Under the pieces are notes generated by a model, which was not told where the DNA came from, ran no database searches, and saw nothing but the letters and a program-made list of their open reading frames with translations. From positions 154,882 through 218,881 of the forward strand of contig JAURMR010000035.1 in NCBI GenBank assembly GCA_030830565.1: DNA of 64,000 bases. Direction: 5' to 3'. The translations under genes and the position numbers were made by a program. This stretch comes from Acidimicrobiales bacterium (GTDB lineage: Bacteria > Actinomycetota > Acidimicrobiia > Acidimicrobiales > Acidimicrobilacustridaceae). Each line of letters starts with the position of its first letter. The stretch's first letter is position 1. Positions 1 through 64,000 of this stretch are shown here, piece by piece.

Positions 1-811
1 CGGGAATCGCCGCGAGTGCAGCAGCACGATCGCCCGCCTTCCATGCGTCCCACATCCCCTGTAGTTGTGGTCCACGACCTAACCACTCGTGAAATGCCGC
101 GTACACCGGAACGTTCAAATAGGCCGCAATCGCAAACTTCGCTTGCGCGCGCACTGTGTCGGTGTCCTCGGAAGGTACGACAAAGATTCGAGCAACGATT
201 TCTTTGTCTTCTCCGTGCGCTTTCACAATTGGCGCAACACGAGCGACGTCGTCGGCCGACAGCCAGTTGATGATTGCGCCATCGCCTTCGCGACCAGCGA
301 GATTCAACATTCCCTCGCGAAGCGCAGCTATCAGAATCGGCACACGTTGTTCCGGAACTGTGCTGAGCTTGAAACCACGAATCGCGAAGGTGTCATAGGT
401 TTCGGTGACTTTTTCGCCCGTGAACGCGGCACGAAGAAACTGCACGGTGTCCCGCACTCGCTTATACGGCTCATCAAAGGCGATCCCGTTCCATCGACCC
501 ACGATGACATCGGAAGAGGTTCCGAGACCGAGCACGAATCGACCGGGCGCAGCTTGCGCCATTGCCAACGCGCTTTGCGCAATGACAGCGGGACCACGAG
601 TGAAAACCGGAACGATTGCGGTGCCGAGACGCAACGACGGCGCCCACTGCGAGGTCAACGCCAACGGCGTAAACGCATCAGTGCCATCAGTTTCGGCCGA
701 CCACGCATCGGTGTAGCCAAGGTCTGCGAGTTCAGCGATGCGGTCACGTTGCGCGTGCAACGGAACGCGATCAAACGGGATGGTGATGCCATACCCACGA
801 TAGGGCTCCAT
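1..811 (-). CDS. LLM-class (F420-dependent) luciferase-like oxidoreductase, 3'-truncated by window edge
   Basis: Open minus frame with no stop before the window edge (so absent from the ORF track): MEPYRGYGITIPFDRVPLHAQRDRIAELADLGYTDAWSAETDGTDAFTPLALTSQW...RLGTAIVPVFTRGPAVIAQSALAMAQAAPGRFVLGLGTSS; overlaps the upstream gene by ATGA. Confidence 0.85.
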   Translation of the reverse strand, partial: MEPYRGYGITIPFDRVPLHAQRDRIAELADLGYTDAWSAETDGTDAFTPLALTSQWAPSLRLGTAIVPVFTRGPAVIAQSALAMAQAAPGRFVLGLGTSSDVIVGRWNGIAFDEPYKRVRDTVQFLRAAFTGEKVTETYDTFAIRGFKLSTVPEQRVPILIAALREGMLNLAGREGDGAIINWLSADDVARVAPIVKAHGEDKEIVARIFVVPSEDTDTVRAQAKFAIAAYLNVPVYAAFHEWLGRGPQLQGMWDAWKAGDRAAALAAIP

Positions 812-1647
812 CACATCCCCTTCCAAGGACGGATCATCGCTGACTGACTTGCCGTTGCCATGAGCGTTCCGTCTTCGGCCCACAGGTAAATGTGTCCGTG
901 GCCGAATCCTCGCGCTACTGCTTCGATACGGACATCGGCGAGCACCCATTTGGTGGGCACAATGTTCATCACCCGAATGGTGTTGTCGAGACTGTTTGAG
1001 TTGATTTCGGAAGTGACGGCCATACCGAGGCCCATCGGAACGAAATCTCCAAGCACAGCGAGCGAGGCCGCGGAGGTTTCGAGGATCTCGGGCATGCGCA
1101 CCCAGAAGGCCGTGCGTCCTGTGCCGGGTTCATCGATGGCCATGCGCATATCGAGTCGGCTGGAAATGGAGTTGCCCGGATCGAACCGAAGTTGGCGCGG
1201 AGGACACTCTTCCGGACGAGGCACCTCCGGTGCGGTGATCCATTGGCCTTCTTCGGCCATGTCACGACTGCCGAGCGAGGCATTCACAATGAAAATCGTC
1301 GTATCGCCGACCTGCCCGGTCACCCGGGCCTGGGTTGTCGTGCGACCAGCCGCATCGATCCGAAGATCGAGATCAACCACAGATGGCGGTTTCGTGTAGT
1401 TGATGTACTGAGCGCAGGCCCACACCACAGGCCTCTCGGTCACCCGCTCAAGGGCATCGATTGCTGCACCGAGGCCACAACCGCCAAAGAGCGTGCCGAG
1501 ACCACTGCAAATGCCCTCGGTGACAGGCAAATACCAGCGCATGGGGTTGTGCGTGGGCTGGAGTCCCAGCCATTCCTTTGCATCCACCGGAACGATCGTA
1601 GATGGCCTGCGGTTCTTTACCTCCACTGTCACACCCCATCGGCACAC
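811..1647 (-). CDS. acyl-CoA thioesterase-like (hotdog fold) protein
   Basis: 278 aa ORF; two-half hotdog/TesB-like pattern (LGTLFGGCGLGAAIDALERVTERPVVWACAQYINYTKPPSVVDL; IRVMNIVPTKWVLADVRIEAVARGFGHGHIYLWAEDGTLMATASQSAMIR). Start codon uncertain. Confidence 0.7.
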   Translation of the reverse strand: MCRWGVTVEVKNRRPSTIVPVDAKEWLGLQPTHNPMRWYLPVTEGICSGLGTLFGGCGLGAAIDALERVTERPVVWACAQYINYTKPPSVVDLDLRIDAAGRTTTQARVTGQVGDTTIFIVNASLGSRDMAEEGQWITAPEVPRPEECPPRQLRFDPGNSISSRLDMRMAIDEPGTGRTAFWVRMPEILETSAASLAVLGDFVPMGLGMAVTSEINSNSLDNTIRVMNIVPTKWVLADVRIEAVARGFGHGHIYLWAEDGTLMATASQSAMIRPWKGM

Positions 1648-1655
1648 TCACTCCT

Positions 1656-1853
1656 ATGAAGAAGCGACCCACTCTCCACACCAGCGGTGTCCATCGCCTC
1701 CCCGAGGGGCCTGCCTCGTGGCAGCTCGATGACGCCACCCGACAACGTGCCTTGGCCGGCATCGCACAGGCTCGTGCCGCGCTTGCGGCGGCATTGGCCT
1801 CACACGATGCGCCGCCAACCCTCGAACTGCACAATCACGCAACAGCGGCCTAG
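1656..1853 (+). CDS. small hypothetical protein (65 aa)
   Basis: MKKRPTLHTSGVHRLPEGPASWQLDDATRQRALAGIAQARAALAAALASHDAPPTLELHNHATAA; fills the only gap between two minus-strand genes. Confidence 0.45.
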   Translation: MKKRPTLHTSGVHRLPEGPASWQLDDATRQRALAGIAQARAALAAALASHDAPPTLELHNHATAA

Positions 1854-1870
1854 GCCGCCTGCCGCGTCAC

Positions 1871-3193
1871 CTAGCGGTAGTAGCCCAGCACGTCAATGAT
1901 GAACTGCGTGGAACCACCACTGCCGTTGATCACCGAGATCTGCCGTGTGCCATTGAGCGTGAGAGTGACACCGTTGGCCAAAACCTGACCCGACTCGCTC
2001 CAGTTAATCGTCGACGCAGACACCACAGTCGTTCCACCCGGATTCACTGCGAGGTACCCGGCGCCGACGGTGTCCACCACAGTCACGTTCGCAAACACTG
2101 CGGTCGCACCTACTGGCACAAAGTTTGCGGTCACTTGCACGCCATTGACGTTGTAGGAGTTCGCCACCGAAATGGTGCGGTTCTGTCCGCTGCCGAGAAC
2201 GCCATTTTGCGCGTACGTGGCGAGCCGCGAGTCATACACACGAGCCGGCGTCACTGGCGTGAACGCGCCGGCAGTCGAAGGACCCGAAAGCATCCGCCAT
2301 GTTCCGGGTGTTCCGCCGGCCACGCAGAACCAGATCACACCAGCACTATCAACGACGATGTCGCGAGTTTCGTAGGTGCCGCCGGAGGTGAGCGGCGACG
2401 TCGCGGTGTTATCGAAGCGAAATGCTGTTCGTGTGGTGCCAACTGAAACGCCGACATCGCCTCGGGCCTCAATCGCCGGGTATCCGATTTCATTTGCTGT
2501 GGCTTGTACTCCTGCGACGTCTCCCGAGGCGCGCATTCCGATCCGGCCAACGCCGGTCACGCCAATTCCGTTCGTCCCCCGGCCATACACGCCAGCCAAG
2601 GCAATTCCCGTCGGGTACAACTCTTGCATGTCAGCAAAGAGAGCATGGGAGGTCGCAGACGCTGCATACACGCCCTGCCCATTCGTCGAATACCCGGAAA
2701 TGCCGGCCGCTGGTCCTTCGCCATAAACACCGACGCCGTCATTTCCCGTTGACGTGCCTTGCACCGCGCGAGCATTCGTTCCTTGCACCTGAGCATCAAC
2801 ACCGATGGCACTTGCTCCGGCGCCACCATTTGCGATCACCGCAGGACTCCCACCAAAGAAATTTCCTTGCGCAGCTGCAGCAGGAGATGCCGTGGCAATG
2901 ATTCCCGCTCCACCTGCAACAGCACCGGCGGCGAGAACACCCGCGGCGCGCAATGCGTGACGTCGCGACATCGAGGCATGCTCAGTCCCCTCGACCACAT
3001 CACTGCCCGCTTCTGCAACCGAGGTCGCACTGGCTGCGGTGACATCCGCCGTCGGCCGCGCTCCATCAACGCTGAGCGGCCCACGCTGGAGTTCAGACTT
3101 CAGTGCATCAAGTTCTCGCGCCAACTCGTCGATTCGACGAGCCAATTGCTCCGTGCGGTCGTAGTTGCAGTCCAACTCGTGGTCGGCGTTCAT
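1871..3193 (-). CDS. Tat-exported protein: N-terminal coiled-coil, RR signal, Gly-rich repeats, C-terminal DSR/DVLGY module
   Basis: MNADHELDCNYDRTEQLARRIDELARELDALKSELQRG...SRRHALRAAGVLAAGAVAGGAGIIATASPAAAA...GVGVYGEGPAAGISGYSTNGQGVYA...PARVYDSR...FIIDVLGYYR. Confidence 0.75.
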   Translation of the reverse strand: MNADHELDCNYDRTEQLARRIDELARELDALKSELQRGPLSVDGARPTADVTAASATSVAEAGSDVVEGTEHASMSRRHALRAAGVLAAGAVAGGAGIIATASPAAAAQGNFFGGSPAVIANGGAGASAIGVDAQVQGTNARAVQGTSTGNDGVGVYGEGPAAGISGYSTNGQGVYAASATSHALFADMQELYPTGIALAGVYGRGTNGIGVTGVGRIGMRASGDVAGVQATANEIGYPAIEARGDVGVSVGTTRTAFRFDNTATSPLTSGGTYETRDIVVDSAGVIWFCVAGGTPGTWRMLSGPSTAGAFTPVTPARVYDSRLATYAQNGVLGSGQNRTISVANSYNVNGVQVTANFVPVGATAVFANVTVVDTVGAGYLAVNPGGTTVVSASTINWSESGQVLANGVTLTLNGTRQISVINGSGGSTQFIIDVLGYYR

Positions 3194-3292
3194 GGTTCCC
3201 CCAAAGTCCAAATCAACGAATTTCCGATACTAGAGCGAACTATTACGCGAAGGCCCGGACCTTGCCCCAGCAACACGGCATAGGATCGGCTC

Positions 3293-4471
3293 ATGCGTGA
3301 AGTCGTGATTGTCGATGCCGTCCGTACCCCTGTTGGCCGTCGTAACGGGGCATTGTCCTCGATGCATTCGGCTGACCTTCTTGCCGTGCCATTCAAGGCG
3401 CTGTTCGACCGCACGGGTATGGACCCGGCGCAGGTCGGTCAGGTCGTGGGCGGATGTGTGAGCCAAATTGGCCAGCAAGCGTTCAACATCACCCGCACTG
3501 CGTGGCTGACCGCTGGGCTTCCTCTTGAGGTCGCCGCAACCACCGTCGATACGCAGTGTGGGTCGAGCCAACAAGCCGTCGATATCGCCTACGCGCTTAT
3601 CGCCGCTGGCGTCATCGACAGCGCCGTCGCTGGTGGCGTCGAAGTAATGAGCAAGGTTCCGATCGGCTCGAACGTTGCCAAGGGACTCGATATGGGCTCA
3701 CCCATTCCGAAGTCGTACTTCCCGCAGTACGAATACACCTCTCAGTTCGATGGCGCCGAGCGCATCGCAAAGAAGTGGGACATCACTCGAGAAGACACCG
3801 ATGCCCTTGGCCTGTCGTCACAAGAGCGCGGCGCACGCGCCTGGGCCGAGGATCGTTTCGCAACCCAGATCGTTCCCGTTGATGCTCCCGACCTCGGTGA
3901 AGACGGAAAGCCGTCTGGTACCACCCACCACGTTGCACGCGATGAAGGCCTGCGCGACACCACCATCGAAAGCCTCGCCGGCCTCAAGCCCGTGTTCGGT
4001 GAAGACGGCGTGCACACCGCTGGCAACGCATCGCAAATTTCCGATGGTGCTGGCGCCGTGCTTCTCATGACGCCAGAGAAGGCCAAGGAACTTGGTCTCA
4101 ACCCAATCGCCCGCATTGTCGACACCTGCCTTGTTGGCGTCGACCCAGTGCTCATGCTCACCGGCCCGATCGATGCCACACAGCATCTCCTCGAACGCAA
4201 CAACCTTTCGGTCAATGACATTGACCTGTTTGAAATCAATGAAGCATTTGCTTCTGTCGTTCTGGCTTGGGCCCGCGAACTCGATGGCGATCTCGAACGA
4301 GTGAACCCCAACGGTGGAGCGATTGCGCTTGGCCACCCACTTGGTGGCACCGGTTCCATCCTCATCACCAAAGCCGTGCACGAACTTCAGCGCACTGGTG
4401 GCAAGCGTGCGATCGTCACGATGTGCTGTGGTGGCGGACTCGGCACCGGTACACTCATCGAACGGATCTAA
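3293..4471 (+). CDS. acetyl-CoA C-acyltransferase (thiolase)
   Basis: MREVVIVDAVRTPVGRRNGALSSMHSADLL; active-site DTQCGSSQQA; NEAFA; NPNGGAIALGHPLGGTG; CCGGGLGTG. Confidence 0.95.
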   Translation: MREVVIVDAVRTPVGRRNGALSSMHSADLLAVPFKALFDRTGMDPAQVGQVVGGCVSQIGQQAFNITRTAWLTAGLPLEVAATTVDTQCGSSQQAVDIAYALIAAGVIDSAVAGGVEVMSKVPIGSNVAKGLDMGSPIPKSYFPQYEYTSQFDGAERIAKKWDITREDTDALGLSSQERGARAWAEDRFATQIVPVDAPDLGEDGKPSGTTHHVARDEGLRDTTIESLAGLKPVFGEDGVHTAGNASQISDGAGAVLLMTPEKAKELGLNPIARIVDTCLVGVDPVLMLTGPIDATQHLLERNNLSVNDIDLFEINEAFASVVLAWARELDGDLERVNPNGGAIALGHPLGGTGSILITKAVHELQRTGGKRAIVTMCCGGGLGTGTLIERI

Positions 4472-4520
4472 TCGGTACACACCTTCGGCGGACAACGAGT
4501 CCAACGATTCAATTTGTAGA

Positions 4521-4551
4521 AAAGAGCCTCGACCTTGGGTCGGGGCTCTTT
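4521..4551. terminator. stem-loop terminator after thiolase
   Basis: AAAGAGCC(T)CGACC-TTG-GGTCG(G)GGCTCTTT inverted repeat. Confidence 0.7.
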
Positions 4552-4628
4552 CGCGTGACGCACCCACCTTCTAAGGTCACGCAATCGCCGCGTACGCAGC
4601 CGAAACCCCCCTCAACGTCGAGGTCCCA

Positions 4629-5255
4629 ATGGCAACGAACGCACGCTCGGCTCACCCAGCACCACGTACTCGTTCGAAACTCGAACGATCCAATGCGCGT
4701 CGACGCAGCTCTGCCACCTTCATTGCACTTATCGGCGCCATGGGCGTGTTCCTCTTCGCCGGATCAATAACCCTCTTTGTGTTCGTACTCACCACCGTCG
4801 CACGTCACAGCGCAACGCCCTATGCAGCAGAACCAACCGTGATTAGTGTGATCGACGGCGACACGATCGATGTACGCATTGGTTACAAACGCCAGCGAGT
4901 TCGTCTCCTCGGTATCGACACTCCCGAAACCAAAGATCCACGCAAACCCGTGCAATGTTTCGGACGAGAAGCCAGCGATCACACCAAACAACTTCTCCCC
5001 CGAGGCACCATCGTCCGCCTCGAACTCGACACCGAAGAGCGCGATGTCTACAACCGCCTACTGGCGTATGTCTGGCGTGCCTCCGATGGACACTTCATCA
5101 ACCTCGACCTCGTGGCCTCCGGCTATGCCGACATCCTGTCGATTGCCCCCAACACCGCCCATGCTGACGAGCTTCGGGCCGCAATGAACGGAGCCAAAGC
5201 CGCTCCCCTAGGACTGTGGGCTGCCTGCGGTGGCCCTGACAAACCTGCCTCATGA
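4629..5255 (+). CDS. membrane-anchored thermonuclease (SNase-like) family protein
   Basis: N-terminal TM segment; VISVIDGDTIDVRIGYKRQRVRLLGIDTPETKDPRKPVQCFGREASDHTKQLL...LELDTEERDVYNRLLAYVW. Confidence 0.9.
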   Translation: MATNARSAHPAPRTRSKLERSNARRRSSATFIALIGAMGVFLFAGSITLFVFVLTTVARHSATPYAAEPTVISVIDGDTIDVRIGYKRQRVRLLGIDTPETKDPRKPVQCFGREASDHTKQLLPRGTIVRLELDTEERDVYNRLLAYVWRASDGHFINLDLVASGYADILSIAPNTAHADELRAAMNGAKAAPLGLWAACGGPDKPAS

Positions 5256-5281
5256 GGACCTGAGCGGGCTCGGGCGATACC

Positions 5282-6124
5282 GTGACACCCGTGACGACAC
5301 TTGCCGAACGCTTGGGCTACGCCGCGGATGCCCGAATAGTCATCATCAATAGTGACGACCTCGGCTTGTGCCATGCCTCAAACACCGGCACCTACGAGTC
5401 GCTTCGCCAAGGTGTTTGCACCAGCGCCACGCTCATGGTCCCGTGCGCTTGGGCTCGTGAAGCCGCTTCAGACTTCCGCGGTGAGGACATCGGCGTTCAC
5501 CTGACTCTCAATGCAGAATTCGAGCGCTACCGCTGGGGACCAATTACTCATGCGCCGTCATTGCTTGATGGTGACGGTGGCTTTCCCCGCACCGTTGCCG
5601 ACCTCTGGGACCACGCTGATCTCGACGAAGTTCGGCGCGAATGTCGAGCACAGGTTGAGCGCGCCATTCTTTGGGGCTTCGATGTCAGCCACCTCGATTC
5701 CCACATGGGAGCGCTACAGCTGCGCCCCGAGTTTTTTGATGTCTATCTCGATCTCGCCGTTGAGTTCGGACTTCCCTTGCGACTGTCAGGCGCATCAACC
5801 GAACGCAGTATCGGATTTCCGTTCCGCCGACTAGCTGCCGAGGAAGGAATCATTTCGCCTGATCACTTCCTGTACGTCAACGGTGTCGGAAGCAGACGCG
5901 TCATTGAAAAGGCTGTCTTCGAACTTCGCCCCGGAGTAACGGAGATGTACGTGCATCCCGCAACCGACACGCCTGAGTTGCGTGCGATAGGCACCGACTG
6001 GGCATCTCGCGTCGATGATCTGCATCTTGTGTGCCACGACTCTCGCCTGCGCACCATGCTCGAACGATCCGGTGCTGTCCTTCTCGGCTACCGCGAACTT
6101 CGAGAGCTCCAACGCGCGGGCTAA
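5282..6124 (+). CDS. ChbG/HpnK (YdjC) family carbohydrate deacetylase
   Basis: IVIINSDDLGLCHASNTGTYESLRQG; IGVHLTLNAEFERYRWGPI; VSHLDSHMGAL. Confidence 0.85.
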   Translation: MTPVTTLAERLGYAADARIVIINSDDLGLCHASNTGTYESLRQGVCTSATLMVPCAWAREAASDFRGEDIGVHLTLNAEFERYRWGPITHAPSLLDGDGGFPRTVADLWDHADLDEVRRECRAQVERAILWGFDVSHLDSHMGALQLRPEFFDVYLDLAVEFGLPLRLSGASTERSIGFPFRRLAAEEGIISPDHFLYVNGVGSRRVIEKAVFELRPGVTEMYVHPATDTPELRAIGTDWASRVDDLHLVCHDSRLRTMLERSGAVLLGYRELRELQRAG

Positions 6125-6133
6125 AGGCAATAG

Positions 6134-6994
6134 TCAGAGTTGCTTCGACATGCGCTGATAACGCGTTGTCGCAACCGCTCCTGACGATTCAACAAACGAA
6201 CGCGCAGCATCGTCAGGCAAATCAGCGACGATAACTTTGTCGAATTCAGCGATCATCAAGTCCCGGCAGATCTGCCCAAGTAATGCTTGGCCGATTCCGC
6301 GCCGACGGGCAGATTCATCAACGATGAGCGGGCCAGTCCAACCGGCCCTCGTTATGGAATGACATCCGATTCCAACAACGACGGGGTCAGACTGACCTTT
6401 CAGCGCTACGTGACAGGTTCCGTGTTCAAGAGCTCGGGCAATTTCGTCGGCGATACGAGGCCAACCCGAGGTAGCGGCGAGCAACACCCTGGTGACGTCC
6501 TCGTCATGAACGGCGCGACGGACCACGATGCCTTCCGGTGGTTGCGCGCGAAACGAGGTTGCAACTTCGAATGACTGCCAAAACTCGTGAGTCTCGTACC
6601 CTCGTGCGCTACAGAGCGAAGCAATAGGTGACTCAACCGGAACACCTGGCCAGAGCGAAAACGGAAGAACGCCGCCGACGACGATTCGTCGTGCTCCGCG
6701 CTCGGCGGCCCAGGTTTCCGCGTGTTGCAAAAGGTCTGTGCCCCGGCCGATGCGCTGCACGCTCGGACCCACAGCAATCAAGCGAATTGCTGCGACTAAC
6801 TCGCCATCGATATCTCGATCAACACCGACCGCCACCACCGACTCTCCATCGGGAGTCGCCATCACGATTCCAGAACGTTCATGACATCCAGTCAGAAGTT
6901 CATCGGGAGTGAGGTCCTCTTCGGCTGCGACGCGCAACATCAAATCGACGAGGTCGTCGACTCGATCTGCACCCCAAGGAGTGAGTTCGATCAC
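6134..6994 (-). CDS. GNAT-family N-acetyltransferase
   Basis: Listed ORF 6134..7096; GTG start at 6994 (VIELTPWGADRVDDLVDLML) overlaps the upstream stop (GTGA). Two GNAT-like segments: AIRLIAVGPSVQRIGRGTDLLQHAETWAAERGARRIVVGG and GWTGPLIVDESARRRGIGQALLGQI. Confidence 0.75.
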   Translation of the reverse strand: MIELTPWGADRVDDLVDLMLRVAAEEDLTPDELLTGCHERSGIVMATPDGESVVAVGVDRDIDGELVAAIRLIAVGPSVQRIGRGTDLLQHAETWAAERGARRIVVGGVLPFSLWPGVPVESPIASLCSARGYETHEFWQSFEVATSFRAQPPEGIVVRRAVHDEDVTRVLLAATSGWPRIADEIARALEHGTCHVALKGQSDPVVVGIGCHSITRAGWTGPLIVDESARRRGIGQALLGQICRDLMIAEFDKVIVADLPDDAARSFVESSGAVATTRYQRMSKQL

Positions 6995-8106
6995 GCTTCT
7001 GGAGCCACTGCATCGTCCGGAGATGCCGAGCGGCCACGCGATGCGAGGATGGTTGCAATCACTGCCACGACAAGGACCACAGCAGCGACCGCGCAACTGA
7101 CGAGAAGCGCTCTATCGAGTCCAGACAGCACTTCATCGACGATCACTCCGGCGGACGAGATTCCAAGTACGCCGCCGGCGATGTGCTCGATCGCACGTTC
7201 ACGTCCGCTAGAGGCCATGAACGCAATAATTCCCGCCCCGACAAATGCACCAACCGCACCAGCAATCACTGCAAGCCAGCGACGGCGCGCGATCAGTAGA
7301 CCGCCAATGGCGACGACAACTGCAACCGCAGGGAACACGATCGAACCCACACGGAGGACCCGTACCCACGTACGAATTCGTTCAAGGCCGGGTGCATCGA
7401 CTAACTGAAGCTTCACGTCAATCGAAGCGAGATTCACGTTGTCGAGAATATGAATGCCGCGCTGATCAAGTTGATTGTTGATTTCTGAAAGAGAGGAACC
7501 AAGGTCAAGCGATAGTCCCTGCGAATCGATGCTCACGAACCGATTACTTCCGTCGACTGCATGAACGAATTCATCATGCGTTGCACGAACCGCCGCTTCC
7601 CAGACGCTCACAAATGCATCGGTCTTTACGACTTGCACTGCTGCGAGCGCGATGACATCAGTGACCTTGTCGGTGACGGTTCCCGAAAATCCGCTGAGAG
7701 GACCAGGGAGCACTCCACCAACGATGTCGTCGACACCAACAACGGTGACAATCTGTGTTGCGATAGCTCGTGCAACATCATCTTGCACCTGCGGATTGTT
7801 GACAATTGCCTTGCTCGTTGCAACCCATGTGTCTTCGTCGAGGATGGCTTGGGCTGTTGAGAACGATGCAACGCCAAACACTGCTGAAAACCCGGCGAGG
7901 AACAACATAACAATTCCGATGACCACTCGGGCGCGACGTGGTTGAGTGACCGCTGACGCACCTGAAGGTGTCGTGCGCGAGGTCGCTTCAACCGCAACGG
8001 ATCCAGAACTCGCCGATGGAACAGCCGCCTGAGACCGTGGCTCAATCGGTGGCTGAGTCGGAGGTTGGGCCGGCGGTTGCGTAGGTGGGGTATCAGGCCA
8101 AGTCAT
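6991..8106 (-). CDS. predicted integral membrane protein with proline-rich N-terminus
   Basis: MTWPDTPPTQPPAQPPTQPPIEP...RARVVIGIVMLFLAGFSAVFGVASFSTAQAILDEDTWVATSKAIVNNPQVQDDVARAI...; several TM segments. Confidence 0.65.
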   Translation of the reverse strand: MTWPDTPPTQPPAQPPTQPPIEPRSQAAVPSASSGSVAVEATSRTTPSGASAVTQPRRARVVIGIVMLFLAGFSAVFGVASFSTAQAILDEDTWVATSKAIVNNPQVQDDVARAIATQIVTVVGVDDIVGGVLPGPLSGFSGTVTDKVTDVIALAAVQVVKTDAFVSVWEAAVRATHDEFVHAVDGSNRFVSIDSQGLSLDLGSSLSEINNQLDQRGIHILDNVNLASIDVKLQLVDAPGLERIRTWVRVLRVGSIVFPAVAVVVAIGGLLIARRRWLAVIAGAVGAFVGAGIIAFMASSGRERAIEHIAGGVLGISSAGVIVDEVLSGLDRALLVSCAVAAVVLVVAVIATILASRGRSASPDDAVAPEA

Positions 8107-8107
8107 C

Positions 8108-8959
8108 TCAAAAAATTCCTGCAAAGAGATCGGTCTCGGGCAACAGCGTCTCCACTCGGGAATGGGCGAGAATGTAGTCCTCATAAGGGTGAACGGAGCG
8201 GGCGATTTCACGCGGAAGCCCAAACCAAAATGCCGAATCGGGGTCGACCTGGGTTTCATGTGCCAAAAGCGCTTCGAGCCGCACGTCGAACCAAGGGCCG
8301 ATGTCGATCGTTGTGGTCACTCGATCATCTTGGTTTGGCCTCGTGAACCAATCTTCGGAAAACGGCGACTCAAGGCCAAGTTCCACAAACTTGTTATGCG
8401 TCGCCTCGACTCGCGCTCTTGACCACACTGAGTAATACATCTTGAGTGGCGTGAAGGGTTCACCGAGATCCGGGCGATAGCTCGGATCTCCCGCAAGATC
8501 GAAGGCCGGCAATGAAATGTCATGGACTCGCAAATGGTCCGGGTGCGGGTATCCCTGCTGATCGTCTCCGTAGGTAAGGATCACCTGTGGGCATTCGCGA
8601 CGAATAATCTCCACAAGCCGAGCAACAGCTTCGTCGAAATCCGCGTTGGCAAACGCTTCGGGACGGGCGTTGGCCTCAGTTTCAGGCATTCCCGAATCCC
8701 GATAGCCGAGCATCACAACTTCGTCATAGCCAATGAGTGCCGACGCCACCTCGAGTTCACGCTTACGAACCGCCGCAAGATCGGCTCTGATCTCGGGGCG
8801 ATCCATCACGGGGTTGAGGATGTCGCCCTCTTCCCCACCGGTGCAGGTGACGAGAACAGCCCGCACACCTTCGGTCTTGTACTTGGCAACGGTCGATGCA
8901 CCCTTAGAGGCTTCGTCGTCGGGATGAGCATGAATTGAGAGCAGACAGCGGTCAGCCAT
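8108..8959 (-). CDS. mca: mycothiol conjugate amidase (PIG-L/LmbE fold)
   Basis: MADRCLLSIHAHPDDEASKGASTVAKYKTEGVRAVLVTCTGGEEGDILNP...LTYGDDQQGYPHPDHLRVHD. Confidence 0.9.
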   Translation of the reverse strand: MADRCLLSIHAHPDDEASKGASTVAKYKTEGVRAVLVTCTGGEEGDILNPVMDRPEIRADLAAVRKRELEVASALIGYDEVVMLGYRDSGMPETEANARPEAFANADFDEAVARLVEIIRRECPQVILTYGDDQQGYPHPDHLRVHDISLPAFDLAGDPSYRPDLGEPFTPLKMYYSVWSRARVEATHNKFVELGLESPFSEDWFTRPNQDDRVTTTIDIGPWFDVRLEALLAHETQVDPDSAFWFGLPREIARSVHPYEDYILAHSRVETLLPETDLFAGIF

Positions 8960-9001
8960 TGCCGCACGCTACCGGTCCAAGAAGGGGGCGGCACCGCGCC
9001 A

Positions 9002-9691
9002 ATGTCCGACACGCGTAGTCTCAACCCGATGACCGAGACTTCTCCCGCACGCAGCGCTTCGAAAATCCGCCGCCGCAGTCTCATGCTCCTCGTCATCGCT
9101 GTATTCACTCTTGCGGTTGCTGCGTGCGGAACAAGCGGACGCACTCTGCAAGATCCCAAGCCAGGTGCCACTGCCCCCGCCCGCAAGAATGCTGGATCCA
9201 CCGTCCCCGCCAATTCCGGCGCCACGAACACCACTGCTGGTGCACAGATTCGCTCAACGGCATTCACGTTGATGACCACCGCGTGGAAAACCGGTCAATC
9301 CATTCCGAAGCCATTTACGTGCGATGGCGTCAACACCTCGCCGCCATTCACAATTGGTGGCGTCCCCGCCGGAACCACCGAACTCGTTTTCGTTGTGACG
9401 AACCAAAACATTCCGGATCAATCATTGTGGTTACTGGCGGGCATTGGGCCAGCAACAGTGTCGATCCCACAAGGTGGGGTGCCAACCGGAGCGATCCAGA
9501 TCACGAATAGTTCCGGCACGCCCCGGTGGTCGGGACCATGTCCGAGCACTGGATCAAACACGTATGAGTTCGCGCTGTATGCGCTTTCCGCACCATCAGG
9601 GCTCACCACGAGCGCAACCTTTGCCGATGTCAACGCAGCAATTGCGAAGTCAACCGCTGCATCGGTCATCAGCGGCACTTATTCGCGTTGA
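9002..9691 (+). CDS. YbhB/YbcL (PEBP) family putative lipoprotein
   Basis: Lipobox-like LAVAACGTSG; IPKPFTCDGVNTSPPFTIGGVPAGTTELVFVV; RWSGPCPSTGSNTYEFALYAL. Confidence 0.85.
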   Translation: MSDTRSLNPMTETSPARSASKIRRRSLMLLVIAVFTLAVAACGTSGRTLQDPKPGATAPARKNAGSTVPANSGATNTTAGAQIRSTAFTLMTTAWKTGQSIPKPFTCDGVNTSPPFTIGGVPAGTTELVFVVTNQNIPDQSLWLLAGIGPATVSIPQGGVPTGAIQITNSSGTPRWSGPCPSTGSNTYEFALYALSAPSGLTTSATFADVNAAIAKSTAASVISGTYSR

Positions 9692-9693
9692 GT

Positions 9694-10506
9694 TCAACCC
9701 ATTGGAAGTAGCGCCATCAACTGACGCGTGTGCGCGAGCAGCGTTCCGTCGCTTGCCCAGATGATTCCGTCTTCTTCGCAGAATCCGTCAAGGCTCGCGG
9801 TTGAGTGAAACAAAACGAAGCACCAACCGTCGTGATCAATGGGCGGCAATGACCGAATGTGCACCGTGAGGTCGACCGTTGTAATCCCCCATGGACCACT
9901 CACTCGACTGAACATCGCTGGCATCCATGCGTCGGCAAATGCCGCAAGCACCGCTCCATCGACACGCTGCGGTTCGGGAAGTCGGATCCACCCGCCGATT
10001 CGCGCTTCGTCGCCACCACTAAACGCTCGCGAACCGAGCACCCACTTTTGCTCGTAGCGCTTCGCCATTTCGGGAAATGCCAGATCGTGAACTGCCGGCT
10101 CATACCCGGGAGAAACAACCTCTTCGGGACGCGGAACCTCGGGCATCACGACATCAGTGAACGATGGGCCCTCGCGCCCAGTTGAAAAAGCGCCGATCGC
10201 CACGGCGATTGTTCGTCCGGATTGTGTCATCGAAACGCGCATCGAACTAAGCGACCGCCCAGAACGTTCAGTCACCACTTCAAGTTCAATCGGGCCTTCC
10301 GATGCACGCGCCAAGAAATGAGTCGTGAACGATCGACAGACTCGCGACGCGTCGTTGATCTCCGCTTCACAGGCATGAACGAGGATCGCGTTGAGGTACC
10401 CACCGTTTGGTCCGACCCCCGCCCACCATCCGCTATCGAGATGGGCTTCGTACCGTCCGTTTCCGAGCGATTCAACGGCGGTGTCAGTGTCGAAGCGAGT
10501 AGTCAT
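9694..10506 (-). CDS. acyl-CoA thioesterase domain protein
   Basis: GRYEAHLDSGWWAGVGPNGGYLNAILVHACEAEI...; DLTVHIRSLPP; IIWASDGTLLAHTRQLMALLP. Confidence 0.8.
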   Translation of the reverse strand: MTTRFDTDTAVESLGNGRYEAHLDSGWWAGVGPNGGYLNAILVHACEAEINDASRVCRSFTTHFLARASEGPIELEVVTERSGRSLSSMRVSMTQSGRTIAVAIGAFSTGREGPSFTDVVMPEVPRPEEVVSPGYEPAVHDLAFPEMAKRYEQKWVLGSRAFSGGDEARIGGWIRLPEPQRVDGAVLAAFADAWMPAMFSRVSGPWGITTVDLTVHIRSLPPIDHDGWCFVLFHSTASLDGFCEEDGIIWASDGTLLAHTRQLMALLPMG

Positions 10507-11636
10507 GTAGTTGGTCCTTCACTCGTGCGCAGGAGTCGCCAACCTCTTGGACGAAAAAACGTTGGTGGCGCAATCCACGAACTGCTTCGATCTGAGGACC
10601 ACGGCGCAATTGGCGCATCACAAAGCACGCAGAGCGACAACAGTGACAAGTCGTAATTGACCCGCCAACCCGAAAAATCTTGCCAGGCCGAATCCCGATC
10701 GGTCGCAACTGGCAACCCGGCCGAGACAAGTTCGTCAAGAAGCGCTTCGAATTCTTCTCGTCTCACCGAAATTGGATCTGTTGAGGAAGGATCAGTAACG
10801 ATCGGTGCGCCATAGAACTCGGCAATTGCTTGCAGTGCCATAAAGCCGGAGCGCAATGTGAGCGCTCGTTGAAATTCGCGTGGAACATCTAGAGAGGAAT
10901 CAACGATGGCGATCGTGTCGAGCACCGCCCCTGCTGTCGTGATCCACGAGTTCTCCGGATTCTGACTCCGAAGAAACGGCAATGCCGGCTGCGATGTATG
11001 ACTTTCTTGGACCTGTTCGAACCAGTCCTCCCACTTTTCCCAGAGTGGCTCGTGGTTCTCTGTCCACCCGATTGCATGCAATCGAGTGAGGAACACCTGC
11101 GGCGACGGAGGCGCCCCCGCAATGACTTCAAACTTGAGAACCAATTCCTCGCGACGTGAGAAGTGCCCATAAATTGTCGGCATATACGAGATCAACAACG
11201 CCACAATGCCGAGCCCCACCACTGCTTCGAGGATCACCAAACCCAAAACCGACTCACTCGACGATGATGCGAAACCCAGCGTTGTGAATGACGAGCCTGA
11301 GAGTTCAAGCGCATAGATAACCGAAAGATCAGTAAGCGCCCAGTACATGCAGGCAAACGATGCAATGACCCCAACCGCCCAAATTCCGGCCAAGAACATC
11401 GTCGTCATTGGTGCATATCTCGACATCACCGCGTGACGGCGTTCGACGTGGCGGTGTCGTCGTGCCGCCGTCCGATACGCGCTTCGAAACGAACCGAACA
11501 GCAATCGAGTAAGGACGACTCGCTCTCCACGAGGTACAACCACGGTGCGAATCGCTGATCTGACCGTCCAAATCAGACCAACCGCTCCGACGAAAAAGAC
11601 GAACGCCCGCAAAGCGAGTGGATAATCCTGAGCCAC
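10503..11636 (-). CDS. two-TM ion-channel-like membrane protein with non-canonical pore loop
   Basis: TM helices flanking ELSGSSFTTLGFASSSSES, then LGLVILEAVVGLGIVALLISYMPTIYGHFSRREELVLKFE; overlaps the downstream thioesterase gene. Confidence 0.55.
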   Translation of the reverse strand: MAQDYPLALRAFVFFVGAVGLIWTVRSAIRTVVVPRGERVVLTRLLFGSFRSAYRTAARRHRHVERRHAVMSRYAPMTTMFLAGIWAVGVIASFACMYWALTDLSVIYALELSGSSFTTLGFASSSSESVLGLVILEAVVGLGIVALLISYMPTIYGHFSRREELVLKFEVIAGAPPSPQVFLTRLHAIGWTENHEPLWEKWEDWFEQVQESHTSQPALPFLRSQNPENSWITTAGAVLDTIAIVDSSLDVPREFQRALTLRSGFMALQAIAEFYGAPIVTDPSSTDPISVRREEFEALLDELVSAGLPVATDRDSAWQDFSGWRVNYDLSLLSLCVLCDAPIAPWSSDRSSSWIAPPTFFRPRGWRLLRTSEGPTT

Positions 11637-11719
11637 TGATTGAGCCTACGCACCCGCACCGGCGCCAGCAGCACCTCCTTTGCGATAGACAAGGCCATCG
11701 CTTCGTAAAGGGGACACAT

Positions 11720-12763
11720 GTGAAAGCTTTCCAACTCGTTGGCGGTTCGGCTCAGGTCGACGCCACCACTGCACTCAACGAGGTCGCACAGCCCGATCCC
11801 GGCCCTGGTCAGGTTCTTGTTCGTATCGGCGGCGCTGGTGCCTGTCATAGCGATATCAGCCTCATGGAATTCTCCGCTGGCGGACCTCGTGAAACGCCGA
11901 TGACCCTTGGCCATGAAAACGCCGGATGGATCGAAGCCTTCGGTCCGGGCACCGTGCCGACTCCAGGGCTCGAGATCGGTTCACCCGTCGCCGTCTATGG
12001 CGCGTGGGGTTGCGGACAATGCTCCAACTGCCGCAAGGGTATGGAGAACTACTGCCTCAATATCTCTGCCAGTGGCCCAGGCCTTAGCGTCGATGGCGGC
12101 ATGGCCGAGTACCTCCTTGTTCCGGCTGCCCGATACCTGGTTCCGCTGGGCGATATGACTCCGGCCGAAGCGGCGCCGCTTACCGATGCAGGCCTCACGC
12201 CATATCACGCGATCAAACAGGCCCTTCCGCTTCTTGTGCCGGGTTCCTTCGTTGTTGTGATTGGCGCCGGAGGTCTGGGCCACCTTGCGGTGCAGTTCCT
12301 CAAAGCACTCTCACCCGCAACGGTTATTTCGGTTGATCAGCGCGAATCTGCACTCAAGGTTGTTGCCGGTCTCGGCGCCGACCACACGGTGGTGATGGGT
12401 CCCGACGCCGCAGCGGAAATTCGTGGCATCACCGGCGGTCGCGGCGCTGAAGTCATTCTCGACATTTGCGGATACGACGACACGCTGGCTCTCGCCGCAG
12501 CGGTTGCCGCGCCACTTGGTCGTCTCACAGTGGTTGGTGTCGGTGGCGGCACGTTGCCGTTCAGCTTCTTCACCTTCCCCTATGAATGCAGCGTGCAAAG
12601 CACCTACTGGGGAAGCATCACCGAGCTTGGTGAGTTGCTTGCGCTTTCACGTAGCGGCGGCTTCCGCGTGCACGCCGAGACCTATTCACTCGACCGCGCC
12701 GGCGAGGTTTACAACAAGATGGTCGACGGAACGTTGCAGGGCCGAGCAGTCATCGTTCCCTGA
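11720..12763 (+). CDS. Zn-dependent NAD(P) alcohol dehydrogenase (MDR)
   Basis: GTG start: MKAFQLVGGSAQVDATTALNEVAQPDPGPGQVLVRIGGAGACHSDISLME; GHENAGWIEAFGPG; GCGQCSNCRKGMENYC; VIGAGGLGHLAVQFLK. Confidence 0.95.
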   Translation: MKAFQLVGGSAQVDATTALNEVAQPDPGPGQVLVRIGGAGACHSDISLMEFSAGGPRETPMTLGHENAGWIEAFGPGTVPTPGLEIGSPVAVYGAWGCGQCSNCRKGMENYCLNISASGPGLSVDGGMAEYLLVPAARYLVPLGDMTPAEAAPLTDAGLTPYHAIKQALPLLVPGSFVVVIGAGGLGHLAVQFLKALSPATVISVDQRESALKVVAGLGADHTVVMGPDAAAEIRGITGGRGAEVILDICGYDDTLALAAAVAAPLGRLTVVGVGGGTLPFSFFTFPYECSVQSTYWGSITELGELLALSRSGGFRVHAETYSLDRAGEVYNKMVDGTLQGRAVIVP

Positions 12764-12797
12764 TCGCCGCTGGCTCGACAGTGCGTTAGAAAAACGA

Positions 12798-12827
12798 AAG
12801 GGCCCGCAGCGCGTGCTGCGGGCCCTT
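12798..12827. terminator. bidirectional stem-loop between convergent genes
   Basis: AAGGGCCCGCAGC-GCGT-GCTGCGGGCCCTT, perfect 13-bp stem. Confidence 0.85.
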
Positions 12828-12848
12828 GTCGTTCTCGGTTGGAGAAGA

Positions 12849-13415
12849 TCAAGCAGAAGCGACGGACTTCGGACGCCAGAAGGTTGCGAGCTGCAACAGG
12901 CCGCCACCGATACCGGCAACGAGCACGATGATGAGGCCCTTCGGCACACCCGCCCAGTGAATGTCGGCTGCGTGATCAATCGACCATTCGCCCGCACCGG
13001 TGCAGGCAAGTCCAATTCCGACTGCTGCGAGCACGACGACGTATTCAATGCCGCCACCCGGATTGAAAATGAACCAACCGTTCTTGAGGTGAGTGGTGAT
13101 GAGCGCCACAACCATGATGGCGACCATTCCTGCAGCCGCAAGCGGCGTAAGCAAACCAAGAGCCAAGAGTGCACCCGAACCGATTTCGGTAAGAGCGGCG
13201 ATCCATGCATTTGCCTTCGGCATCTTCATGCCCATCGACGCAAACCAACCAGCGGTGCCGGCGATCTTGCCGCCACCAAAGATTTTGTTCAGGCCGTGGG
13301 TGGCAAGGGTGACACCAACGACGACACGGATGATGAGCAGTCCAAGGTTGAGACCGTTCCACATTTCGTTATCGATCGCATGGTAATTGCCCATGTCCAT
13401 CATTTGATCGAGCAT
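12849..13415 (-). CDS. DoxX family membrane protein
   Basis: LGLLIIRVVVGVTLATHGLNKIFGGGKIAGTAGWFASMGMKMPKANAWIAALTEIGSGALLALGLLTPLAA. Confidence 0.9.
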   Translation of the reverse strand: MLDQMMDMGNYHAIDNEMWNGLNLGLLIIRVVVGVTLATHGLNKIFGGGKIAGTAGWFASMGMKMPKANAWIAALTEIGSGALLALGLLTPLAAAGMVAIMVVALITTHLKNGWFIFNPGGGIEYVVVLAAVGIGLACTGAGEWSIDHAADIHWAGVPKGLIIVLVAGIGGGLLQLATFWRPKSVASA

Positions 13416-13490
13416 TCGAGTCCTCCTCGAGAGGGTTGTTGATCGGCAAAGAGTACGGCCGATACCCGCACGGGCGGTGGACTCTAGAAG

Positions 13491-16400
13491 TCAGCGGAAA
13501 TCACGCGACCGGTGACTACCGACAACGGGGAGAACCTCAAGCTTGTCGGCCACCACGTTGATGACGCCATCGACACGTTCAAGACGACCTCGTACCAATA
13601 ACGCTGGCGCGCCGCGAGCCACACGCCGATAGCGCTTCCATAAACCAGGAGAACACACCACATTGATCAGTCCGGTTTCATCTTCGAGATTCACGAAGGT
13701 GATGCCGTGAGCGGTTGATGGTCGCTGACGGTGGGTGACAACTCCCCCAACCAACACGCGGGTATCGGTCGGAGCAGTTCGTAATTCCGTCGCAGTGAGA
13801 ACGCCAAGCGACGCGAGATGTTCGCGTTCAAACAGCGTTGGGTGGCCGTCGGGAGAGACACCAGTGGCCCAAAGATCAGCGCCAGCGAGTTCACGTGTCG
13901 ACAGCCCAGGAAGCGTGGGCGCATCGGTGCCGGTGACGATCCCGGGAAGACGATCGGCACTGGTTTCAGCAACAGCACCTGCAACCCACAATGCACGACG
14001 ACGATCGAGCGCCACGCCTTCACGGTCGGTGCACTTCGAAAACACTCCGGCCGTGGCGAAGGCTTCAAGCGCAGGCCGATCGATATCGACACGTTGTGCG
14101 AGATCGGTCATCGACATATATGGACCGTTGAGTTCGCGTTCAGCAACGATGATTTCGGCAAGTTCGTCGCTCACCGATCGGACCGATGACAGCCCAAGAC
14201 GCACTGCAGGCTGAGGAACCTCGATACCGCCAACTGGAAATGCGTCAACGGGGAACGGAACATCGGAAGCCGTCGCGACGCTTCCTTCTACCCATTCAAG
14301 CGTTGCGCCCACGCCCGATGCCGCAAGGTCAGGAGTGCGCACCACCACGCCATGGCGACGAGCGTCGGCTACCAGTGTGTGGGGAGAATAAAACCCCATA
14401 GGTTGCGCGTTCAACAGACCTGCGCAAAACGCAGCCGGGAAATAGCGCTTGAGGTACGAACTCGAATAGACGAGATAGGCAAATGACACCGAATGACTTT
14501 CGGGGAAACCAAAATTCGCGAATGCCGCGAGTTTGTCGAAAATCTGAGTGGCGATATCGCTGGTGATGCCACGTTCGGCCATACCTTCAAACAATCGACC
14601 ACGTAACCGTTCCATACGTTCTGAACTTCGCTTCGAGCCCATGGCTTGACGCAATTGGTCGGCCTCGCCCGGACTGAAACCGGCAACATCGATCGCCATC
14701 TGCATGAGCTGTTCTTGGAACAGCGGAATGCCCAAAGTTTTGGCCAACGATGGTTCAAGTAATGGATGCAAATAGGTGACCTTCTCAAGACCATTGCGCC
14801 GCCGGATATACGGGTGCACCGAATTACCTTGGATAGGGCCAGGACGAATGAGCGCAACTTCAACCACAAGGTCGTAGAACTTGCGCGGTTTGAGCCGAGG
14901 CAACGTGGCCATTTGCGCGCGACTCTCGACCTGAAACACCCCAACGGAATCGGCACTACACAACATGTCGTAAACAGCATCGTCCTGCGGAACCTCGGCG
15001 ATGTCGATAGCGAACCCGTAGGCCTCGGCAATTGCATCGACCGTGTTATGCAACGCAGTGAGCATGCCGAGACCAAGAAGATCGAACTTCACCAAGCCAG
15101 CTGCAGCGCAATCATCCTTATCCCATTGCAAAACGCTGCGATTCTCTCGACGAGCCCATTCCACCGGGCACACTTCGATGATGGGACGATCGCAGAGCAC
15201 CATGCCGCCGGAGTGAATGCCGAGATGGCGCGGTGCGTGTTCGATCTGCGCGGCCAACTCGACTACCGCAGGAGGAATGGCATCGGAATCAGGTTCGGGT
15301 ACGACAGTGTCGGCATTGTCTTCGAGTTGCGTGATGAGTGAGCCCCAACGATCGACATTCTTTGCCCATGCATCGGCTTGACCGGGTGCATAACCAAGCG
15401 CACTGGCCATATCGCGCACCGCCGAACGCGGTCGATAGGTAATGACATTCGCGACCTGTGCGGCGTAATGACGACCATGGCGCTGGTACACGTACTGAAT
15501 GACTTCTTCGCGCCGACCAGATTCGATATCGATATCGATATCGGGCGGGCCGTCACGCTCGGGTGAAAGAAAGCGTTCGAATAACAGCCCCAACTCGATG
15601 GCATCGGCTTTGGTGACACCCAACGCGAAACACACCGCCGAGTTCGCAGCCGAACCCCGACCTTGGCAGTAGATGTCGTTACGCCGGCAGAAATCGACGA
15701 GGTCATGAACGATGAGGAAGTAACCGGGAAAACCGAGTTGTTCAATGATGGCCAGTTCGTGATCGATCTGTGCCCATGCGCCGGCAACTCGTTCACGGTG
15801 ACGAGGCCCATAGCGGCGTTCGGCTCCGCGTTCGGTCAGACGACGCAGGTACCCCATTTCATCGAGCCCATCGGGGCAAGGAAAAGGCGGAAGGTTGGGC
15901 GCAACGAGTTTCAGATCGAATGCGCAGGACCGACCTAGCTCCCCCGCTCGTTCGACCACACCGGGATAACGCGCAAATCGACGAGATTGTTCGAGACCGG
16001 AACGTAAATGTGCACCGGCAGCAGCGGGCAACCAGCCGTCGATCTCATCGAGGCTGCGTCGCGAACGAACCGCGGCGAGCGCAGTGGCGAGTGGACGCTC
16101 TGATGGCGTTGCGTAATGCGCGTTTGTTGTTGCAACAAGATCAATATCAGCGCGCAACGCAAGTTGCATGAGTGCATCGTTGCGCACCGAATCAAGCGGA
16201 TGACCGTGATCCCACAATTCGACCGCGAGATTGTCGCGGCCAAACGTGTTGACCAACAACGAAAGTTGATCGGCAGCAGCTGAGGGGCCATGACGTTCAA
16301 GCGCAGAGGTAACCGCGCCTTTGCGACAACCAGTGAGCACAAGCCAATGGTTGCGATCGGCCACTGGTGCAGCGGTGCCACCCAGTGCACAAAGTTCCGC

Positions 16401-16778
16401 CAACGACGCGCGCGGCGCACCCTTCTCGCCGCGCAATTGCGCTTCGCTCAGTGCCCGCGCCAGCAACGCATAGCCGCGGGGATCACGAGCGAGAACGATG
16501 AGATGGGATTCACCAGTTGCTGCACCTGGGTCGGGTTCGCCCACTGGCGGCGCGGTGCGCCCCAAGGTGAGTTCGGCTCCGAAAATGGTAGGTAGGCCAA
16601 CGGCCCGAGCCGCCTCGGCAAAGCGAACCACGCCATAAAACCCGTTGTGATCGGTGAGGGCGAGCGCGCTCAGTTCCAGCCGCATTGCCTCGGCGGCCAG
16701 CGCTTCGGGTGTGCTGGCACCGTCGAGGAAACTGAACTGAGAATGGCAATGCAGTTCTGCATAGGACTCCGACCCCAT
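13491..16778 (-). CDS. dnaE2: error-prone DNA polymerase III alpha subunit DnaE2
   Basis: N-terminal PHP: MGSESYAELHCHSQFSFLDGAS; PDIDIDIESGRREEVIQYVY; C-terminal OB-fold; 3.3 kb; LexA box upstream. The listed ORF start at 16814 reads through the LexA box and is probably too long. Confidence 0.95.
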   Translation of the reverse strand: MGSESYAELHCHSQFSFLDGASTPEALAAEAMRLELSALALTDHNGFYGVVRFAEAARAVGLPTIFGAELTLGRTAPPVGEPDPGAATGESHLIVLARDPRGYALLARALSEAQLRGEKGAPRASLAELCALGGTAAPVADRNHWLVLTGCRKGAVTSALERHGPSAAADQLSLLVNTFGRDNLAVELWDHGHPLDSVRNDALMQLALRADIDLVATTNAHYATPSERPLATALAAVRSRRSLDEIDGWLPAAAGAHLRSGLEQSRRFARYPGVVERAGELGRSCAFDLKLVAPNLPPFPCPDGLDEMGYLRRLTERGAERRYGPRHRERVAGAWAQIDHELAIIEQLGFPGYFLIVHDLVDFCRRNDIYCQGRGSAANSAVCFALGVTKADAIELGLLFERFLSPERDGPPDIDIDIESGRREEVIQYVYQRHGRHYAAQVANVITYRPRSAVRDMASALGYAPGQADAWAKNVDRWGSLITQLEDNADTVVPEPDSDAIPPAVVELAAQIEHAPRHLGIHSGGMVLCDRPIIEVCPVEWARRENRSVLQWDKDDCAAAGLVKFDLLGLGMLTALHNTVDAIAEAYGFAIDIAEVPQDDAVYDMLCSADSVGVFQVESRAQMATLPRLKPRKFYDLVVEVALIRPGPIQGNSVHPYIRRRNGLEKVTYLHPLLEPSLAKTLGIPLFQEQLMQMAIDVAGFSPGEADQLRQAMGSKRSSERMERLRGRLFEGMAERGITSDIATQIFDKLAAFANFGFPESHSVSFAYLVYSSSYLKRYFPAAFCAGLLNAQPMGFYSPHTLVADARRHGVVVRTPDLAASGVGATLEWVEGSVATASDVPFPVDAFPVGGIEVPQPAVRLGLSSVRSVSDELAEIIVAERELNGPYMSMTDLAQRVDIDRPALEAFATAGVFSKCTDREGVALDRRRALWVAGAVAETSADRLPGIVTGTDAPTLPGLSTRELAGADLWATGVSPDGHPTLFEREHLASLGVLTATELRTAPTDTRVLVGGVVTHRQRPSTAHGITFVNLEDETGLINVVCSPGLWKRYRRVARGAPALLVRGRLERVDGVINVVADKLEVLPVVGSHRSRDFR

Positions 16779-16790
16779 GGGTTCATTGTA

Positions 16791-16806
16791 TCGAACATAT
16801 GTTCGA
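16791..16806. promoter_or_regulatory. LexA/SOS box upstream of dnaE2
   Basis: TCGAACATATGTTCGA, perfect match to actinobacterial consensus TCGAAC-N4-GTTCGA, 12 nt before the dnaE2 ATG. Confidence 0.92.
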
Positions 16807-16897
16807 TACAGCAAGCGGTCCCTTCCCTTTGCAGTTTCTCAGTTCTACGATCCCGAAACCGATGGCGGGGGCCATCGCCATACAGGGGGTGGGACCC

Positions 16898-18019
16898 ATG
16901 TCCACGACCGAACTTGACGCGCTACGTCGAGAGATCGCCGAACTACGCGGCGAACTCCGCGACCTGCAACGACTGAATGCACCAAAGCGCGTGCCGTTGT
17001 CTGAGCGTCAGGCCACCAACCCTGAGCACGCTCCAGCCGAGCCCACGCCACAGGTCATCTCGAGGCGGCACGCATTACGCACTGCGGGCGCGGTGACCGC
17101 AGGCGCAGTTGCCGGTGGCCTTGCCACTATTGCGACAGCGGCACCAGCCGCCGCAACTCCGGGATCATTCAGCGGCGACCCTGTTGCCCTTCAGGCCGAT
17201 GCGCAAAATGGCACGGGCCTTGTGGCGACATCAATTGCTGGTTCGGCGATCGTTGCGACAACTTCAGCGGCGAACAATCCAGCAATCGATGCGCAGAACC
17301 CCAATTCCTGCGGCGTTGCTGGCCAGGGAGCGATCGGTGTCTTTGGTGAGGCCATGCCCGGCGGAACAATCGGCGTTCTCGGAACCGCTGGGGCGACCGT
17401 CAGTGGAACAGGCGGGAAATTCACTGGACCAACTGGCGCAACCGTCTGGGGAACTGACGTCACAGTCCAATTTCAGCCAAGCAATAACCCTGCGCCGGTA
17501 GCAAGTTCCGCTGCACACAACCAAGGCGCGCTCATTGTCGATAACGCCGGTGCGCTTTGGTACTGCGTCACCAGCGGAACCCCGGGAACATGGCGACAAC
17601 TCTCCGGTGCAACCACTGCCGGGGCCTATCACCCCGTCACCCCCGGACGTGTCTATGACAGCCGCTGCGCGCAACCGTCACCGGGAGCAATTTCCTCAGG
17701 CAGCATCCGGCTCCTTTCCGTTGCCGCGCAACGCAACATCACCACCGGTGCAGTCACAAATCCGAACTTCATTCCCGCAAATGCAACTGCGGTCTTCGCG
17801 AATGTCGCAGTCGTCAACACCGTCGATGCCGGCTACCTCACCATCAATCCCGGCGGTGTCACCACGATCAGCGCATCGACCATCAACTGGGGAACAAGCA
17901 ATCAGACACAGTCGAATGGTGTGAGCCTCACGCTTGATAACGCCCGACAAGTCACCGTGATCGCGGGTGGCCCGGGCGCCACTGATTTCCTCATTGACGT
18001 CTTCGGGTACTGGCTGTAG
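16898..18019 (+). CDS. Tat-exported protein: N-terminal coiled-coil, RR signal, C-terminal DSR/DVFGY module (paralog of 1871-3193)
   Basis: MSTTELDALRREIAELRGELRDLQRLNAPKR...SRRHALRTAGAVTAGAVAGGLATIATAAPAAA...GTPGTWRQLSGATTAGAYHPVTPGRVYDSR...DFLIDVFGYWL. Confidence 0.75.
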   Translation: MSTTELDALRREIAELRGELRDLQRLNAPKRVPLSERQATNPEHAPAEPTPQVISRRHALRTAGAVTAGAVAGGLATIATAAPAAATPGSFSGDPVALQADAQNGTGLVATSIAGSAIVATTSAANNPAIDAQNPNSCGVAGQGAIGVFGEAMPGGTIGVLGTAGATVSGTGGKFTGPTGATVWGTDVTVQFQPSNNPAPVASSAAHNQGALIVDNAGALWYCVTSGTPGTWRQLSGATTAGAYHPVTPGRVYDSRCAQPSPGAISSGSIRLLSVAAQRNITTGAVTNPNFIPANATAVFANVAVVNTVDAGYLTINPGGVTTISASTINWGTSNQTQSNGVSLTLDNARQVTVIAGGPGATDFLIDVFGYWL

Positions 18020-18034
18020 CGAGCGATCGGTTTC

Positions 18035-21007
18035 CTAGTTAGGGAACCAGCCGACAACGTCGACCAAGACCGGCGTGAATCCATCGCGGTTATAGAGCGT
18101 GATCTTGCCGCCTGTTCCAAGTTTCACGATCACCATGTTTGGAATCGTCTGACCAGCGACGAAGTTCAGATTCGACGCGGTTGGTTGCGCGGCTCCGAAC
18201 GGATACACGGTGAGATAGTTACTTGCAGTTGAACCAACAACTGTGACGTTCAAGGCGACTGAACCGACTCCCGAAGACGGAATGGATCCTCGCCCAGTGA
18301 TCTGCAGTGGATAGGCCTCCGCCGGCTCCAAAGGCCCGACGGCTTGGTATTGCCCATCGATAGTGACGCAAATAAAACAATTGCGCGTATCAAGGAAACG
18401 CTGCGGGACAATCGCCGTGTACTCAGAGACCGAAGGGAACCAACCAACTACGTCGACCAACACCTGCGTCGAAAGTGAATTGTTGAAGAGTGCGATCTTG
18501 CCGTCGTTGCCGACTTTCGCGATGACCATGTTGGCAATGGTTTGCCCGGCAGCAAAGTTCAGGTTCGACGCAGTGGGTTGAGGCGCCCCACTTGGGTAGA
18601 CAGTCAAATAATTCGCCGATGTTGGCGCTGTCACCGTGACATTGAGCGCAACCGCCCCAACCCCCGATGCTGGGATTGTTCCGCGACCAACGACGGGAAG
18701 CAGCATTGTTTGTTGCTGCACCAATGGGCCGACGCCTTGGTAAAGCCCGTCAATCGTTGAGCCGCCACCCTCCGCGTTTGATCTGGTGTCTAACAATCGC
18801 TGGGGATCAGCGCCGGCGTAATCAGAACCGTCAGGGAACCATCCCACGACATCAACGATCACCTGCGTAGAGCCGCCTTCATTGAAGATCGCGATCCTTC
18901 CGTCGTTGCCGACCTTCACAATCGCCATATTCGGAATCGTCTGGCCCGCGGTGAAGTTGATGTTGGATGCATTCGGCTTCGCTGTTCCGCTTGGATACAC
19001 CGTGAGGTAGTTCGAATCTGTCGGCGCGACAACCGTGACATTCACTGCAACTGCATCCACGCCCGAACTTGGAATTCCGCCCCGACCTTCGACATCAAGT
19101 GTCCGAACATTCGCGAGTCCTGCGCCTACTGCGCCGCAACCCAAATCGTTCCCGTCAAACGTGCGAGCGCCGGAGGCAACCGAACGAGTGTCGAGAAATC
19201 GAGTCGGAACCAACGGAACGTAGTCGGTCGGCACTGGCGCCACGTTCGGCATCGCAATTGTTGCCGATGGCGCTCCCGGGCCAATTCCTGAAGTCCCTGT
19301 TGCCTTGACGGTCACGACATAGGACTTCGTCGGATCAAGTCCGGTCACCGTGCAGGAGAGTCCCGCGGTCGTACAAAACTGACCGCCGGGCAGTGCAGTT
19401 GCGGTGTAACTGGTGATGCTTCCCGAACCGGGCGAGGCGGCAGTCCACGACATTGCAATCTGAGTTCCCGACGCGACGCCCGCCACTGATCCGGGCGCGC
19501 GCGGTAGTCCACTGATCGCAGCTGCAAGTTTCACACTCGGCGTGGTGAAGCCCGCAACAGGACCACCCGAATTTTCTAGCAGCGAAACCGTCGCACCCAC
19601 CGATGCCTGGCGCAGGATCGCTATCGAACCGGACACCGCTGGTGTGGCCATTGACGTACCTGACATCGTCAGTGTTCCGTCGCAAGGAACTGAAGACGTC
19701 AGCGTGCCAGGAGCAAAGACATTCACTTGTGGGCCAATGTTCGCATAGGAGGCACGCACGTCTGCGCTCGATCCGCTGGTGAGCGCAGACACTGCCACCA
19801 CATTCGACAGACATGCAGGTGCCGACACTCCGGTCGTTCGCGACTCGTTACCGGATGCAACCACCGTCACAATGCCGACATTGAGCAACTGCTGCACTTT
19901 GCTTTTCGTACTTGCTTCACTGAGATCGCAAAATCCCGTGTACAGCTGACCATCGCCAAGACTGAGATTGACCGCAGTCAGCCCGGGATACTCCGCGCGA
20001 TGATTGAAGAGCCACTGAAGGGCATCGTCGATATCACCGGTATTCGCGCTGATTCTGTTGGTTGAATACTTGTAGGAAAACACCTGCACCGAAATGAGTG
20101 AGGCTTGCGGCGCGATGCCCGAGTTACCCGTTCCGTTTCCCCCAACGGCAATGCCGGCAACGTGCGTTCCGTGAATACATTCCTTTTGGCCTTGCGTCAC
20201 GATGTCAACCGGACACGGCGCACCGGCCCCAACACGCGAAGGCTCGCTCGGATCCATTGATCCGCCCGGACATGGCGAGGTGTATGCCGGGTTTGAAGCG
20301 AAACAGGCTTCACCGACTGTTTTCTGGACAGTGCCATTCATCAAGAACGGGTGATCGGTCTGGACTCCTGTGTCAAGAACAGCAATTGTCGTTCCTGATC
20401 CCTTGAAACCAGAGGCCCACGCACCGACTGTTGGTGTACTCGCACCCATCGTGTCGAGGTTCGCGTCGATGCCAAGTTCACTCGTCGACAATTCCGTGCT
20501 CGACACCTCGGCCGGAAAGAACTCATGCAACGCAGATTGCACACGCTGAATACCTGCAAGTCGTTCAAGAACCGCTAACGCATTCGCATCAATGACCAAG
20601 TTCGCAACTGGATCAGTTGGCGTTTCCCCGGCAACAGACCAACTCCCCACCGGCAACGACGCGGTGATCGAATCGATGCCCGCTTGCACCTGCGCGCGCA
20701 TCTCATCATCAGTTCCTGAAACCTGCGCATCGAAGACGACGAGAACTTCGGTCTCGCCTGTCGCCGCAATTGCTGCCTCAACTTCCGGAGCCACGCGCTC
20801 GGCGGGCATCACCGTTGGTTCTGGATCAGTTGGCGCGAGCGATGCGTCGGCCTCGGTGGTTGTGGTCGTGGGGTTCCCGGCTGCAACCGGACTATCAGAG
20901 GCTGTCGACCGATGAGTTGATTGAGTAGCGAACCAGATTCCGCCGCCCACAAGAAGGACAAGCAGCGCCACGCAAAGGGCGAATACTCGACGACGGCGTG
21001 GGGACAT
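18035..21007 (-). CDS. S8 (subtilisin-like) secreted serine protease with Fn3 domain and three C-terminal LDTR/DVVGWF modules
   Basis: GTTIAVLDTGVQTDHPFL; HGTHVAGIAVGG; GTSMATPAVSG catalytic blocks; Fn3-like segment; three repeats ending VIVDVVGWFPD / VLVDVVGWFPS / VLVDVVGWFPN. Confidence 0.93.
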   Translation of the reverse strand: MSPRRRRVFALCVALLVLLVGGGIWFATQSTHRSTASDSPVAAGNPTTTTTEADASLAPTDPEPTVMPAERVAPEVEAAIAATGETEVLVVFDAQVSGTDDEMRAQVQAGIDSITASLPVGSWSVAGETPTDPVANLVIDANALAVLERLAGIQRVQSALHEFFPAEVSSTELSTSELGIDANLDTMGASTPTVGAWASGFKGSGTTIAVLDTGVQTDHPFLMNGTVQKTVGEACFASNPAYTSPCPGGSMDPSEPSRVGAGAPCPVDIVTQGQKECIHGTHVAGIAVGGNGTGNSGIAPQASLISVQVFSYKYSTNRISANTGDIDDALQWLFNHRAEYPGLTAVNLSLGDGQLYTGFCDLSEASTKSKVQQLLNVGIVTVVASGNESRTTGVSAPACLSNVVAVSALTSGSSADVRASYANIGPQVNVFAPGTLTSSVPCDGTLTMSGTSMATPAVSGSIAILRQASVGATVSLLENSGGPVAGFTTPSVKLAAAISGLPRAPGSVAGVASGTQIAMSWTAASPGSGSITSYTATALPGGQFCTTAGLSCTVTGLDPTKSYVVTVKATGTSGIGPGAPSATIAMPNVAPVPTDYVPLVPTRFLDTRSVASGARTFDGNDLGCGAVGAGLANVRTLDVEGRGGIPSSGVDAVAVNVTVVAPTDSNYLTVYPSGTAKPNASNINFTAGQTIPNMAIVKVGNDGRIAIFNEGGSTQVIVDVVGWFPDGSDYAGADPQRLLDTRSNAEGGGSTIDGLYQGVGPLVQQQTMLLPVVGRGTIPASGVGAVALNVTVTAPTSANYLTVYPSGAPQPTASNLNFAAGQTIANMVIAKVGNDGKIALFNNSLSTQVLVDVVGWFPSVSEYTAIVPQRFLDTRNCFICVTIDGQYQAVGPLEPAEAYPLQITGRGSIPSSGVGSVALNVTVVGSTASNYLTVYPFGAAQPTASNLNFVAGQTIPNMVIVKLGTGGKITLYNRDGFTPVLVDVVGWFPN

Positions 21008-21151
21008 TGGGGACTCTGATCGAAACGGGGCGGAAACTGATTCGGGAAGCCAGCCGCGCCGTCTCCCCGTCGGTAATCGTTGAGGTCGACTCAGACGTTA
21101 CGCCACATCTGTCCTTCGACAGGTTCGGGCACATCGAAACGCGCTGCGGCC

Positions 21152-21688
21152 TCAGGGCTCAGTGGTTTCGACCGCATTCAATGCATCAAGCAACGGCTTC
21201 ACATGCGAGCCCAGATAGGTGCCTTCAAACTCCCACTTCTCTGATGCAGAGGCGTGGAGCACCTCAAAGGTGCGCACGGTCGCCCGCACATGCACCTCGA
21301 CCTCGATCTCGGCCCGAGGAAGAGCAAAGAGCACCTCGCCGGCGGTGCGATGCATGGCCTTATGACCGACATGCCAGGCGTAGATGTTCGTCTCCGACAC
21401 AGCGATCAGGGAGAAATAGGGAGCCTGATGAATGACCATGCCGTCATCAGTTCGGGTGACGAGGCCACCGCTGTTGTGGCCCTTCTTGTAACCGATGGCG
21501 GTGCCAGCGATGCTGAAAACGGCTCCGGCAAGGCCACCGCCGACCATGTCACTCGCCATGTCGCCGGCCTGCATCCCCACCATCGTTCCGCCCGATGTTC
21601 CGCGGGCTTGGAACCATGCGGCAGCGATGATCGTGTCGGAACTCCCGACCGCCTTCTGTGCGATTGCTACGACGTTTTCTTCACTCAT
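21152..21688 (-). CDS. hypothetical protein
   Basis: MSEENVVAIAQKAVGSSDTIIAAAWFQARGTSGGTMVGMQAGD...; Gly-rich hydrophobic segment; no family recognised. Confidence 0.6.
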   Translation of the reverse strand: MSEENVVAIAQKAVGSSDTIIAAAWFQARGTSGGTMVGMQAGDMASDMVGGGLAGAVFSIAGTAIGYKKGHNSGGLVTRTDDGMVIHQAPYFSLIAVSETNIYAWHVGHKAMHRTAGEVLFALPRAEIEVEVHVRATVRTFEVLHASASEKWEFEGTYLGSHVKPLLDALNAVETTEP

Positions 21689-21742
21689 TCCAGCCCCCAG
21701 TGTTGTGATCGGTAGATCGTCGCACATCCGCAAGGACTCGCG

Positions 21743-23323
21743 TCAGTCATAGATCGCTTCAACTGACCACCGTCCCTGTTCAATCTGCACAAGAAGTGCC
21801 CGCCCATCAGACAACGACAACTGCAGACGTGCTCGGCGACGATGCGTGAGTTGATCCCACCATCGCTCATCACACGGCCATGGCCCCGCCCATCCGAGGA
21901 TTGAGATTCCGCCTCGTGACGTGCCATCAAAACTCACCCGCGAGGGTTCAGCGCTCAATGTTCCCCGCCCGCTCACCCACACCGGAACACCCATCGCATC
22001 GAACACATCGATAGGCATGACATCGACCGGAAGCAACGTGGGCAATGGCGAAGGAACTCGACCAGGCCACGGCGCATCCGCCACAGCTTTGCGACCTTGA
22101 TTGCGTTCGCCATCGACACCGATGAATGGCGCGCGCACCACAACATCGGCTGGTCCCCGACCACCCCGTTGTTCGGGAACCGTTACTGCAGCAACGCCCA
22201 ACATCCCCTGGACACGCGCCAACGCTCGACCGGCACGTTCATCAGCTTCGGTCTCGCCGCCCCAGAATCCTTGCTGTCGACCACGAGCAGGCATGACTTC
22301 ATCGGGAACAAGTAACAACCTCGAAACCCCACCGCTCGGACGTTGCGCACTTGGCCCGTTCAACCATCCATCGAGTTGCCAACGAACTCGATCAACGATT
22401 CCTGTTGACGACAAGGCACCTTCATGACGCCATATGCGTTCAAGCCGTTCACCCGCATCGGTCTCAATGACGACAAGGAGCCGAGTACATGCCAACCCTT
22501 CGGCGGAGAGTTGTTGATGTACGTCGTCAGCTACTGCACGCGCCGCAAACGCAGCAGTGTCAACACGTTCAGCGGGCGGATCAAGAACCGACACAACATC
22601 GAATGAACGCGGCGGAGGTCCAACCGAAGGCGGGTGATCGTCGAGACCACGGGCAAGCCGGTGAAGGAAACGCCCTTCCGCACCAAAGCGGGCAACAACA
22701 TCATCAACGTTGAGCGAAGCGAAATCTCCAAGTCGACGCAATCCAAGCCGATGGAGCACATCAGCAAGTTCGGGGCGACCCAGCACGCTGACGGAAAAGG
22801 GTGCGAGGAATTTCGCCGATTCTCCCGACGCGATCACGCGCACATGATCAGGCTCTCGAAGAGCGAGTTCCGCAGCACGAGTTGCGGCAAAGGGACCATC
22901 AGCGACACCAACACCAACAGCATCGAACCAACCCGAAGAGCCCAATGCATCGTCAATGTCCGCGGCCACCAACTTCGCTAACGCTTCATCCCCACCGAAA
23001 TAGCGAGATGGCCCAAGGGTCGGAAACGCAAGCGATCCAGGAGAAGACAACTCCACCCTTGGAGTGAACCGATCAACAAGTGCAGCGATCGACGCGAATA
23101 CTCGGGCATCGCGATCAGGGTCTGGGTCAACAATGTGCAGCCCCGGACAACGACGCTGTGCATCGCGACGACGAAGCCCAACCTCCACCCCTTCCGCTCG
23201 CGCTGCTGGAGAAGTTGCCGTCACTCTGTTTGCAGCAATCACCGCAACGGCGTCATCGGCCGATGCTGCTGTTGCAATGATCGGCCAGTCTGGGCACAAC
23301 ACGATCAAGGTCCGCACGTTCAT
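21743..23323 (-). CDS. imuB: ImuB, inactive Y-family DNA polymerase-like mutasome subunit
   Basis: MNVRTLIVLCPDWPIIATAASADDAVAVIAANRVTATSPAARAEGVEVGLRRRDAQRRCPGLHIV; Y-family layout with acidic motifs degenerate; adjacent to imuA'. Confidence 0.88.
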   Translation of the reverse strand: MNVRTLIVLCPDWPIIATAASADDAVAVIAANRVTATSPAARAEGVEVGLRRRDAQRRCPGLHIVDPDPDRDARVFASIAALVDRFTPRVELSSPGSLAFPTLGPSRYFGGDEALAKLVAADIDDALGSSGWFDAVGVGVADGPFAATRAAELALREPDHVRVIASGESAKFLAPFSVSVLGRPELADVLHRLGLRRLGDFASLNVDDVVARFGAEGRFLHRLARGLDDHPPSVGPPPRSFDVVSVLDPPAERVDTAAFAARAVADDVHQQLSAEGLACTRLLVVIETDAGERLERIWRHEGALSSTGIVDRVRWQLDGWLNGPSAQRPSGGVSRLLLVPDEVMPARGRQQGFWGGETEADERAGRALARVQGMLGVAAVTVPEQRGGRGPADVVVRAPFIGVDGERNQGRKAVADAPWPGRVPSPLPTLLPVDVMPIDVFDAMGVPVWVSGRGTLSAEPSRVSFDGTSRGGISILGWAGPWPCDERWWDQLTHRRRARLQLSLSDGRALLVQIEQGRWSVEAIYD

Positions 23324-23350
23324 CGCGTCACCATTTCAACGACTAAACGG

Positions 23351-24067
23351 TCAACGACTAAACGCGACAACCGTCCCATCCTTGCCTTCAGGTTCTGCCG
23401 TTGCGATGAGCGCATCAGTAGATGGCAGCAAGAACTCACAGCGCGCCGTTCGGCTTGCTCTCCCCCGACCGTCAACGCCAACTCGTACCCGGCGCGACCG
23501 AAGATGACCATGACCGCAGCCCAAGCCTTCCCACTGCGCGTCACCAACAGTGAACGAAACATCAGCAGAGAACGAGGAATTCACCGCAGTTCCCGGAGAC
23601 ACCACAACAAGAAGCGACCCTCGTTCACGAAGGCGGGAGGCGAGTCGACGACTTTCGGCCGGACGCAGGTACAACCGCGCGTCGAGAACGATGACATCAA
23701 CCGCACCAATCAGCGCAGCAAGTACATCGGCCTGTCGGCCCGAACCGCCGGGATCAATGAAAGCAACCCGATCTGCATCAAGTTCTGCTTCGAGTACCGC
23801 TGCGGGAGCAAGGTCGCTCAGCCCCACAACCACAACCCATGAGCCGGACTGCGATGCCGCGGCAACCAACTGCAGCGCCAACGACGTAGCTCCGACCCCG
23901 CCGATCGTGATGGTTGAACCACGAGTGAGTCCCGCGTCAGGGAGAAGCCGTTCAAGCGGTTCAGCCACCGCAATGGTGGCCTGGCGCGCCAAGACCACTG
24001 GCCGAATGCGTTCGGCCAGTTCTTGCAGCGACGGTGGCGAGGAGGAAAGAGCGGCGGGGAGAACCAC
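23351..24067 (-). CDS. ImuA' (RecA-like mutasome accessory protein)
   Basis: GLTRGSTITIGGVGATSLALQLVAAASQSGSWVVVVGLSDLAPAAVLEAELDADRVAFIDPGG; upstream of imuB with its own LexA box. Confidence 0.85.
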   Translation of the reverse strand: MVLPAALSSSPPSLQELAERIRPVVLARQATIAVAEPLERLLPDAGLTRGSTITIGGVGATSLALQLVAAASQSGSWVVVVGLSDLAPAAVLEAELDADRVAFIDPGGSGRQADVLAALIGAVDVIVLDARLYLRPAESRRLASRLRERGSLLVVVSPGTAVNSSFSADVSFTVGDAQWEGLGCGHGHLRSRRVRVGVDGRGRASRTARCEFLLPSTDALIATAEPEGKDGTVVAFSR

Positions 24068-24077
24068 CCCACCAGTA

Positions 24078-24093
24078 TCGAACAGATGTTCGA
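24078..24093. promoter_or_regulatory. LexA/SOS box upstream of imuA'-imuB
   Basis: TCGAACAGATGTTCGA, perfect half-sites, 10 nt before the imuA' ATG. Confidence 0.92.
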
Positions 24094-24106
24094 TGAAGGC
24101 AACTGG

Positions 24107-24424
24107 TTAGTCGCCGAACCCTTCAGGCATCACCACTTCGACGCCTTCTCGGTAATAGATGAACAGTTCCTCGAGCCGACCCTTCAGTCCCTCGGGGCTG
24201 CCCTTCACCGACACGGTGATGACATTGCCATTCACATGCACAGACTCGACACCGTCGGCCTCGAACAACGTACGAGCGACAAGATCAGCAGGACGGTCGG
24301 CCAGAACATCGTCGGCCGAACGGTAAATCTCGTGCCCCATCCCGGTGAGAGGACGATTGGTCTCGAAACGGACGACGCCCGGAATCGATGATGGCTTCTC
24401 TAGAACGGTGACTGGCTGACCCAT
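24107..24424 (-). CDS. NifU/Nfu N-terminal domain-like protein
   Basis: GVVRFETNRPLTGMGHEIYRSADDVLADRPADLVARTLFEADGVESVHVNGNVITVSVKG resembles the Nfu_N scaffold domain; start uncertain. Confidence 0.5.
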   Translation of the reverse strand: MGQPVTVLEKPSSIPGVVRFETNRPLTGMGHEIYRSADDVLADRPADLVARTLFEADGVESVHVNGNVITVSVKGSPEGLKGRLEELFIYYREGVEVVMPEGFGD

Positions 24425-24443
24425 GGGGCCGAATGTAGTCCGA

Positions 24444-24869
24444 TCAGGCCCGACTGCCCTCCATCGGCTGTCCATCACGGCCATGACGCACGGCCGCTAC
24501 CCCGATCTGCCACACAAGTGCGGCGAGAACCACCGACACCACGCCGAGCATCACATGCACGATCTTGAACGGAGCGCCGTGATCGGCCATGAGGATCTGC
24601 GGCACTCGAACAAGCCACACCACCACGGTGAGGGCAGCGGCACCGACAAGGGCCTTCCCTCCCCCAGCCGTGACCGGCACTCGCCAGGCCTTTACCAACA
24701 CGACTACGACCGCTACTGCGAATCCCAACATCACGATCGACAACACCGTGGAAAATGTCTTGGCCCCGACGGATTCTTCGGAGCGAAGTGTGTTGGAAAT
24801 CCGATTCGCCCAAACGAACACGGTCCAAAGAACAAAAGCAATGAGGACGATGCGAAAGCGAAGAATCAT
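24444..24869 (-). CDS. small integral membrane protein (four TM segments)
   Basis: MILRFRIVLIAFVLWTVFVWANRISN...LSIVMLGFAVAVVVVLVKAW...VGAAALTVVVWLVRVPQIL...VMLGVVSVVLAALVWQIGVA. Confidence 0.7.
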   Translation of the reverse strand: MILRFRIVLIAFVLWTVFVWANRISNTLRSEESVGAKTFSTVLSIVMLGFAVAVVVVLVKAWRVPVTAGGGKALVGAAALTVVVWLVRVPQILMADHGAPFKIVHVMLGVVSVVLAALVWQIGVAAVRHGRDGQPMEGSRA

Positions 24870-24904
24870 GGGCCGAGGGTACCTGCCCCTCAACGACCGT
24901 CGAA

Positions 24905-25612
24905 CTACCCGGCGTTGAACAAACTCGCCTGCGTCGATGCGGGATCAGAACGATGGATCCCCGACCACGGCAAATCATCCATATACGACCAGGAACGACG
25001 ATGGATCGTGGTCGGCCCTAACGCCGCCAACGCCATGCGATGACGCGGACACGGATAGCCCTTATTGCGCTGAAAGTCATAGGCCGGAAAGTTTTCGGCC
25101 TCAGCCCGCATCATGCGATCGCGACTGACCTTCGCCAAGATTGATGCCGCCGCAATAGAGACGCAGGTGGCATCGCCTTTCACGATCGTCTTCGTGATGC
25201 CACCGCCGACGAAATCGTGCGAACCGTCAAGCAGAACTCGATCGGGAGTCACGCCGAGTGATGCGAGGGCGCGACTTGCCGCCAGTCGCAACGCGGCCGA
25301 CATGCCGAGATCGTCACACTCTTCGTGAGTCACGATGCCAAGCGACCATGCATCGCACCACTCCGCAACGCGATCGAACATTGATTCGCGTTCTGCTTCG
25401 GTCAGCATCTTCGAATCGCGAAGTTTGTAGACACGCCGATCCTTCGGAACGACTGCGGCTCCGATCACCAGTGGACCAGCCCACGCGCCGCGACCGACCT
25501 CGTCAAGGCCGACAACGATCGAATGGCCTTCGGCCCACAACTCTTTTTCGTTCGCCAGTGTTGGCGAACTGTTTCGAAGCCCTGCACGGAGTTGTCGAAC
25601 CGAACCAGCCAT
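24905..25612 (-). CDS. rnhB: ribonuclease HII
   Basis: VVGLDEVGRGAWAGPLVIGAAV; LRDSKMLTEAERE; DGSHDFVGGG; KGDATCVSIAAASILAKVSRDRMM; YDFQRNKGYPCPRH. Confidence 0.95.
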   Translation of the reverse strand: MAGSVRQLRAGLRNSSPTLANEKELWAEGHSIVVGLDEVGRGAWAGPLVIGAAVVPKDRRVYKLRDSKMLTEAERESMFDRVAEWCDAWSLGIVTHEECDDLGMSAALRLAASRALASLGVTPDRVLLDGSHDFVGGGITKTIVKGDATCVSIAAASILAKVSRDRMMRAEAENFPAYDFQRNKGYPCPRHRMALAALGPTTIHRRSWSYMDDLPWSGIHRSDPASTQASLFNAG

Positions 25613-25650
25613 AAGCCGAACGTAGCGTTGAGGACCTCGTCAGCCCGGGA

Positions 25651-27309
25651 TCATTTCTCGATCCACGTTTCGGTCAGTTTCACGATGCCACCTTGGAAGG
25701 GCTGCGCCTTCGCCCCGTCAGGCAGTGTCATCGAGGTGAAGTTACGAATGTTCTTGGCCGCACCAAGCGCCCACTGCGAATGCGCGAGCCAGATGTAGGG
25801 AACCAATGCAGTCTGTCGTTGCTGCACCGTCGCGTAGGCCTCTTTGCGAATCGCCATATCTGGAGATGCACGGCCCTTATCGAGCGCTGCGTTCAATTGT
25901 GGATCGTTCAGTCGAGCGAAGTTCAATGCAAGGGCGCCGGTCGCGTTCTTTCCTGTCCACCACACGTAGTCGACCGCAGGATCGGTGCCACTGAACTGGC
26001 GAGTTAGGTCGGCCTGGTAGTTACCCGTCGCCATATCGAGAATGAACTTGCTTTGTTCAGTGGTTGTCGTGGTGACGCTTACTCCGCAGGCTTCCCACTG
26101 CTGCTTGATAAGCGCAGTCGTATTCACATTCGCAGGAACCGGAGTCGTGGTGAGACTCAGGGAAATTGGACCCTTTTCGGCGATCACTGTTGCGAGCAAG
26201 GCCTTCCCTGCGGCCGGATCGTTCGTTTTGAATCCGGTCTCGGAATACCAAGGCGAATCCTTCGTGAACTGGCTGTCGGCTGCACGGTCTTCTGGCGTTT
26301 CATTGATCAGTCGAATCGCCACCGGGTCGGTACAAAGTTTGAGACCCTCACGAACTCGAACATCGTCGACCGGAGCCTTCGATGTGTTGAACATCACGAA
26401 ACTTTCTTCGTTTTCGGTTGAATCGAACACAACTTGCAAGGCTCCGGACTTCGCCTCGGTCGTGAGTTTGGCCATCGCCGGGAAGTCGGTGGTGTGAAGC
26501 ATGTTCACATCGCCAGCTAGCAACGAGTTCACGCGGCTTTGCGGATCAGTGATGGGACGGAACTCCACCGAATCAAGATACGGAAGCTTGTTGCCGGCAG
26601 TGTCGGAACGCCAGTAGTTCGCATTCCTCGTGCCCGTCCAATGATTGTCTGGGACCCACTCCTTCTGGACGAAGGGACCAGAACCAATGGGTGAACGCGT
26701 GTTTGCCGGTGGAGCGGCATCAAGCTGCGCCGGAGCGACGACATATCCCACCTGCGTCGTTAACGCCGCAACCAACGACGCGTCGGGATCAATCATTGAA
26801 ACGGTGACGCTGAGAGGCCCCGATGCCGTCACCGACGCGATGTTCGCAAGCGCGATTCCAACGAGTGGATCTTTTTTCATTGCGTTCAAACACTTCGCAA
26901 CGGCAGCGCCATCAACTGGCGTTCCGTCAGAGAAGTTCACGTTGGGACGCAACTCAATCGTCCACGTCTTGAAATCGGTGCTCGGCGTAAACGATTTCGC
27001 GAGATACGGCTGTGCTTTTCCGTTCTCGTCGTAAGCGGCCAACGGGTCGAAGACTGCGGAACCAACGAGGTGGCCCGAAACCGCCCAACGGTTTGTGGTC
27101 GGGTTAAACCCATCCGATTCCGCTTCCACTCCGAACTTCACCGCCCCACCTTGTGTTGGGGCACCAGCGGCTTTGACCGTGATGTCCGTGCTTGACGCGC
27201 CCGGAGTGTTACCGCCACCCGAACTGCCGCACGCAGCCACAACCAAACTCAACGCGACGACCGCCGCAGCCGCCGAGACAACGCTGCGCAACTTCATGTT
27301 TCGACCCAT
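25651..27309 (-). CDS. ABC-type peptide/opine-like solute-binding lipoprotein (SBP_bac_5), copy A
   Basis: Lipobox VVAACGSSG; FGVEAESDGFNPTTNRWAVSGHLVGSAVFDPLAAYDENGKAQPYLAKSFTPSTDFKTWTIELRPNVNFSDGTPVDG; listed start at 27651 is an over-extension. Confidence 0.92.
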   Translation of the reverse strand: MGRNMKLRSVVSAAAAVVALSLVVAACGSSGGGNTPGASSTDITVKAAGAPTQGGAVKFGVEAESDGFNPTTNRWAVSGHLVGSAVFDPLAAYDENGKAQPYLAKSFTPSTDFKTWTIELRPNVNFSDGTPVDGAAVAKCLNAMKKDPLVGIALANIASVTASGPLSVTVSMIDPDASLVAALTTQVGYVVAPAQLDAAPPANTRSPIGSGPFVQKEWVPDNHWTGTRNANYWRSDTAGNKLPYLDSVEFRPITDPQSRVNSLLAGDVNMLHTTDFPAMAKLTTEAKSGALQVVFDSTENEESFVMFNTSKAPVDDVRVREGLKLCTDPVAIRLINETPEDRAADSQFTKDSPWYSETGFKTNDPAAGKALLATVIAEKGPISLSLTTTPVPANVNTTALIKQQWEACGVSVTTTTTEQSKFILDMATGNYQADLTRQFSGTDPAVDYVWWTGKNATGALALNFARLNDPQLNAALDKGRASPDMAIRKEAYATVQQRQTALVPYIWLAHSQWALGAAKNIRNFTSMTLPDGAKAQPFQGGIVKLTETWIEK

Positions 27310-27374
27310 GTCGACCACCCCCGTCGCGCAGAGTAACGCCACAGAAAGTTTTGTGTCGGGGTTCTTGAGAATGC

Positions 27375-27408
27375 GAAAGGGCCCGGTGCCGAAGCACCGG
27401 GCCCTTTC
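27375..27408. terminator. stem-loop between tandem SBP genes
   Basis: GAAAGGGCCCGGTGC-CGAA-GCACCGGGCCCTTTC, perfect 15-bp stem. Confidence 0.85.
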
Positions 27409-27433
27409 AAGACTGCGGTCAGTCCCAGGTTTG

Positions 27434-29092
27434 TTATTCGACCCAGGTCTGAGTGAGACGAATCTCGCCACGCTGGAACGGCAGTGCTGCCTGTCCATCG
27501 GGAAGGGTCTGGTTCGTGATGTTGCGGACGTTCTTGGCCGCACCGATAGCCCACTGTGAGTGAGCAAGCCAGATGTACGGAGCCAATTCGGTCTGACGCT
27601 TTTGAACATCGGCGTAGGCCTGCTTACGCACTGCAGGATCATTCGAGGCACGAGCCTTGTCGAGCGCTGCGTTGACCTGCGGATCGTTCAGACGAGCAAT
27701 GTTCAGCGTGAGCGGACCAGTTGCGTTCTTGCCGGTCCACCAGACGTAATCGCCATCGGGATCAGAAGCAGCAAACTGACGCCACAGGTTGACGGTGTAG
27801 TTACCGGTCACGGCGTCGGAAACAAACTTGCTCTGTTCCGAGGTCGTGGTGTTCACGGTGACGCCACAGGCTTCCCACTGCTGCTTAACCAGTGCAGTGG
27901 TGTTGGTGTTGGCCGGAACTGGCGTGGTGGTGAGGGTGACCGAGATCGGGCCCTTTTCGGCCTTCACCTGATCGATAAGGGCCTTGCCCTTCGCCACGTC
28001 ATTGGTGGTGAAGCCGTTTTCGGAATACCACGGCGAATCCTTCGTGAACTGGCTGTCGGCCAAACGCTCGGCCGGCGTTTCGTTCACAACAGCGATCGCA
28101 GCAGGATCGGTACAAAGCGTGAGTGCCTGACGCACTCGAACATCGTCAACCGGAGCCTTGGCGGTGTTGAACATCAAGAAGGACTCTTCGGTTTCGGTGT
28201 TGTCGGCAACGAACTGAATGTTGCCCGACGCTGCCTCGGACTGAAGGCGGTTGATCGCCGGCCAGTCAGTGGTGTGAATCATCTGAACATCGCCCGAAAG
28301 GAGTGCGTTGACTCGGTTCTGCGGATCGACGATCGGACGGAATTCCACCGAGTCGAGGTACGGAAGCTTGTTGCCCTTGTCATCTGAGCGCCAGTAGTTG
28401 GCGTTCTTCGTACCGGTCCAACGGTTGTCCGGAATCCATTCTTTCTGGATGAAAGGACCAGAGCCGATGGGCTGACGAGAAGCTGCAGGGCCTTCGGCCT
28501 TGAGCTGTGCCGGTGCGGCAATGAAGCCAACCTGCGTGGTGAGCGCAGCGGGAAGCGATGCCCACGGATCAATTGTGGCGATGGTGAGCTGCGAAGGCGA
28601 CACCACCGTGATGGTGGACATGTTCGCAAGAGCAGCACCAGTGAGAGCATTTGCCTTCACGGTGTCAAGTGCGAGCTTCACTGCAGCTGCATCGACCGGC
28701 GTGCCGTCGGAGAAGTTCACTCCGGCGCGAAGGTCAACTGTCCAGGTCTTGAAATCGGCGCTAGGCGTGAAGGACTTGGCCAAATACGGGGCCCAGTTAC
28801 CTTGAGCGTCATATGCCGAAAGCGGATCGAACACTGCGTTGCCAACCATGTAGCCGGCGATCGCCCAACGGTTGCTCGACGGGTTAAAACCGTCGGTCTC
28901 GGCTTCAAGCGCAAACTTGATTGAGCCACCCGACTTGGGTGGGCCTGATGCCTTGATCGTGACATCGGTGGTTTTGCCGCTCTGGCCCGAGTCGCTTGAA
29001 CTCGATCCACCGCATGCCGACGCAATCAGACCAATGGCCATGACAGCTGCGACAACCGGTGCCCAGCGGCGGATTCCCGCACGCTTCTCCAT
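27434..29092 (-). CDS. ABC-type solute-binding lipoprotein (SBP_bac_5), copy B
   Basis: MEKRAGIRRWAPVVAAVMAIGLIASACGGSSSS; FALEAETDGFNPSSNRWAIAGYMVGNAVFDPLSAYDAQGNWAPYLAKSFTPSADFKTWTVDLRAGVNFSDGTPVDA; closely similar to copy A; listed start at 29887 is an over-extension. Confidence 0.92.
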   Translation of the reverse strand: MEKRAGIRRWAPVVAAVMAIGLIASACGGSSSSDSGQSGKTTDVTIKASGPPKSGGSIKFALEAETDGFNPSSNRWAIAGYMVGNAVFDPLSAYDAQGNWAPYLAKSFTPSADFKTWTVDLRAGVNFSDGTPVDAAAVKLALDTVKANALTGAALANMSTITVVSPSQLTIATIDPWASLPAALTTQVGFIAAPAQLKAEGPAASRQPIGSGPFIQKEWIPDNRWTGTKNANYWRSDDKGNKLPYLDSVEFRPIVDPQNRVNALLSGDVQMIHTTDWPAINRLQSEAASGNIQFVADNTETEESFLMFNTAKAPVDDVRVRQALTLCTDPAAIAVVNETPAERLADSQFTKDSPWYSENGFTTNDVAKGKALIDQVKAEKGPISVTLTTTPVPANTNTTALVKQQWEACGVTVNTTTSEQSKFVSDAVTGNYTVNLWRQFAASDPDGDYVWWTGKNATGPLTLNIARLNDPQVNAALDKARASNDPAVRKQAYADVQKRQTELAPYIWLAHSQWAIGAAKNVRNITNQTLPDGQAALPFQRGEIRLTQTWVE

Positions 29093-29240
29093 AATTACTG
29101 CCTCCTTCGGCCACAGCCGACGGGTTGGTTCAGGGCCCCCCACGGAACCCTTCTGTGTGCGGAACCTTAGACGTGACCCGAGGCACATGCGAGGGCATCG
29201 GGCGAATTTCCGCCGAGACAACCCATTCAAAGCGCGAAGG

Positions 29241-30860
29241 TCAAATTCGGCCGCGACGCTGGGCTCGTTGCCGGGCTGACCGCCGAGCCTTTGCCCGAGC
29301 ATCGCGGGTGGCCTGTTCGGCTTTGTGTTCGGCCTCGGCCACAACCTCCCCCACACGGCGCTCGGCTTCCTCATCCACTCGTCGGGAGGCGTCGGTGGCT
29401 CTGGCAATCGTTTCAGCGACTTTGATCCGGTGCTCTTCTTCAATCTGATCAAGTGCTTGGGCGGTCTCCTGTTCAATCTGTCGAAGCTGACGCTCAGCAA
29501 CAAGATCGGCTTCGGCGGCCATGCGATCGGCTTCAACACCAAGTTCTCGAAGCGTTGATGCTGCTCCGATTTCGGTGAGGAGATCGACCTGAAGTTCGGG
29601 ATCAATATCGGCATCGAGCACGGCCTGAGCCAACGCATCGAGTTCGTCGACCGTCGGGTTCTCAACAAGTGACTGGATCGTTTCCGCCGATGCCGTTCCC
29701 GCGATGACAGCGGGAAGGCGCCCAGGAAGATGTTCAGCACCAGGGCCAATCGCTGCGGCAAATGCTTCACCACCGCGTTCCTGCAGTGCCTTGTTGCGGT
29801 CTTCCCAATTTCGCTGCAGGAACCTGTGACGGGCAGATCGATCAAGGCGCGCCGAACGGTAGGGGCCGTCGACGTCATCTCCGGCAAGGCGCATACGCCA
29901 CAACGGAACGCGACCGATGCCTTTCAGGTAATGCGTTCGTAACGACGTGAACGCGAACGTTTCGTCCTCTTTTACAACGTCATGAAGTTCTTCCGAGATC
30001 ACAACAGAACCGGGATAGGCAATGCTCACGATTCGGCTTGCAAGGTTCACAGTTGCTCCATAGACATCGCCGTCAAGATCGAGAACTGGCCCGCGCGCGA
30101 GACCAACACGAACGTCAGAAAGTTCTTCGTCTTCCCGATATCGGCGAGCAAGTTCCAGTGCAGTTCGACAACCGCTTTCAATGTCATCGTTCACGAACAT
30201 CACTTCATCACCAATCATCTTCACCACACGTCCGCCATAGGATGGGATCACGTCGTACGCGATTGATTCAAAGCGGCGAACCACTTCAGCAAGTGACGAG
30301 GTCGCCAATTGCTGTGTTTGCGAAGTGAAACCAACAAGATCAGCGAAACCGACACAAACTTCTACCGAAGATTCGTCAGTGCCTACCAAGGTGAGTCGAC
30401 GGCGGGCTTCGGCCATCAACCGGCGGCGCCACACCAATTCCAGGATGTGAGGAATAAGCGCGGCAACTTCGAGAGACCGAGCTGTTGCATCATCGCCAGG
30501 CAGTAACGAAAGCGTGTCCTCTTCGGCAGTTCGCAGCCACACATCGATCTGTGCAGCCGCAATTCGTTCAAGAGATGAACCAATAACACGAGCGAACTGA
30601 CGCGCGGTCTCGGGCTCTACCGATCCGTCAGCGATGAGTCCGACGATTGTCGAAAGCATTTCTACATCGCTGTCGGTAAAAAGTTGCTCGCCGGGTCGTG
30701 GCTCTGGAAAACCAAGAGCTCGCCAAAAATCGAGAAGTGGCTCGGTGTCGATTCCAGAAAATCGAGCGAGATCCTCAATCCCGAACCTGGCTTCGTCATC
30801 AAGGAAAGGAAGGAGAGCGCGCATCGCAGTTTCGCTTGCAGCGTCATCCCTTTCGCTCAT
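29241..30860 (-). CDS. class III adenylate/guanylate cyclase with N-terminal regulatory region and long C-terminal coiled-coil
   Basis: VCVGFADLVGFTSQTQQL; GRVVKMIGDEVMFVND; VYGATVNLASRIVSIAYPGSVVISEEL; C-terminal Glu/Ala/Arg-rich helix. Confidence 0.92.
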   Translation of the reverse strand: MSERDDAASETAMRALLPFLDDEARFGIEDLARFSGIDTEPLLDFWRALGFPEPRPGEQLFTDSDVEMLSTIVGLIADGSVEPETARQFARVIGSSLERIAAAQIDVWLRTAEEDTLSLLPGDDATARSLEVAALIPHILELVWRRRLMAEARRRLTLVGTDESSVEVCVGFADLVGFTSQTQQLATSSLAEVVRRFESIAYDVIPSYGGRVVKMIGDEVMFVNDDIESGCRTALELARRYREDEELSDVRVGLARGPVLDLDGDVYGATVNLASRIVSIAYPGSVVISEELHDVVKEDETFAFTSLRTHYLKGIGRVPLWRMRLAGDDVDGPYRSARLDRSARHRFLQRNWEDRNKALQERGGEAFAAAIGPGAEHLPGRLPAVIAGTASAETIQSLVENPTVDELDALAQAVLDADIDPELQVDLLTEIGAASTLRELGVEADRMAAEADLVAERQLRQIEQETAQALDQIEEEHRIKVAETIARATDASRRVDEEAERRVGEVVAEAEHKAEQATRDARAKARRSARQRAQRRGRI

Positions 30861-32707
30861 GTAAAAGAGCCTCCCCCATCCGCTGGGGGTTCTGCCACCG
30901 ATTCGCGACGATCGTGATCGTGTCCAGGGCCGTCGTGTCCAGCGTGATCGAGGGTGTGCACATGGTCGAGCACGGGAGCTTCCAAGAGAACTTCGCCACG
31001 CTGATCAGAAGTCGACCACGACGCATCGATCGAACTGCAGGTCATCGTGAAGTGGCGATCGCCCTCCATTTCCCATAACAACGCAGGTCGAGCGCCGTGC
31101 CAACGAAGAGCGATTGAAAGCGCTCCACCGATCGTCGGCAAACGGAGGACAGCGACCGGTTGACCCAACCATTCCTCGTCAAAGCCAGGCAGAACATCAA
31201 TTGTGACCGTGCTGTCATCCACAACGATCGCCCGCACACGACGCAGGAATGCTGCGGTCTGGGCCGGGTCGTGAGGATCGGTTTCACTTCGCCACGTCCA
31301 GAGCGGCTCACCCGCAAGAAGATCGCTCCGCACCTGCAAGATTGCGCTTGGCATGAGCGCGCCATCACCTGGACCTTCGAGCGCAAATGAGCGACGACCC
31401 ATTTCCTCGGTGAGCGCTGCGAGGTGAAGTCGAATCGCAAGAGCGGCATCGGGTTGTCCGGCCGAATCGAGAAGTGCGATTGCGGACCGATACGCGCGCG
31501 CAGTCCAGCGCGCGTCATAGGCCGGTCGATCTTCAACAGCAAGCCAAACCGGACCTTCACCGCTTCCGAAGAATGCGCGAGATGGTCGAAGTCGACTTCC
31601 ACGTTGACGCTTTGAGAGCCAATGTGCCGCTGAAGCAACGCGTTCAACCATCGCTTCAGCAAATGCTGCATCCGCATTCAGCGAAGCGTGTCGTTCAACG
31701 GAAACAAGCCAACTGGCTGTTGCGTCGAGACGATGACGGTCGAACGAACCGTCGGCGTTCTGAAGATCGGTCGACGAAACAAGCAAACGTTCGGCTTCAG
31801 CGGCCAACCCTTGTTCGTCGAGCGCCAAGACGAGTTCTGATCGTTCGACTCCATCGACAGCAACACCAGGCCAACGCAACGGATCATCGCCAGCAACATG
31901 AACGAGTAAGTGTGAGCGCGCCGCGTCGATCGCTTCTTCGGCTTGTCGTTCTGGAATATCAAAGCGAGGGGCCCGTGCAAGTTGCGTCTTCCAACCAGCA
32001 ACGACTCGATCGTGGGGTGGAAGCGCTGACGCGTCAATCCTCAAAAGTTCGCTTGGAGCAACCGACGAGCGCAACGGCAGCACCGCGCGCAATGTCGCAG
32101 TGTGCGGAAGCGGGAAAACAAAGCCCACCGTGGTTGATTCCGATTGCGACGTCACTCCGCCGCGAGGAAATTCGGAAACTGCCTCGCCCGCAACAGTGAC
32201 TTCTTGGGCCGAACGTTCACCGGCGGCGATTCCGTAGCGAGATGGCTGGCGTGAGAACAACGCCACTCCATCGCCATCAACCGCCACCACTCCATCAACT
32301 ACATCAATCGTCGAAGAAGAACGAGGAGCGGCGGTAACAGCCAATGCAAGAGCCACCGGGGTGGAGGTCGCGTTATGAAAATCAACAACTAAGACCGGGA
32401 GTCCCGTCGCACCATCGACGGCACACCACGAGCACTGCTCGATTTCTCCGCCTGGAAGTCGCATTCCACTGACGACAACAGGGGTGGCGTCCACGAGTGA
32501 TTGGCGAACCAACGCACCGCTTGAAGCGATATGCCACCTGTCTTCGGCACCAACCCACCAATCAAGCGACCACGAGCCGCCTTCGGGCACGATCACGCCA
32601 CGGCGAGTCAGTGCCACCCGGCCGCCAGCGCCAATTGTTCCCAACAGAGTCCACGACTCGTCGACGGAACGTCCCGTGGGGGTGAGGTCTGCGGCAGCGT
32701 GCTCCAT
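30857..32707 (-). CDS. predicted (alpha/alpha)6 six-hairpin glycosidase-like protein with His-rich tail
   Basis: MEHAAADLTPTGRSVDESWTLLGTIGAGGRVALTRRGVIVPEGGSWSLDWWVG...LQNADGSFDRHRLDATASWLVSVERH...PTIGGALSIALRWHGARPALLWE; tail DHVHTLDHAGHDGPGHDHD; ATGA overlap with the cyclase. Confidence 0.5.
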   Translation of the reverse strand: MEHAAADLTPTGRSVDESWTLLGTIGAGGRVALTRRGVIVPEGGSWSLDWWVGAEDRWHIASSGALVRQSLVDATPVVVSGMRLPGGEIEQCSWCAVDGATGLPVLVVDFHNATSTPVALALAVTAAPRSSSTIDVVDGVVAVDGDGVALFSRQPSRYGIAAGERSAQEVTVAGEAVSEFPRGGVTSQSESTTVGFVFPLPHTATLRAVLPLRSSVAPSELLRIDASALPPHDRVVAGWKTQLARAPRFDIPERQAEEAIDAARSHLLVHVAGDDPLRWPGVAVDGVERSELVLALDEQGLAAEAERLLVSSTDLQNADGSFDRHRLDATASWLVSVERHASLNADAAFAEAMVERVASAAHWLSKRQRGSRLRPSRAFFGSGEGPVWLAVEDRPAYDARWTARAYRSAIALLDSAGQPDAALAIRLHLAALTEEMGRRSFALEGPGDGALMPSAILQVRSDLLAGEPLWTWRSETDPHDPAQTAAFLRRVRAIVVDDSTVTIDVLPGFDEEWLGQPVAVLRLPTIGGALSIALRWHGARPALLWEMEGDRHFTMTCSSIDASWSTSDQRGEVLLEAPVLDHVHTLDHAGHDGPGHDHDRRESVAEPPADGGGSFT

Positions 32708-32742
32708 CGGCGGCGACGCTACCCCCGGCCGACGCACCCCTC

Positions 32743-32788
32743 TTCATTGTGAGCAGGGGCTCGGCTTCATTGTGAGCAGGGGCTCGGC
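32743..32788. repeat. perfect 23-bp tandem direct repeat (2 copies) in a divergent intergenic region
   Basis: TTCATTGTGAGCAGGGGCTCGGC at 32743-32765 and 32766-32788. Confidence 0.95.
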
Positions 32789-32838
32789 GCAAAGCAGTGG
32801 CTGGGAGCCATACATCGGGCCCGACCTACACTCCGGCG

Positions 32839-33423
32839 GTGTCCCAATCGGCGTCCACGCGAGCTGTGCTCATTCCCGTCAAGGCCTTCTCTGATGCAAA
32901 AGCGCGCCTCGCTGACGCTTTGCAACCAGAACAGCGCGCATCGTTAGCCAAAGCGATGGCGACCAAGGTTGTCGAAGCGGCTGCTCCGCTCGATGTCTGG
33001 ATCGTGTGCGACGACACCGCTGTTGCCGAATGGGCAACGCGACTTGGCGCGAACGTTCTATGGAAGCCAGGACGCGGCCTCAATGGCGCAGTCAATGAGG
33101 GCGTGGCCGATCTTGCTCATCTCGATGTCGACACCGTCATCGTCGCCCATGCCGACCTTCCGCACGCCGAGCATCTCGAATGGCTGGCCGAAGCTGATGG
33201 AGTCACACTTGTTCCTGATCGCCACGGAGACGGAACAAATGTCATCGTCATTCCCACCGATAGCGGATTCGTGTTCTCCTACGGCCCTTCGTCATTCTCT
33301 CGCCACTATGCCGAAGCAGAACGACTTGGCCTTGACGTTCGAGTGATTCACGACGAACGGTTGGCGTGGGACGTTGACCGACCTGAGGATCTCAAAACTC
33401 CAACGTGGGAAGATCAAACGTGA
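32839..33423 (+). CDS. cofC: 2-phospho-L-lactate (or PEP) guanylyltransferase, F420 biosynthesis
   Basis: AVLIPVKAFSDAKARLADALQPEQRASLAKAMATKVVEAA; GLNGAVNEGVADL; VIVAHADLPHAEHLEWL; LVPDRHGDGTNVIVI. Confidence 0.9.
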   Translation: MSQSASTRAVLIPVKAFSDAKARLADALQPEQRASLAKAMATKVVEAAAPLDVWIVCDDTAVAEWATRLGANVLWKPGRGLNGAVNEGVADLAHLDVDTVIVAHADLPHAEHLEWLAEADGVTLVPDRHGDGTNVIVIPTDSGFVFSYGPSSFSRHYAEAERLGLDVRVIHDERLAWDVDRPEDLKTPTWEDQT

Positions 33424-34199
33424 CTTCTGAAACTCCCCCGCTCCCCGTCGGCGACATTCCGACGAGCCCGGCGATCTCGTATGACATTCCAACACCACCA
33501 CGTGCACTTGTGATTGTCGCTCACCCAGATGACGCCGAGTTCCAGTGCGGCGGAACGCTTGCGAAATGGGCCAACGCTGGCTGTGTCATCAACCACCTCG
33601 TTCTGACCGACGGAGCCAAAGGCACGTGGGATCCTGAACAGAACGCCGAAGAACTTGTCGAACAACGTCGGGGCGAACAGATGGAAGCAGCCCGACGCAT
33701 TGGTTCTAAGGGCAAAGTCGTCATGCTCGGACATGTCGACGGCGAACTGCAACCGACGTTGCATATTCGTGATCAGGTTGCATATTGGATTCGAGCCACG
33801 CAACCGACAGTCGTTCTCGCTCACGATCCGTGGAAGCGCTATCGCCTTCACCCTGATCACCGGAATGCGGGCTGGCTCGCACTTGACGGCATCGTGGCGG
33901 CCCGTGATCCGCACTATTTCAGTCACCACGGTCTTGAGATTCACCGCCCCGATTTCGCTCTCCTGTTTGAAGCCGATGAGCCAGATCACGTCGAAGACAT
34001 CAGCGGCTTTGTCGACACGAAGGTCGAAGCACTCTTGGCCCATGAGAGCCAATTCGTCACAACTCACGCCATTCCGCCCGGCGACGACGGAACCTTTGCC
34101 GCAGTGTTTGGCGAGCGCATCCGGGACCATGCTGCTGCCGTCGGTGCGGTATCGGGCATTGCTCGTGGCGAGAGCTTCAAGCTGTTGGACCATCTCTGA
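33420..34199 (+). CDS. PIG-L/LmbE family deacetylase
   Basis: ALVIVAHPDDAEFQCGGTLAKWANAGCVINHLVLTDGAKGTWDP; RYRLHPDHRNAGWLALD; start overlaps the cofC stop. Confidence 0.9.
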   Translation: MTSETPPLPVGDIPTSPAISYDIPTPPRALVIVAHPDDAEFQCGGTLAKWANAGCVINHLVLTDGAKGTWDPEQNAEELVEQRRGEQMEAARRIGSKGKVVMLGHVDGELQPTLHIRDQVAYWIRATQPTVVLAHDPWKRYRLHPDHRNAGWLALDGIVAARDPHYFSHHGLEIHRPDFALLFEADEPDHVEDISGFVDTKVEALLAHESQFVTTHAIPPGDDGTFAAVFGERIRDHAAAVGAVSGIARGESFKLLDHL

Positions 34200-34423
34200 C
34201 GCAATCTGACTTCCCGTCAAAAATGCGCTCTACATGACGGCTCTGTGAACGGAAGACGAACTCCTTCCAAGTATCCGCGCGTAGAGGCAACGCGCGGTGT
34301 TGGATGACGGAGTCGCAGCAACCGCACCTTCGGGAGACCAGTGACCACCACGCATTCCGTGTCGTCGATTCCAGCCGACCGATCGCAGGAACTCATCCTG
34401 GGTCTCGCATTCGGAGGAGGTCG

Positions 34424-35728
34424 ATGACTCCCATGGGCAAGCGCATTTATGTTCTTGATACCTCGGTTCTCCTTGCGGACCCGAAGTCCATGACCCGGTT
34501 CGAAGAGCACGATGTTGTTCTCCCTGTCGTTGTCGTGCTTGAACTTGAATCAAAGCGCAATCACCCCGAACTCGGATGGTCCGCTCGTCAAGCTCTTCGT
34601 CAACTTGAACACTGGCGCGTGAAGAACGGAAACCTCACCACGGCGTTTGCAGTGAATGACCTCGGCGGAACACTTCGCGTCGAAATCAATCACCAAGACC
34701 TGAGCGCGCTTCCACCTTCGCTTTCTGGCGACAGCAACGATCACCGAATTCTCGCTGTGGCGAGCAACCTTGCCACAGAGGGCAATGACGTCACCGTTGT
34801 CACCAAGGATCTTCCACTTCGACTGAAGGCATCAATCGTTGGACTTGATGCTGATGAATACCGCAACGAACTTGCTCACGATGACAGCTGGACGGGAATC
34901 GTTGAACTCGAATGCGAAAGCTCAGCGATTGATGAGCTCTTCGACCACGGCACCATCGACGATGAACGCGCTCGGAATCTTCCATGCAACACCGGTGTGG
35001 TCATGCATGCGGGTTCGCAATCTGCGCTCGCAAGAATCCACTCAGACAAATCGTTGCACCTCGTTCGGCGCGACGGTCAGCTGTTCGACGTCCGCGGCCG
35101 TTCTGCTGAACAGCGAATTGCGATTGACCTTCTCGCTGATCCAACGATCGGCATCGTTTCACTCGGGGGTCCCGCAGGCACAGGCAAAAGCGTTCTTGCC
35201 CTCGCCGCCGGTCTCGAATCCGTACTCGAACAACGCAGCCACAAACGCGTTGTTGTTTTCCGACCGTTATATGCGGTTGGCGGACAAGACCTCGGTTATC
35301 TCCCGGGTTCGGAATTCGAGAAGATGAGCCCGTGGGCCGCCGCGGTCCTTGACGGACTCGAAGCAATCACCGGCCCCGAGATCATCGATGAAGTCCTGCA
35401 TCGCGACCTTCTTGAAGTACTACCGCTTACACACATCCGCGGCCGCAGCCTGACCGACACATTCGTCATCATCGATGAAGCTCAGAACCTTGAGCGACCC
35501 GTTCTGCTCACGGCACTCAGTCGTCTCGGAGAAGGAAGCCGTGTTGTTCTCACTCACGATGTCGCCCAGCGAGACAATCTGCATGTCGGTCGCCACGACG
35601 GGATCATCCCCGTCATCGAAGCGCTTCGAGGTCATCCAATCTTTGGCCACGTGACCCTGACCCGTTCAGAACGGAGCGAAATTGCTGCGGTTGTTACTGA
35701 GCTCCTCGACGGACCGCTTGACGCCTGA
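34424..35728 (+). CDS. PhoH family protein (PIN domain + PhoH ATPase)
   Basis: [101 protein letters not shown]. Confidence 0.95.
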
Positions 35729-35790
35729 ATCTTGTCGTCGACCTTCGGTCACGATCACCGGTGTCGGACCCACGATCTAGCGTGCAGTTT

Positions 35791-36390
35791 GTGAGTTCTT
35801 CGACACCAGCCTTTCCGAGCGTGAATGTCCGCGATTGGTCAACCCAGCCGCCGTCATTGCCGTTCGCAGTACTCGATGTCGAAACCACTGGCCTCAGCCC
35901 GGCCCGCGACCGAGTGATTGAGATCGCCATCGTTCGCTGCGCTCCCGACGGAACCGTCATCGACGAATGGTCAACGCTCGTTGATCCCGGGCGCGACCCT
36001 GGCCCTACACACATTCACGGCATCAGCTCGACCGACCTCAAAGGCGCACCCACATTCGAAGCCATTGCTGAGGAACTTCGAACGCGTCTTGCCGGCTCGA
36101 TGGTCGCTGCGCACAACCTTTCATTCGATGCAGGTTTTCTTGCTGCCGAATTCGAACGGGCGGGTGCATCAACCCCGGATCGACCCGCGGTGTGCACATT
36201 GCAACTCGCTCGCTTCGTGCTGCCGAACAACGGTGGTTACTCACTCGCTGCATGTGCGGCCGCTCTCGGCATCGACCATCCAAACGCGCACCGTGCACTG
36301 CCAGATACGCGCGTCACTGCTTCGGTGCTCGCCGCACTGATCCAGATCCTTCATCCTCCGTCAGATCAAGACGCACTTCCATTCGGATAA
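35791..36390 (+). CDS. DEDDh 3'-5' exonuclease (DNA pol III epsilon-like)
   Basis: FAVLDVETTGLSPARDRVIEIAIVRC; AAHNLSFDAGFLAAEFER; NAHRALPDTRVTASVL. Confidence 0.9.
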   Translation: MSSSTPAFPSVNVRDWSTQPPSLPFAVLDVETTGLSPARDRVIEIAIVRCAPDGTVIDEWSTLVDPGRDPGPTHIHGISSTDLKGAPTFEAIAEELRTRLAGSMVAAHNLSFDAGFLAAEFERAGASTPDRPAVCTLQLARFVLPNNGGYSLAACAAALGIDHPNAHRALPDTRVTASVLAALIQILHPPSDQDALPFG

Positions 36391-36500
36391 TCAGGCCATC
36401 GAGCACTGCCCCTAACAGTGCTCTCGTGCAACTCTTTCGAAAGGGATTGCGATCACCCGGAACTGATCGCCGCTGTCCACCGACGCGGAGAATTGTTCCA

Positions 36501-37295
36501 ATGCACCTCACCGAGATCGACCTCGACTCTTTCGTTGAACTCTCGATTCAACTCGCAAGTTCTGCGCCATCGCTCTTGACCTTCACCGACAGCAACCTCG
36601 TCGACCGGGTGGAGCTGGATCCGGACGATCCCGTGCCCTCCCTCGTTGGCAGACACGTTGCGCTTGACATCACCGCTGTTGCCTTCTGCGCCCCAGCCAC
36701 CGTCACCAGTGACGACAACCCATCGCCACCATCAATCGAACAAACAGTGGTGCACGCAATTCATCGAAGTGGAGTCGCCATCACCGTCCTTTCCACGGCG
36801 GAAACGGTTCGGACGTTCGGACCAACCACAAACCCGCAACAAGGGCGCGTCCCTGACGCTTGTCGCCGGATTCTTGGGCTTCGCACCACGGCCCCCGAAG
36901 ATTCAATGACCGACTTTGTGATCGCCGCGTGGCTTGAGGTCATCGCCCGCTACGCCGTCAAGACGCCCGGGCTTTCGTGGCCAGAGGTTGTCGCGTTGCA
37001 CCCCGCCCAAAGTTCCGTCGGTTCTGATTCCACCCCCGCCGAAGTTGCCGAGGCAACCGAATGTCTCGGCAGGAGCCTCGACTGGGAACGGTTTCGAAAC
37101 GTCATTGCCACTGTCGGCGGGTTCCCGTTCGGAGACTCCGCAAAAGAAACGGCAGCCTGGATGGACGCGGGCATGTTCTCAAGATGGGCAATGGACTTGC
37201 TCCCCTCTCGACCCGAAGCCCTCGACCTCCTTGAGGCAGTTCTCGGCCCATCCACCTTCGATCGTCTTTGGGCAACAGTTCGTTTCTGCGAATAG
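36501..37295 (+). CDS. hypothetical protein (264 aa)
   Basis: MHLTEIDLDSFVELSIQLASSAPSLLTFTDSNLVDRVELDPDDPVPSLVGRHVALDITAVAFCAP...; listed upstream extension from 36192 overlaps the exonuclease and is rejected. Confidence 0.65.
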   Translation: MHLTEIDLDSFVELSIQLASSAPSLLTFTDSNLVDRVELDPDDPVPSLVGRHVALDITAVAFCAPATVTSDDNPSPPSIEQTVVHAIHRSGVAITVLSTAETVRTFGPTTNPQQGRVPDACRRILGLRTTAPEDSMTDFVIAAWLEVIARYAVKTPGLSWPEVVALHPAQSSVGSDSTPAEVAEATECLGRSLDWERFRNVIATVGGFPFGDSAKETAAWMDAGMFSRWAMDLLPSRPEALDLLEAVLGPSTFDRLWATVRFCE

Positions 37296-37407
37296 GTCGC
37301 TACTCAGTCGACACAAAGGAGAATGGCGCACAGATTGATTGACCCGATCGATGCATCGACAGAGGGGCGACCGAGATCCCTGCGCCTGCGCCGGTAGATT
37401 CATTGGC

Positions 37408-38970
37408 GTGTCCAACGATTCCCCACCTCTGGGGTCCCCCTTTGATCGTCGGCGCTTCCTTGTCATAGGTGGAGCTGGCCTTGTCGCGGCAGCTGCCGTT
37501 GCTGCGGGGTGTTCGTCGAGCTCAAGTTCATCGAATAGCTCGATCAACGTCAAAGAACCTAAGAAAATCGCCCCACCCAAGTTGGACGAGTCGTATCAAC
37601 CTCCCCCCTCTTCGACACTTTTTGATACCGCGATCATTGGTGGTCGTGTCATGGATCCCGCTACCGGCTATGACGCCATCGCCAACGTTGGTCTCATCGG
37701 CAGCCGCATTGCACTCATCACCACTGACGACATCAACGGCAAGGCCACAGTTGACGCGAGCAATTTGGTCGTCGCCCCTGGCTTCATCGATGTCCTTTCC
37801 TACGAGCCGAATTCCTATGGCGTTTGGTACAAACTCGGCGACGGCGTCACCACCAACCTCGGAATGCACGGGATCAAGACCCCGGTCGATGCCAAAGGGT
37901 TCTTCTCGGGCTACACCGGAAAGAACGCACCCCCCATCAATTTCGGTGGCGCATTTTCGGATCAGTGGTACCGCGATTCGATCGGCGTTAAGTCGACTGC
38001 AACTCCAACGCAGCTCTCACGATTGAGTGATGACCTCAACAAACAACTCGACGCCGGATGGATCGGTCTGTCGATCGATCCTGAATATGCGCCATCGATC
38101 AACTTCAACGAATACGTCGCATTGGCACAGGTCGCAAAGCAAGCCGAAATGCCGATGTTCACTCATATTCGTTATTCGTCACCCGGCCCAGCAGGCAAGA
38201 GTTCGCTCGACGCAATCGACGAAGTACTGAACGTTGCTCGCGAAACTGGTGTTTCGTTACATATTGATCACATTCCCTCCATGGCGACGCACGTGATGCC
38301 CGAGGCCATCGCCAAGATCGACTCCGCCCGCAACGAGGGTCTCGATGTCACCGGCTGCTTCTACCCTTACACCTTCTGGGGCACCTACCTCGGCTCAGCG
38401 CGCTTTGCCGGTGACTGGCAATCACGATTCCGCATTTCCTACAACGACCTCCAGGTTGCAGGAACATCGGAGCGTCTGACACCTGAGACGTTCAAGAAGT
38501 ACCAAGCACAAAACAAGCTCGTTGTTGCTTATGCGATCCCACAAGAAGACGTGAACGCTGCGATCAGCGCGCCATGGTCAATGGTTGGGTCTGACGCGAT
38601 CCCTGAATCATCGAACAACAACCATCCTCGCGGTGCCGGCTGTTTCTCTCGTTTGCTCGGCCCGTACGTGCGCGACATGGGCATCTTGTCGCTCATGGAC
38701 GCGCTCGCGAAGTGCACGATCCTCCCGGCCAAGCGACTTGATACTCGGGTGCCGATGCTGGCCCGCAAAGGTCGAATGCAAATGGACGCTGATGCGGACA
38801 TCACGATTTTCGATCCGACGACAATCGCCGATACTTCAACGGTCGAGAAGCCCGCGCAGATGTCTCAGGGAATTTCCTACGTATTCGTTTCCGGTGCCAT
38901 TGCGAAAGATCCGGCCGGCGTGAAGCGTGAGAGTCGCGGTGGGCAGGCAATCACCGGACAACCTGCCTGA
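37408..38970 (+). CDS. secreted/lipoprotein amidohydrolase (D-aminoacylase-like) with altered metal site
   Basis: RRRFLVIGGAGLVAAAAVAAGCSSSS Tat-lipoprotein-like signal; TAIIGGRVMDPATGYDAIANVGLIGSRIALI; VVAPGFIDVLSYEPN; PMFTHIRYSS; LHIDHIPS; VGSDAIPE. Confidence 0.85.
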   Translation: MSNDSPPLGSPFDRRRFLVIGGAGLVAAAAVAAGCSSSSSSSNSSINVKEPKKIAPPKLDESYQPPPSSTLFDTAIIGGRVMDPATGYDAIANVGLIGSRIALITTDDINGKATVDASNLVVAPGFIDVLSYEPNSYGVWYKLGDGVTTNLGMHGIKTPVDAKGFFSGYTGKNAPPINFGGAFSDQWYRDSIGVKSTATPTQLSRLSDDLNKQLDAGWIGLSIDPEYAPSINFNEYVALAQVAKQAEMPMFTHIRYSSPGPAGKSSLDAIDEVLNVARETGVSLHIDHIPSMATHVMPEAIAKIDSARNEGLDVTGCFYPYTFWGTYLGSARFAGDWQSRFRISYNDLQVAGTSERLTPETFKKYQAQNKLVVAYAIPQEDVNAAISAPWSMVGSDAIPESSNNNHPRGAGCFSRLLGPYVRDMGILSLMDALAKCTILPAKRLDTRVPMLARKGRMQMDADADITIFDPTTIADTSTVEKPAQMSQGISYVFVSGAIAKDPAGVKRESRGGQAITGQPA

Positions 38971-39100
38971 ACGCGTCGCCACGCCGAAAAGCATCTGGAC
39001 CAAGTTTCAGAAATGGACACCCTTTAGTCATCTGCCGTTCAGATAGTTATGGTTCATGGACTATTGTGCGTAAATAACTTTTCTTCTTCTGAATCGGACG

Positions 39101-40372
39101 ATGGCTCCGGTTCCGAAAAGGCGGGAGTCGTCCATGGTGAAAGTCAGTCGTCAACGGTCAGCGGAATTACGGATCGAACTGCTTGATGCCGCCGCCGCCG
39201 AACTTCGCCGTGTCGGTTATGACGCAATGGCCCTTACCGCAGTCGCCGGAAATTGCGGTTTAGCCACAAGCGCGATCTACAACCGCTTCCCCACCAAAGA
39301 AGCTCTTGTTGAAGCACTCATTGTGGAGCGCCTCGAGCCCAAGCTCGGTGCACAGTCGGATGCCGAGACGATTGCGTTCTGGTCGGGGTCTTCAGAACCA
39401 CCCAAGCTTGATTTCGAACAGCTCGGAGTGATCTCAGAATTGCTCCTCGCCGCGCGCCACACACCATCGCTTCACGATTCTGTGTACGGGTTCATTCGAC
39501 GTCGGGCTGATATCGCGCTCGCCGAACGAGAGAAAGCAGTCGTTCGTGGAGAGGCGCGCGATGGCCAAGACCCTCGTGTTCAGGTGCTTATGCGCGCGGC
39601 GAGTTGGATCGGGGGCTATATCTGCGGGTTGGCAAGCGCACCGCCAAAGCGCGGCCTCAAGGCCATCAACGAGCTCATGCGCATCACCGTCACAAACCTG
39701 CCCTACACAACTCCGTTACCAACAGAACCACGTTCGAAGCCTCGTGTTGCTCCCCCAGCACCCACGCTTGAGAACCACAACCATGATGAGATCTGCGCTG
39801 CCCTTGTCGACGCAGCCGCTGAAATTTTTGCGTCCAGGGGATACGAAGCCGCCGCAGTCGCCGATATCTCGCGTCGAGCCGGTCTCACGACCGGTGCTAT
39901 CTACAACCGATTCTCTGGAAAAGCCGGCCTCATGAATGAAGTCATCATCAGCGAGATCAGCCCCGACGCACAGACCAACAGTTTCGATCTTGTCGGAGCG
40001 CTTGCTACCTCGACCGAACGTTCCGCCTCGGCTCTTGACGTAGTTATTGAGCGATTCAACGACGATGCCGATAAGCGCAAGCGCGGTCTTCGCCTTGCAG
40101 CTCGCGACGCAGCAAGGCACGAACCCGAAGTCGCTGCAGTTGTCGGACCGATCCAGGACGTCACGCTTGTCGGAATGGCCAATTTCGTCCGTAACGCCCA
40201 AGACGAGGGTCTGATCCGCTCCGATATCGACCCCGAAGCAGCAGTGTGGTGGATCATCGTGAATCCACTTGGCATCAGCCTTCTTCGGGGCGCCTTTCCC
40301 GAACTCGAGATCAACGATTGGGCTCCGTCCTATGCGGTAGCAATGGAAATCCTTCGCACCCAGCCTGCGTAA
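39101..40372 (+). CDS. double TetR-family transcriptional regulator (two TetR units in one chain), copy 1
   Basis: HTH1: LLDAAAAELRRVGYDAMALTAVAGNCGLATSAIYNRFPTKEALVEALI; HTH2: LVDAAAEIFASRGYEAAAVADISRRAGLTTGAIYNRFSGKAGLMNEVI. Confidence 0.9.
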   Translation: MAPVPKRRESSMVKVSRQRSAELRIELLDAAAAELRRVGYDAMALTAVAGNCGLATSAIYNRFPTKEALVEALIVERLEPKLGAQSDAETIAFWSGSSEPPKLDFEQLGVISELLLAARHTPSLHDSVYGFIRRRADIALAEREKAVVRGEARDGQDPRVQVLMRAASWIGGYICGLASAPPKRGLKAINELMRITVTNLPYTTPLPTEPRSKPRVAPPAPTLENHNHDEICAALVDAAAEIFASRGYEAAAVADISRRAGLTTGAIYNRFSGKAGLMNEVIISEISPDAQTNSFDLVGALATSTERSASALDVVIERFNDDADKRKRGLRLAARDAARHEPEVAAVVGPIQDVTLVGMANFVRNAQDEGLIRSDIDPEAAVWWIIVNPLGISLLRGAFPELEINDWAPSYAVAMEILRTQPA

Positions 40373-40433
40373 TCAACGTCTCGATTCAGTCAACTCAAGG
40401 GCGAAGAGCAACCACTCACGGTAGTTTCCGGAG

Positions 40434-41885
40434 ATGGCTCAACCCAACGAACTTTCCCGTCTCGACGCCACCGCACAGGCCGAGCTCATACGCACTCGTG
40501 CCGCTTCACCGGTCGAACTTATTGATGCAGCGATCGCACGCATCGAAGCAACCAATCCGAAACTGAATGCCGTCATTCACGAGCGTTTTGAAAAAGCGCG
40601 CGACGAAGCCGCAAACCCCCTCCCCGATGGTTACTTCACCGGTGTCCCGTTTCTTCTAAAGGATCTCGAAACGCGAAGCCTCGGCGATCCGCATCATGCT
40701 GGAACTACCTTCCTCAAGAACGCAAACTTCATTTCTGACCGCGACGACTACATCACCTCGCGTTTCAGAGCGGCTGGACTCGTTTTCGTCGGACGAACCA
40801 ATACGCCCGAGTTCGGAACGACGATCACCACAGAACCTGAATCCCACGGCGCTGCGCTCAATCCGTGGAACACCGCTCATTCGACGGGTGGCTCTTCAGG
40901 GGGCTCCGCCGCCGCAGTAGCGTCGCTCATGGTTCCTGCGGCGCATGCAAGTGACGGCGGTGGATCGATTCGCATCCCCGCAAGTGAGTGCGGACTCGTC
41001 GGCCTCAAGCCAACTCGCGGACGCACGCCACTTGGCCCGGAAATCAGCGATTCCTGGGCGGGTGCAACCGCCAACGGCGTGGTCACTCGATCAGTGCGCG
41101 ACACCGCGGCACTACTTGACGCAATTTCTGGGCCCATGCCCGGTGACTTTTATGCTGCGCCGGCTCTTCCAGGACCACTTGCCTCCGAGGTCGGCTGCGA
41201 TCCAGGTTCGCTTCGGATCGGCGTACTTGATCATCCGCTACTTCCCGGAACTGATGCATCGCCAGAAATGCGCAGCGCAATTTCCTTCGCTGTTTCGCTC
41301 CTCGAACAACTCGGACACAAAACCGAAGATTCGTACCCCCAAGCAATGGGCGATGCACAGTTTACCGATGCGTTCACAACGGTGGTTGCAGCCCATGTTG
41401 CCCACGACCTTGACGCTTGGGGTCGAATCCTCGGTCGCGACATCACCGATGTTGATGTGGAAGAACGAAATTGGATGTTCGCAGCCATTGGTCGATCATT
41501 CAGCGCGCCGCAGTATCTTGACGCCATCTACTGGCAACAGGAATGGTCGCGTCGAATGGCGACGTGGTGGAAGAACGAGTTCAATTCGAATGGTTTCGAC
41601 ATTCTTTGCTGCCCCGTCATTAACGGAACACCCCCAGAAATCGGGTGGTTGAGTGATCCGATCGAAGGGCTTGGGCGAGTGACTTCACTCATGCAGTACA
41701 CCGCTCAGTTCAATGTCACCGGCCAGCCTGCGATTTCCCTTCCACTTTGGTGGTCCGAATCAGGGCTGCCTGTTGGCATTCAATTTGTGGCGCCATTCGG
41801 CCGAGAAGATCTCCTCATTCGGCTCGCTTCCCAACTTGAAGGTGCCTGCAGTTGGCACGACCGCGTGCCCGCAGTCCACTCATAG
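40434..41885 (+). CDS. amidase-signature family amidase (6-aminohexanoate-cyclic-dimer hydrolase/GatA-like)
   Basis: [75 protein letters not shown]. Confidence 0.93.
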
Positions 41886-41980
41886 AACACTGAGACCTGC
41901 TTACAACCAGCTGCGCCAGCGTAAAAGTGTTCCGAACCTAGGATGAAGTGGATTTCACCTTCGACGTTGCGGGACCAGCT

Positions 41981-43213
41981 ATGAAAATCTCGAAAGAGCG
42001 CTCTGCCGAAATTCGCCGAGAACTCCTTGATTCCACTGCGAAAGAAATTCTCCAAGTCGGTTTTTCCTCAATCACCATGGCGCAAATCGCCAGCAATTGC
42101 GATATCGCTGTCAGCACAATCACGAACCGATTCCGCGACAAATTCGAACTCATTGATGCACTGGTCGCGGAAGTCATTGAACCCGAACTCGGTCAGCAGT
42201 TTGACGCGCAAACTCGCGCATTTTGGTCAGGCGAAACGCAACTCCCCACTTTCAACCAAGATCAGATGGGTGTCATCAGCGAACTCACTCTCGCCGCAAC
42301 TCACACCCCCCAATTGCGTCCCATTATCGGGCCTTTTCTCACCGCCCGCGCCACGGCCGGAGCACTCGCTCGCGATGAAGCTGCCGCTGTGGGCCTCGCG
42401 CGCCCTGAGCTTGATCCCAACGGACAGCTGTTCTTTCAATTAGCAACATCCATCGGTCACTACATTGCATCACTGACCTCAACGGCACCGCAGAATGTTC
42501 GCGTTCAGATCAACGAACTCATCCGACTTACGTTGCTTGACCTGCCGCTGGCGTCCGGGCTGTCACCGTCGAATGTCCGCACGCCTCGGGCCGTTCCTGC
42601 ACTGCCCGAACGCTCCGAGCCGCTTGACGAAGTGGGCAAGACACTGATCGATTCTGCCCGTACAACATTCTCAAAGCAGGGCTACGAGGGTTCCAATCTT
42701 CAGGAAATCGCTCGAGCAACTGGTCACACCACTGGCGCGATTTATTCGCGATTCACTGGCAAGGCCGACCTCATGCGCACCCTCGTCCTCGAATCTGTCG
42801 CGCCAAGTTCGCTTTCCTCGTTCAATGCAACCCGCTCACTCATCGAATCGCTCGGAAGCCTCACCGATGAAAGCCTCGGCAACTACCTCGCTCGGCTGAA
42901 TTCCGATTCTCTCGCCGAGGAACGCGCCTTACGCCTTGTGGCTCGCGATGCCGCCCGTCGCGAATCGGCGATTGCTGAGGTAGTAGGTCCACTTCAGGAC
43001 ATTCACCTTGCGCTTCTCGCAGACGTCTTTCGGAATCACATCGAATCCGGCCTCCTCCGGGCTGATCTCGACCCCGAAAGTTTGGCGTGGTGGATGGTGA
43101 GCTTTCCGGTTGCCGTCAATCTTCTCGGTGACGTCTTCCCCGAGTCGCATCCGATCGATTGGTTGTCGTTGCTCACGGTTACGAATCGAGCGCTGATGAC
43201 CCACCCCCAATGA
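41981..43213 (+). CDS. double TetR-family transcriptional regulator, copy 2
   Basis: HTH1: LLDSTAKEILQVGFSSITMAQIASNCDIAVSTITNRFRDKFELIDALV; HTH2: LIDSARTTFSKQGYEGSNLQEIARATGHTTGAIYSRFTGKADLMRTLV; alternative GTG start at 41948. Confidence 0.9.
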   Translation: MKISKERSAEIRRELLDSTAKEILQVGFSSITMAQIASNCDIAVSTITNRFRDKFELIDALVAEVIEPELGQQFDAQTRAFWSGETQLPTFNQDQMGVISELTLAATHTPQLRPIIGPFLTARATAGALARDEAAAVGLARPELDPNGQLFFQLATSIGHYIASLTSTAPQNVRVQINELIRLTLLDLPLASGLSPSNVRTPRAVPALPERSEPLDEVGKTLIDSARTTFSKQGYEGSNLQEIARATGHTTGAIYSRFTGKADLMRTLVLESVAPSSLSSFNATRSLIESLGSLTDESLGNYLARLNSDSLAEERALRLVARDAARRESAIAEVVGPLQDIHLALLADVFRNHIESGLLRADLDPESLAWWMVSFPVAVNLLGDVFPESHPIDWLSLLTVTNRALMTHPQ

Positions 43214-43244
43214 ACCGCTGCAAAGAGTTCGCCACAGAACGCAG

Positions 43245-43279
43245 AACGGCCCGGCACCCTTTGTGGAGGCCGGGCCGTT
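43245..43279. terminator. stem-loop between convergent genes
   Basis: AACGGCCCGGC...GCCGGGCCGTT, perfect 11-bp stem. Confidence 0.8.
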
Positions 43280-43303
43280 GGCGTTTTCGACAGAGGATCG
43301 AAC

Positions 43304-44059
43304 CTAGTAAGCGCGAGCTTCTTCTGGTTCTTCGTCAAGGATGCTGTCCGATGGACTAAGGAATCGCCACACCAAACCGGCGATGACAGCACCAAGAATC
43401 GGTGCAACCCAGAACAGCCAAAGCTGACCAAGTGCCCATCCACCTTGAACAACAGCGGGGCCAGTCGAACGAGCCGGGTTTACTGACGTGTTGGTCACTG
43501 GAATCGAAATCAGATGGATGAGAACAAGTGCGAAACCGATCGCCATGGGAGCTGCAGCTCCAACAGCCTTCTTCGCGGTCGAACCAAGAATCACAAACAG
43601 GAAACCTGCGGTCAACACAATTTCGGCGATGAGACCAGCGGCGAGATTGAACCCACCTGGTGAATGCTCGCCGTAACCGTTTGCTGCGAGTCCATCAACC
43701 TTGAGGTCGAAACCTGCGCGACCCGACGCAATCGCCCACACCGCAAGCGCAGCAAGAATTGCGCCGATGACCTGAACGATGACGTAGGGAAGAACTTCCT
43801 TCGTGGGGAAACGCTTTGAGACCCACAATCCAATTGTAACTGCAGGGTTGAAGTGACCACCCGAGATGTGGCCAACCGCGTACGCCATTGTCAGAACGGT
43901 GAGACCGAATGCGAACGACACGCCGACGAGACCGATACCAAGGAACGGTCCCTGAAGGTCGGCGCCGAACTTCGCCGCGAGTACTGCGCTGCCGCAGCCA
44001 CCAAGAACGAGCCAGAACGTGCCGATCGCTTCGGCAATGAGCTTCTTGCCCATGTCCAT
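43304..44059 (-). CDS. aquaporin (MIP family, AqpZ-like)
   Basis: [33 protein letters not shown]; two NPA boxes [13 protein letters not shown] and [13 protein letters not shown]. Confidence 0.93.
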
Positions 44060-44219
44060 AGATTCCCCCTGGGGTGAAAAGAATCGCCGGAACTCGACGA
44101 CGCAGAAAACGGTAGAAGGCAGGCGCGCGCAAACGGTGGATGGACCCGAGTCATTCGACCGCAAGAAGAAGGTCTTTCAAGGGATGAATCGCCCATAGGA
44201 GTCGTGGCAGGCTCATTCC

Positions 44220-45017
44220 GTGACTCTCGAACTTCCCCTCGCTACTGACCTCCGCACCCTGCTCACTCTCGATGCGGTCAGCCCCGATGCATTCATCGCA
44301 CCCAGTGCCCACACCGGCTGGGGCCGCATCTACGGAGGCCAGGCAATCGCGCAGGCTCTTCGTGCTGCATCACTCACGGTTGACGAATCGCAAATTCCTC
44401 ACTCGATGCATGCGTATTACGTGCGCCAGGGTGATGAAGCAGCACCAGTTCTTTATGAGGTGCAACGAATTCGCGATGGACGTTCGTTCTCTACTCGTCA
44501 GGTCATTGCCTCACAGTCGGGTGGAGCGATCCTCAATTGCATCGCGAGCTTTCATACGCCCGAAGAAAGTGAAGAACGGGAAGCAACGTTTCTTCCTACA
44601 GATGCTCCTCAACCCGACCACGTCGAAGACGAAGAAACGCCGCTTTTCTTTCAAACACGCGCACAGCGCGACAGCCATGGCATGGCCACGCTTGCGTGGA
44701 TGCGCGCCGATGAATCCTTCGGAGACGATCCCGTCCTGAACGCGTGCGCACTTGCCTACCTTTCAGATGAACATCTTCTTGGCGCGGCGCTCACAGGCCA
44801 CAGCCTCATCGGTGATTTCGAAAAGCTGATGACCGCGAGTCTTGATCACGCGCTTTGGTTCCATCGTCCGCTTCGAGTCGATGATTGGCTTTGCTTCACG
44901 CTTGACGGCCAAGGAATGTCCGATGCACGAGGACTATCGATCGCTCGCGTCTTTGATCATTCGGGGAAACACGTCGCAACTGCAGCTCAAGAGGCGCTGG
45001 GCCGTCCTCGTCGCTGA
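44220..45017 (+). CDS. acyl-CoA thioesterase II (TesB-like)
   Basis: HTGWGRIYGGQAIAQALRAASLTVDESQIPHSMHAYYVRQGDEAAPVLYEVQRIRDGRSFSTRQV; LDHALWFHRPLRVDDWLCF. Confidence 0.92.
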   Translation: MTLELPLATDLRTLLTLDAVSPDAFIAPSAHTGWGRIYGGQAIAQALRAASLTVDESQIPHSMHAYYVRQGDEAAPVLYEVQRIRDGRSFSTRQVIASQSGGAILNCIASFHTPEESEEREATFLPTDAPQPDHVEDEETPLFFQTRAQRDSHGMATLAWMRADESFGDDPVLNACALAYLSDEHLLGAALTGHSLIGDFEKLMTASLDHALWFHRPLRVDDWLCFTLDGQGMSDARGLSIARVFDHSGKHVATAAQEALGRPRR

Positions 45018-45095
45018 GTCGTTCGCTCAAATTCACCCGATATTTAGGAAAGTCGCCTGCGGGGTCGGGTGATTCTGTGCCATCGTCATGGGGTC

Positions 45096-45749
45096 ATGCC
45101 TGATGATTCCGCACGCACCCAAGAGTTCGACGCCAACGCCGCTGGACCAATGACCCCCCCGCCAGCCACCGGCATGGGAACAGAACGTCCCGAGGAAGTT
45201 CCGCCCACCGGCGGGCCTATTGCCCTCGAGCGCACCTTCGCCTTCATCGACATCTGCGGATTTACCGCCCTCACGGAGCGTCATGGTCCTCGCCGAGCAG
45301 TGCGCGCGCTTGAGGTCTTCAGAACATTGGTGAAGGAAGTTGCCGGTCGCCGTGGTGTGCGCGTCGCCAAATGGTTGGGCGACGGTGTCCTCCTCGTTGG
45401 CGTGAAGCCAGGACCAATCGTGGCAACTGTTGCCGAAATGACAGGCCGCTTCGAATCGTTCGCCATTGATCTTCGTGCCGGCGTAGCCAGCGGCACCGCT
45501 CTTTTGTTCGACGGTGACGATTACATCGGTCGACCAGTGAATCTCGCAGCACGATTGTGCGACGAAGCTGAACCCGGCCAACTCCTTGCCCACCCGTCAG
45601 CTCTCAATGGCGTTCCTGACTGGGTCGATATCGGGCCACCAAGCGAGGTTTCCGTGCGTGGCGTTGGGCCCATCGAAGGGGTTCGACCCCTTCGACCGGC
45701 TGCCGATGTGCAGTTCCCGCCGGAACCAAACCGCGATTCAGAACTCTGA
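45096..45749 (+). CDS. short class III adenylate/guanylate cyclase domain protein
   Basis: ERTFAFIDICGFTALTERHGPRRAVRALEVFRTLVKEVAGRRGVRVAKWLGDGVLLVG; YIGRPVNLAARLCDEAEPGQLLAH. Confidence 0.88.
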   Translation: MPDDSARTQEFDANAAGPMTPPPATGMGTERPEEVPPTGGPIALERTFAFIDICGFTALTERHGPRRAVRALEVFRTLVKEVAGRRGVRVAKWLGDGVLLVGVKPGPIVATVAEMTGRFESFAIDLRAGVASGTALLFDGDDYIGRPVNLAARLCDEAEPGQLLAHPSALNGVPDWVDIGPPSEVSVRGVGPIEGVRPLRPAADVQFPPEPNRDSEL

Positions 45750-45861
45750 GGCAAAGAATTCCTCGCACGCAACTCATGAGTGCGGCTTGGTGCCGGAACT
45801 TGGCCTCCCGCTATGCTCATCCGGCTGCCGAGGCTCGGCCCGTCAGCACAGCGTGACACCG

Positions 45862-45937
45862 GCCCCCATCGTCTAGCGGCCTAGGACACCACCCTCTCAA
45901 GGTGGCGGCACGGGTTCAAATCCCGTTGGGGGTGCCA
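45862..45937 (+). tRNA. tRNA-Glu (anticodon CTC), CCA encoded
   Basis: GCCCCCATCGTCTAGCGGCCTAGGACACCACCCTCTCAAGGTGGCGGCACGGGTTCAAATCCCGTTGGGGGTGCCA; cloverleaf with CCACC-CTCTCAA-GGTGG anticodon arm. Confidence 0.95.
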
Positions 45938-45985
45938 TGCGATCCAAGCGCGACACCGTCAGTGCACATCTGCATTATTGTGCAG

Positions 45986-48367
45986 TCAGCTGTAACCACC
46001 GGAGAGATCGACGACGAGATGGGTTTGGTTCTGCGTGCGTACACAGATCTGGCCTGCGCTCGGACCGCTCGTTCCAACGGGCACGACCACGTGTGCAGCT
46101 TTGGTTTGTCCTGTCACGAGATTCAACACTGAAGTTTCCGAACCAGGAGCCGGCGGCGACGAACACGGAAAGACCGACACCCAGCCAGGTGCACGCGCAT
46201 CAGTTGCGGTCACATTCACTTCCACCGCTGTCGATCCGTTTGCAGCTTTCCCAGCACCAGTGACTTGTACAGGCACCGTTTGTCCCGCATCAATGAGACC
46301 GATTGAAGTCCGCGAATCGAAGACCCGGAGTGGCACTGCAATGTTGAGCCGTTGCCCCGATGAACCGACATAACCAAAGACATCGACAATGACGTTGGCT
46401 CGAAACTGCGAAAACACACAGATCGATCCCGTTTGGGAGAGCGGGACAATTGCTCCGTTCCCCGTCGGCCAACTCGGCCCGTAGTTCACGTTCGAAACCA
46501 CCGGCATCGGACCGTCGCATTGCCACGCCGTCAGATAGCCAGTTCCACTAGCGCCATCGGCAGTCAGGCTGACGAGCGCTGCAGTTGCTCCCGCAGGCAC
46601 CCCTGCGAGACCCGTGATCGGCACCTGCACCCAATTACCCGCTGACACGGGAGTGCTTTGACGTGTATCGACGACACGAGTCGGTGTCACCGGAGTAACA
46701 GCGTCGGTTTCGGCAGAGTCGTACCGACCTTGCAGGTCAACGATGAGATGGGTTGAGGCCTGCGAAAAGAAACAGACTTTTCGGCTTGCATTCACGCGAA
46801 CGGTCACCAAATTCGTTGAGACGACTCCCGGTGTGTAATTCAACGTTGAAGCAACAGGTGGTTCACCGCAGGCATAGGCAGTGAGGTAGCCAGGCTTCTC
46901 TGCGCCGTCGACAGTGACATTCATCGTCACTGCCGTCGTGGTTGGCGTGGACAATGAGGTCAGATCGAGAGCAAACACCTCGCCCGACTCAAGCGCTCGA
47001 ACTGATGTCGCCCCAACTGCATATCGAGTGTCGAGAACGCGGAGTGGTGGAGCGGCCACATACCCACTCGACAGAGCCGTTCCGACCGGACCCGGTTCAT
47101 GTGAAAACGCGAGTCCGCCTGGAGTTTCATAGATTCGATCAACTACAAGCCGACGCTGGTTACCGGGGTAACTCGGAGCAAGATCTTCCGCCCAGTAGTG
47201 ATTCGCTACGTACACACCACCATTTGCACCGCGGAAGGCCGACGAACCACCGATCCCCTTCATGCCGGCTCGCGCATTCATGACCTGGCCCGAACCGACA
47301 CGGGTGCAGATCGGTGTCCAGCTGAACTGCAGCGGTCCACATTTCGCCATTGCCATTGAATAACCGTCGGAGTTCCACAAGCCACCCGAGTAGAAGAGGG
47401 TCGGGACGCCGTCTGAAAGCCGCGCCATTGACGGGTTCTCCGCAACACCGTGTTCCCATTCGGCCCCGGCACTCATCAGATACACGGGCACACTTCCCGC
47501 CGCCCATCCCGCGTTCTGCGCACTCGTCAACGAAATCTCTCGGGCCCAGATCGACGACCAGTAACTGCCGGCAAGACCTTGGTCCTGCCACAGCAACCAG
47601 TTCTTTCCCGTCACTGTGTCGGTGAAAACATACGGATCAATAACTCCGAGTGGTGTCTCCGAACAGAACATTTGTTGTGGGTTTGTGTAGGGCCCATCAG
47701 GACTCTGACTTGTTGCGAAGTCGATGCAGTGAGTGCCGAATTCATTCACGCGAAGTGCATAGAACATCACCCATGCGCTTGTTCCATTCCCTGACAACTT
47801 CGCAACGGTTGGCCCCCACAACTGGTCAGGGAACCTCGGATCACCCGAAGTCCATGAGTTTCCAACGGGTGAGGGATCCGGAAGCGCGTCGTGAAACTGA
47901 CCATTGGCATTTTGAATCGTGTGTGAGGTGCGCGCTGTCCACGTCACAAGATCGGTCGACCACATCACCGGCACGTACACGCCACCAGTCGTCGTGGAGA
48001 ACGCGTAGTACTTCTGCGTAACCGAATCCCAAACGACATCTGGATCGGGGAAGTTCTGGGCGTACACCGCTCCAGGAGTGAAATATGGCGCGCCGACGAA
48101 CGAAGGTCGGAGCTCCTGTTCCTGCGCTGCCGCATGAGGAACCTCTGCCAACCGGACAGTTGTGCCGAAGGCGAATGCGAACACCACAACAAGACTTGCG
48201 ACGCGAGCAGCAAGCGGAATGCGGCTGCGCTGTATGCGCGGCCCGGAGCACAAGGGGGATGCCGTCATATGAGGAGCCACAGAAGGATGTGGTGACCGAA
48301 ACGGTACTGCCCACCTCGCCAAAGAAATCATCGGGTTTGCTCTCGCCATGTTGCACTCGAGGCACAA
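45986..48367 (-). CDS. secreted GH43/GH117-like five-bladed-propeller glycoside hydrolase with three C-terminal modules
   Basis: FPDPDVVWDSVTQKYYAFSTT; LGVIDPYVF; EWEHGVAENPSMARL; modules LRVLDTR...LIVDLQGRY, TRVVDTR...VIVDVFGYV, LRVFDSR...LVVDLSGGYS; true start uncertain. Confidence 0.82.
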   Translation of the reverse strand: MCLECNMARANPMISLARWAVPFRSPHPSVAPHMTASPLCSGPRIQRSRIPLAARVASLVVVFAFAFGTTVRLAEVPHAAAQEQELRPSFVGAPYFTPGAVYAQNFPDPDVVWDSVTQKYYAFSTTTGGVYVPVMWSTDLVTWTARTSHTIQNANGQFHDALPDPSPVGNSWTSGDPRFPDQLWGPTVAKLSGNGTSAWVMFYALRVNEFGTHCIDFATSQSPDGPYTNPQQMFCSETPLGVIDPYVFTDTVTGKNWLLWQDQGLAGSYWSSIWAREISLTSAQNAGWAAGSVPVYLMSAGAEWEHGVAENPSMARLSDGVPTLFYSGGLWNSDGYSMAMAKCGPLQFSWTPICTRVGSGQVMNARAGMKGIGGSSAFRGANGGVYVANHYWAEDLAPSYPGNQRRLVVDRIYETPGGLAFSHEPGPVGTALSSGYVAAPPLRVLDTRYAVGATSVRALESGEVFALDLTSLSTPTTTAVTMNVTVDGAEKPGYLTAYACGEPPVASTLNYTPGVVSTNLVTVRVNASRKVCFFSQASTHLIVDLQGRYDSAETDAVTPVTPTRVVDTRQSTPVSAGNWVQVPITGLAGVPAGATAALVSLTADGASGTGYLTAWQCDGPMPVVSNVNYGPSWPTGNGAIVPLSQTGSICVFSQFRANVIVDVFGYVGSSGQRLNIAVPLRVFDSRTSIGLIDAGQTVPVQVTGAGKAANGSTAVEVNVTATDARAPGWVSVFPCSSPPAPGSETSVLNLVTGQTKAAHVVVPVGTSGPSAGQICVRTQNQTHLVVDLSGGYS

Positions 48368-48387
48368 GCCATCAAAGGAGGCACTAG

Positions 48388-49770
48388 GTGAATTCCGGAT
48401 TTGGTTTCGTCAGACCCACCCCGCTGGCCGTACCCTCGACTCCGATGACCAGCGAGCACGAGTTCATATCTGAGGAGGAATTCCGCGGCGAAGCCGAGGA
48501 AGCCCTTCTTGATGGCGATCGGTCGCTCGATGCCGAAGAGATCAATGCTGTTCGGGCGGTGCTACGCAATCGCGACTTCCGCACAATGTGGCTCAGCAGC
48601 CTTGGCTCCACGATCGGGACTTGGATGCAGAACGTCATCCTCGCGGCGTTTGTCTACACCGTTACTCGAAGCGCGTGGCTCGTCAGTCTTGTGGGCTTCT
48701 GCAACCTGGTGCCCCAACTCCTCTTTGCCACCTTCGGCGGGATTATCGCTGACACGTTCAGTCGCAAGAAGCTGATTTTCTGGCTGTCGCTTGAACAAAT
48801 GATCGGCTCGCTCGCCATCGCGTGGATTGTTCGCACGACTGACTTCTCGCGTCCTGCACTTCTCATCGCTGTCTTCGCAGTTGGCACCGGTGCAGCACTC
48901 CAAGGTCCGGTGTTCCTCGCCGTAACGCCATCACTTGTTCCACGCGAACACCTTGCCGGAGCCATCTCGTTGAACTCCGTGAGCATGAACGTGTCACGCG
49001 TTGTTGGCCCCGCCATCGGAGCGGTGCTGTACGTGTGGATTGGCGCGTCGTGGGTGTTCGTTCTGAATGCAGCGACCTACGTGATCATCATGGTTGGCGT
49101 GACTTATGTGAAAGTGCCGACCTTCGAACGCAAAGTTGGCGAAAGCAAACTTGATCGACTCGTCGGTGGTTTCCGATATGTCCGCCAGGACCCAGTCGTC
49201 TTCCGAGCCGTACTAACGGTCTTCATGTTCTCGTTGTTCTGCATGCCATTTGTGGTTCTCTACCCCGCTATCGCTTCTGTTGACTGGAGCGTGTCAACAA
49301 AATCCACGCTGTACGGGTTGCTCTATGCCACCTTCGGATTGGGCGCAGTCATCGGGGCACTGTCGGTCGGCACCGTTCTTGCTGGGCACAAAATCGAACA
49401 TGTCCTTCGAGTGTCATGTGCCCTGTTCGGCATCTCGCTTGCGGCATACATCACCATTCGTGGCCCAGCGCTCGCATTTCCGATTGGCTTCCTTCTTGGC
49501 TTCTTCTATTTCGTTCTCGTCACTTCGCTTTCAACGATCTTTCAGTCACGACTCGACCATTCGATTCGCGGTCGAGTCAGTGCGGTGTGGATGATGTGTT
49601 TCGGTGGCACCGTTCCGGTGGCTGGACTCATCGCTGGCTGGATCGTGAGCCACACAAGCGTAAATACAGTCGTGTACTTCGGCGCTGCTTTCGCTCTCTT
49701 CCTCGCGTGGTTTGCCGATCTTCGACCGCCAGAAGAACGAACATCGCTGCGCGAAACCCTCAGCCGCTAG
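48388..49770 (+). CDS. MFS transporter
   Basis: LRNRDFRTMWLSSLGSTIGTWMQNVILAAFVYTVTRSAWLVSLVGFCNLVPQLLFATFGGIIADTFSRKKL; about 12 TM helices. Confidence 0.92.
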   Translation: MNSGFGFVRPTPLAVPSTPMTSEHEFISEEEFRGEAEEALLDGDRSLDAEEINAVRAVLRNRDFRTMWLSSLGSTIGTWMQNVILAAFVYTVTRSAWLVSLVGFCNLVPQLLFATFGGIIADTFSRKKLIFWLSLEQMIGSLAIAWIVRTTDFSRPALLIAVFAVGTGAALQGPVFLAVTPSLVPREHLAGAISLNSVSMNVSRVVGPAIGAVLYVWIGASWVFVLNAATYVIIMVGVTYVKVPTFERKVGESKLDRLVGGFRYVRQDPVVFRAVLTVFMFSLFCMPFVVLYPAIASVDWSVSTKSTLYGLLYATFGLGAVIGALSVGTVLAGHKIEHVLRVSCALFGISLAAYITIRGPALAFPIGFLLGFFYFVLVTSLSTIFQSRLDHSIRGRVSAVWMMCFGGTVPVAGLIAGWIVSHTSVNTVVYFGAAFALFLAWFADLRPPEERTSLRETLSR

Positions 49771-49804
49771 AAACCTCGCTCTTTGTAACTCGCAGGTTGG
49801 GCGA

Positions 49805-51121
49805 TCACTCAGCAAGAAGCGCCGAAGCAAGACGTTCAAGACCCGCGACGCGACTGCCCTTCACTAAGACCGAATCGTCATCGCCTAACTGCCCGAGAGC
49901 CGCGACTGCTTCATCAATCGTGGACACGGCGTGAACCGCAGCGCCCCCATACTCATCAGTGCGAAATGCGATCAGCCGAATTCCGAGTTCTTGCGCAACC
50001 GATGCCACGTGGGCATGAGCTGCAGCGCTTTCCGCACCGAGTTCAGCCATTGGTCCGAGTACCGCGTGATGGCGAGCGGTTGGCAACTGCGCAACCGAAC
50101 GAAGTGCGGCTTCCATTGATGCAGGTCCTGCGTTGTATGCGTCGTTCAGAACCCGGGCACCTGTGCGTGAGAGATGCAGTTCCATCCTCCAAGGCGAAAG
50201 CGAGGCCTGCTCTAGCCCGTCGACAACGTCGGACATTGGAACATCCCACAGCAACGACAACGCAGCTGCGGCAAGCGCGTTCCCGACCTGATGCACGCCG
50301 CGCACGCCAAGACGGATTGGGACATTCCCCCACTCCGACTGCAGATCGAACCGAATGCGCAGGTCGTCCTCAATCACAATGTTGGTGGCTCGGACATCTC
50401 CGCCAGCCATCCCAAAAGTTATTGCGCGAGCTGATGTCCGCTTCGCCATATCGGCGACCCGAGGATTGTCGGCATTGAGAAGCGCAAACCCTGATGCGGG
50501 CAGTGCCTCAACAAGCTCGCCCTTCGCTCGCGCAATGTCGTCAAGCCCGCCCATGAATTCCGAATGAGCCAGTTCTATTGCGGTAACGACTGCGACCGTT
50601 GGTTGCGCGATCGCGCAGAGATCAGCGATGTGGCCATCGCCTCGCGCACCCATCTCGACGATTGTCACTTCCGTATCCCCTGATGCATTCACCAGCGTGA
50701 GTGGCACACCGAGTTCGTTATTGAAACTTTTTTCGTTTGCCGTCGTGACGAAGCGACGCGCCAAAACTCCAGCAGCAAGGTCCTTACTGGATGTCTTACC
50801 AACCGACCCAGTGATTCCAGCAACGCGATCTGGCAGACGACGGCGGGCCGCACGTCCAAGCGCTGCGAAGGCAGCCTCAACATCTGCGACTTCAATAGTG
50901 GTCAGCCCTTCGACCGAACCGCGAGCACTGAGCGTCGCTGCCGCCCCGCCGTGAACTGCGGCATCAATGAAGTCGTGACCATCCCGTTCACCGCGAACAG
51001 GAACGAAGAGTTGTCCAGGCTGGATCAAACGTGAATCAAAGGTGGCGCCGGTGACCCTGACATCAGGTCCCGTAAGAGTTCCGCCCACAATGGCGGCGAT
51101 GTCTGCGGCCTGAAATTCCAC
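49805..51121 (-). CDS. murF: UDP-N-acetylmuramoyl-tripeptide--D-alanyl-D-alanine ligase
   Basis: VTGATFDSRLIQPGQLFVPVRGERDGHDFIDAAVHGGAAATL; GITGSVGKTSSKDLAAGVL; RVLNDAYNAGPASMEAAL. Confidence 0.93.
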   Translation of the reverse strand: MEFQAADIAAIVGGTLTGPDVRVTGATFDSRLIQPGQLFVPVRGERDGHDFIDAAVHGGAAATLSARGSVEGLTTIEVADVEAAFAALGRAARRRLPDRVAGITGSVGKTSSKDLAAGVLARRFVTTANEKSFNNELGVPLTLVNASGDTEVTIVEMGARGDGHIADLCAIAQPTVAVVTAIELAHSEFMGGLDDIARAKGELVEALPASGFALLNADNPRVADMAKRTSARAITFGMAGGDVRATNIVIEDDLRIRFDLQSEWGNVPIRLGVRGVHQVGNALAAAALSLLWDVPMSDVVDGLEQASLSPWRMELHLSRTGARVLNDAYNAGPASMEAALRSVAQLPTARHHAVLGPMAELGAESAAAHAHVASVAQELGIRLIAFRTDEYGGAAVHAVSTIDEAVAALGQLGDDDSVLVKGSRVAGLERLASALLAE

Positions 51122-51178
51122 GATGTCACCCTACGGGACGTCAATCGGGTGGACGGTCGCCGCACTACGGTTCGTGCC

Positions 51179-52234
51179 ATGTCCAGCCCGGATCGCACTC
51201 GTCTCGTCGTCTTGTTCGGCGGCCAATCTGCTGAACACGACGTTTCTCGGGTGACTGCTCGACACGTCCTAGCCGCCGCCGACCCAAACCGCTATGACCT
51301 TGTTGCTATCGGCATCACTCGCGACGGCGAATGGGTGGAGTGCTCAAGCGACGTCTCCTCATTTGGCGACGCCCTGGAGATCGCCGGCGACAAAGTGGAC
51401 CCGTTCTCGGCGCTTACCGCCGGCTCGGTCGTCTTCCCACTGCTTCACGGACCCATGGGCGAAGACGGAACGCTCCAGGGCCTGCTTGAACTTGCCGGCG
51501 TTCCCTTTGTTGGCTCAGCAGTCCTCGGCTCGTCAGTATCGATGGACAAGATCATCGCCAAGCGTCTTGCAGACGCTGAAGGAATCGCGCAAACCAAATG
51601 GCGCGGCATGCACGCCGCCGAACTTACAGGTCCTGCGAGCGAGGCCGTACTTGATGGTCTCGCCGACGAACTTGGGTTCCCGATGTTCGTGAAGCCTGCA
51701 AACATGGGTTCCTCAATCGGCGTTTCAAGGGTGAACGAACGCGGGCAATTGCGCGCAGCAATCGACGATGCGCTTCGATACGACGAATGGCTCGTTCTTG
51801 AAGAGGGCGTTGTGGCTCGCGAGATCGAAGTAGCCGTTTTAGGCCACACGGTCTCACCGCGAGCTTCGGTGCCGGGCGAAATCGTCCCCGGCGCAGATTT
51901 CTACGACTACGAAGACAAATACACCGACGGCGTGGCGCAACTTCATATACCCGCACCACTTTCAGAAGCCGAAGCCGCTCAAGTGCGCGAACTCGCATGC
52001 CGAGTCTTTCGGGCGTACCGCGCCGAGGGCTTGTCTCGCGTTGATTTCTTCTTTGAGAACCCGGGTCGTGGTTGGTTGCTCAATGAAATCAACACGATTC
52101 CGGGTTTCACTCCGATTTCGATGTACCCGCAGATGTGGCAAGCAAGCGGCCTCCCTTACCGAACCCTCATCGACGAACTCGTTGGCCTGGCAATTGAGCG
52201 CCATGCCACCGTTTCTCGCTACCGCAACGCCTGA
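51179..52234 (+). CDS. ddl: D-alanine--D-alanine ligase
   Basis: VVLFGGQSAEHDVSRVTARHVL; FPLLHGPMGEDGTLQGLLELAGVPFVGSAVLGSSVSMDK; FVKPANMGSSIGVSRV; LLNEINTIPGFTPISMYP. Confidence 0.95.
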   Translation: MSSPDRTRLVVLFGGQSAEHDVSRVTARHVLAAADPNRYDLVAIGITRDGEWVECSSDVSSFGDALEIAGDKVDPFSALTAGSVVFPLLHGPMGEDGTLQGLLELAGVPFVGSAVLGSSVSMDKIIAKRLADAEGIAQTKWRGMHAAELTGPASEAVLDGLADELGFPMFVKPANMGSSIGVSRVNERGQLRAAIDDALRYDEWLVLEEGVVAREIEVAVLGHTVSPRASVPGEIVPGADFYDYEDKYTDGVAQLHIPAPLSEAEAAQVRELACRVFRAYRAEGLSRVDFFFENPGRGWLLNEINTIPGFTPISMYPQMWQASGLPYRTLIDELVGLAIERHATVSRYRNA

Positions 52235-52887
52235 GATCTGGCGAAGTCCGGCGCAACCATCGCCGCATAGAGAAACGACAAGAGTTCGCGTCGGCGCACA
52301 ACCGTGCTTCGCAACGTTGGTGCAATGCCAACAGCACGCAACACTTCAACTTCCGTTGCCGTGCCAAGCACCGTCGAGTAGGCCGACACCAGCAACAAGC
52401 CTGGATCGCATCGACGAATGCGACCAGCGTCCATCTCGCGTTCGAAATACGCAGTAGCTCTCGAAACGAATGGTTCGAGATCAGCAGTGACGCGAAGGGA
52501 CGCGTCGCCACCAATTCGACTGATTTCGCGAATGAAGCCCAGGAGTTCAGGCCGACGCATTGCAACGCGAAAGATCCGCCGCACAATCGACTCGACTCGG
52601 CTCCAACCCGAACCATCTTCAGAGAGTGCTCCGTCGAATTCAATGATGAGCTCGAGAGCCGCCCGATCGATGACGGCATCAAGAAGGGCTCGCTTTGAGG
52701 ACCAGTGATAGAGGATCGCCTGTTTCGTAATTCCAAGATCGGCCGCCAAATCATCAAGCGAGACCGAATCGAACCCCTTCGTGCCGAACGATTCGAGGGC
52801 CACAGCCAGAATTCGATCCTCGGTGGCCCGTGTGCGAGCAGCTCGGGATCCCTTGGGAGGACTGGTCATAGCAAGGGCCATGACCAA
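52219..52887 (-). CDS. TetR-family regulator divergent to the acyl-reductase operon
   Basis: RILAVALESFGTKGFDSVSLDDLAADLGITKQAILYHWSSKRALLDAVID; several possible starts; last 16 bp overlap the convergent ddl 3' end. Confidence 0.9.
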   Translation of the reverse strand: MVMALAMTSPPKGSRAARTRATEDRILAVALESFGTKGFDSVSLDDLAADLGITKQAILYHWSSKRALLDAVIDRAALELIIEFDGALSEDGSGWSRVESIVRRIFRVAMRRPELLGFIREISRIGGDASLRVTADLEPFVSRATAYFEREMDAGRIRRCDPGLLLVSAYSTVLGTATEVEVLRAVGIAPTLRSTVVRRRELLSFLYAAMVAPDFARSQALR

Positions 52888-52903
52888 AGTGTAGACGGTT
52901 CAC

Positions 52904-52917
52904 TTACCAAGTGGTAA
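52904..52917. promoter_or_regulatory. probable TetR operator, perfect inverted repeat
   Basis: TTACCAAGTGGTAA in the 34-bp divergent gap between the TetR gene and 52922. Confidence 0.65.
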
Positions 52918-52921
52918 ACAT

Positions 52922-55285
52922 TTGCCCGTGATTCGTGACGCACTGGCCGGCAAACGGCTGTTCATCACCGGCACCACCGGTTTCCTTGGCACCAACCTCC
53001 TTGAGCGACTCCTCCGCTCGGTGCCCGATTGCGACATCGTGCTGCTGGTACGTCCCGGCCGACGCTCCACCGTTGAACAGCGCGTGTCGCGAGAAATCCT
53101 GAAGAACGACGCGTTTGATCGCTTGCGCGCCGAACTCGGCAAAGACGGATTCGCGGAAATGACTGCCCGCCGCATCACGTCAGTAGCCGGAGACGTTGGT
53201 CGCGACGGTCTTGGTCTCGACGAAGCGGGCAGAGCCGTTCTCGCCTCCTGCGACATCATCATCCACTCGGCAGCAACGGTGAGCTTCGATTCGCCGCTGG
53301 ACTCCGCAGTTGAAGTCAACCTTCTTGGCCCAACGCGCATTGCGGCGGTGTGTAACGAACTCGGGATAACCCCACATCTCGTTGCCGTTTCCACCTGCTA
53401 CGTCGCTGGCAACCACCGCGGCGCTGCTCCCGAACAACTTGTCGATGAAAGTCATTTCTTCATCGACGTCGACTGGCGCGCTGAAGTTGAAGGCGCACGC
53501 CGTGCACGTCGCGATGCTGAAGCCGAAAGCCGTACACCCGAGAAGCTTGCCGAATTCCGTTCGCAAGCGAATCGTGAACTTGGTGCCGCTGGCACTCCCC
53601 TCCTTGCTGAGAAGACCGAACAACTTCGTGACCGTTGGGTCTCCGATCGCATGGTGGAAACTGGGCGGGCTCGTGCCGCATCACTTGGTTGGCCCGACGC
53701 GTACGCCTACACAAAGGCTCTCGGTGAACGAGCGCTTGTCGAAACTCACGGCGATGTTCCCGTCAGCATCGTGCGACCATCAATCATCGAGTCGGCACTC
53801 GCTGAACCCGTTCCAGGTTGGATCCGCGGCTTCCGCATGGCAGAGCCGATCATCATCAGTTACGCACGCGGACTTCTTAAAGAATTCCCCGGTGTTCCCG
53901 AAGGCGTCGTCGACGTCATTCCCGTTGACCTTGTTTCTGCGGCGATCATCGCCGTGGCCGCGAAAGGACCGGAACCCGAACCCGAGGTTGTGCAGGTCGC
54001 ATCGGGCTCACAGAACCCGCTGCACTACCGCCGTTTGGTGAATCTCGTAAGCGCATGGTTCCAACAGCGCCCGCTGTATGACACCAAAGGCCAACCCATC
54101 ATCGTCCCGACTTGGTCCTTCCCCGGCCGCGGTCGCGTCAAAGGCCAACTTGAACGAGCAACGAAAACGCTGGGCCGCGCCGAAAGCATCCTTGGTGCAC
54201 TCCCCTTGCGCGGCAAGCAAGCCGAATGGGGTGCAGCGGTTGAAGAAAAGCGCGAAGAAGCCGAGCGCGCGCTCGGCTATGTCGAGATTTATGGCGCGTA
54301 TGCCGAATGCGAAGCCATTTACGGACTCGATCGCTTGCTTGCACTTTGGGACAACCAGACACCCGAAGATCAGCGCGACTTTTGCTTCGACCCACGGGTT
54401 ATTGAATGGGACGAGTTCGTTAACGAAATCCATTTGCCATCGGTTGTAAAGGCAGCACGAGTTCGGACAACGCCGGGCGGCAAGATCGGCCCGACCCGAG
54501 CCGATCGCTTGCGTGGCCAGATTCTCGCCCCCGAACGCCAACTCGCTGCGTTCGATCTTGAGAACACGCTCATCGCCTCAAACGTGGTCGCCAGTTACGC
54601 GTTCCTCGCAACTCGACGCATGCCCGCCGACCAACGGCTTCGCTTCATCGGCAAGATGATCGCCGAGGGGCCCAAGCTGCTTTCGCTTGACCGCAAAGAC
54701 CGCACCGACTTCCTTCGGTTCTTTTACCGCCGATACGACGGTGCGCCGTTGCAGCAGATCGAAGAGGACTCGGCCGAGATGTTTAGCCGACTGATTCTTT
54801 CGAAGTCGTTCCCCGAAGCGATTCGTCGAGTGAGGGAACACAAAGCTGCTGGACATCGCACCGTTCTCATCACCGGAGCGCTCAGCTTTGTTGTGAAGCC
54901 GCTCACTCCTCTTTTCGACGACATCATCGCCGCCGAAATGAGTGTGACAAACGGTCGCTACGACGGAGAACTTCGAAATGTTCCGCCCACAGGTGAAACG
55001 CGAGCACAGGTGTTACGTGACTACGCCACCTCTCACGGTTTGAGCCTGAGTGAAACGGTCGCCTATGCCGACAGCACTTCCGATCTTCCGATGCTCGAGG
55101 CTGTTGGATTCCCCGTAGCGGTGAACCCTGAAACTCGTCTCGCCACTCTTGCCCGCAAGCGCGGCTGGTTGGTGGAGAACTTCTCGAAGGCTCCAGGTTC
55201 CCCGCGTCGACTCATCCCAATTGGACCGCGGCGCACCGCAAACGGCGGCCTCGCCAATCCGCTTGTTCCTGGAGGCACGGCATGA
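52922..55285 (+). CDS. fatty acyl-CoA reductase (SDR, NAD_binding_4) fused to HAD-IB hydrolase
   Basis: LFITGTTGFLGTNLLERLLRSVPDCDIVLLVRPGRR; HSAATVSFDSPLDSAVEVNLLG; YAYTKALGERAL; C-terminal HAD: AAFDLENTLIASNVVASYAFL...VLITGALSFVVKPL...AYADSTSDLPMLEAVGFPVAVNP. Confidence 0.93.
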   Translation: MPVIRDALAGKRLFITGTTGFLGTNLLERLLRSVPDCDIVLLVRPGRRSTVEQRVSREILKNDAFDRLRAELGKDGFAEMTARRITSVAGDVGRDGLGLDEAGRAVLASCDIIIHSAATVSFDSPLDSAVEVNLLGPTRIAAVCNELGITPHLVAVSTCYVAGNHRGAAPEQLVDESHFFIDVDWRAEVEGARRARRDAEAESRTPEKLAEFRSQANRELGAAGTPLLAEKTEQLRDRWVSDRMVETGRARAASLGWPDAYAYTKALGERALVETHGDVPVSIVRPSIIESALAEPVPGWIRGFRMAEPIIISYARGLLKEFPGVPEGVVDVIPVDLVSAAIIAVAAKGPEPEPEVVQVASGSQNPLHYRRLVNLVSAWFQQRPLYDTKGQPIIVPTWSFPGRGRVKGQLERATKTLGRAESILGALPLRGKQAEWGAAVEEKREEAERALGYVEIYGAYAECEAIYGLDRLLALWDNQTPEDQRDFCFDPRVIEWDEFVNEIHLPSVVKAARVRTTPGGKIGPTRADRLRGQILAPERQLAAFDLENTLIASNVVASYAFLATRRMPADQRLRFIGKMIAEGPKLLSLDRKDRTDFLRFFYRRYDGAPLQQIEEDSAEMFSRLILSKSFPEAIRRVREHKAAGHRTVLITGALSFVVKPLTPLFDDIIAAEMSVTNGRYDGELRNVPPTGETRAQVLRDYATSHGLSLSETVAYADSTSDLPMLEAVGFPVAVNPETRLATLARKRGWLVENFSKAPGSPRRLIPIGPRRTANGGLANPLVPGGTA

Positions 55286-56499
55286 AAGCCCTCCGCTTCG
55301 AACGCAACATTCCCCGCTTTGCTGCAGCAAACCTTGCTGGTCGTCTGAGCTCGGGCGGTGGCGCCAAAGTTGGCCCGCTTCGCCTGCGCAGTGTCGACAC
55401 ACCTGCGCTTCCTGGTCCCGGTTGGGTCGAGATCCTTCCGCGCCTCACAGGTATCTGTGGCTCTGACCTCGCAACAATCGATGGAAACAGCTCCCGCTAT
55501 TTCGAACCGATCGTTTCGTTCCCGTTCATTCCGGGCCATGAAATCGTTGCGGACCTCGCTCATGAATTCGAAGGCGTTCCCGCCGGACGTGTCGTGGTCG
55601 AACCAGTGCTCGGTTGTGTCACCCGAGGCATCGACCCGGCTTGTGCCGCGTGTTGTCGCGGCGATCTTGGCAACTGTGAACGCATCACGTTCGGAAACAT
55701 CAGCCCGGGCCTGCAGAGTGGCTTCTGCTGCGATACCGGCGGCGGTTGGTCAACAAGCATGATCGCTCACGCCAGTCAGCTCCATGCAGTGCCCGCCGAT
55801 TGGTCTGACGAAGCTGCAGTCATCGTCGAACCCACCGCATGTGCAGTGCACGGTGCACTCGCTGCCGATGTTGCTGAAGATGACACCGTGGTCGTGCTTG
55901 GCTCTGGCGCACTCGGGCTTCTCACGATCGCTGCGCTTCGCCGATTCGGCCGCAAGTGCACGATCGTGGCTGTCGCCAAGCATCCGCACCAGCAGGAACT
56001 CGCACGTGAATTCGGGGCCGATCACGTCATCGCTTCAGAGCACATTGCTCGACCGATTCGTCGCATCACGGGCTCTCTTGCAATTGGTGATGGCGACATT
56101 GTTCGTCTCACTGGCGGTGCTGATCACGTCATCGATTGTGTCGGCAGCGAAAGCAGCATTGCCGAAGCGCTCACCGTTGTTCGCCCGAAGGGCCGCATCA
56201 CGATGGTCGGAATGCCCGGCCACGTGCATGTCGATCTGACCGGGTTGTGGCAACGAGAAATCACCATGAGCGGTGCATACGCCTACGGAACTGAAACGCT
56301 TCCGAATGGTGAACGCCGCCGCACCTTTGATCTTGCCTTTGAACTTGTTGCCGCAGCCGACCTCGGTCGACTTGTTAGCGCGACCTATCCCCTTGACCGC
56401 TTCGAAGATGCAATCACGCACGCTGCGAATGCCGGCGGTCGTGGAGCAGTTCGTATCGCCTTTGACCTTCGCAATGAAAAGGAACGGAATCGTGCCTAG
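55282..56499 (+). CDS. Zn-binding alcohol dehydrogenase (MDR)
   Basis: ILPRLTGICGSDLATIDGNSS; FIPGHEIVADL; VVLGSGALGLLTIAAL; start overlaps the upstream stop (ATGA). Confidence 0.92.
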   Translation: MKALRFERNIPRFAAANLAGRLSSGGGAKVGPLRLRSVDTPALPGPGWVEILPRLTGICGSDLATIDGNSSRYFEPIVSFPFIPGHEIVADLAHEFEGVPAGRVVVEPVLGCVTRGIDPACAACCRGDLGNCERITFGNISPGLQSGFCCDTGGGWSTSMIAHASQLHAVPADWSDEAAVIVEPTACAVHGALAADVAEDDTVVVLGSGALGLLTIAALRRFGRKCTIVAVAKHPHQQELAREFGADHVIASEHIARPIRRITGSLAIGDGDIVRLTGGADHVIDCVGSESSIAEALTVVRPKGRITMVGMPGHVHVDLTGLWQREITMSGAYAYGTETLPNGERRRTFDLAFELVAAADLGRLVSATYPLDRFEDAITHAANAGGRGAVRIAFDLRNEKERNRA

Positions 56500-58087
56500 A
56501 CCAGGATTCGTCCTCGACGTCGATCGCTCGACGCCACCAATTCTCTTCCACCACGGAGAGGGTTTCCGGCTCGAACGGCTTCCCGCCGGACGCAGCCGCG
56601 TCATTTATCCGGCAGAGCCCATCGAGGCACTCAAGAACCCGGACGGCGCGATTCGCGACGCACTCGACAACCCGATCGGCGATAGCGAGCCATTGCGCGC
56701 GCTTCTCAAACCGGGCATGAAGCTCACGATCGCATTCGACGATATTTCGTTGCCGCTTCCCCCCATGAAGCGCCCCGACATCCGTCAGCGCGTCATCGAA
56801 GCAGTCCTTGAACTCGCAGCAGCGGCTGGAGTCGACGACGTCATGCTCATCGCGGCTCTGGCATTGCACCGCCGCATGACTGAAGATGAACTTCGCCATG
56901 CCGTTGGCGATCGTGTCTATGACGCATTCGCACCGCATGGTCTCCTCGTCAACCACGATGCTGAAGATCCCGACAACCTTCTCTTTATCGGCGAGACCGA
57001 AAAGGGTGAAGAGGTCGAAATCAATAGACGTGCTGCTGAGAGCGACCTCATCATTTACGTCAACATCAATCTCGTCTCGATGGACGGTGGCTGGAAGTCG
57101 ACCGCAACCGGTCTTGCGTCGTACCGATCACTTCGTCACCACCACAACCCGCAGACGATGCGACATTCGAAGTCGTTCATGGACCAGCACAAGTCCGAAC
57201 TTCATTCGGCCAACTGGCGAATGGGCAAGGTGCTTCGCGATTCGGGGGTGAAGGTCTTCCAGATCGAAACCACCATGAACAACAACGTGTTCGGTACCGA
57301 AGGCCCAATGAGTGTGCTGCAAAAGCGTGAATGGGAGTGGTCATTGAAAGACCGCATCACCATGGCGGGCATGAAGTCGGCCCTCGATCGCATGCCGCAA
57401 CGCACTCGTCGTTCAATTTTCAACTCCTGGCAGGCACCGCACGCGATGACCTCAGTGCAGGCCGGTGAAGTTGAGGCCGTCCACAAGCTCACCACCGAGA
57501 ATGTCTACGCACAGCATCTCGTGCCCGTCGAAGGCCAAACCGACATACTCACGATGGGACTGCCCTACATCAGCCCCTACAACGTGAATTCGATTCTGAA
57601 TCCGATTCTCGTTGCGTGTCTCGGTCTCGGGTACTTCTTCAATCTGTACCGCGGCCGTCCGCCGGTTCGTGAAGGTGGCGTGGTCATCATGAGCCACCCA
57701 ACACCATGGGAATTCCACCCAGTGCATCACCCGTCGTACATCGACTTCTTCGATCAGGTGCTTTCGCAAACTCACGACCCGGTCGTGATGTCCGAACAGT
57801 TCGAAAAGTCTTTTGCCGAAGACGAGTGGTACCGACACCTGTACCGCACGAGCTACGCCTATCACGGCGTTCACCCGTTTTACATGTGGTACTGGTGCTC
57901 ACACGCGCTTGAACATGTCGGCCAAGTCATCATCGTCGGTGGCGATGTGCGCGCCGTTCGTCGTCTCGGCTTCAAGCCCGCCTCAACATTGCAGGACGCA
58001 CTTGAGATGGCCAGCGACGTGGTTGGCCGCGATGCAACGATCACGCATCTGCACAATCCGCCCATCCTCATGGCCGACGTTTCCTGA
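56492..58087 (+). CDS. LarA-N/DUF2088-like (lactate-racemase-family) protein with extended C-terminus
   Basis: LLKPGMKLTIAFDDISLPLPPMKRPDIRQRVIEAVLELAAAAGVDDVMLIAALALHRRMTEDELRHAVGDRVYDAF; VNHDAEDPDNLLFIGETEKGEEVEINRRAAESDLIIYVNIN; GTG start, 8-bp overlap with ADH. Confidence 0.75.
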   Translation: MPRPGFVLDVDRSTPPILFHHGEGFRLERLPAGRSRVIYPAEPIEALKNPDGAIRDALDNPIGDSEPLRALLKPGMKLTIAFDDISLPLPPMKRPDIRQRVIEAVLELAAAAGVDDVMLIAALALHRRMTEDELRHAVGDRVYDAFAPHGLLVNHDAEDPDNLLFIGETEKGEEVEINRRAAESDLIIYVNINLVSMDGGWKSTATGLASYRSLRHHHNPQTMRHSKSFMDQHKSELHSANWRMGKVLRDSGVKVFQIETTMNNNVFGTEGPMSVLQKREWEWSLKDRITMAGMKSALDRMPQRTRRSIFNSWQAPHAMTSVQAGEVEAVHKLTTENVYAQHLVPVEGQTDILTMGLPYISPYNVNSILNPILVACLGLGYFFNLYRGRPPVREGGVVIMSHPTPWEFHPVHHPSYIDFFDQVLSQTHDPVVMSEQFEKSFAEDEWYRHLYRTSYAYHGVHPFYMWYWCSHALEHVGQVIIVGGDVRAVRRLGFKPASTLQDALEMASDVVGRDATITHLHNPPILMADVS

Positions 58088-58095
58088 GGCCTGCC

Positions 58096-59076
58096 ATGCG
58101 TCCGATGCCCATCACTCGCAAACAGGCAACTCGCCTCATCAAGCGCCTTCCCGTGAATCGTTCGGTGTCCACTGCGGCCAAAACGAGTTCTCGTGTCACG
58201 CGCATGGCGAAGGCCATCGTCAAGGCACCATCCGTGCCCGCAGGTGTTGAGCTCCTGAAAAAGGAAAACAACATCGGCGCCAACTACGACACCGATTGGG
58301 CACGTTCGTACCCGGCTCGAGTCGCACGCGTTCTGATTCTTAACGGTGTCATGAAGCCCGTCGTCGATCTCCTCGCATCACCAACCATTCAGGGCGCTGA
58401 TCGCTTGTCCGATGTTGATGGCCCAGTGATTTTCGCTGCGAACCATCACAGTCATGCCGATACACCGTTGATGATGACCGCGATTCCCGAACCGTGGCGC
58501 AATCGCCTCTTCATTGGTGCAGCTGCCGACTACTGGTTCACCAACCGAGTGACCTCGCCACTTTCGGCACTCGTCATCGGGGCGATTCCCGTTGAACGAA
58601 CGAAGGTGTCGCGCAAAGCGATTGATCAGTCGCTTGAGTTACTCCGTGACGACTGGAGCATGCTCATTTTCCCCGAAGGTGCTCGCTCTCCTGATGGTTG
58701 GGCTCGCCCATTTACTTCGGGTGCCGCTTTTCTTTCTTCCCATAGCGGTGCTCCGGTTGTTCCTGTGTTCATTCAAGGCACGAACAAGGTCTTACCGAAG
58801 GGAAAGAACGTTCCTCGTCCAGCGCACACCACGGTCGTATTTGGTTCGCCAATGCATGCAGCCGAAGGCGAAGACTCCAAAACTTTTGCCGCTCGCATTC
58901 AAGCTGCAGTTGCTGCGCTTGGCGACGAATCGGCAACCGACTGGTGGCAAGCGCGACGCAATGCCGCCTCGGCATCGACCCCAACGCTTGATGGACCCGA
59001 TGCTGGTGCATGGCGCCGGTCATGGGCGCGCACGTCGAAGGCCAAAGGCCAACGTCGTTCTTGGCCTCGGATCTGA
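58096..59076 (+). CDS. PlsC-type 1-acylglycerol-phosphate acyltransferase-like protein
   Basis: HX4D motif FAANHHSHADTPL; FPEGARSPDGWARPF; GAPVVPVFIQG. Confidence 0.92.
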   Translation: MRPMPITRKQATRLIKRLPVNRSVSTAAKTSSRVTRMAKAIVKAPSVPAGVELLKKENNIGANYDTDWARSYPARVARVLILNGVMKPVVDLLASPTIQGADRLSDVDGPVIFAANHHSHADTPLMMTAIPEPWRNRLFIGAAADYWFTNRVTSPLSALVIGAIPVERTKVSRKAIDQSLELLRDDWSMLIFPEGARSPDGWARPFTSGAAFLSSHSGAPVVPVFIQGTNKVLPKGKNVPRPAHTTVVFGSPMHAAEGEDSKTFAARIQAAVAALGDESATDWWQARRNAASASTPTLDGPDAGAWRRSWARTSKAKGQRRSWPRI

Positions 59077-59103
59077 ACCAACCAGATTGACGAACGCACC
59101 CAA

Positions 59104-60522
59104 TTAACGAGCGAATGTGATGGGAATGCGAATGTTCGCTTCCTCATCTTGCAGCGACGCATCGTTCACGATCACAACGCAATCGTTGTGATCGGCATCA
59201 CAGAAACCGTTCCCAACTTTTCCGACAACGATTTCGAGTTCCAGCGAACCCGAACCAGTGGGATCGTCATTGAGAACTTTTCCCGTCACGAGGTCGCAGG
59301 ACGAAGTGCCCCCAAGCCCTCCACCTGAGCACTGAACTGCAGTGACAACGCGCCCGGGAAGGAAACCACTCCACTGGACTCGAACGCTCTGACCGCTTCG
59401 TAATTGCATCGAGGGTGTGACCGTGGCGGTTCTCGACGGCATCGTCGGAAGCGTTGGATTAATCACCACCGATTGATCTGGGCCGGCAACGAACGTCATT
59501 TTCGCAACTCCGGGCTTTTCATCGCCGGCAAGCGCAGCAATTGCGGTGGGATCGGACTTCACATAGCCGTTGAAGAAATCCAGCGTTGTTTTCGCCGTGA
59601 TCGGAAATACTTTGGAATCACTAAAGAGATACGAATTGTGATCTGAGTCGATCAGAGTGAACAGTCCCTTTGGCGAACGGGCATTCATAAAGAGGCGAAC
59701 ACCCTCATCAAACGGGATCGTCTTGTCGTCCTCGCCGTGAACAATCAAGAGCGGTGGCGTACGTGACCAATCGAATGTCGTGCCCGGTAGAAGCTGTGAG
59801 GTTCCCGCAATGATGATCGCTGCATCGACTCGGTCGTCGATGCAGCACGATCGACCAATCAAGCCCGCGACCGTGATTCCTCCATTTGAATGTCCGGCAA
59901 CGCCAATTCGTTCCGCATCGACCATTCCCGCAAGCGCACGACCTTCCGCACTCGACGACAACTCGATGGCGCGCGTAATCACCGCAGAAATGTCACCCGA
60001 TTGATTTGCGACATCACCAGCGTCGGGAACGCCGGGTGAATCCTCGTTACTCAGAGGAAATGCAGGCGCGGCCACGACATACCCAGCAGCAGCCCACGTC
60101 GAAAGCAGATCCCCGTATTGCGCAGGGGTTGCTCCCAACCCGTGCCCGAAAACAATGAGCGGAAACGGGCCTGAACCGGTGGCTGGCGGCGCATCGAACT
60201 GCGGTGTCGGATCGGGAATCGATGCGAAATCGTCGTCGCGGACAGATTCAAGCGACGGAGAAACGGCGGGATACCAAATTCGCACTTGCATCGTTCGAGA
60301 CGGAGAACCCGGTTGCGCAGCAGTCACAGGCGTCGGGCGAGTCGGATCATCGACGGTGAATGAACTGATGCCCACAGGGAAGACCGTGCGTTGTTCAACC
60401 GAAGAATCTCCGCCCGCCGCCTTCGAACTCGATGACGAACACGCCGAAAGAAGTGTCAACGGCAAACAAACGACGAGGGCGAGCGCCACTACTCCCTTCG
60501 GAATTTCACGCAAACGCCGCAC
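59104..60522 (-). CDS. lipoprotein alpha/beta-hydrolase (dienelactone/PAF-AH-like) with C-terminal neocarzinostatin-like domain
   Basis: Lipobox LLSACSSSS; FPLIVFGHGLGATPAQYGDLLSTWAAAGY; nucleophile GVAGHSNGGITVAG; IVHGEDDKTIPF; DSDHNSYLF; C-terminus TATVTPSMQLRSGQSVRVQWSGFLPGRVVTAVQC...CDADHNDCVVIVNDA. Confidence 0.85.
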   Translation of the reverse strand: MRRLREIPKGVVALALVVCLPLTLLSACSSSSSKAAGGDSSVEQRTVFPVGISSFTVDDPTRPTPVTAAQPGSPSRTMQVRIWYPAVSPSLESVRDDDFASIPDPTPQFDAPPATGSGPFPLIVFGHGLGATPAQYGDLLSTWAAAGYVVAAPAFPLSNEDSPGVPDAGDVANQSGDISAVITRAIELSSSAEGRALAGMVDAERIGVAGHSNGGITVAGLIGRSCCIDDRVDAAIIIAGTSQLLPGTTFDWSRTPPLLIVHGEDDKTIPFDEGVRLFMNARSPKGLFTLIDSDHNSYLFSDSKVFPITAKTTLDFFNGYVKSDPTAIAALAGDEKPGVAKMTFVAGPDQSVVINPTLPTMPSRTATVTPSMQLRSGQSVRVQWSGFLPGRVVTAVQCSGGGLGGTSSCDLVTGKVLNDDPTGSGSLELEIVVGKVGNGFCDADHNDCVVIVNDASLQDEEANIRIPITFAR

Positions 60523-60562
60523 AACATGACTCTAGGCCCCGATATCGGACCACAATGGGGTC

Positions 60563-61051
60563 GTGAGCAGCACAGGAGTTGGGTACGTAGCGGCGGTCGC
60601 GCTTGCCGCGATTTTCGCGATTGCCGCGGTCGCAAAGCTCCGTAACCTTTCGGCCACCGAACGTGACTTCGTGGGACTCGGTCTTCCTCGGGCGTCGTTC
60701 TTCGCACGGTTCATACCGCTTGCCGAACTTTCAATCGTTGCGCTGCTGCTGATCGTTCCCCCTGCTGCCGCAATCGCTGCACTCGTCTCACTCGCGTTTT
60801 TCACGACCTTCCTGATCGGCCGCCTTCGTGCAGGAGTTCGCGCGCCGTGCGCCTGTTTCGGTTCGTCGAGGGCTCAGCCCATTTCTGTTCGCGACGTCGT
60901 CCGCAACCTCTTGCTTATGGGTCTGGCCGTCGTGAGTTTGGCGACTGACCGACCGACGAAGATCTCGGTGCTTGATGCCGTCGTCGTGCTCGCGGTCCTT
61001 CTCATTGCAGGCGGCGCCCTCCATCTGGCCGGTAGGGTCCGATCACAATGA
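60563..61051 (+). CDS. MauE/DoxX-like membrane protein
   Basis: LRNLSATERDFVGLGLPRASFFARFIPLAELSIVALLLIVP...APCACFGSSRAQPISVRDVVRNLLLMGLAV. Confidence 0.75.
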   Translation: MSSTGVGYVAAVALAAIFAIAAVAKLRNLSATERDFVGLGLPRASFFARFIPLAELSIVALLLIVPPAAAIAALVSLAFFTTFLIGRLRAGVRAPCACFGSSRAQPISVRDVVRNLLLMGLAVVSLATDRPTKISVLDAVVVLAVLLIAGGALHLAGRVRSQ

Positions 61052-61614
61052 CTGATCCATGGGGCAATCCCCTTTCTCCCGACGACCAGCCGCCGGCCAA
61101 CCCGCAGCCCGACGATTACCCGCCGGCGTTCGCGCCAAACCCTGGGCTGACTCCTGAGCCGACCTCCCCACCGAACCCTGCGTGGCCTGGTGCTCAGCCA
61201 ACGCCACCACCGTTGCCAGTTCCTCCCGCACCTCCCGGCGCGATGCCGCCACCGGCCTGGCCCGGCGCTCCCATGCCTCCGCAACCGGTCTGGCAGGGAC
61301 CGAAATTCTCGGGCATGGCCATTGCGTCGATGGTGTGCGGAATCCTGTCGATCACCTGCACCGGCTTTCTCGGCATCATTTTGGGTCCGACCGCGCTTGG
61401 ACTTGGACTCGCTAGTCGCAAGGCGATTACAGCTGCAAATGGCTGGAAGAAGGGCGAGGGCATGGCGACCGCCGGCATCGTGACTGGTGTGATCGGCACG
61501 ATCTTTTCGATCGTGTACTTGATCTTCCTGCTGAAGAACCCCAACTTCATCACTGACTTTGTGGACAACCTCACGACCACCACAACGACACCCGGAAAAC
61601 TGCAGGGCGCCTGA
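61048..61614 (+). CDS. proline-rich DUF4190-like membrane protein
   Basis: Pro-rich N-terminus then GMAIASMVCGILSITCTGFLGIILGPTALGLGLASRKAITAANGWKKGEGMATAGIVTGVIGTIFSIVYLIFLL. Confidence 0.8.
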   Translation: MTDPWGNPLSPDDQPPANPQPDDYPPAFAPNPGLTPEPTSPPNPAWPGAQPTPPPLPVPPAPPGAMPPPAWPGAPMPPQPVWQGPKFSGMAIASMVCGILSITCTGFLGIILGPTALGLGLASRKAITAANGWKKGEGMATAGIVTGVIGTIFSIVYLIFLLKNPNFITDFVDNLTTTTTTPGKLQGA

Positions 61615-61660
61615 GCCGTAGACTCGGCGTGTTTCGCTGAGCATCGGAAAGGCTCCCCTC

Positions 61661-63937
61661 ATGGCTGTTGCTGCCAATACCCCCATCGAATTGATCAACG
61701 GCGTCTACGGCCGTCTTGCCGAGAACGTTGCCATCGGCCGCGAGCGTCTTGGGCGCCCGCTCACCTTCGCCGAGAAGGTGCTCATCAATCACTTGCGCGA
61801 CCCTCGCACTCAGGAACTTGAACGCGGCCGCAGCTACGCCGATCTCGACCCCGATCGAGTTGCCATGCAGGACGCCACCGCCCAGATGGCCTTGCTTCAG
61901 TTCATGACCGCAGGCCTTCCCGAAGCAGCTGTGCCATCGACTGTGCATTGTGACCATCTCATTCAGGCCAAGAGCAACGCCCGTATCGATCTTGCGACCG
62001 CAAACGATGTCAATGCCGAGGTCTACGACTTTCTTGAGTCTGTCTCCGCCAAATACGGCATCGGTTTCTGGAAGCCAGGCTCCGGCATCATCCATCAGGT
62101 CGTGCTCGAGCAATACGCGTTCCCGGGCGGAATGATGATCGGCACCGATAGCCACACCCCGAATGCTGGTGGCCTCGGCATGATCGCCATCGGTGTTGGC
62201 GGCGCCGACGCCGTCGACGTTATGACCGGCTATCCGTTCAACGTTCGTTGGCCAAAGCTCATCGGCGTGAAGCTCACCGGCACCCTTGCTGGTTGGTCGG
62301 CACCGAAGGACATCATCCTTGAAGTCGCGCGCATCCTCACCGTGAAGGGTGGCACCGGCGCCATCGTTGAGTACTTCGGACCCGGCGCAGAATCCATCTC
62401 GTGCACCGGCAAGGCAACCATCTGCAACATGGGTGCAGAAATTGGTGCAACCACCTCGCTGTTCGCCTATGACCCGGCGATGTCGCGTTACCTCGCTTCC
62501 ACCGGCCGTTCCGATGTTGCCGCCGCTGCCGACGCGGTTGCTGGCGATCTTCGTGCCGACGATGAAGTTCTCGCCGATCCAGCGTCGTACTTCGACGAGG
62601 TCATCGAGATCGACCTTTCCGCGCTTAAGCCACTCATCAATGGTCCGCATACTCCTGACCGCGCCCGCAAGGTCAGCGAACTCGGTGCAGAAGCAAAGGC
62701 CGAAGGTTGGCCGATGGAAATTTCCTCAGCGCTCATCGGTTCGTGCACGAACTCCTCGTACGAAGACATCAGTCGTGCCGCTGCAATCGCACGCTTCGCG
62801 CATGAAAACGGACTCAGCGCAAAGACTCCATTGCTTGTCACCCCAGGTTCAGAGCAGGTGCGCGCCACCATCGAACGCGACGGACTCCTCGCCGACCTCG
62901 AGCAGATCGGCGCAACCGTTCTCGCAAACGCATGTGGTCCGTGTATCGGCCAGTGGTCGCGCAGCGATGTCGAAGAAGGTATCGACAACATCATCGTTAC
63001 CTCCTACAACCGCAACTTCCCGAAGCGCAACGATGGCCTTGCTTCAACGCTTGCATTCGTGACCTCGCCGGAAACAGTTGTGGCGATGGCTCTTGCTGGT
63101 CGTGTCGACTTTGATCCAACTGTTGATTCACTCACCAATGCTTCAGGCGAGCAGGTCACCATTCCTGTTCCCACTGGTGTTGAACTCCCCCCCAAGGGTT
63201 TCACCGCCGGCGAAAACACGTTCATCGCTCCTCCCGCCGACTCTTCAAAGGTTGTCGTCAAGGTTTCGCCGACCTCTGATCGACTTCAACTTCTTGAACC
63301 GTTCGACGCATGGGATGGCAAGGACTTCCTCAACCTTCCGATTCTCATGAAGGCCAAGGGCAAGTGCACCACCGACCACATTTCTGCTGCTGGCCCGTGG
63401 CTCAAGTACCGCGGCCACCTCGAAAACATCTCCGGCAACATGTTCATCGGTGCGGTGAATGCGTTTACCGATGAAATCGGTCAGGGCAAAGATCAACTCG
63501 ACGGCACGACCAAGTCGTTCCCCGATATCGGCAAGCACTACCACGAGGCCGGCCAAGGTTGGATCGCCATCGGCGACGAGAATTACGGCGAAGGTTCCTC
63601 ACGTGAACACGCAGCGATGGAACCTCGTTTCCGTGGCGCCAAGGTGGTCCTCACTCGTTCGTTTGCTCGCATTCACGAGACGAACCTGAAGAAGCAGGGC
63701 GTTCTGCCACTCGTCTTTGCCGATCCGAAGGTCTACGACCTCATCGAACAAGACGACCGCATCAACGTGCTCGGACTCGCCAACCTCACACCCGATGTTC
63801 CGGTCAAGTGTCAGATTGTGAAGCCCGATGGCACCACCATCGACTTCGAAGGCATCCAGACAATGAACGATGAGCAGATCGGTTGGTTCAAAGCCGGCGG
63901 CGCGCTCAACATCATTCGTCAACGCCAAGGCGTCTGA
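61661..63937 (+). CDS. aconitate hydratase (mitochondrial-type)
   Basis: [99 protein letters not shown]. Confidence 0.96.
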
Positions 63938-64000
63938 ACGATCAGCAGTTCAGAACTCTAAAATTTCAGAGAGTTATCGACGGGGCAGTCCGAGAATCTC

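Follow-up and report, generated by a model that had tools for sequence, protein, structure and literature searches.

The peroxisome-type ether-lipid pathway employs FAR1, GNPAT, AGPS (alkylglycerone-phosphate synthase), alkyl-DHAP reductase and AGPAT. The anaerobic ester-to-ether reductases Ger/PlsA lead to the same end product class as proposed here (alkyl or alkenyl ethers), through proteins unrelated to those of our locus. In Myxococcus xanthus, the elb operon encodes ElbA-E; ElbD combines FAR, ACS, ACP and acyltransferase parts, while ElbB is a HAD protein (PMC9131029).

We compared these systems to a locus in a window of 64,000 nucleotides, the whole stretch of DNA analysed, from an Acidimicrobiales bacterium. 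The GC content of the window was 58%; the source genome bin had 2.0 Mb and was 71% complete. The features of the locus were as follows.

52219..52887, minus strand: TetR-family regulator (PF00440, 6.5e-14), divergent from the operon; its true start may fall a few codons inside
52905..52916, no strand assigned: candidate TetR operator, a perfect dyad TACCA-AG-TGGTA, immediately 5' of FAR-HAD
52928..55285, plus strand: FAR-HAD fusion (PF07993, 1.4e-59; PF12710, 1.1e-30; TIGR01490)
55282..56499, plus strand: Zn-dependent MDR dehydrogenase, ADH (PF08240, PF00107)
56492..58087, plus strand: LarAH14/15/16-family nickel-pincer-nucleotide enzyme, LarA (PF09861; NF052592, 889 bits)
58096..59076, plus strand: PlsC-type 1-acyl-sn-glycerol-3-phosphate acyltransferase (PF01553, 1.4e-19)

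The ORF coordinates confirmed the layout of four co-directional genes given in the original prediction, with an ATGA overlap between the end of FAR-HAD (55285) and the start of ADH (55282), an 8-bp overlap between the end of ADH (56499) and the GTG start of LarA (56492), and an 8-bp gap between the end of LarA (58087) and the ATG of PlsC (58096). The domain identities proposed for the four genes and the divergent TetR all held in the profile matches. For FAR-HAD, the GTG start at 52928 was conserved, compared to a longer TTG start at 52922 that was not. The longest ORF of LarA began at 56273, but homology began at 56492. The nearest named relatives, with a LarA 98-99% identical, were Acidimicrobiia/Microthrixaceae MAGs. 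An aconitase gene downstream (61661-63937) was considered as a pathway member and rejected, its position varying among loci; the MurF/Ddl neighbours were taken as inherited synteny.

The FAR-HAD protein consisted of an alcohol-forming-type fatty acyl-CoA reductase (residues ~1-510) and a HAD-IB phosphatase-like domain (~540-740), and its AF2 model had a pLDDT of 88.9. Over its whole length, the FAR part had the closest solved structure in 7eoz, a fatty acyl-CoA reductase (profile E 1.2e-102). The TGxxGFLG, YxxxK and HAD motifs were conserved, with HAD motif I being mostly D-x-E. Judging by its family, the protein would reduce acyl-CoA to fatty alcohol, and the HAD domain may act as a phosphatase or phosphotransferase. 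The Zn-ligand motifs GICGSDL and PGHE of ADH were conserved as well, and we propose this enzyme for the ketone/alcohol redox step at glycerol C2. The closest solved relative of PlsC was 5kym (4.1e-11), and its HX4D and FPEG motifs were conserved.

The locus thus shares the FAR, acyltransferase and dehydrogenase logic of the peroxisome-type pathway, but it carries LarA and a Zn-MDR dehydrogenase where AGPS and an SDR stand. With elb it shares FAR, HAD and acyltransferase functions, as found there in an aerobic ether-lipid locus (PMC9131029). On the other hand, FAR was fused to HAD in the window, compared to the fusion with ACS-ACP-AT in ElbD, and the profile matches showed no ACS or ACP domain in FAR-HAD. 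The NAD-epimerase ElbA/E was not found in the window's operon, while LarA and Zn-ADH have no reported counterpart in elb, of which ElbC is described only as function-unknown.

We found the four-gene neighbourhood in other actinobacteria (sampling covered Actinomycetota, and the locus maps across relatives were made with tblastn). Gene order and strand were kept in more than 20 families, down to identities of ~52% for LarA and ~40% for FAR-HAD, with median spacings of -4, -0.5 and 1 bp for FAR-HAD/ADH, ADH/LarA and LarA/PlsC, respectively. Such conservation of order and strand is far beyond chance. The original prediction was to be given up if adjacency were not conserved; adjacency was clearly conserved, and the claim of an uncharacterised lipid operon is supported.

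The members of the unit differed in constancy. Among 80 Acidimicrobiia loci of named relatives, PlsC was located downstream of LarA in 78, FAR-HAD was present in 73 and ADH in 38. In 40 more loci from many families, the order FAR-HAD, ADH, LarA, PlsC recurred wherever LarA exceeded the cut-off; in the tblastn maps of these loci, no adjacent PlsC match was found for Rubrobacteraceae (family f24). Among 297 genomes of the phylum, LarAH14/15/16 was above the cut-off in 72, FAR-HAD was present in 76, and both were present in 70 (Fisher p=4e-58). Three of the six genomes with FAR-HAD and no LarA above the cut-off had a partial LarA match. FAR-HAD, LarA and PlsC are therefore the core, and ADH is a frequent fourth and the least constant member, so that the predicted four-gene operon stood as to its core, but not as to ADH in every genome.

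A second type of locus came up in a plasmid search. While LarA as the query gave only weak, unrelated LarAs, the search with FAR-HAD gave a locus on a Streptomyces replicon (L215), where a FAR-HAD homologue had a PlsC and a genuine AGPS as neighbours (the AGPS matching the AGPS structure 2uuu at 1.6e-114), with no LarA or ADH there. A search of 375 genomes of the class of Streptomyces yielded 73 FAR-HADs. The 168 FAR-HAD neighbourhoods contained LarA in 143 cases, a true AGPS in 22, neither in three and both in none; an AGPS gene was thus found within the FAR operon in 0 of the 143 LarA-type loci. The motif HHH[GA]VG was present in 22/22 AGPS partners. We observed an SDR in 22/22 AGPS-type loci, compared to 1/143 of the LarA type, so that these sister operons contained FAR-HAD, SDR, PlsC and true AGPS. 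Conversely, ADH was present in 103/143 LarA-type loci and in 0/22 of the AGPS type.

The exclusion extended to whole genomes. Among the genomes searched in full, LarAH14/15/16 was above the cut-off in none of the AGPS-typed ones, while the LarA-typed ones had it above the cut-off except for one contig-split and one divergent copy. In the FAR-HAD tree, the AGPS type formed a single clade inside the LarA type with strong SH-aLRT support, and one family (f86) contained operons of both types. Since the AGPS clade was nested inside the LarA-type FAR-HADs, the change was a replacement. This comparison shows that LarA and ADH were replaced once by AGPS and SDR, with the FAR-HAD/PlsC setting otherwise retained. 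The swap was probably one evolutionary event, and the 22 AGPS loci are then not independent.

An ether-lipid pathway is well supported by this context, and the operon probably gives rise to ether-linked membrane lipids through a so far undescribed route. Our best explanation, which we think correct on balance, is that the operon makes 1-O-alkyl glycerolipids, in which LarA (with ADH) stands in for AGPS (with SDR). The absence of ADH from 40 of the 143 LarA-type loci counts against it.

For Rubrobacter, Sinninghe Damste and colleagues reportedly pointed in 2023 to a putative 1-O-alkylglycerol-phosphate operon and called it in need of study. Our locus occurs in the same organism family, and neither a role for LarA nor an AGPS swap is known from that study. 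The Rubrobacteraceae (f24) include R. xylanophilus (G041), and in this family PlsY (PF02660, glycerol-3-phosphate acyltransferase) was encoded directly upstream of FAR-HAD; the putative operon of 2023 may be this plsY-FAR-HAD-ADH-LarA locus. Mixed ether/ester lipids are reported to be dominant in five Rubrobacterales species (Sinninghe Damste et al. 2023, cited in PMC11150832). We observed CarF/PEDS1-type Lipid_desat proteins in 11/26 genomes of f24, compared to 1/271 others, and the known substrate of the CarF-type desaturase is an alkyl ether lipid (PMC9131029). In five f24 genomes, searches for AGPS-signature proteins and for Ger/PlsA found neither, and PF09989 (the Ger/PlsA activase/dehydratase) was found in 0/18 operon-bearing genomes.

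These data bear on an alternative in which the operon does serve ether lipids, while the ether bond is made in trans, for example by an AGPS-like flavoprotein, and LarA has a supporting role in isomerisation or redox reactions on the backbone or head group. AGPS-like proteins with the motif HHHG[IV]G were indeed present in G000, G103, G285, G135, G006, G227 and G290. The source genome itself encodes a distant AGPS-like flavoprotein outside the operon (L183), with its best score against AGPS structures (7.5e-48), and operon-bearing genomes of the source family also encode such a protein elsewhere, so an ether synthase might act in trans in that family. However, we found the operon without any AGPS-like protein in Rubrobacter (the five genomes above), Acidimicrobium ferrooxidans (G081; genome in PMC3035218), G031, G114 and others. 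The mutual exclusion of LarA and AGPS within the operon also speaks against a trans-acting synthase, and we regard this alternative as unlikely.

The LarA protein matched NF052592 (LarAH14/15/16), a named but uncharacterised (orphan) LarA group, with 889 bits compared to the curated cut-off of 740, over profile positions 1-519 of 520. Its residues H126, K202 and H218 correspond to H108, K184 and H200 of LarA, and the equivalents of D72, H108, K184 and H200 were kept in the subgroup. In practically all 115 subgroup sequences we found K202 (the NPN-anchoring Lys184) and H218 (the Ni ligand His200) conserved. The second catalytic histidine was a different matter: with the H108 equivalent present, 115/115 sequences had no His at the H174 site. 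The position of R75, basic in LarA, was occupied by Leu in 108 sequences, Ile in 6 and Cys in 1; in LarA this residue contacts the cofactor and the substrate carboxylate (PMC7583248, PMC12611868).

The source genome encodes LarC (3.6e-129) and LarE (6.9e-87). LarC was present in 63 of the 72 LarA-positive genomes; it was not detected in nine, several of these genomes being incomplete, and seven of the nine also lacked a strong LarE match. In three genomes of family f22, the LarE gene was located directly after PlsC on the same strand. Because the cofactor-holding residues are kept and LarC/LarE are present, LarA likely uses the nickel-pincer cofactor. A loss of K184/H200 where LarC/LarE are missing was considered and rejected, as both residues stay.

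The AF2 model of LarA (pLDDT 92.7) had its best fold match in 9q3k (target TM 0.85). By sequence and fold, the nearest solved proteins were the single-His LarAs 9q2u, 9q3k and 9q3j, which were studied in PMC12611868. The operon LarA shares the LarA fold, the NPN residues and the missing second His with these Blautia/Streptococcus proteins and with LarAH14 of Frankia, which showed no activity in seven assays with hydroxy acids (PMC7583248). The Blautia/Streptococcus proteins, however, are linked to carbohydrate genes (PMC12611868) and have Lys at the carboxylate site, compared to Leu/Ile/Cys in the operon LarA. Gluconate 2-epimerase activity is described for a LarAH15, but that protein comes from Phytophthora and follows a different numbering (PMC11770544); it is not evidence here. 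The operon LarA probably acts on something other than a usual 2-hydroxy acid. The hydroxy-acid handling that had been suggested for this gene is weakened, because the subgroup has neither the second catalytic His nor the carboxylate-contact Arg.

The same residues bear on a further alternative, in which operons of the LarA type and the AGPS type share the fatty alcohol but turn it into different lipids, and LarA leads, for example, to a 1,2-diol or a hydroxy-acid-containing lipid. Naturally, the exclusivity of LarA and AGPS alone is no proof of the same product, and the characterised LarA enzymes all act on 2-hydroxy acids (PMC7583248, PMC11770544). Still, the carboxylate-binding Arg and the second His were lost in every subgroup member, and Rubrobacter, which has the LarA type, carries the CarF-type desaturases of alkyl ether lipids (PMC9131029); we consider different products improbable. 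A wax-ester or storage-lipid operon, in which PlsC would esterify the FAR-made fatty alcohol and LarA would be incidental, follows the minimal wax-ester logic of FAR plus acyltransferase known in general, but it is very improbable given acyltransferases of the PlsC type and, in Rubrobacter, the PlsY type, which have glycerol-phosphate substrates, and given that LarA and FAR-HAD were almost inseparable in the genome counts above. Among the products first offered for this locus, the alkyl ether is therefore favoured by the AGPS swap and the Rubrobacter, PlsY and CarF links, while wax ester and diol gained no support.

Within the favoured alkyl-glycerolipid explanation, LarA would be the ether-forming catalyst or take part in the ether-forming step. 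We tentatively suggest, at somewhat less than even confidence, that LarAH14/15/16 is the ether synthase itself and makes the alkyl-glycerol ether bond via hydride borrowing at glycerol C2. In this scheme, the glycerol-phosphate backbone would be acylated by PlsY/PlsC-type enzymes, and the fatty alcohol produced from acyl-CoA by FAR-HAD would be joined to glycerol C1, with LarA and the Zn-dehydrogenase replacing AGPS and the ketone-reducing SDR. A hydride from the C2 carbinol would pass to the nickel-pincer cofactor, with the single His as the base. With a ketone formed at C2, the acyloxy group on C1 could be exchanged for the fatty alcohol, as happens in AGPS. Either the stored hydride, returning to the same face, or the dehydrogenase would then reduce the ketone, and PlsC would add the sn-2 acyl chain last. 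The second His would be dispensable because no inversion would be needed; we hypothesize that the single His and the lost carboxylate Arg fit hydride borrowing on the glycerol C2 alcohol without inversion.

The swap joins two questions, namely how ether lipids arise in aerobes without AGPS, Ger/PlsA or ElbD, and what role the orphan single-His LarA groups have. A literature search turned up no paper that connects LarA/DUF2088 to ether lipids or FAR. If true, the explanation would bring a nickel-cofactor enzyme into membrane-lipid synthesis, widen nickel-pincer cofactor chemistry and provide a gene by which alkyl-ether lipids could be traced throughout Actinomycetota, including freshwater and marine Acidimicrobiia. 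Should LarA be the ether synthase, the AGPS reaction would have a second solution in an unrelated enzyme, and LarA would be the first of its family to act on something other than 2-hydroxy acids.

A divergent TetR was present in 51/80 Acidimicrobiia loci, while several other families had a TetR homologue (34-39% identity) after PlsC instead. The dyad TACCA-N2-TGGTA, with fixed arms and a variable centre, was present in the 200 bp preceding 53/91 FAR-HAD genes, compared to a total of 57 copies in the 2.19 Mb of all loci together. Several other families had a looser dyad, TACCR-N2-YGGTA, upstream of FAR-HAD, and in some of these families the TetR homologue follows PlsC. From position and conservation, TetR is expected to bind the dyad at 52905-52916, and the local TetR would control the operon through one operator. 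The longer form of the operator, TTACCAAGTGGTAR, with at most one mismatch, had a single occurrence in the source genome.

Seven genomes with a LarAH14/15/16 gene (G264, G295, G107, G161, G085, G182 and G214) yielded no LarC and no strong LarE, the biosynthesis proteins of the nickel-pincer cofactor. The cofactor residues of LarA, which were checked, are retained at the loci of all seven. The missing genes reflect either assembly gaps or another source of the cofactor.

In the HAD domain of the FAR-HAD fusion (window 52922-55285) motif I of most homologues reads D-x-E (FDLENTL), not D-x-D; the same change occurs in the phosphotransferase-like ThrH. One FAR-HAD gene, in the complete genome G535 (locus L257, 8004-10217, minus strand), was found with neither LarA nor AGPS, and its neighbours resemble histidine biosynthesis (His_biosynth) and NeuB. 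A genome of family f51 carries a Lipid_desat gene but lacks both FAR-HAD and LarAH14/15/16:

G130, C68, 3197-3664: CarF-type Lipid_desat

We also observed an AGPS-like flavoprotein in the operon's own genome:

L183, 1450-2955 (own genome, C35, region of 109580-110278): AGPS-like FAD protein, SHHHGIG motif

The top PDB match of the L183 protein was AGPS (2uuu, 7.5e-48). Copies within the family are 63-85% identical, but against the genuine AGPS that the sister operons encode, identity is only about 29%.

Downstream of the operon lies the following gene, whose adjacency is conserved in the closest relatives only:

window 59104-60522, minus strand: alpha/beta-hydrolase-like protein, C-terminal stretch neocarzinostatin/enediyne-chromoprotein-like

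Its matches to PF00960 (2.9e-4) and NF040680 (1.5e-11) were both below cut-off.

Two records with Acidimicrobiia-type operons, L036 and L059, bear the names Bifidobacterium breve and Acidobacteria bacterium; they are probably mislabelled or contaminated MAGs.

Three Rubrobacteraceae loci have a protoglobin gene between ADH and LarA:

L154, 6804-7394: protoglobin
L134, 11413-12069: protoglobin
L164, 5222-5809: protoglobin
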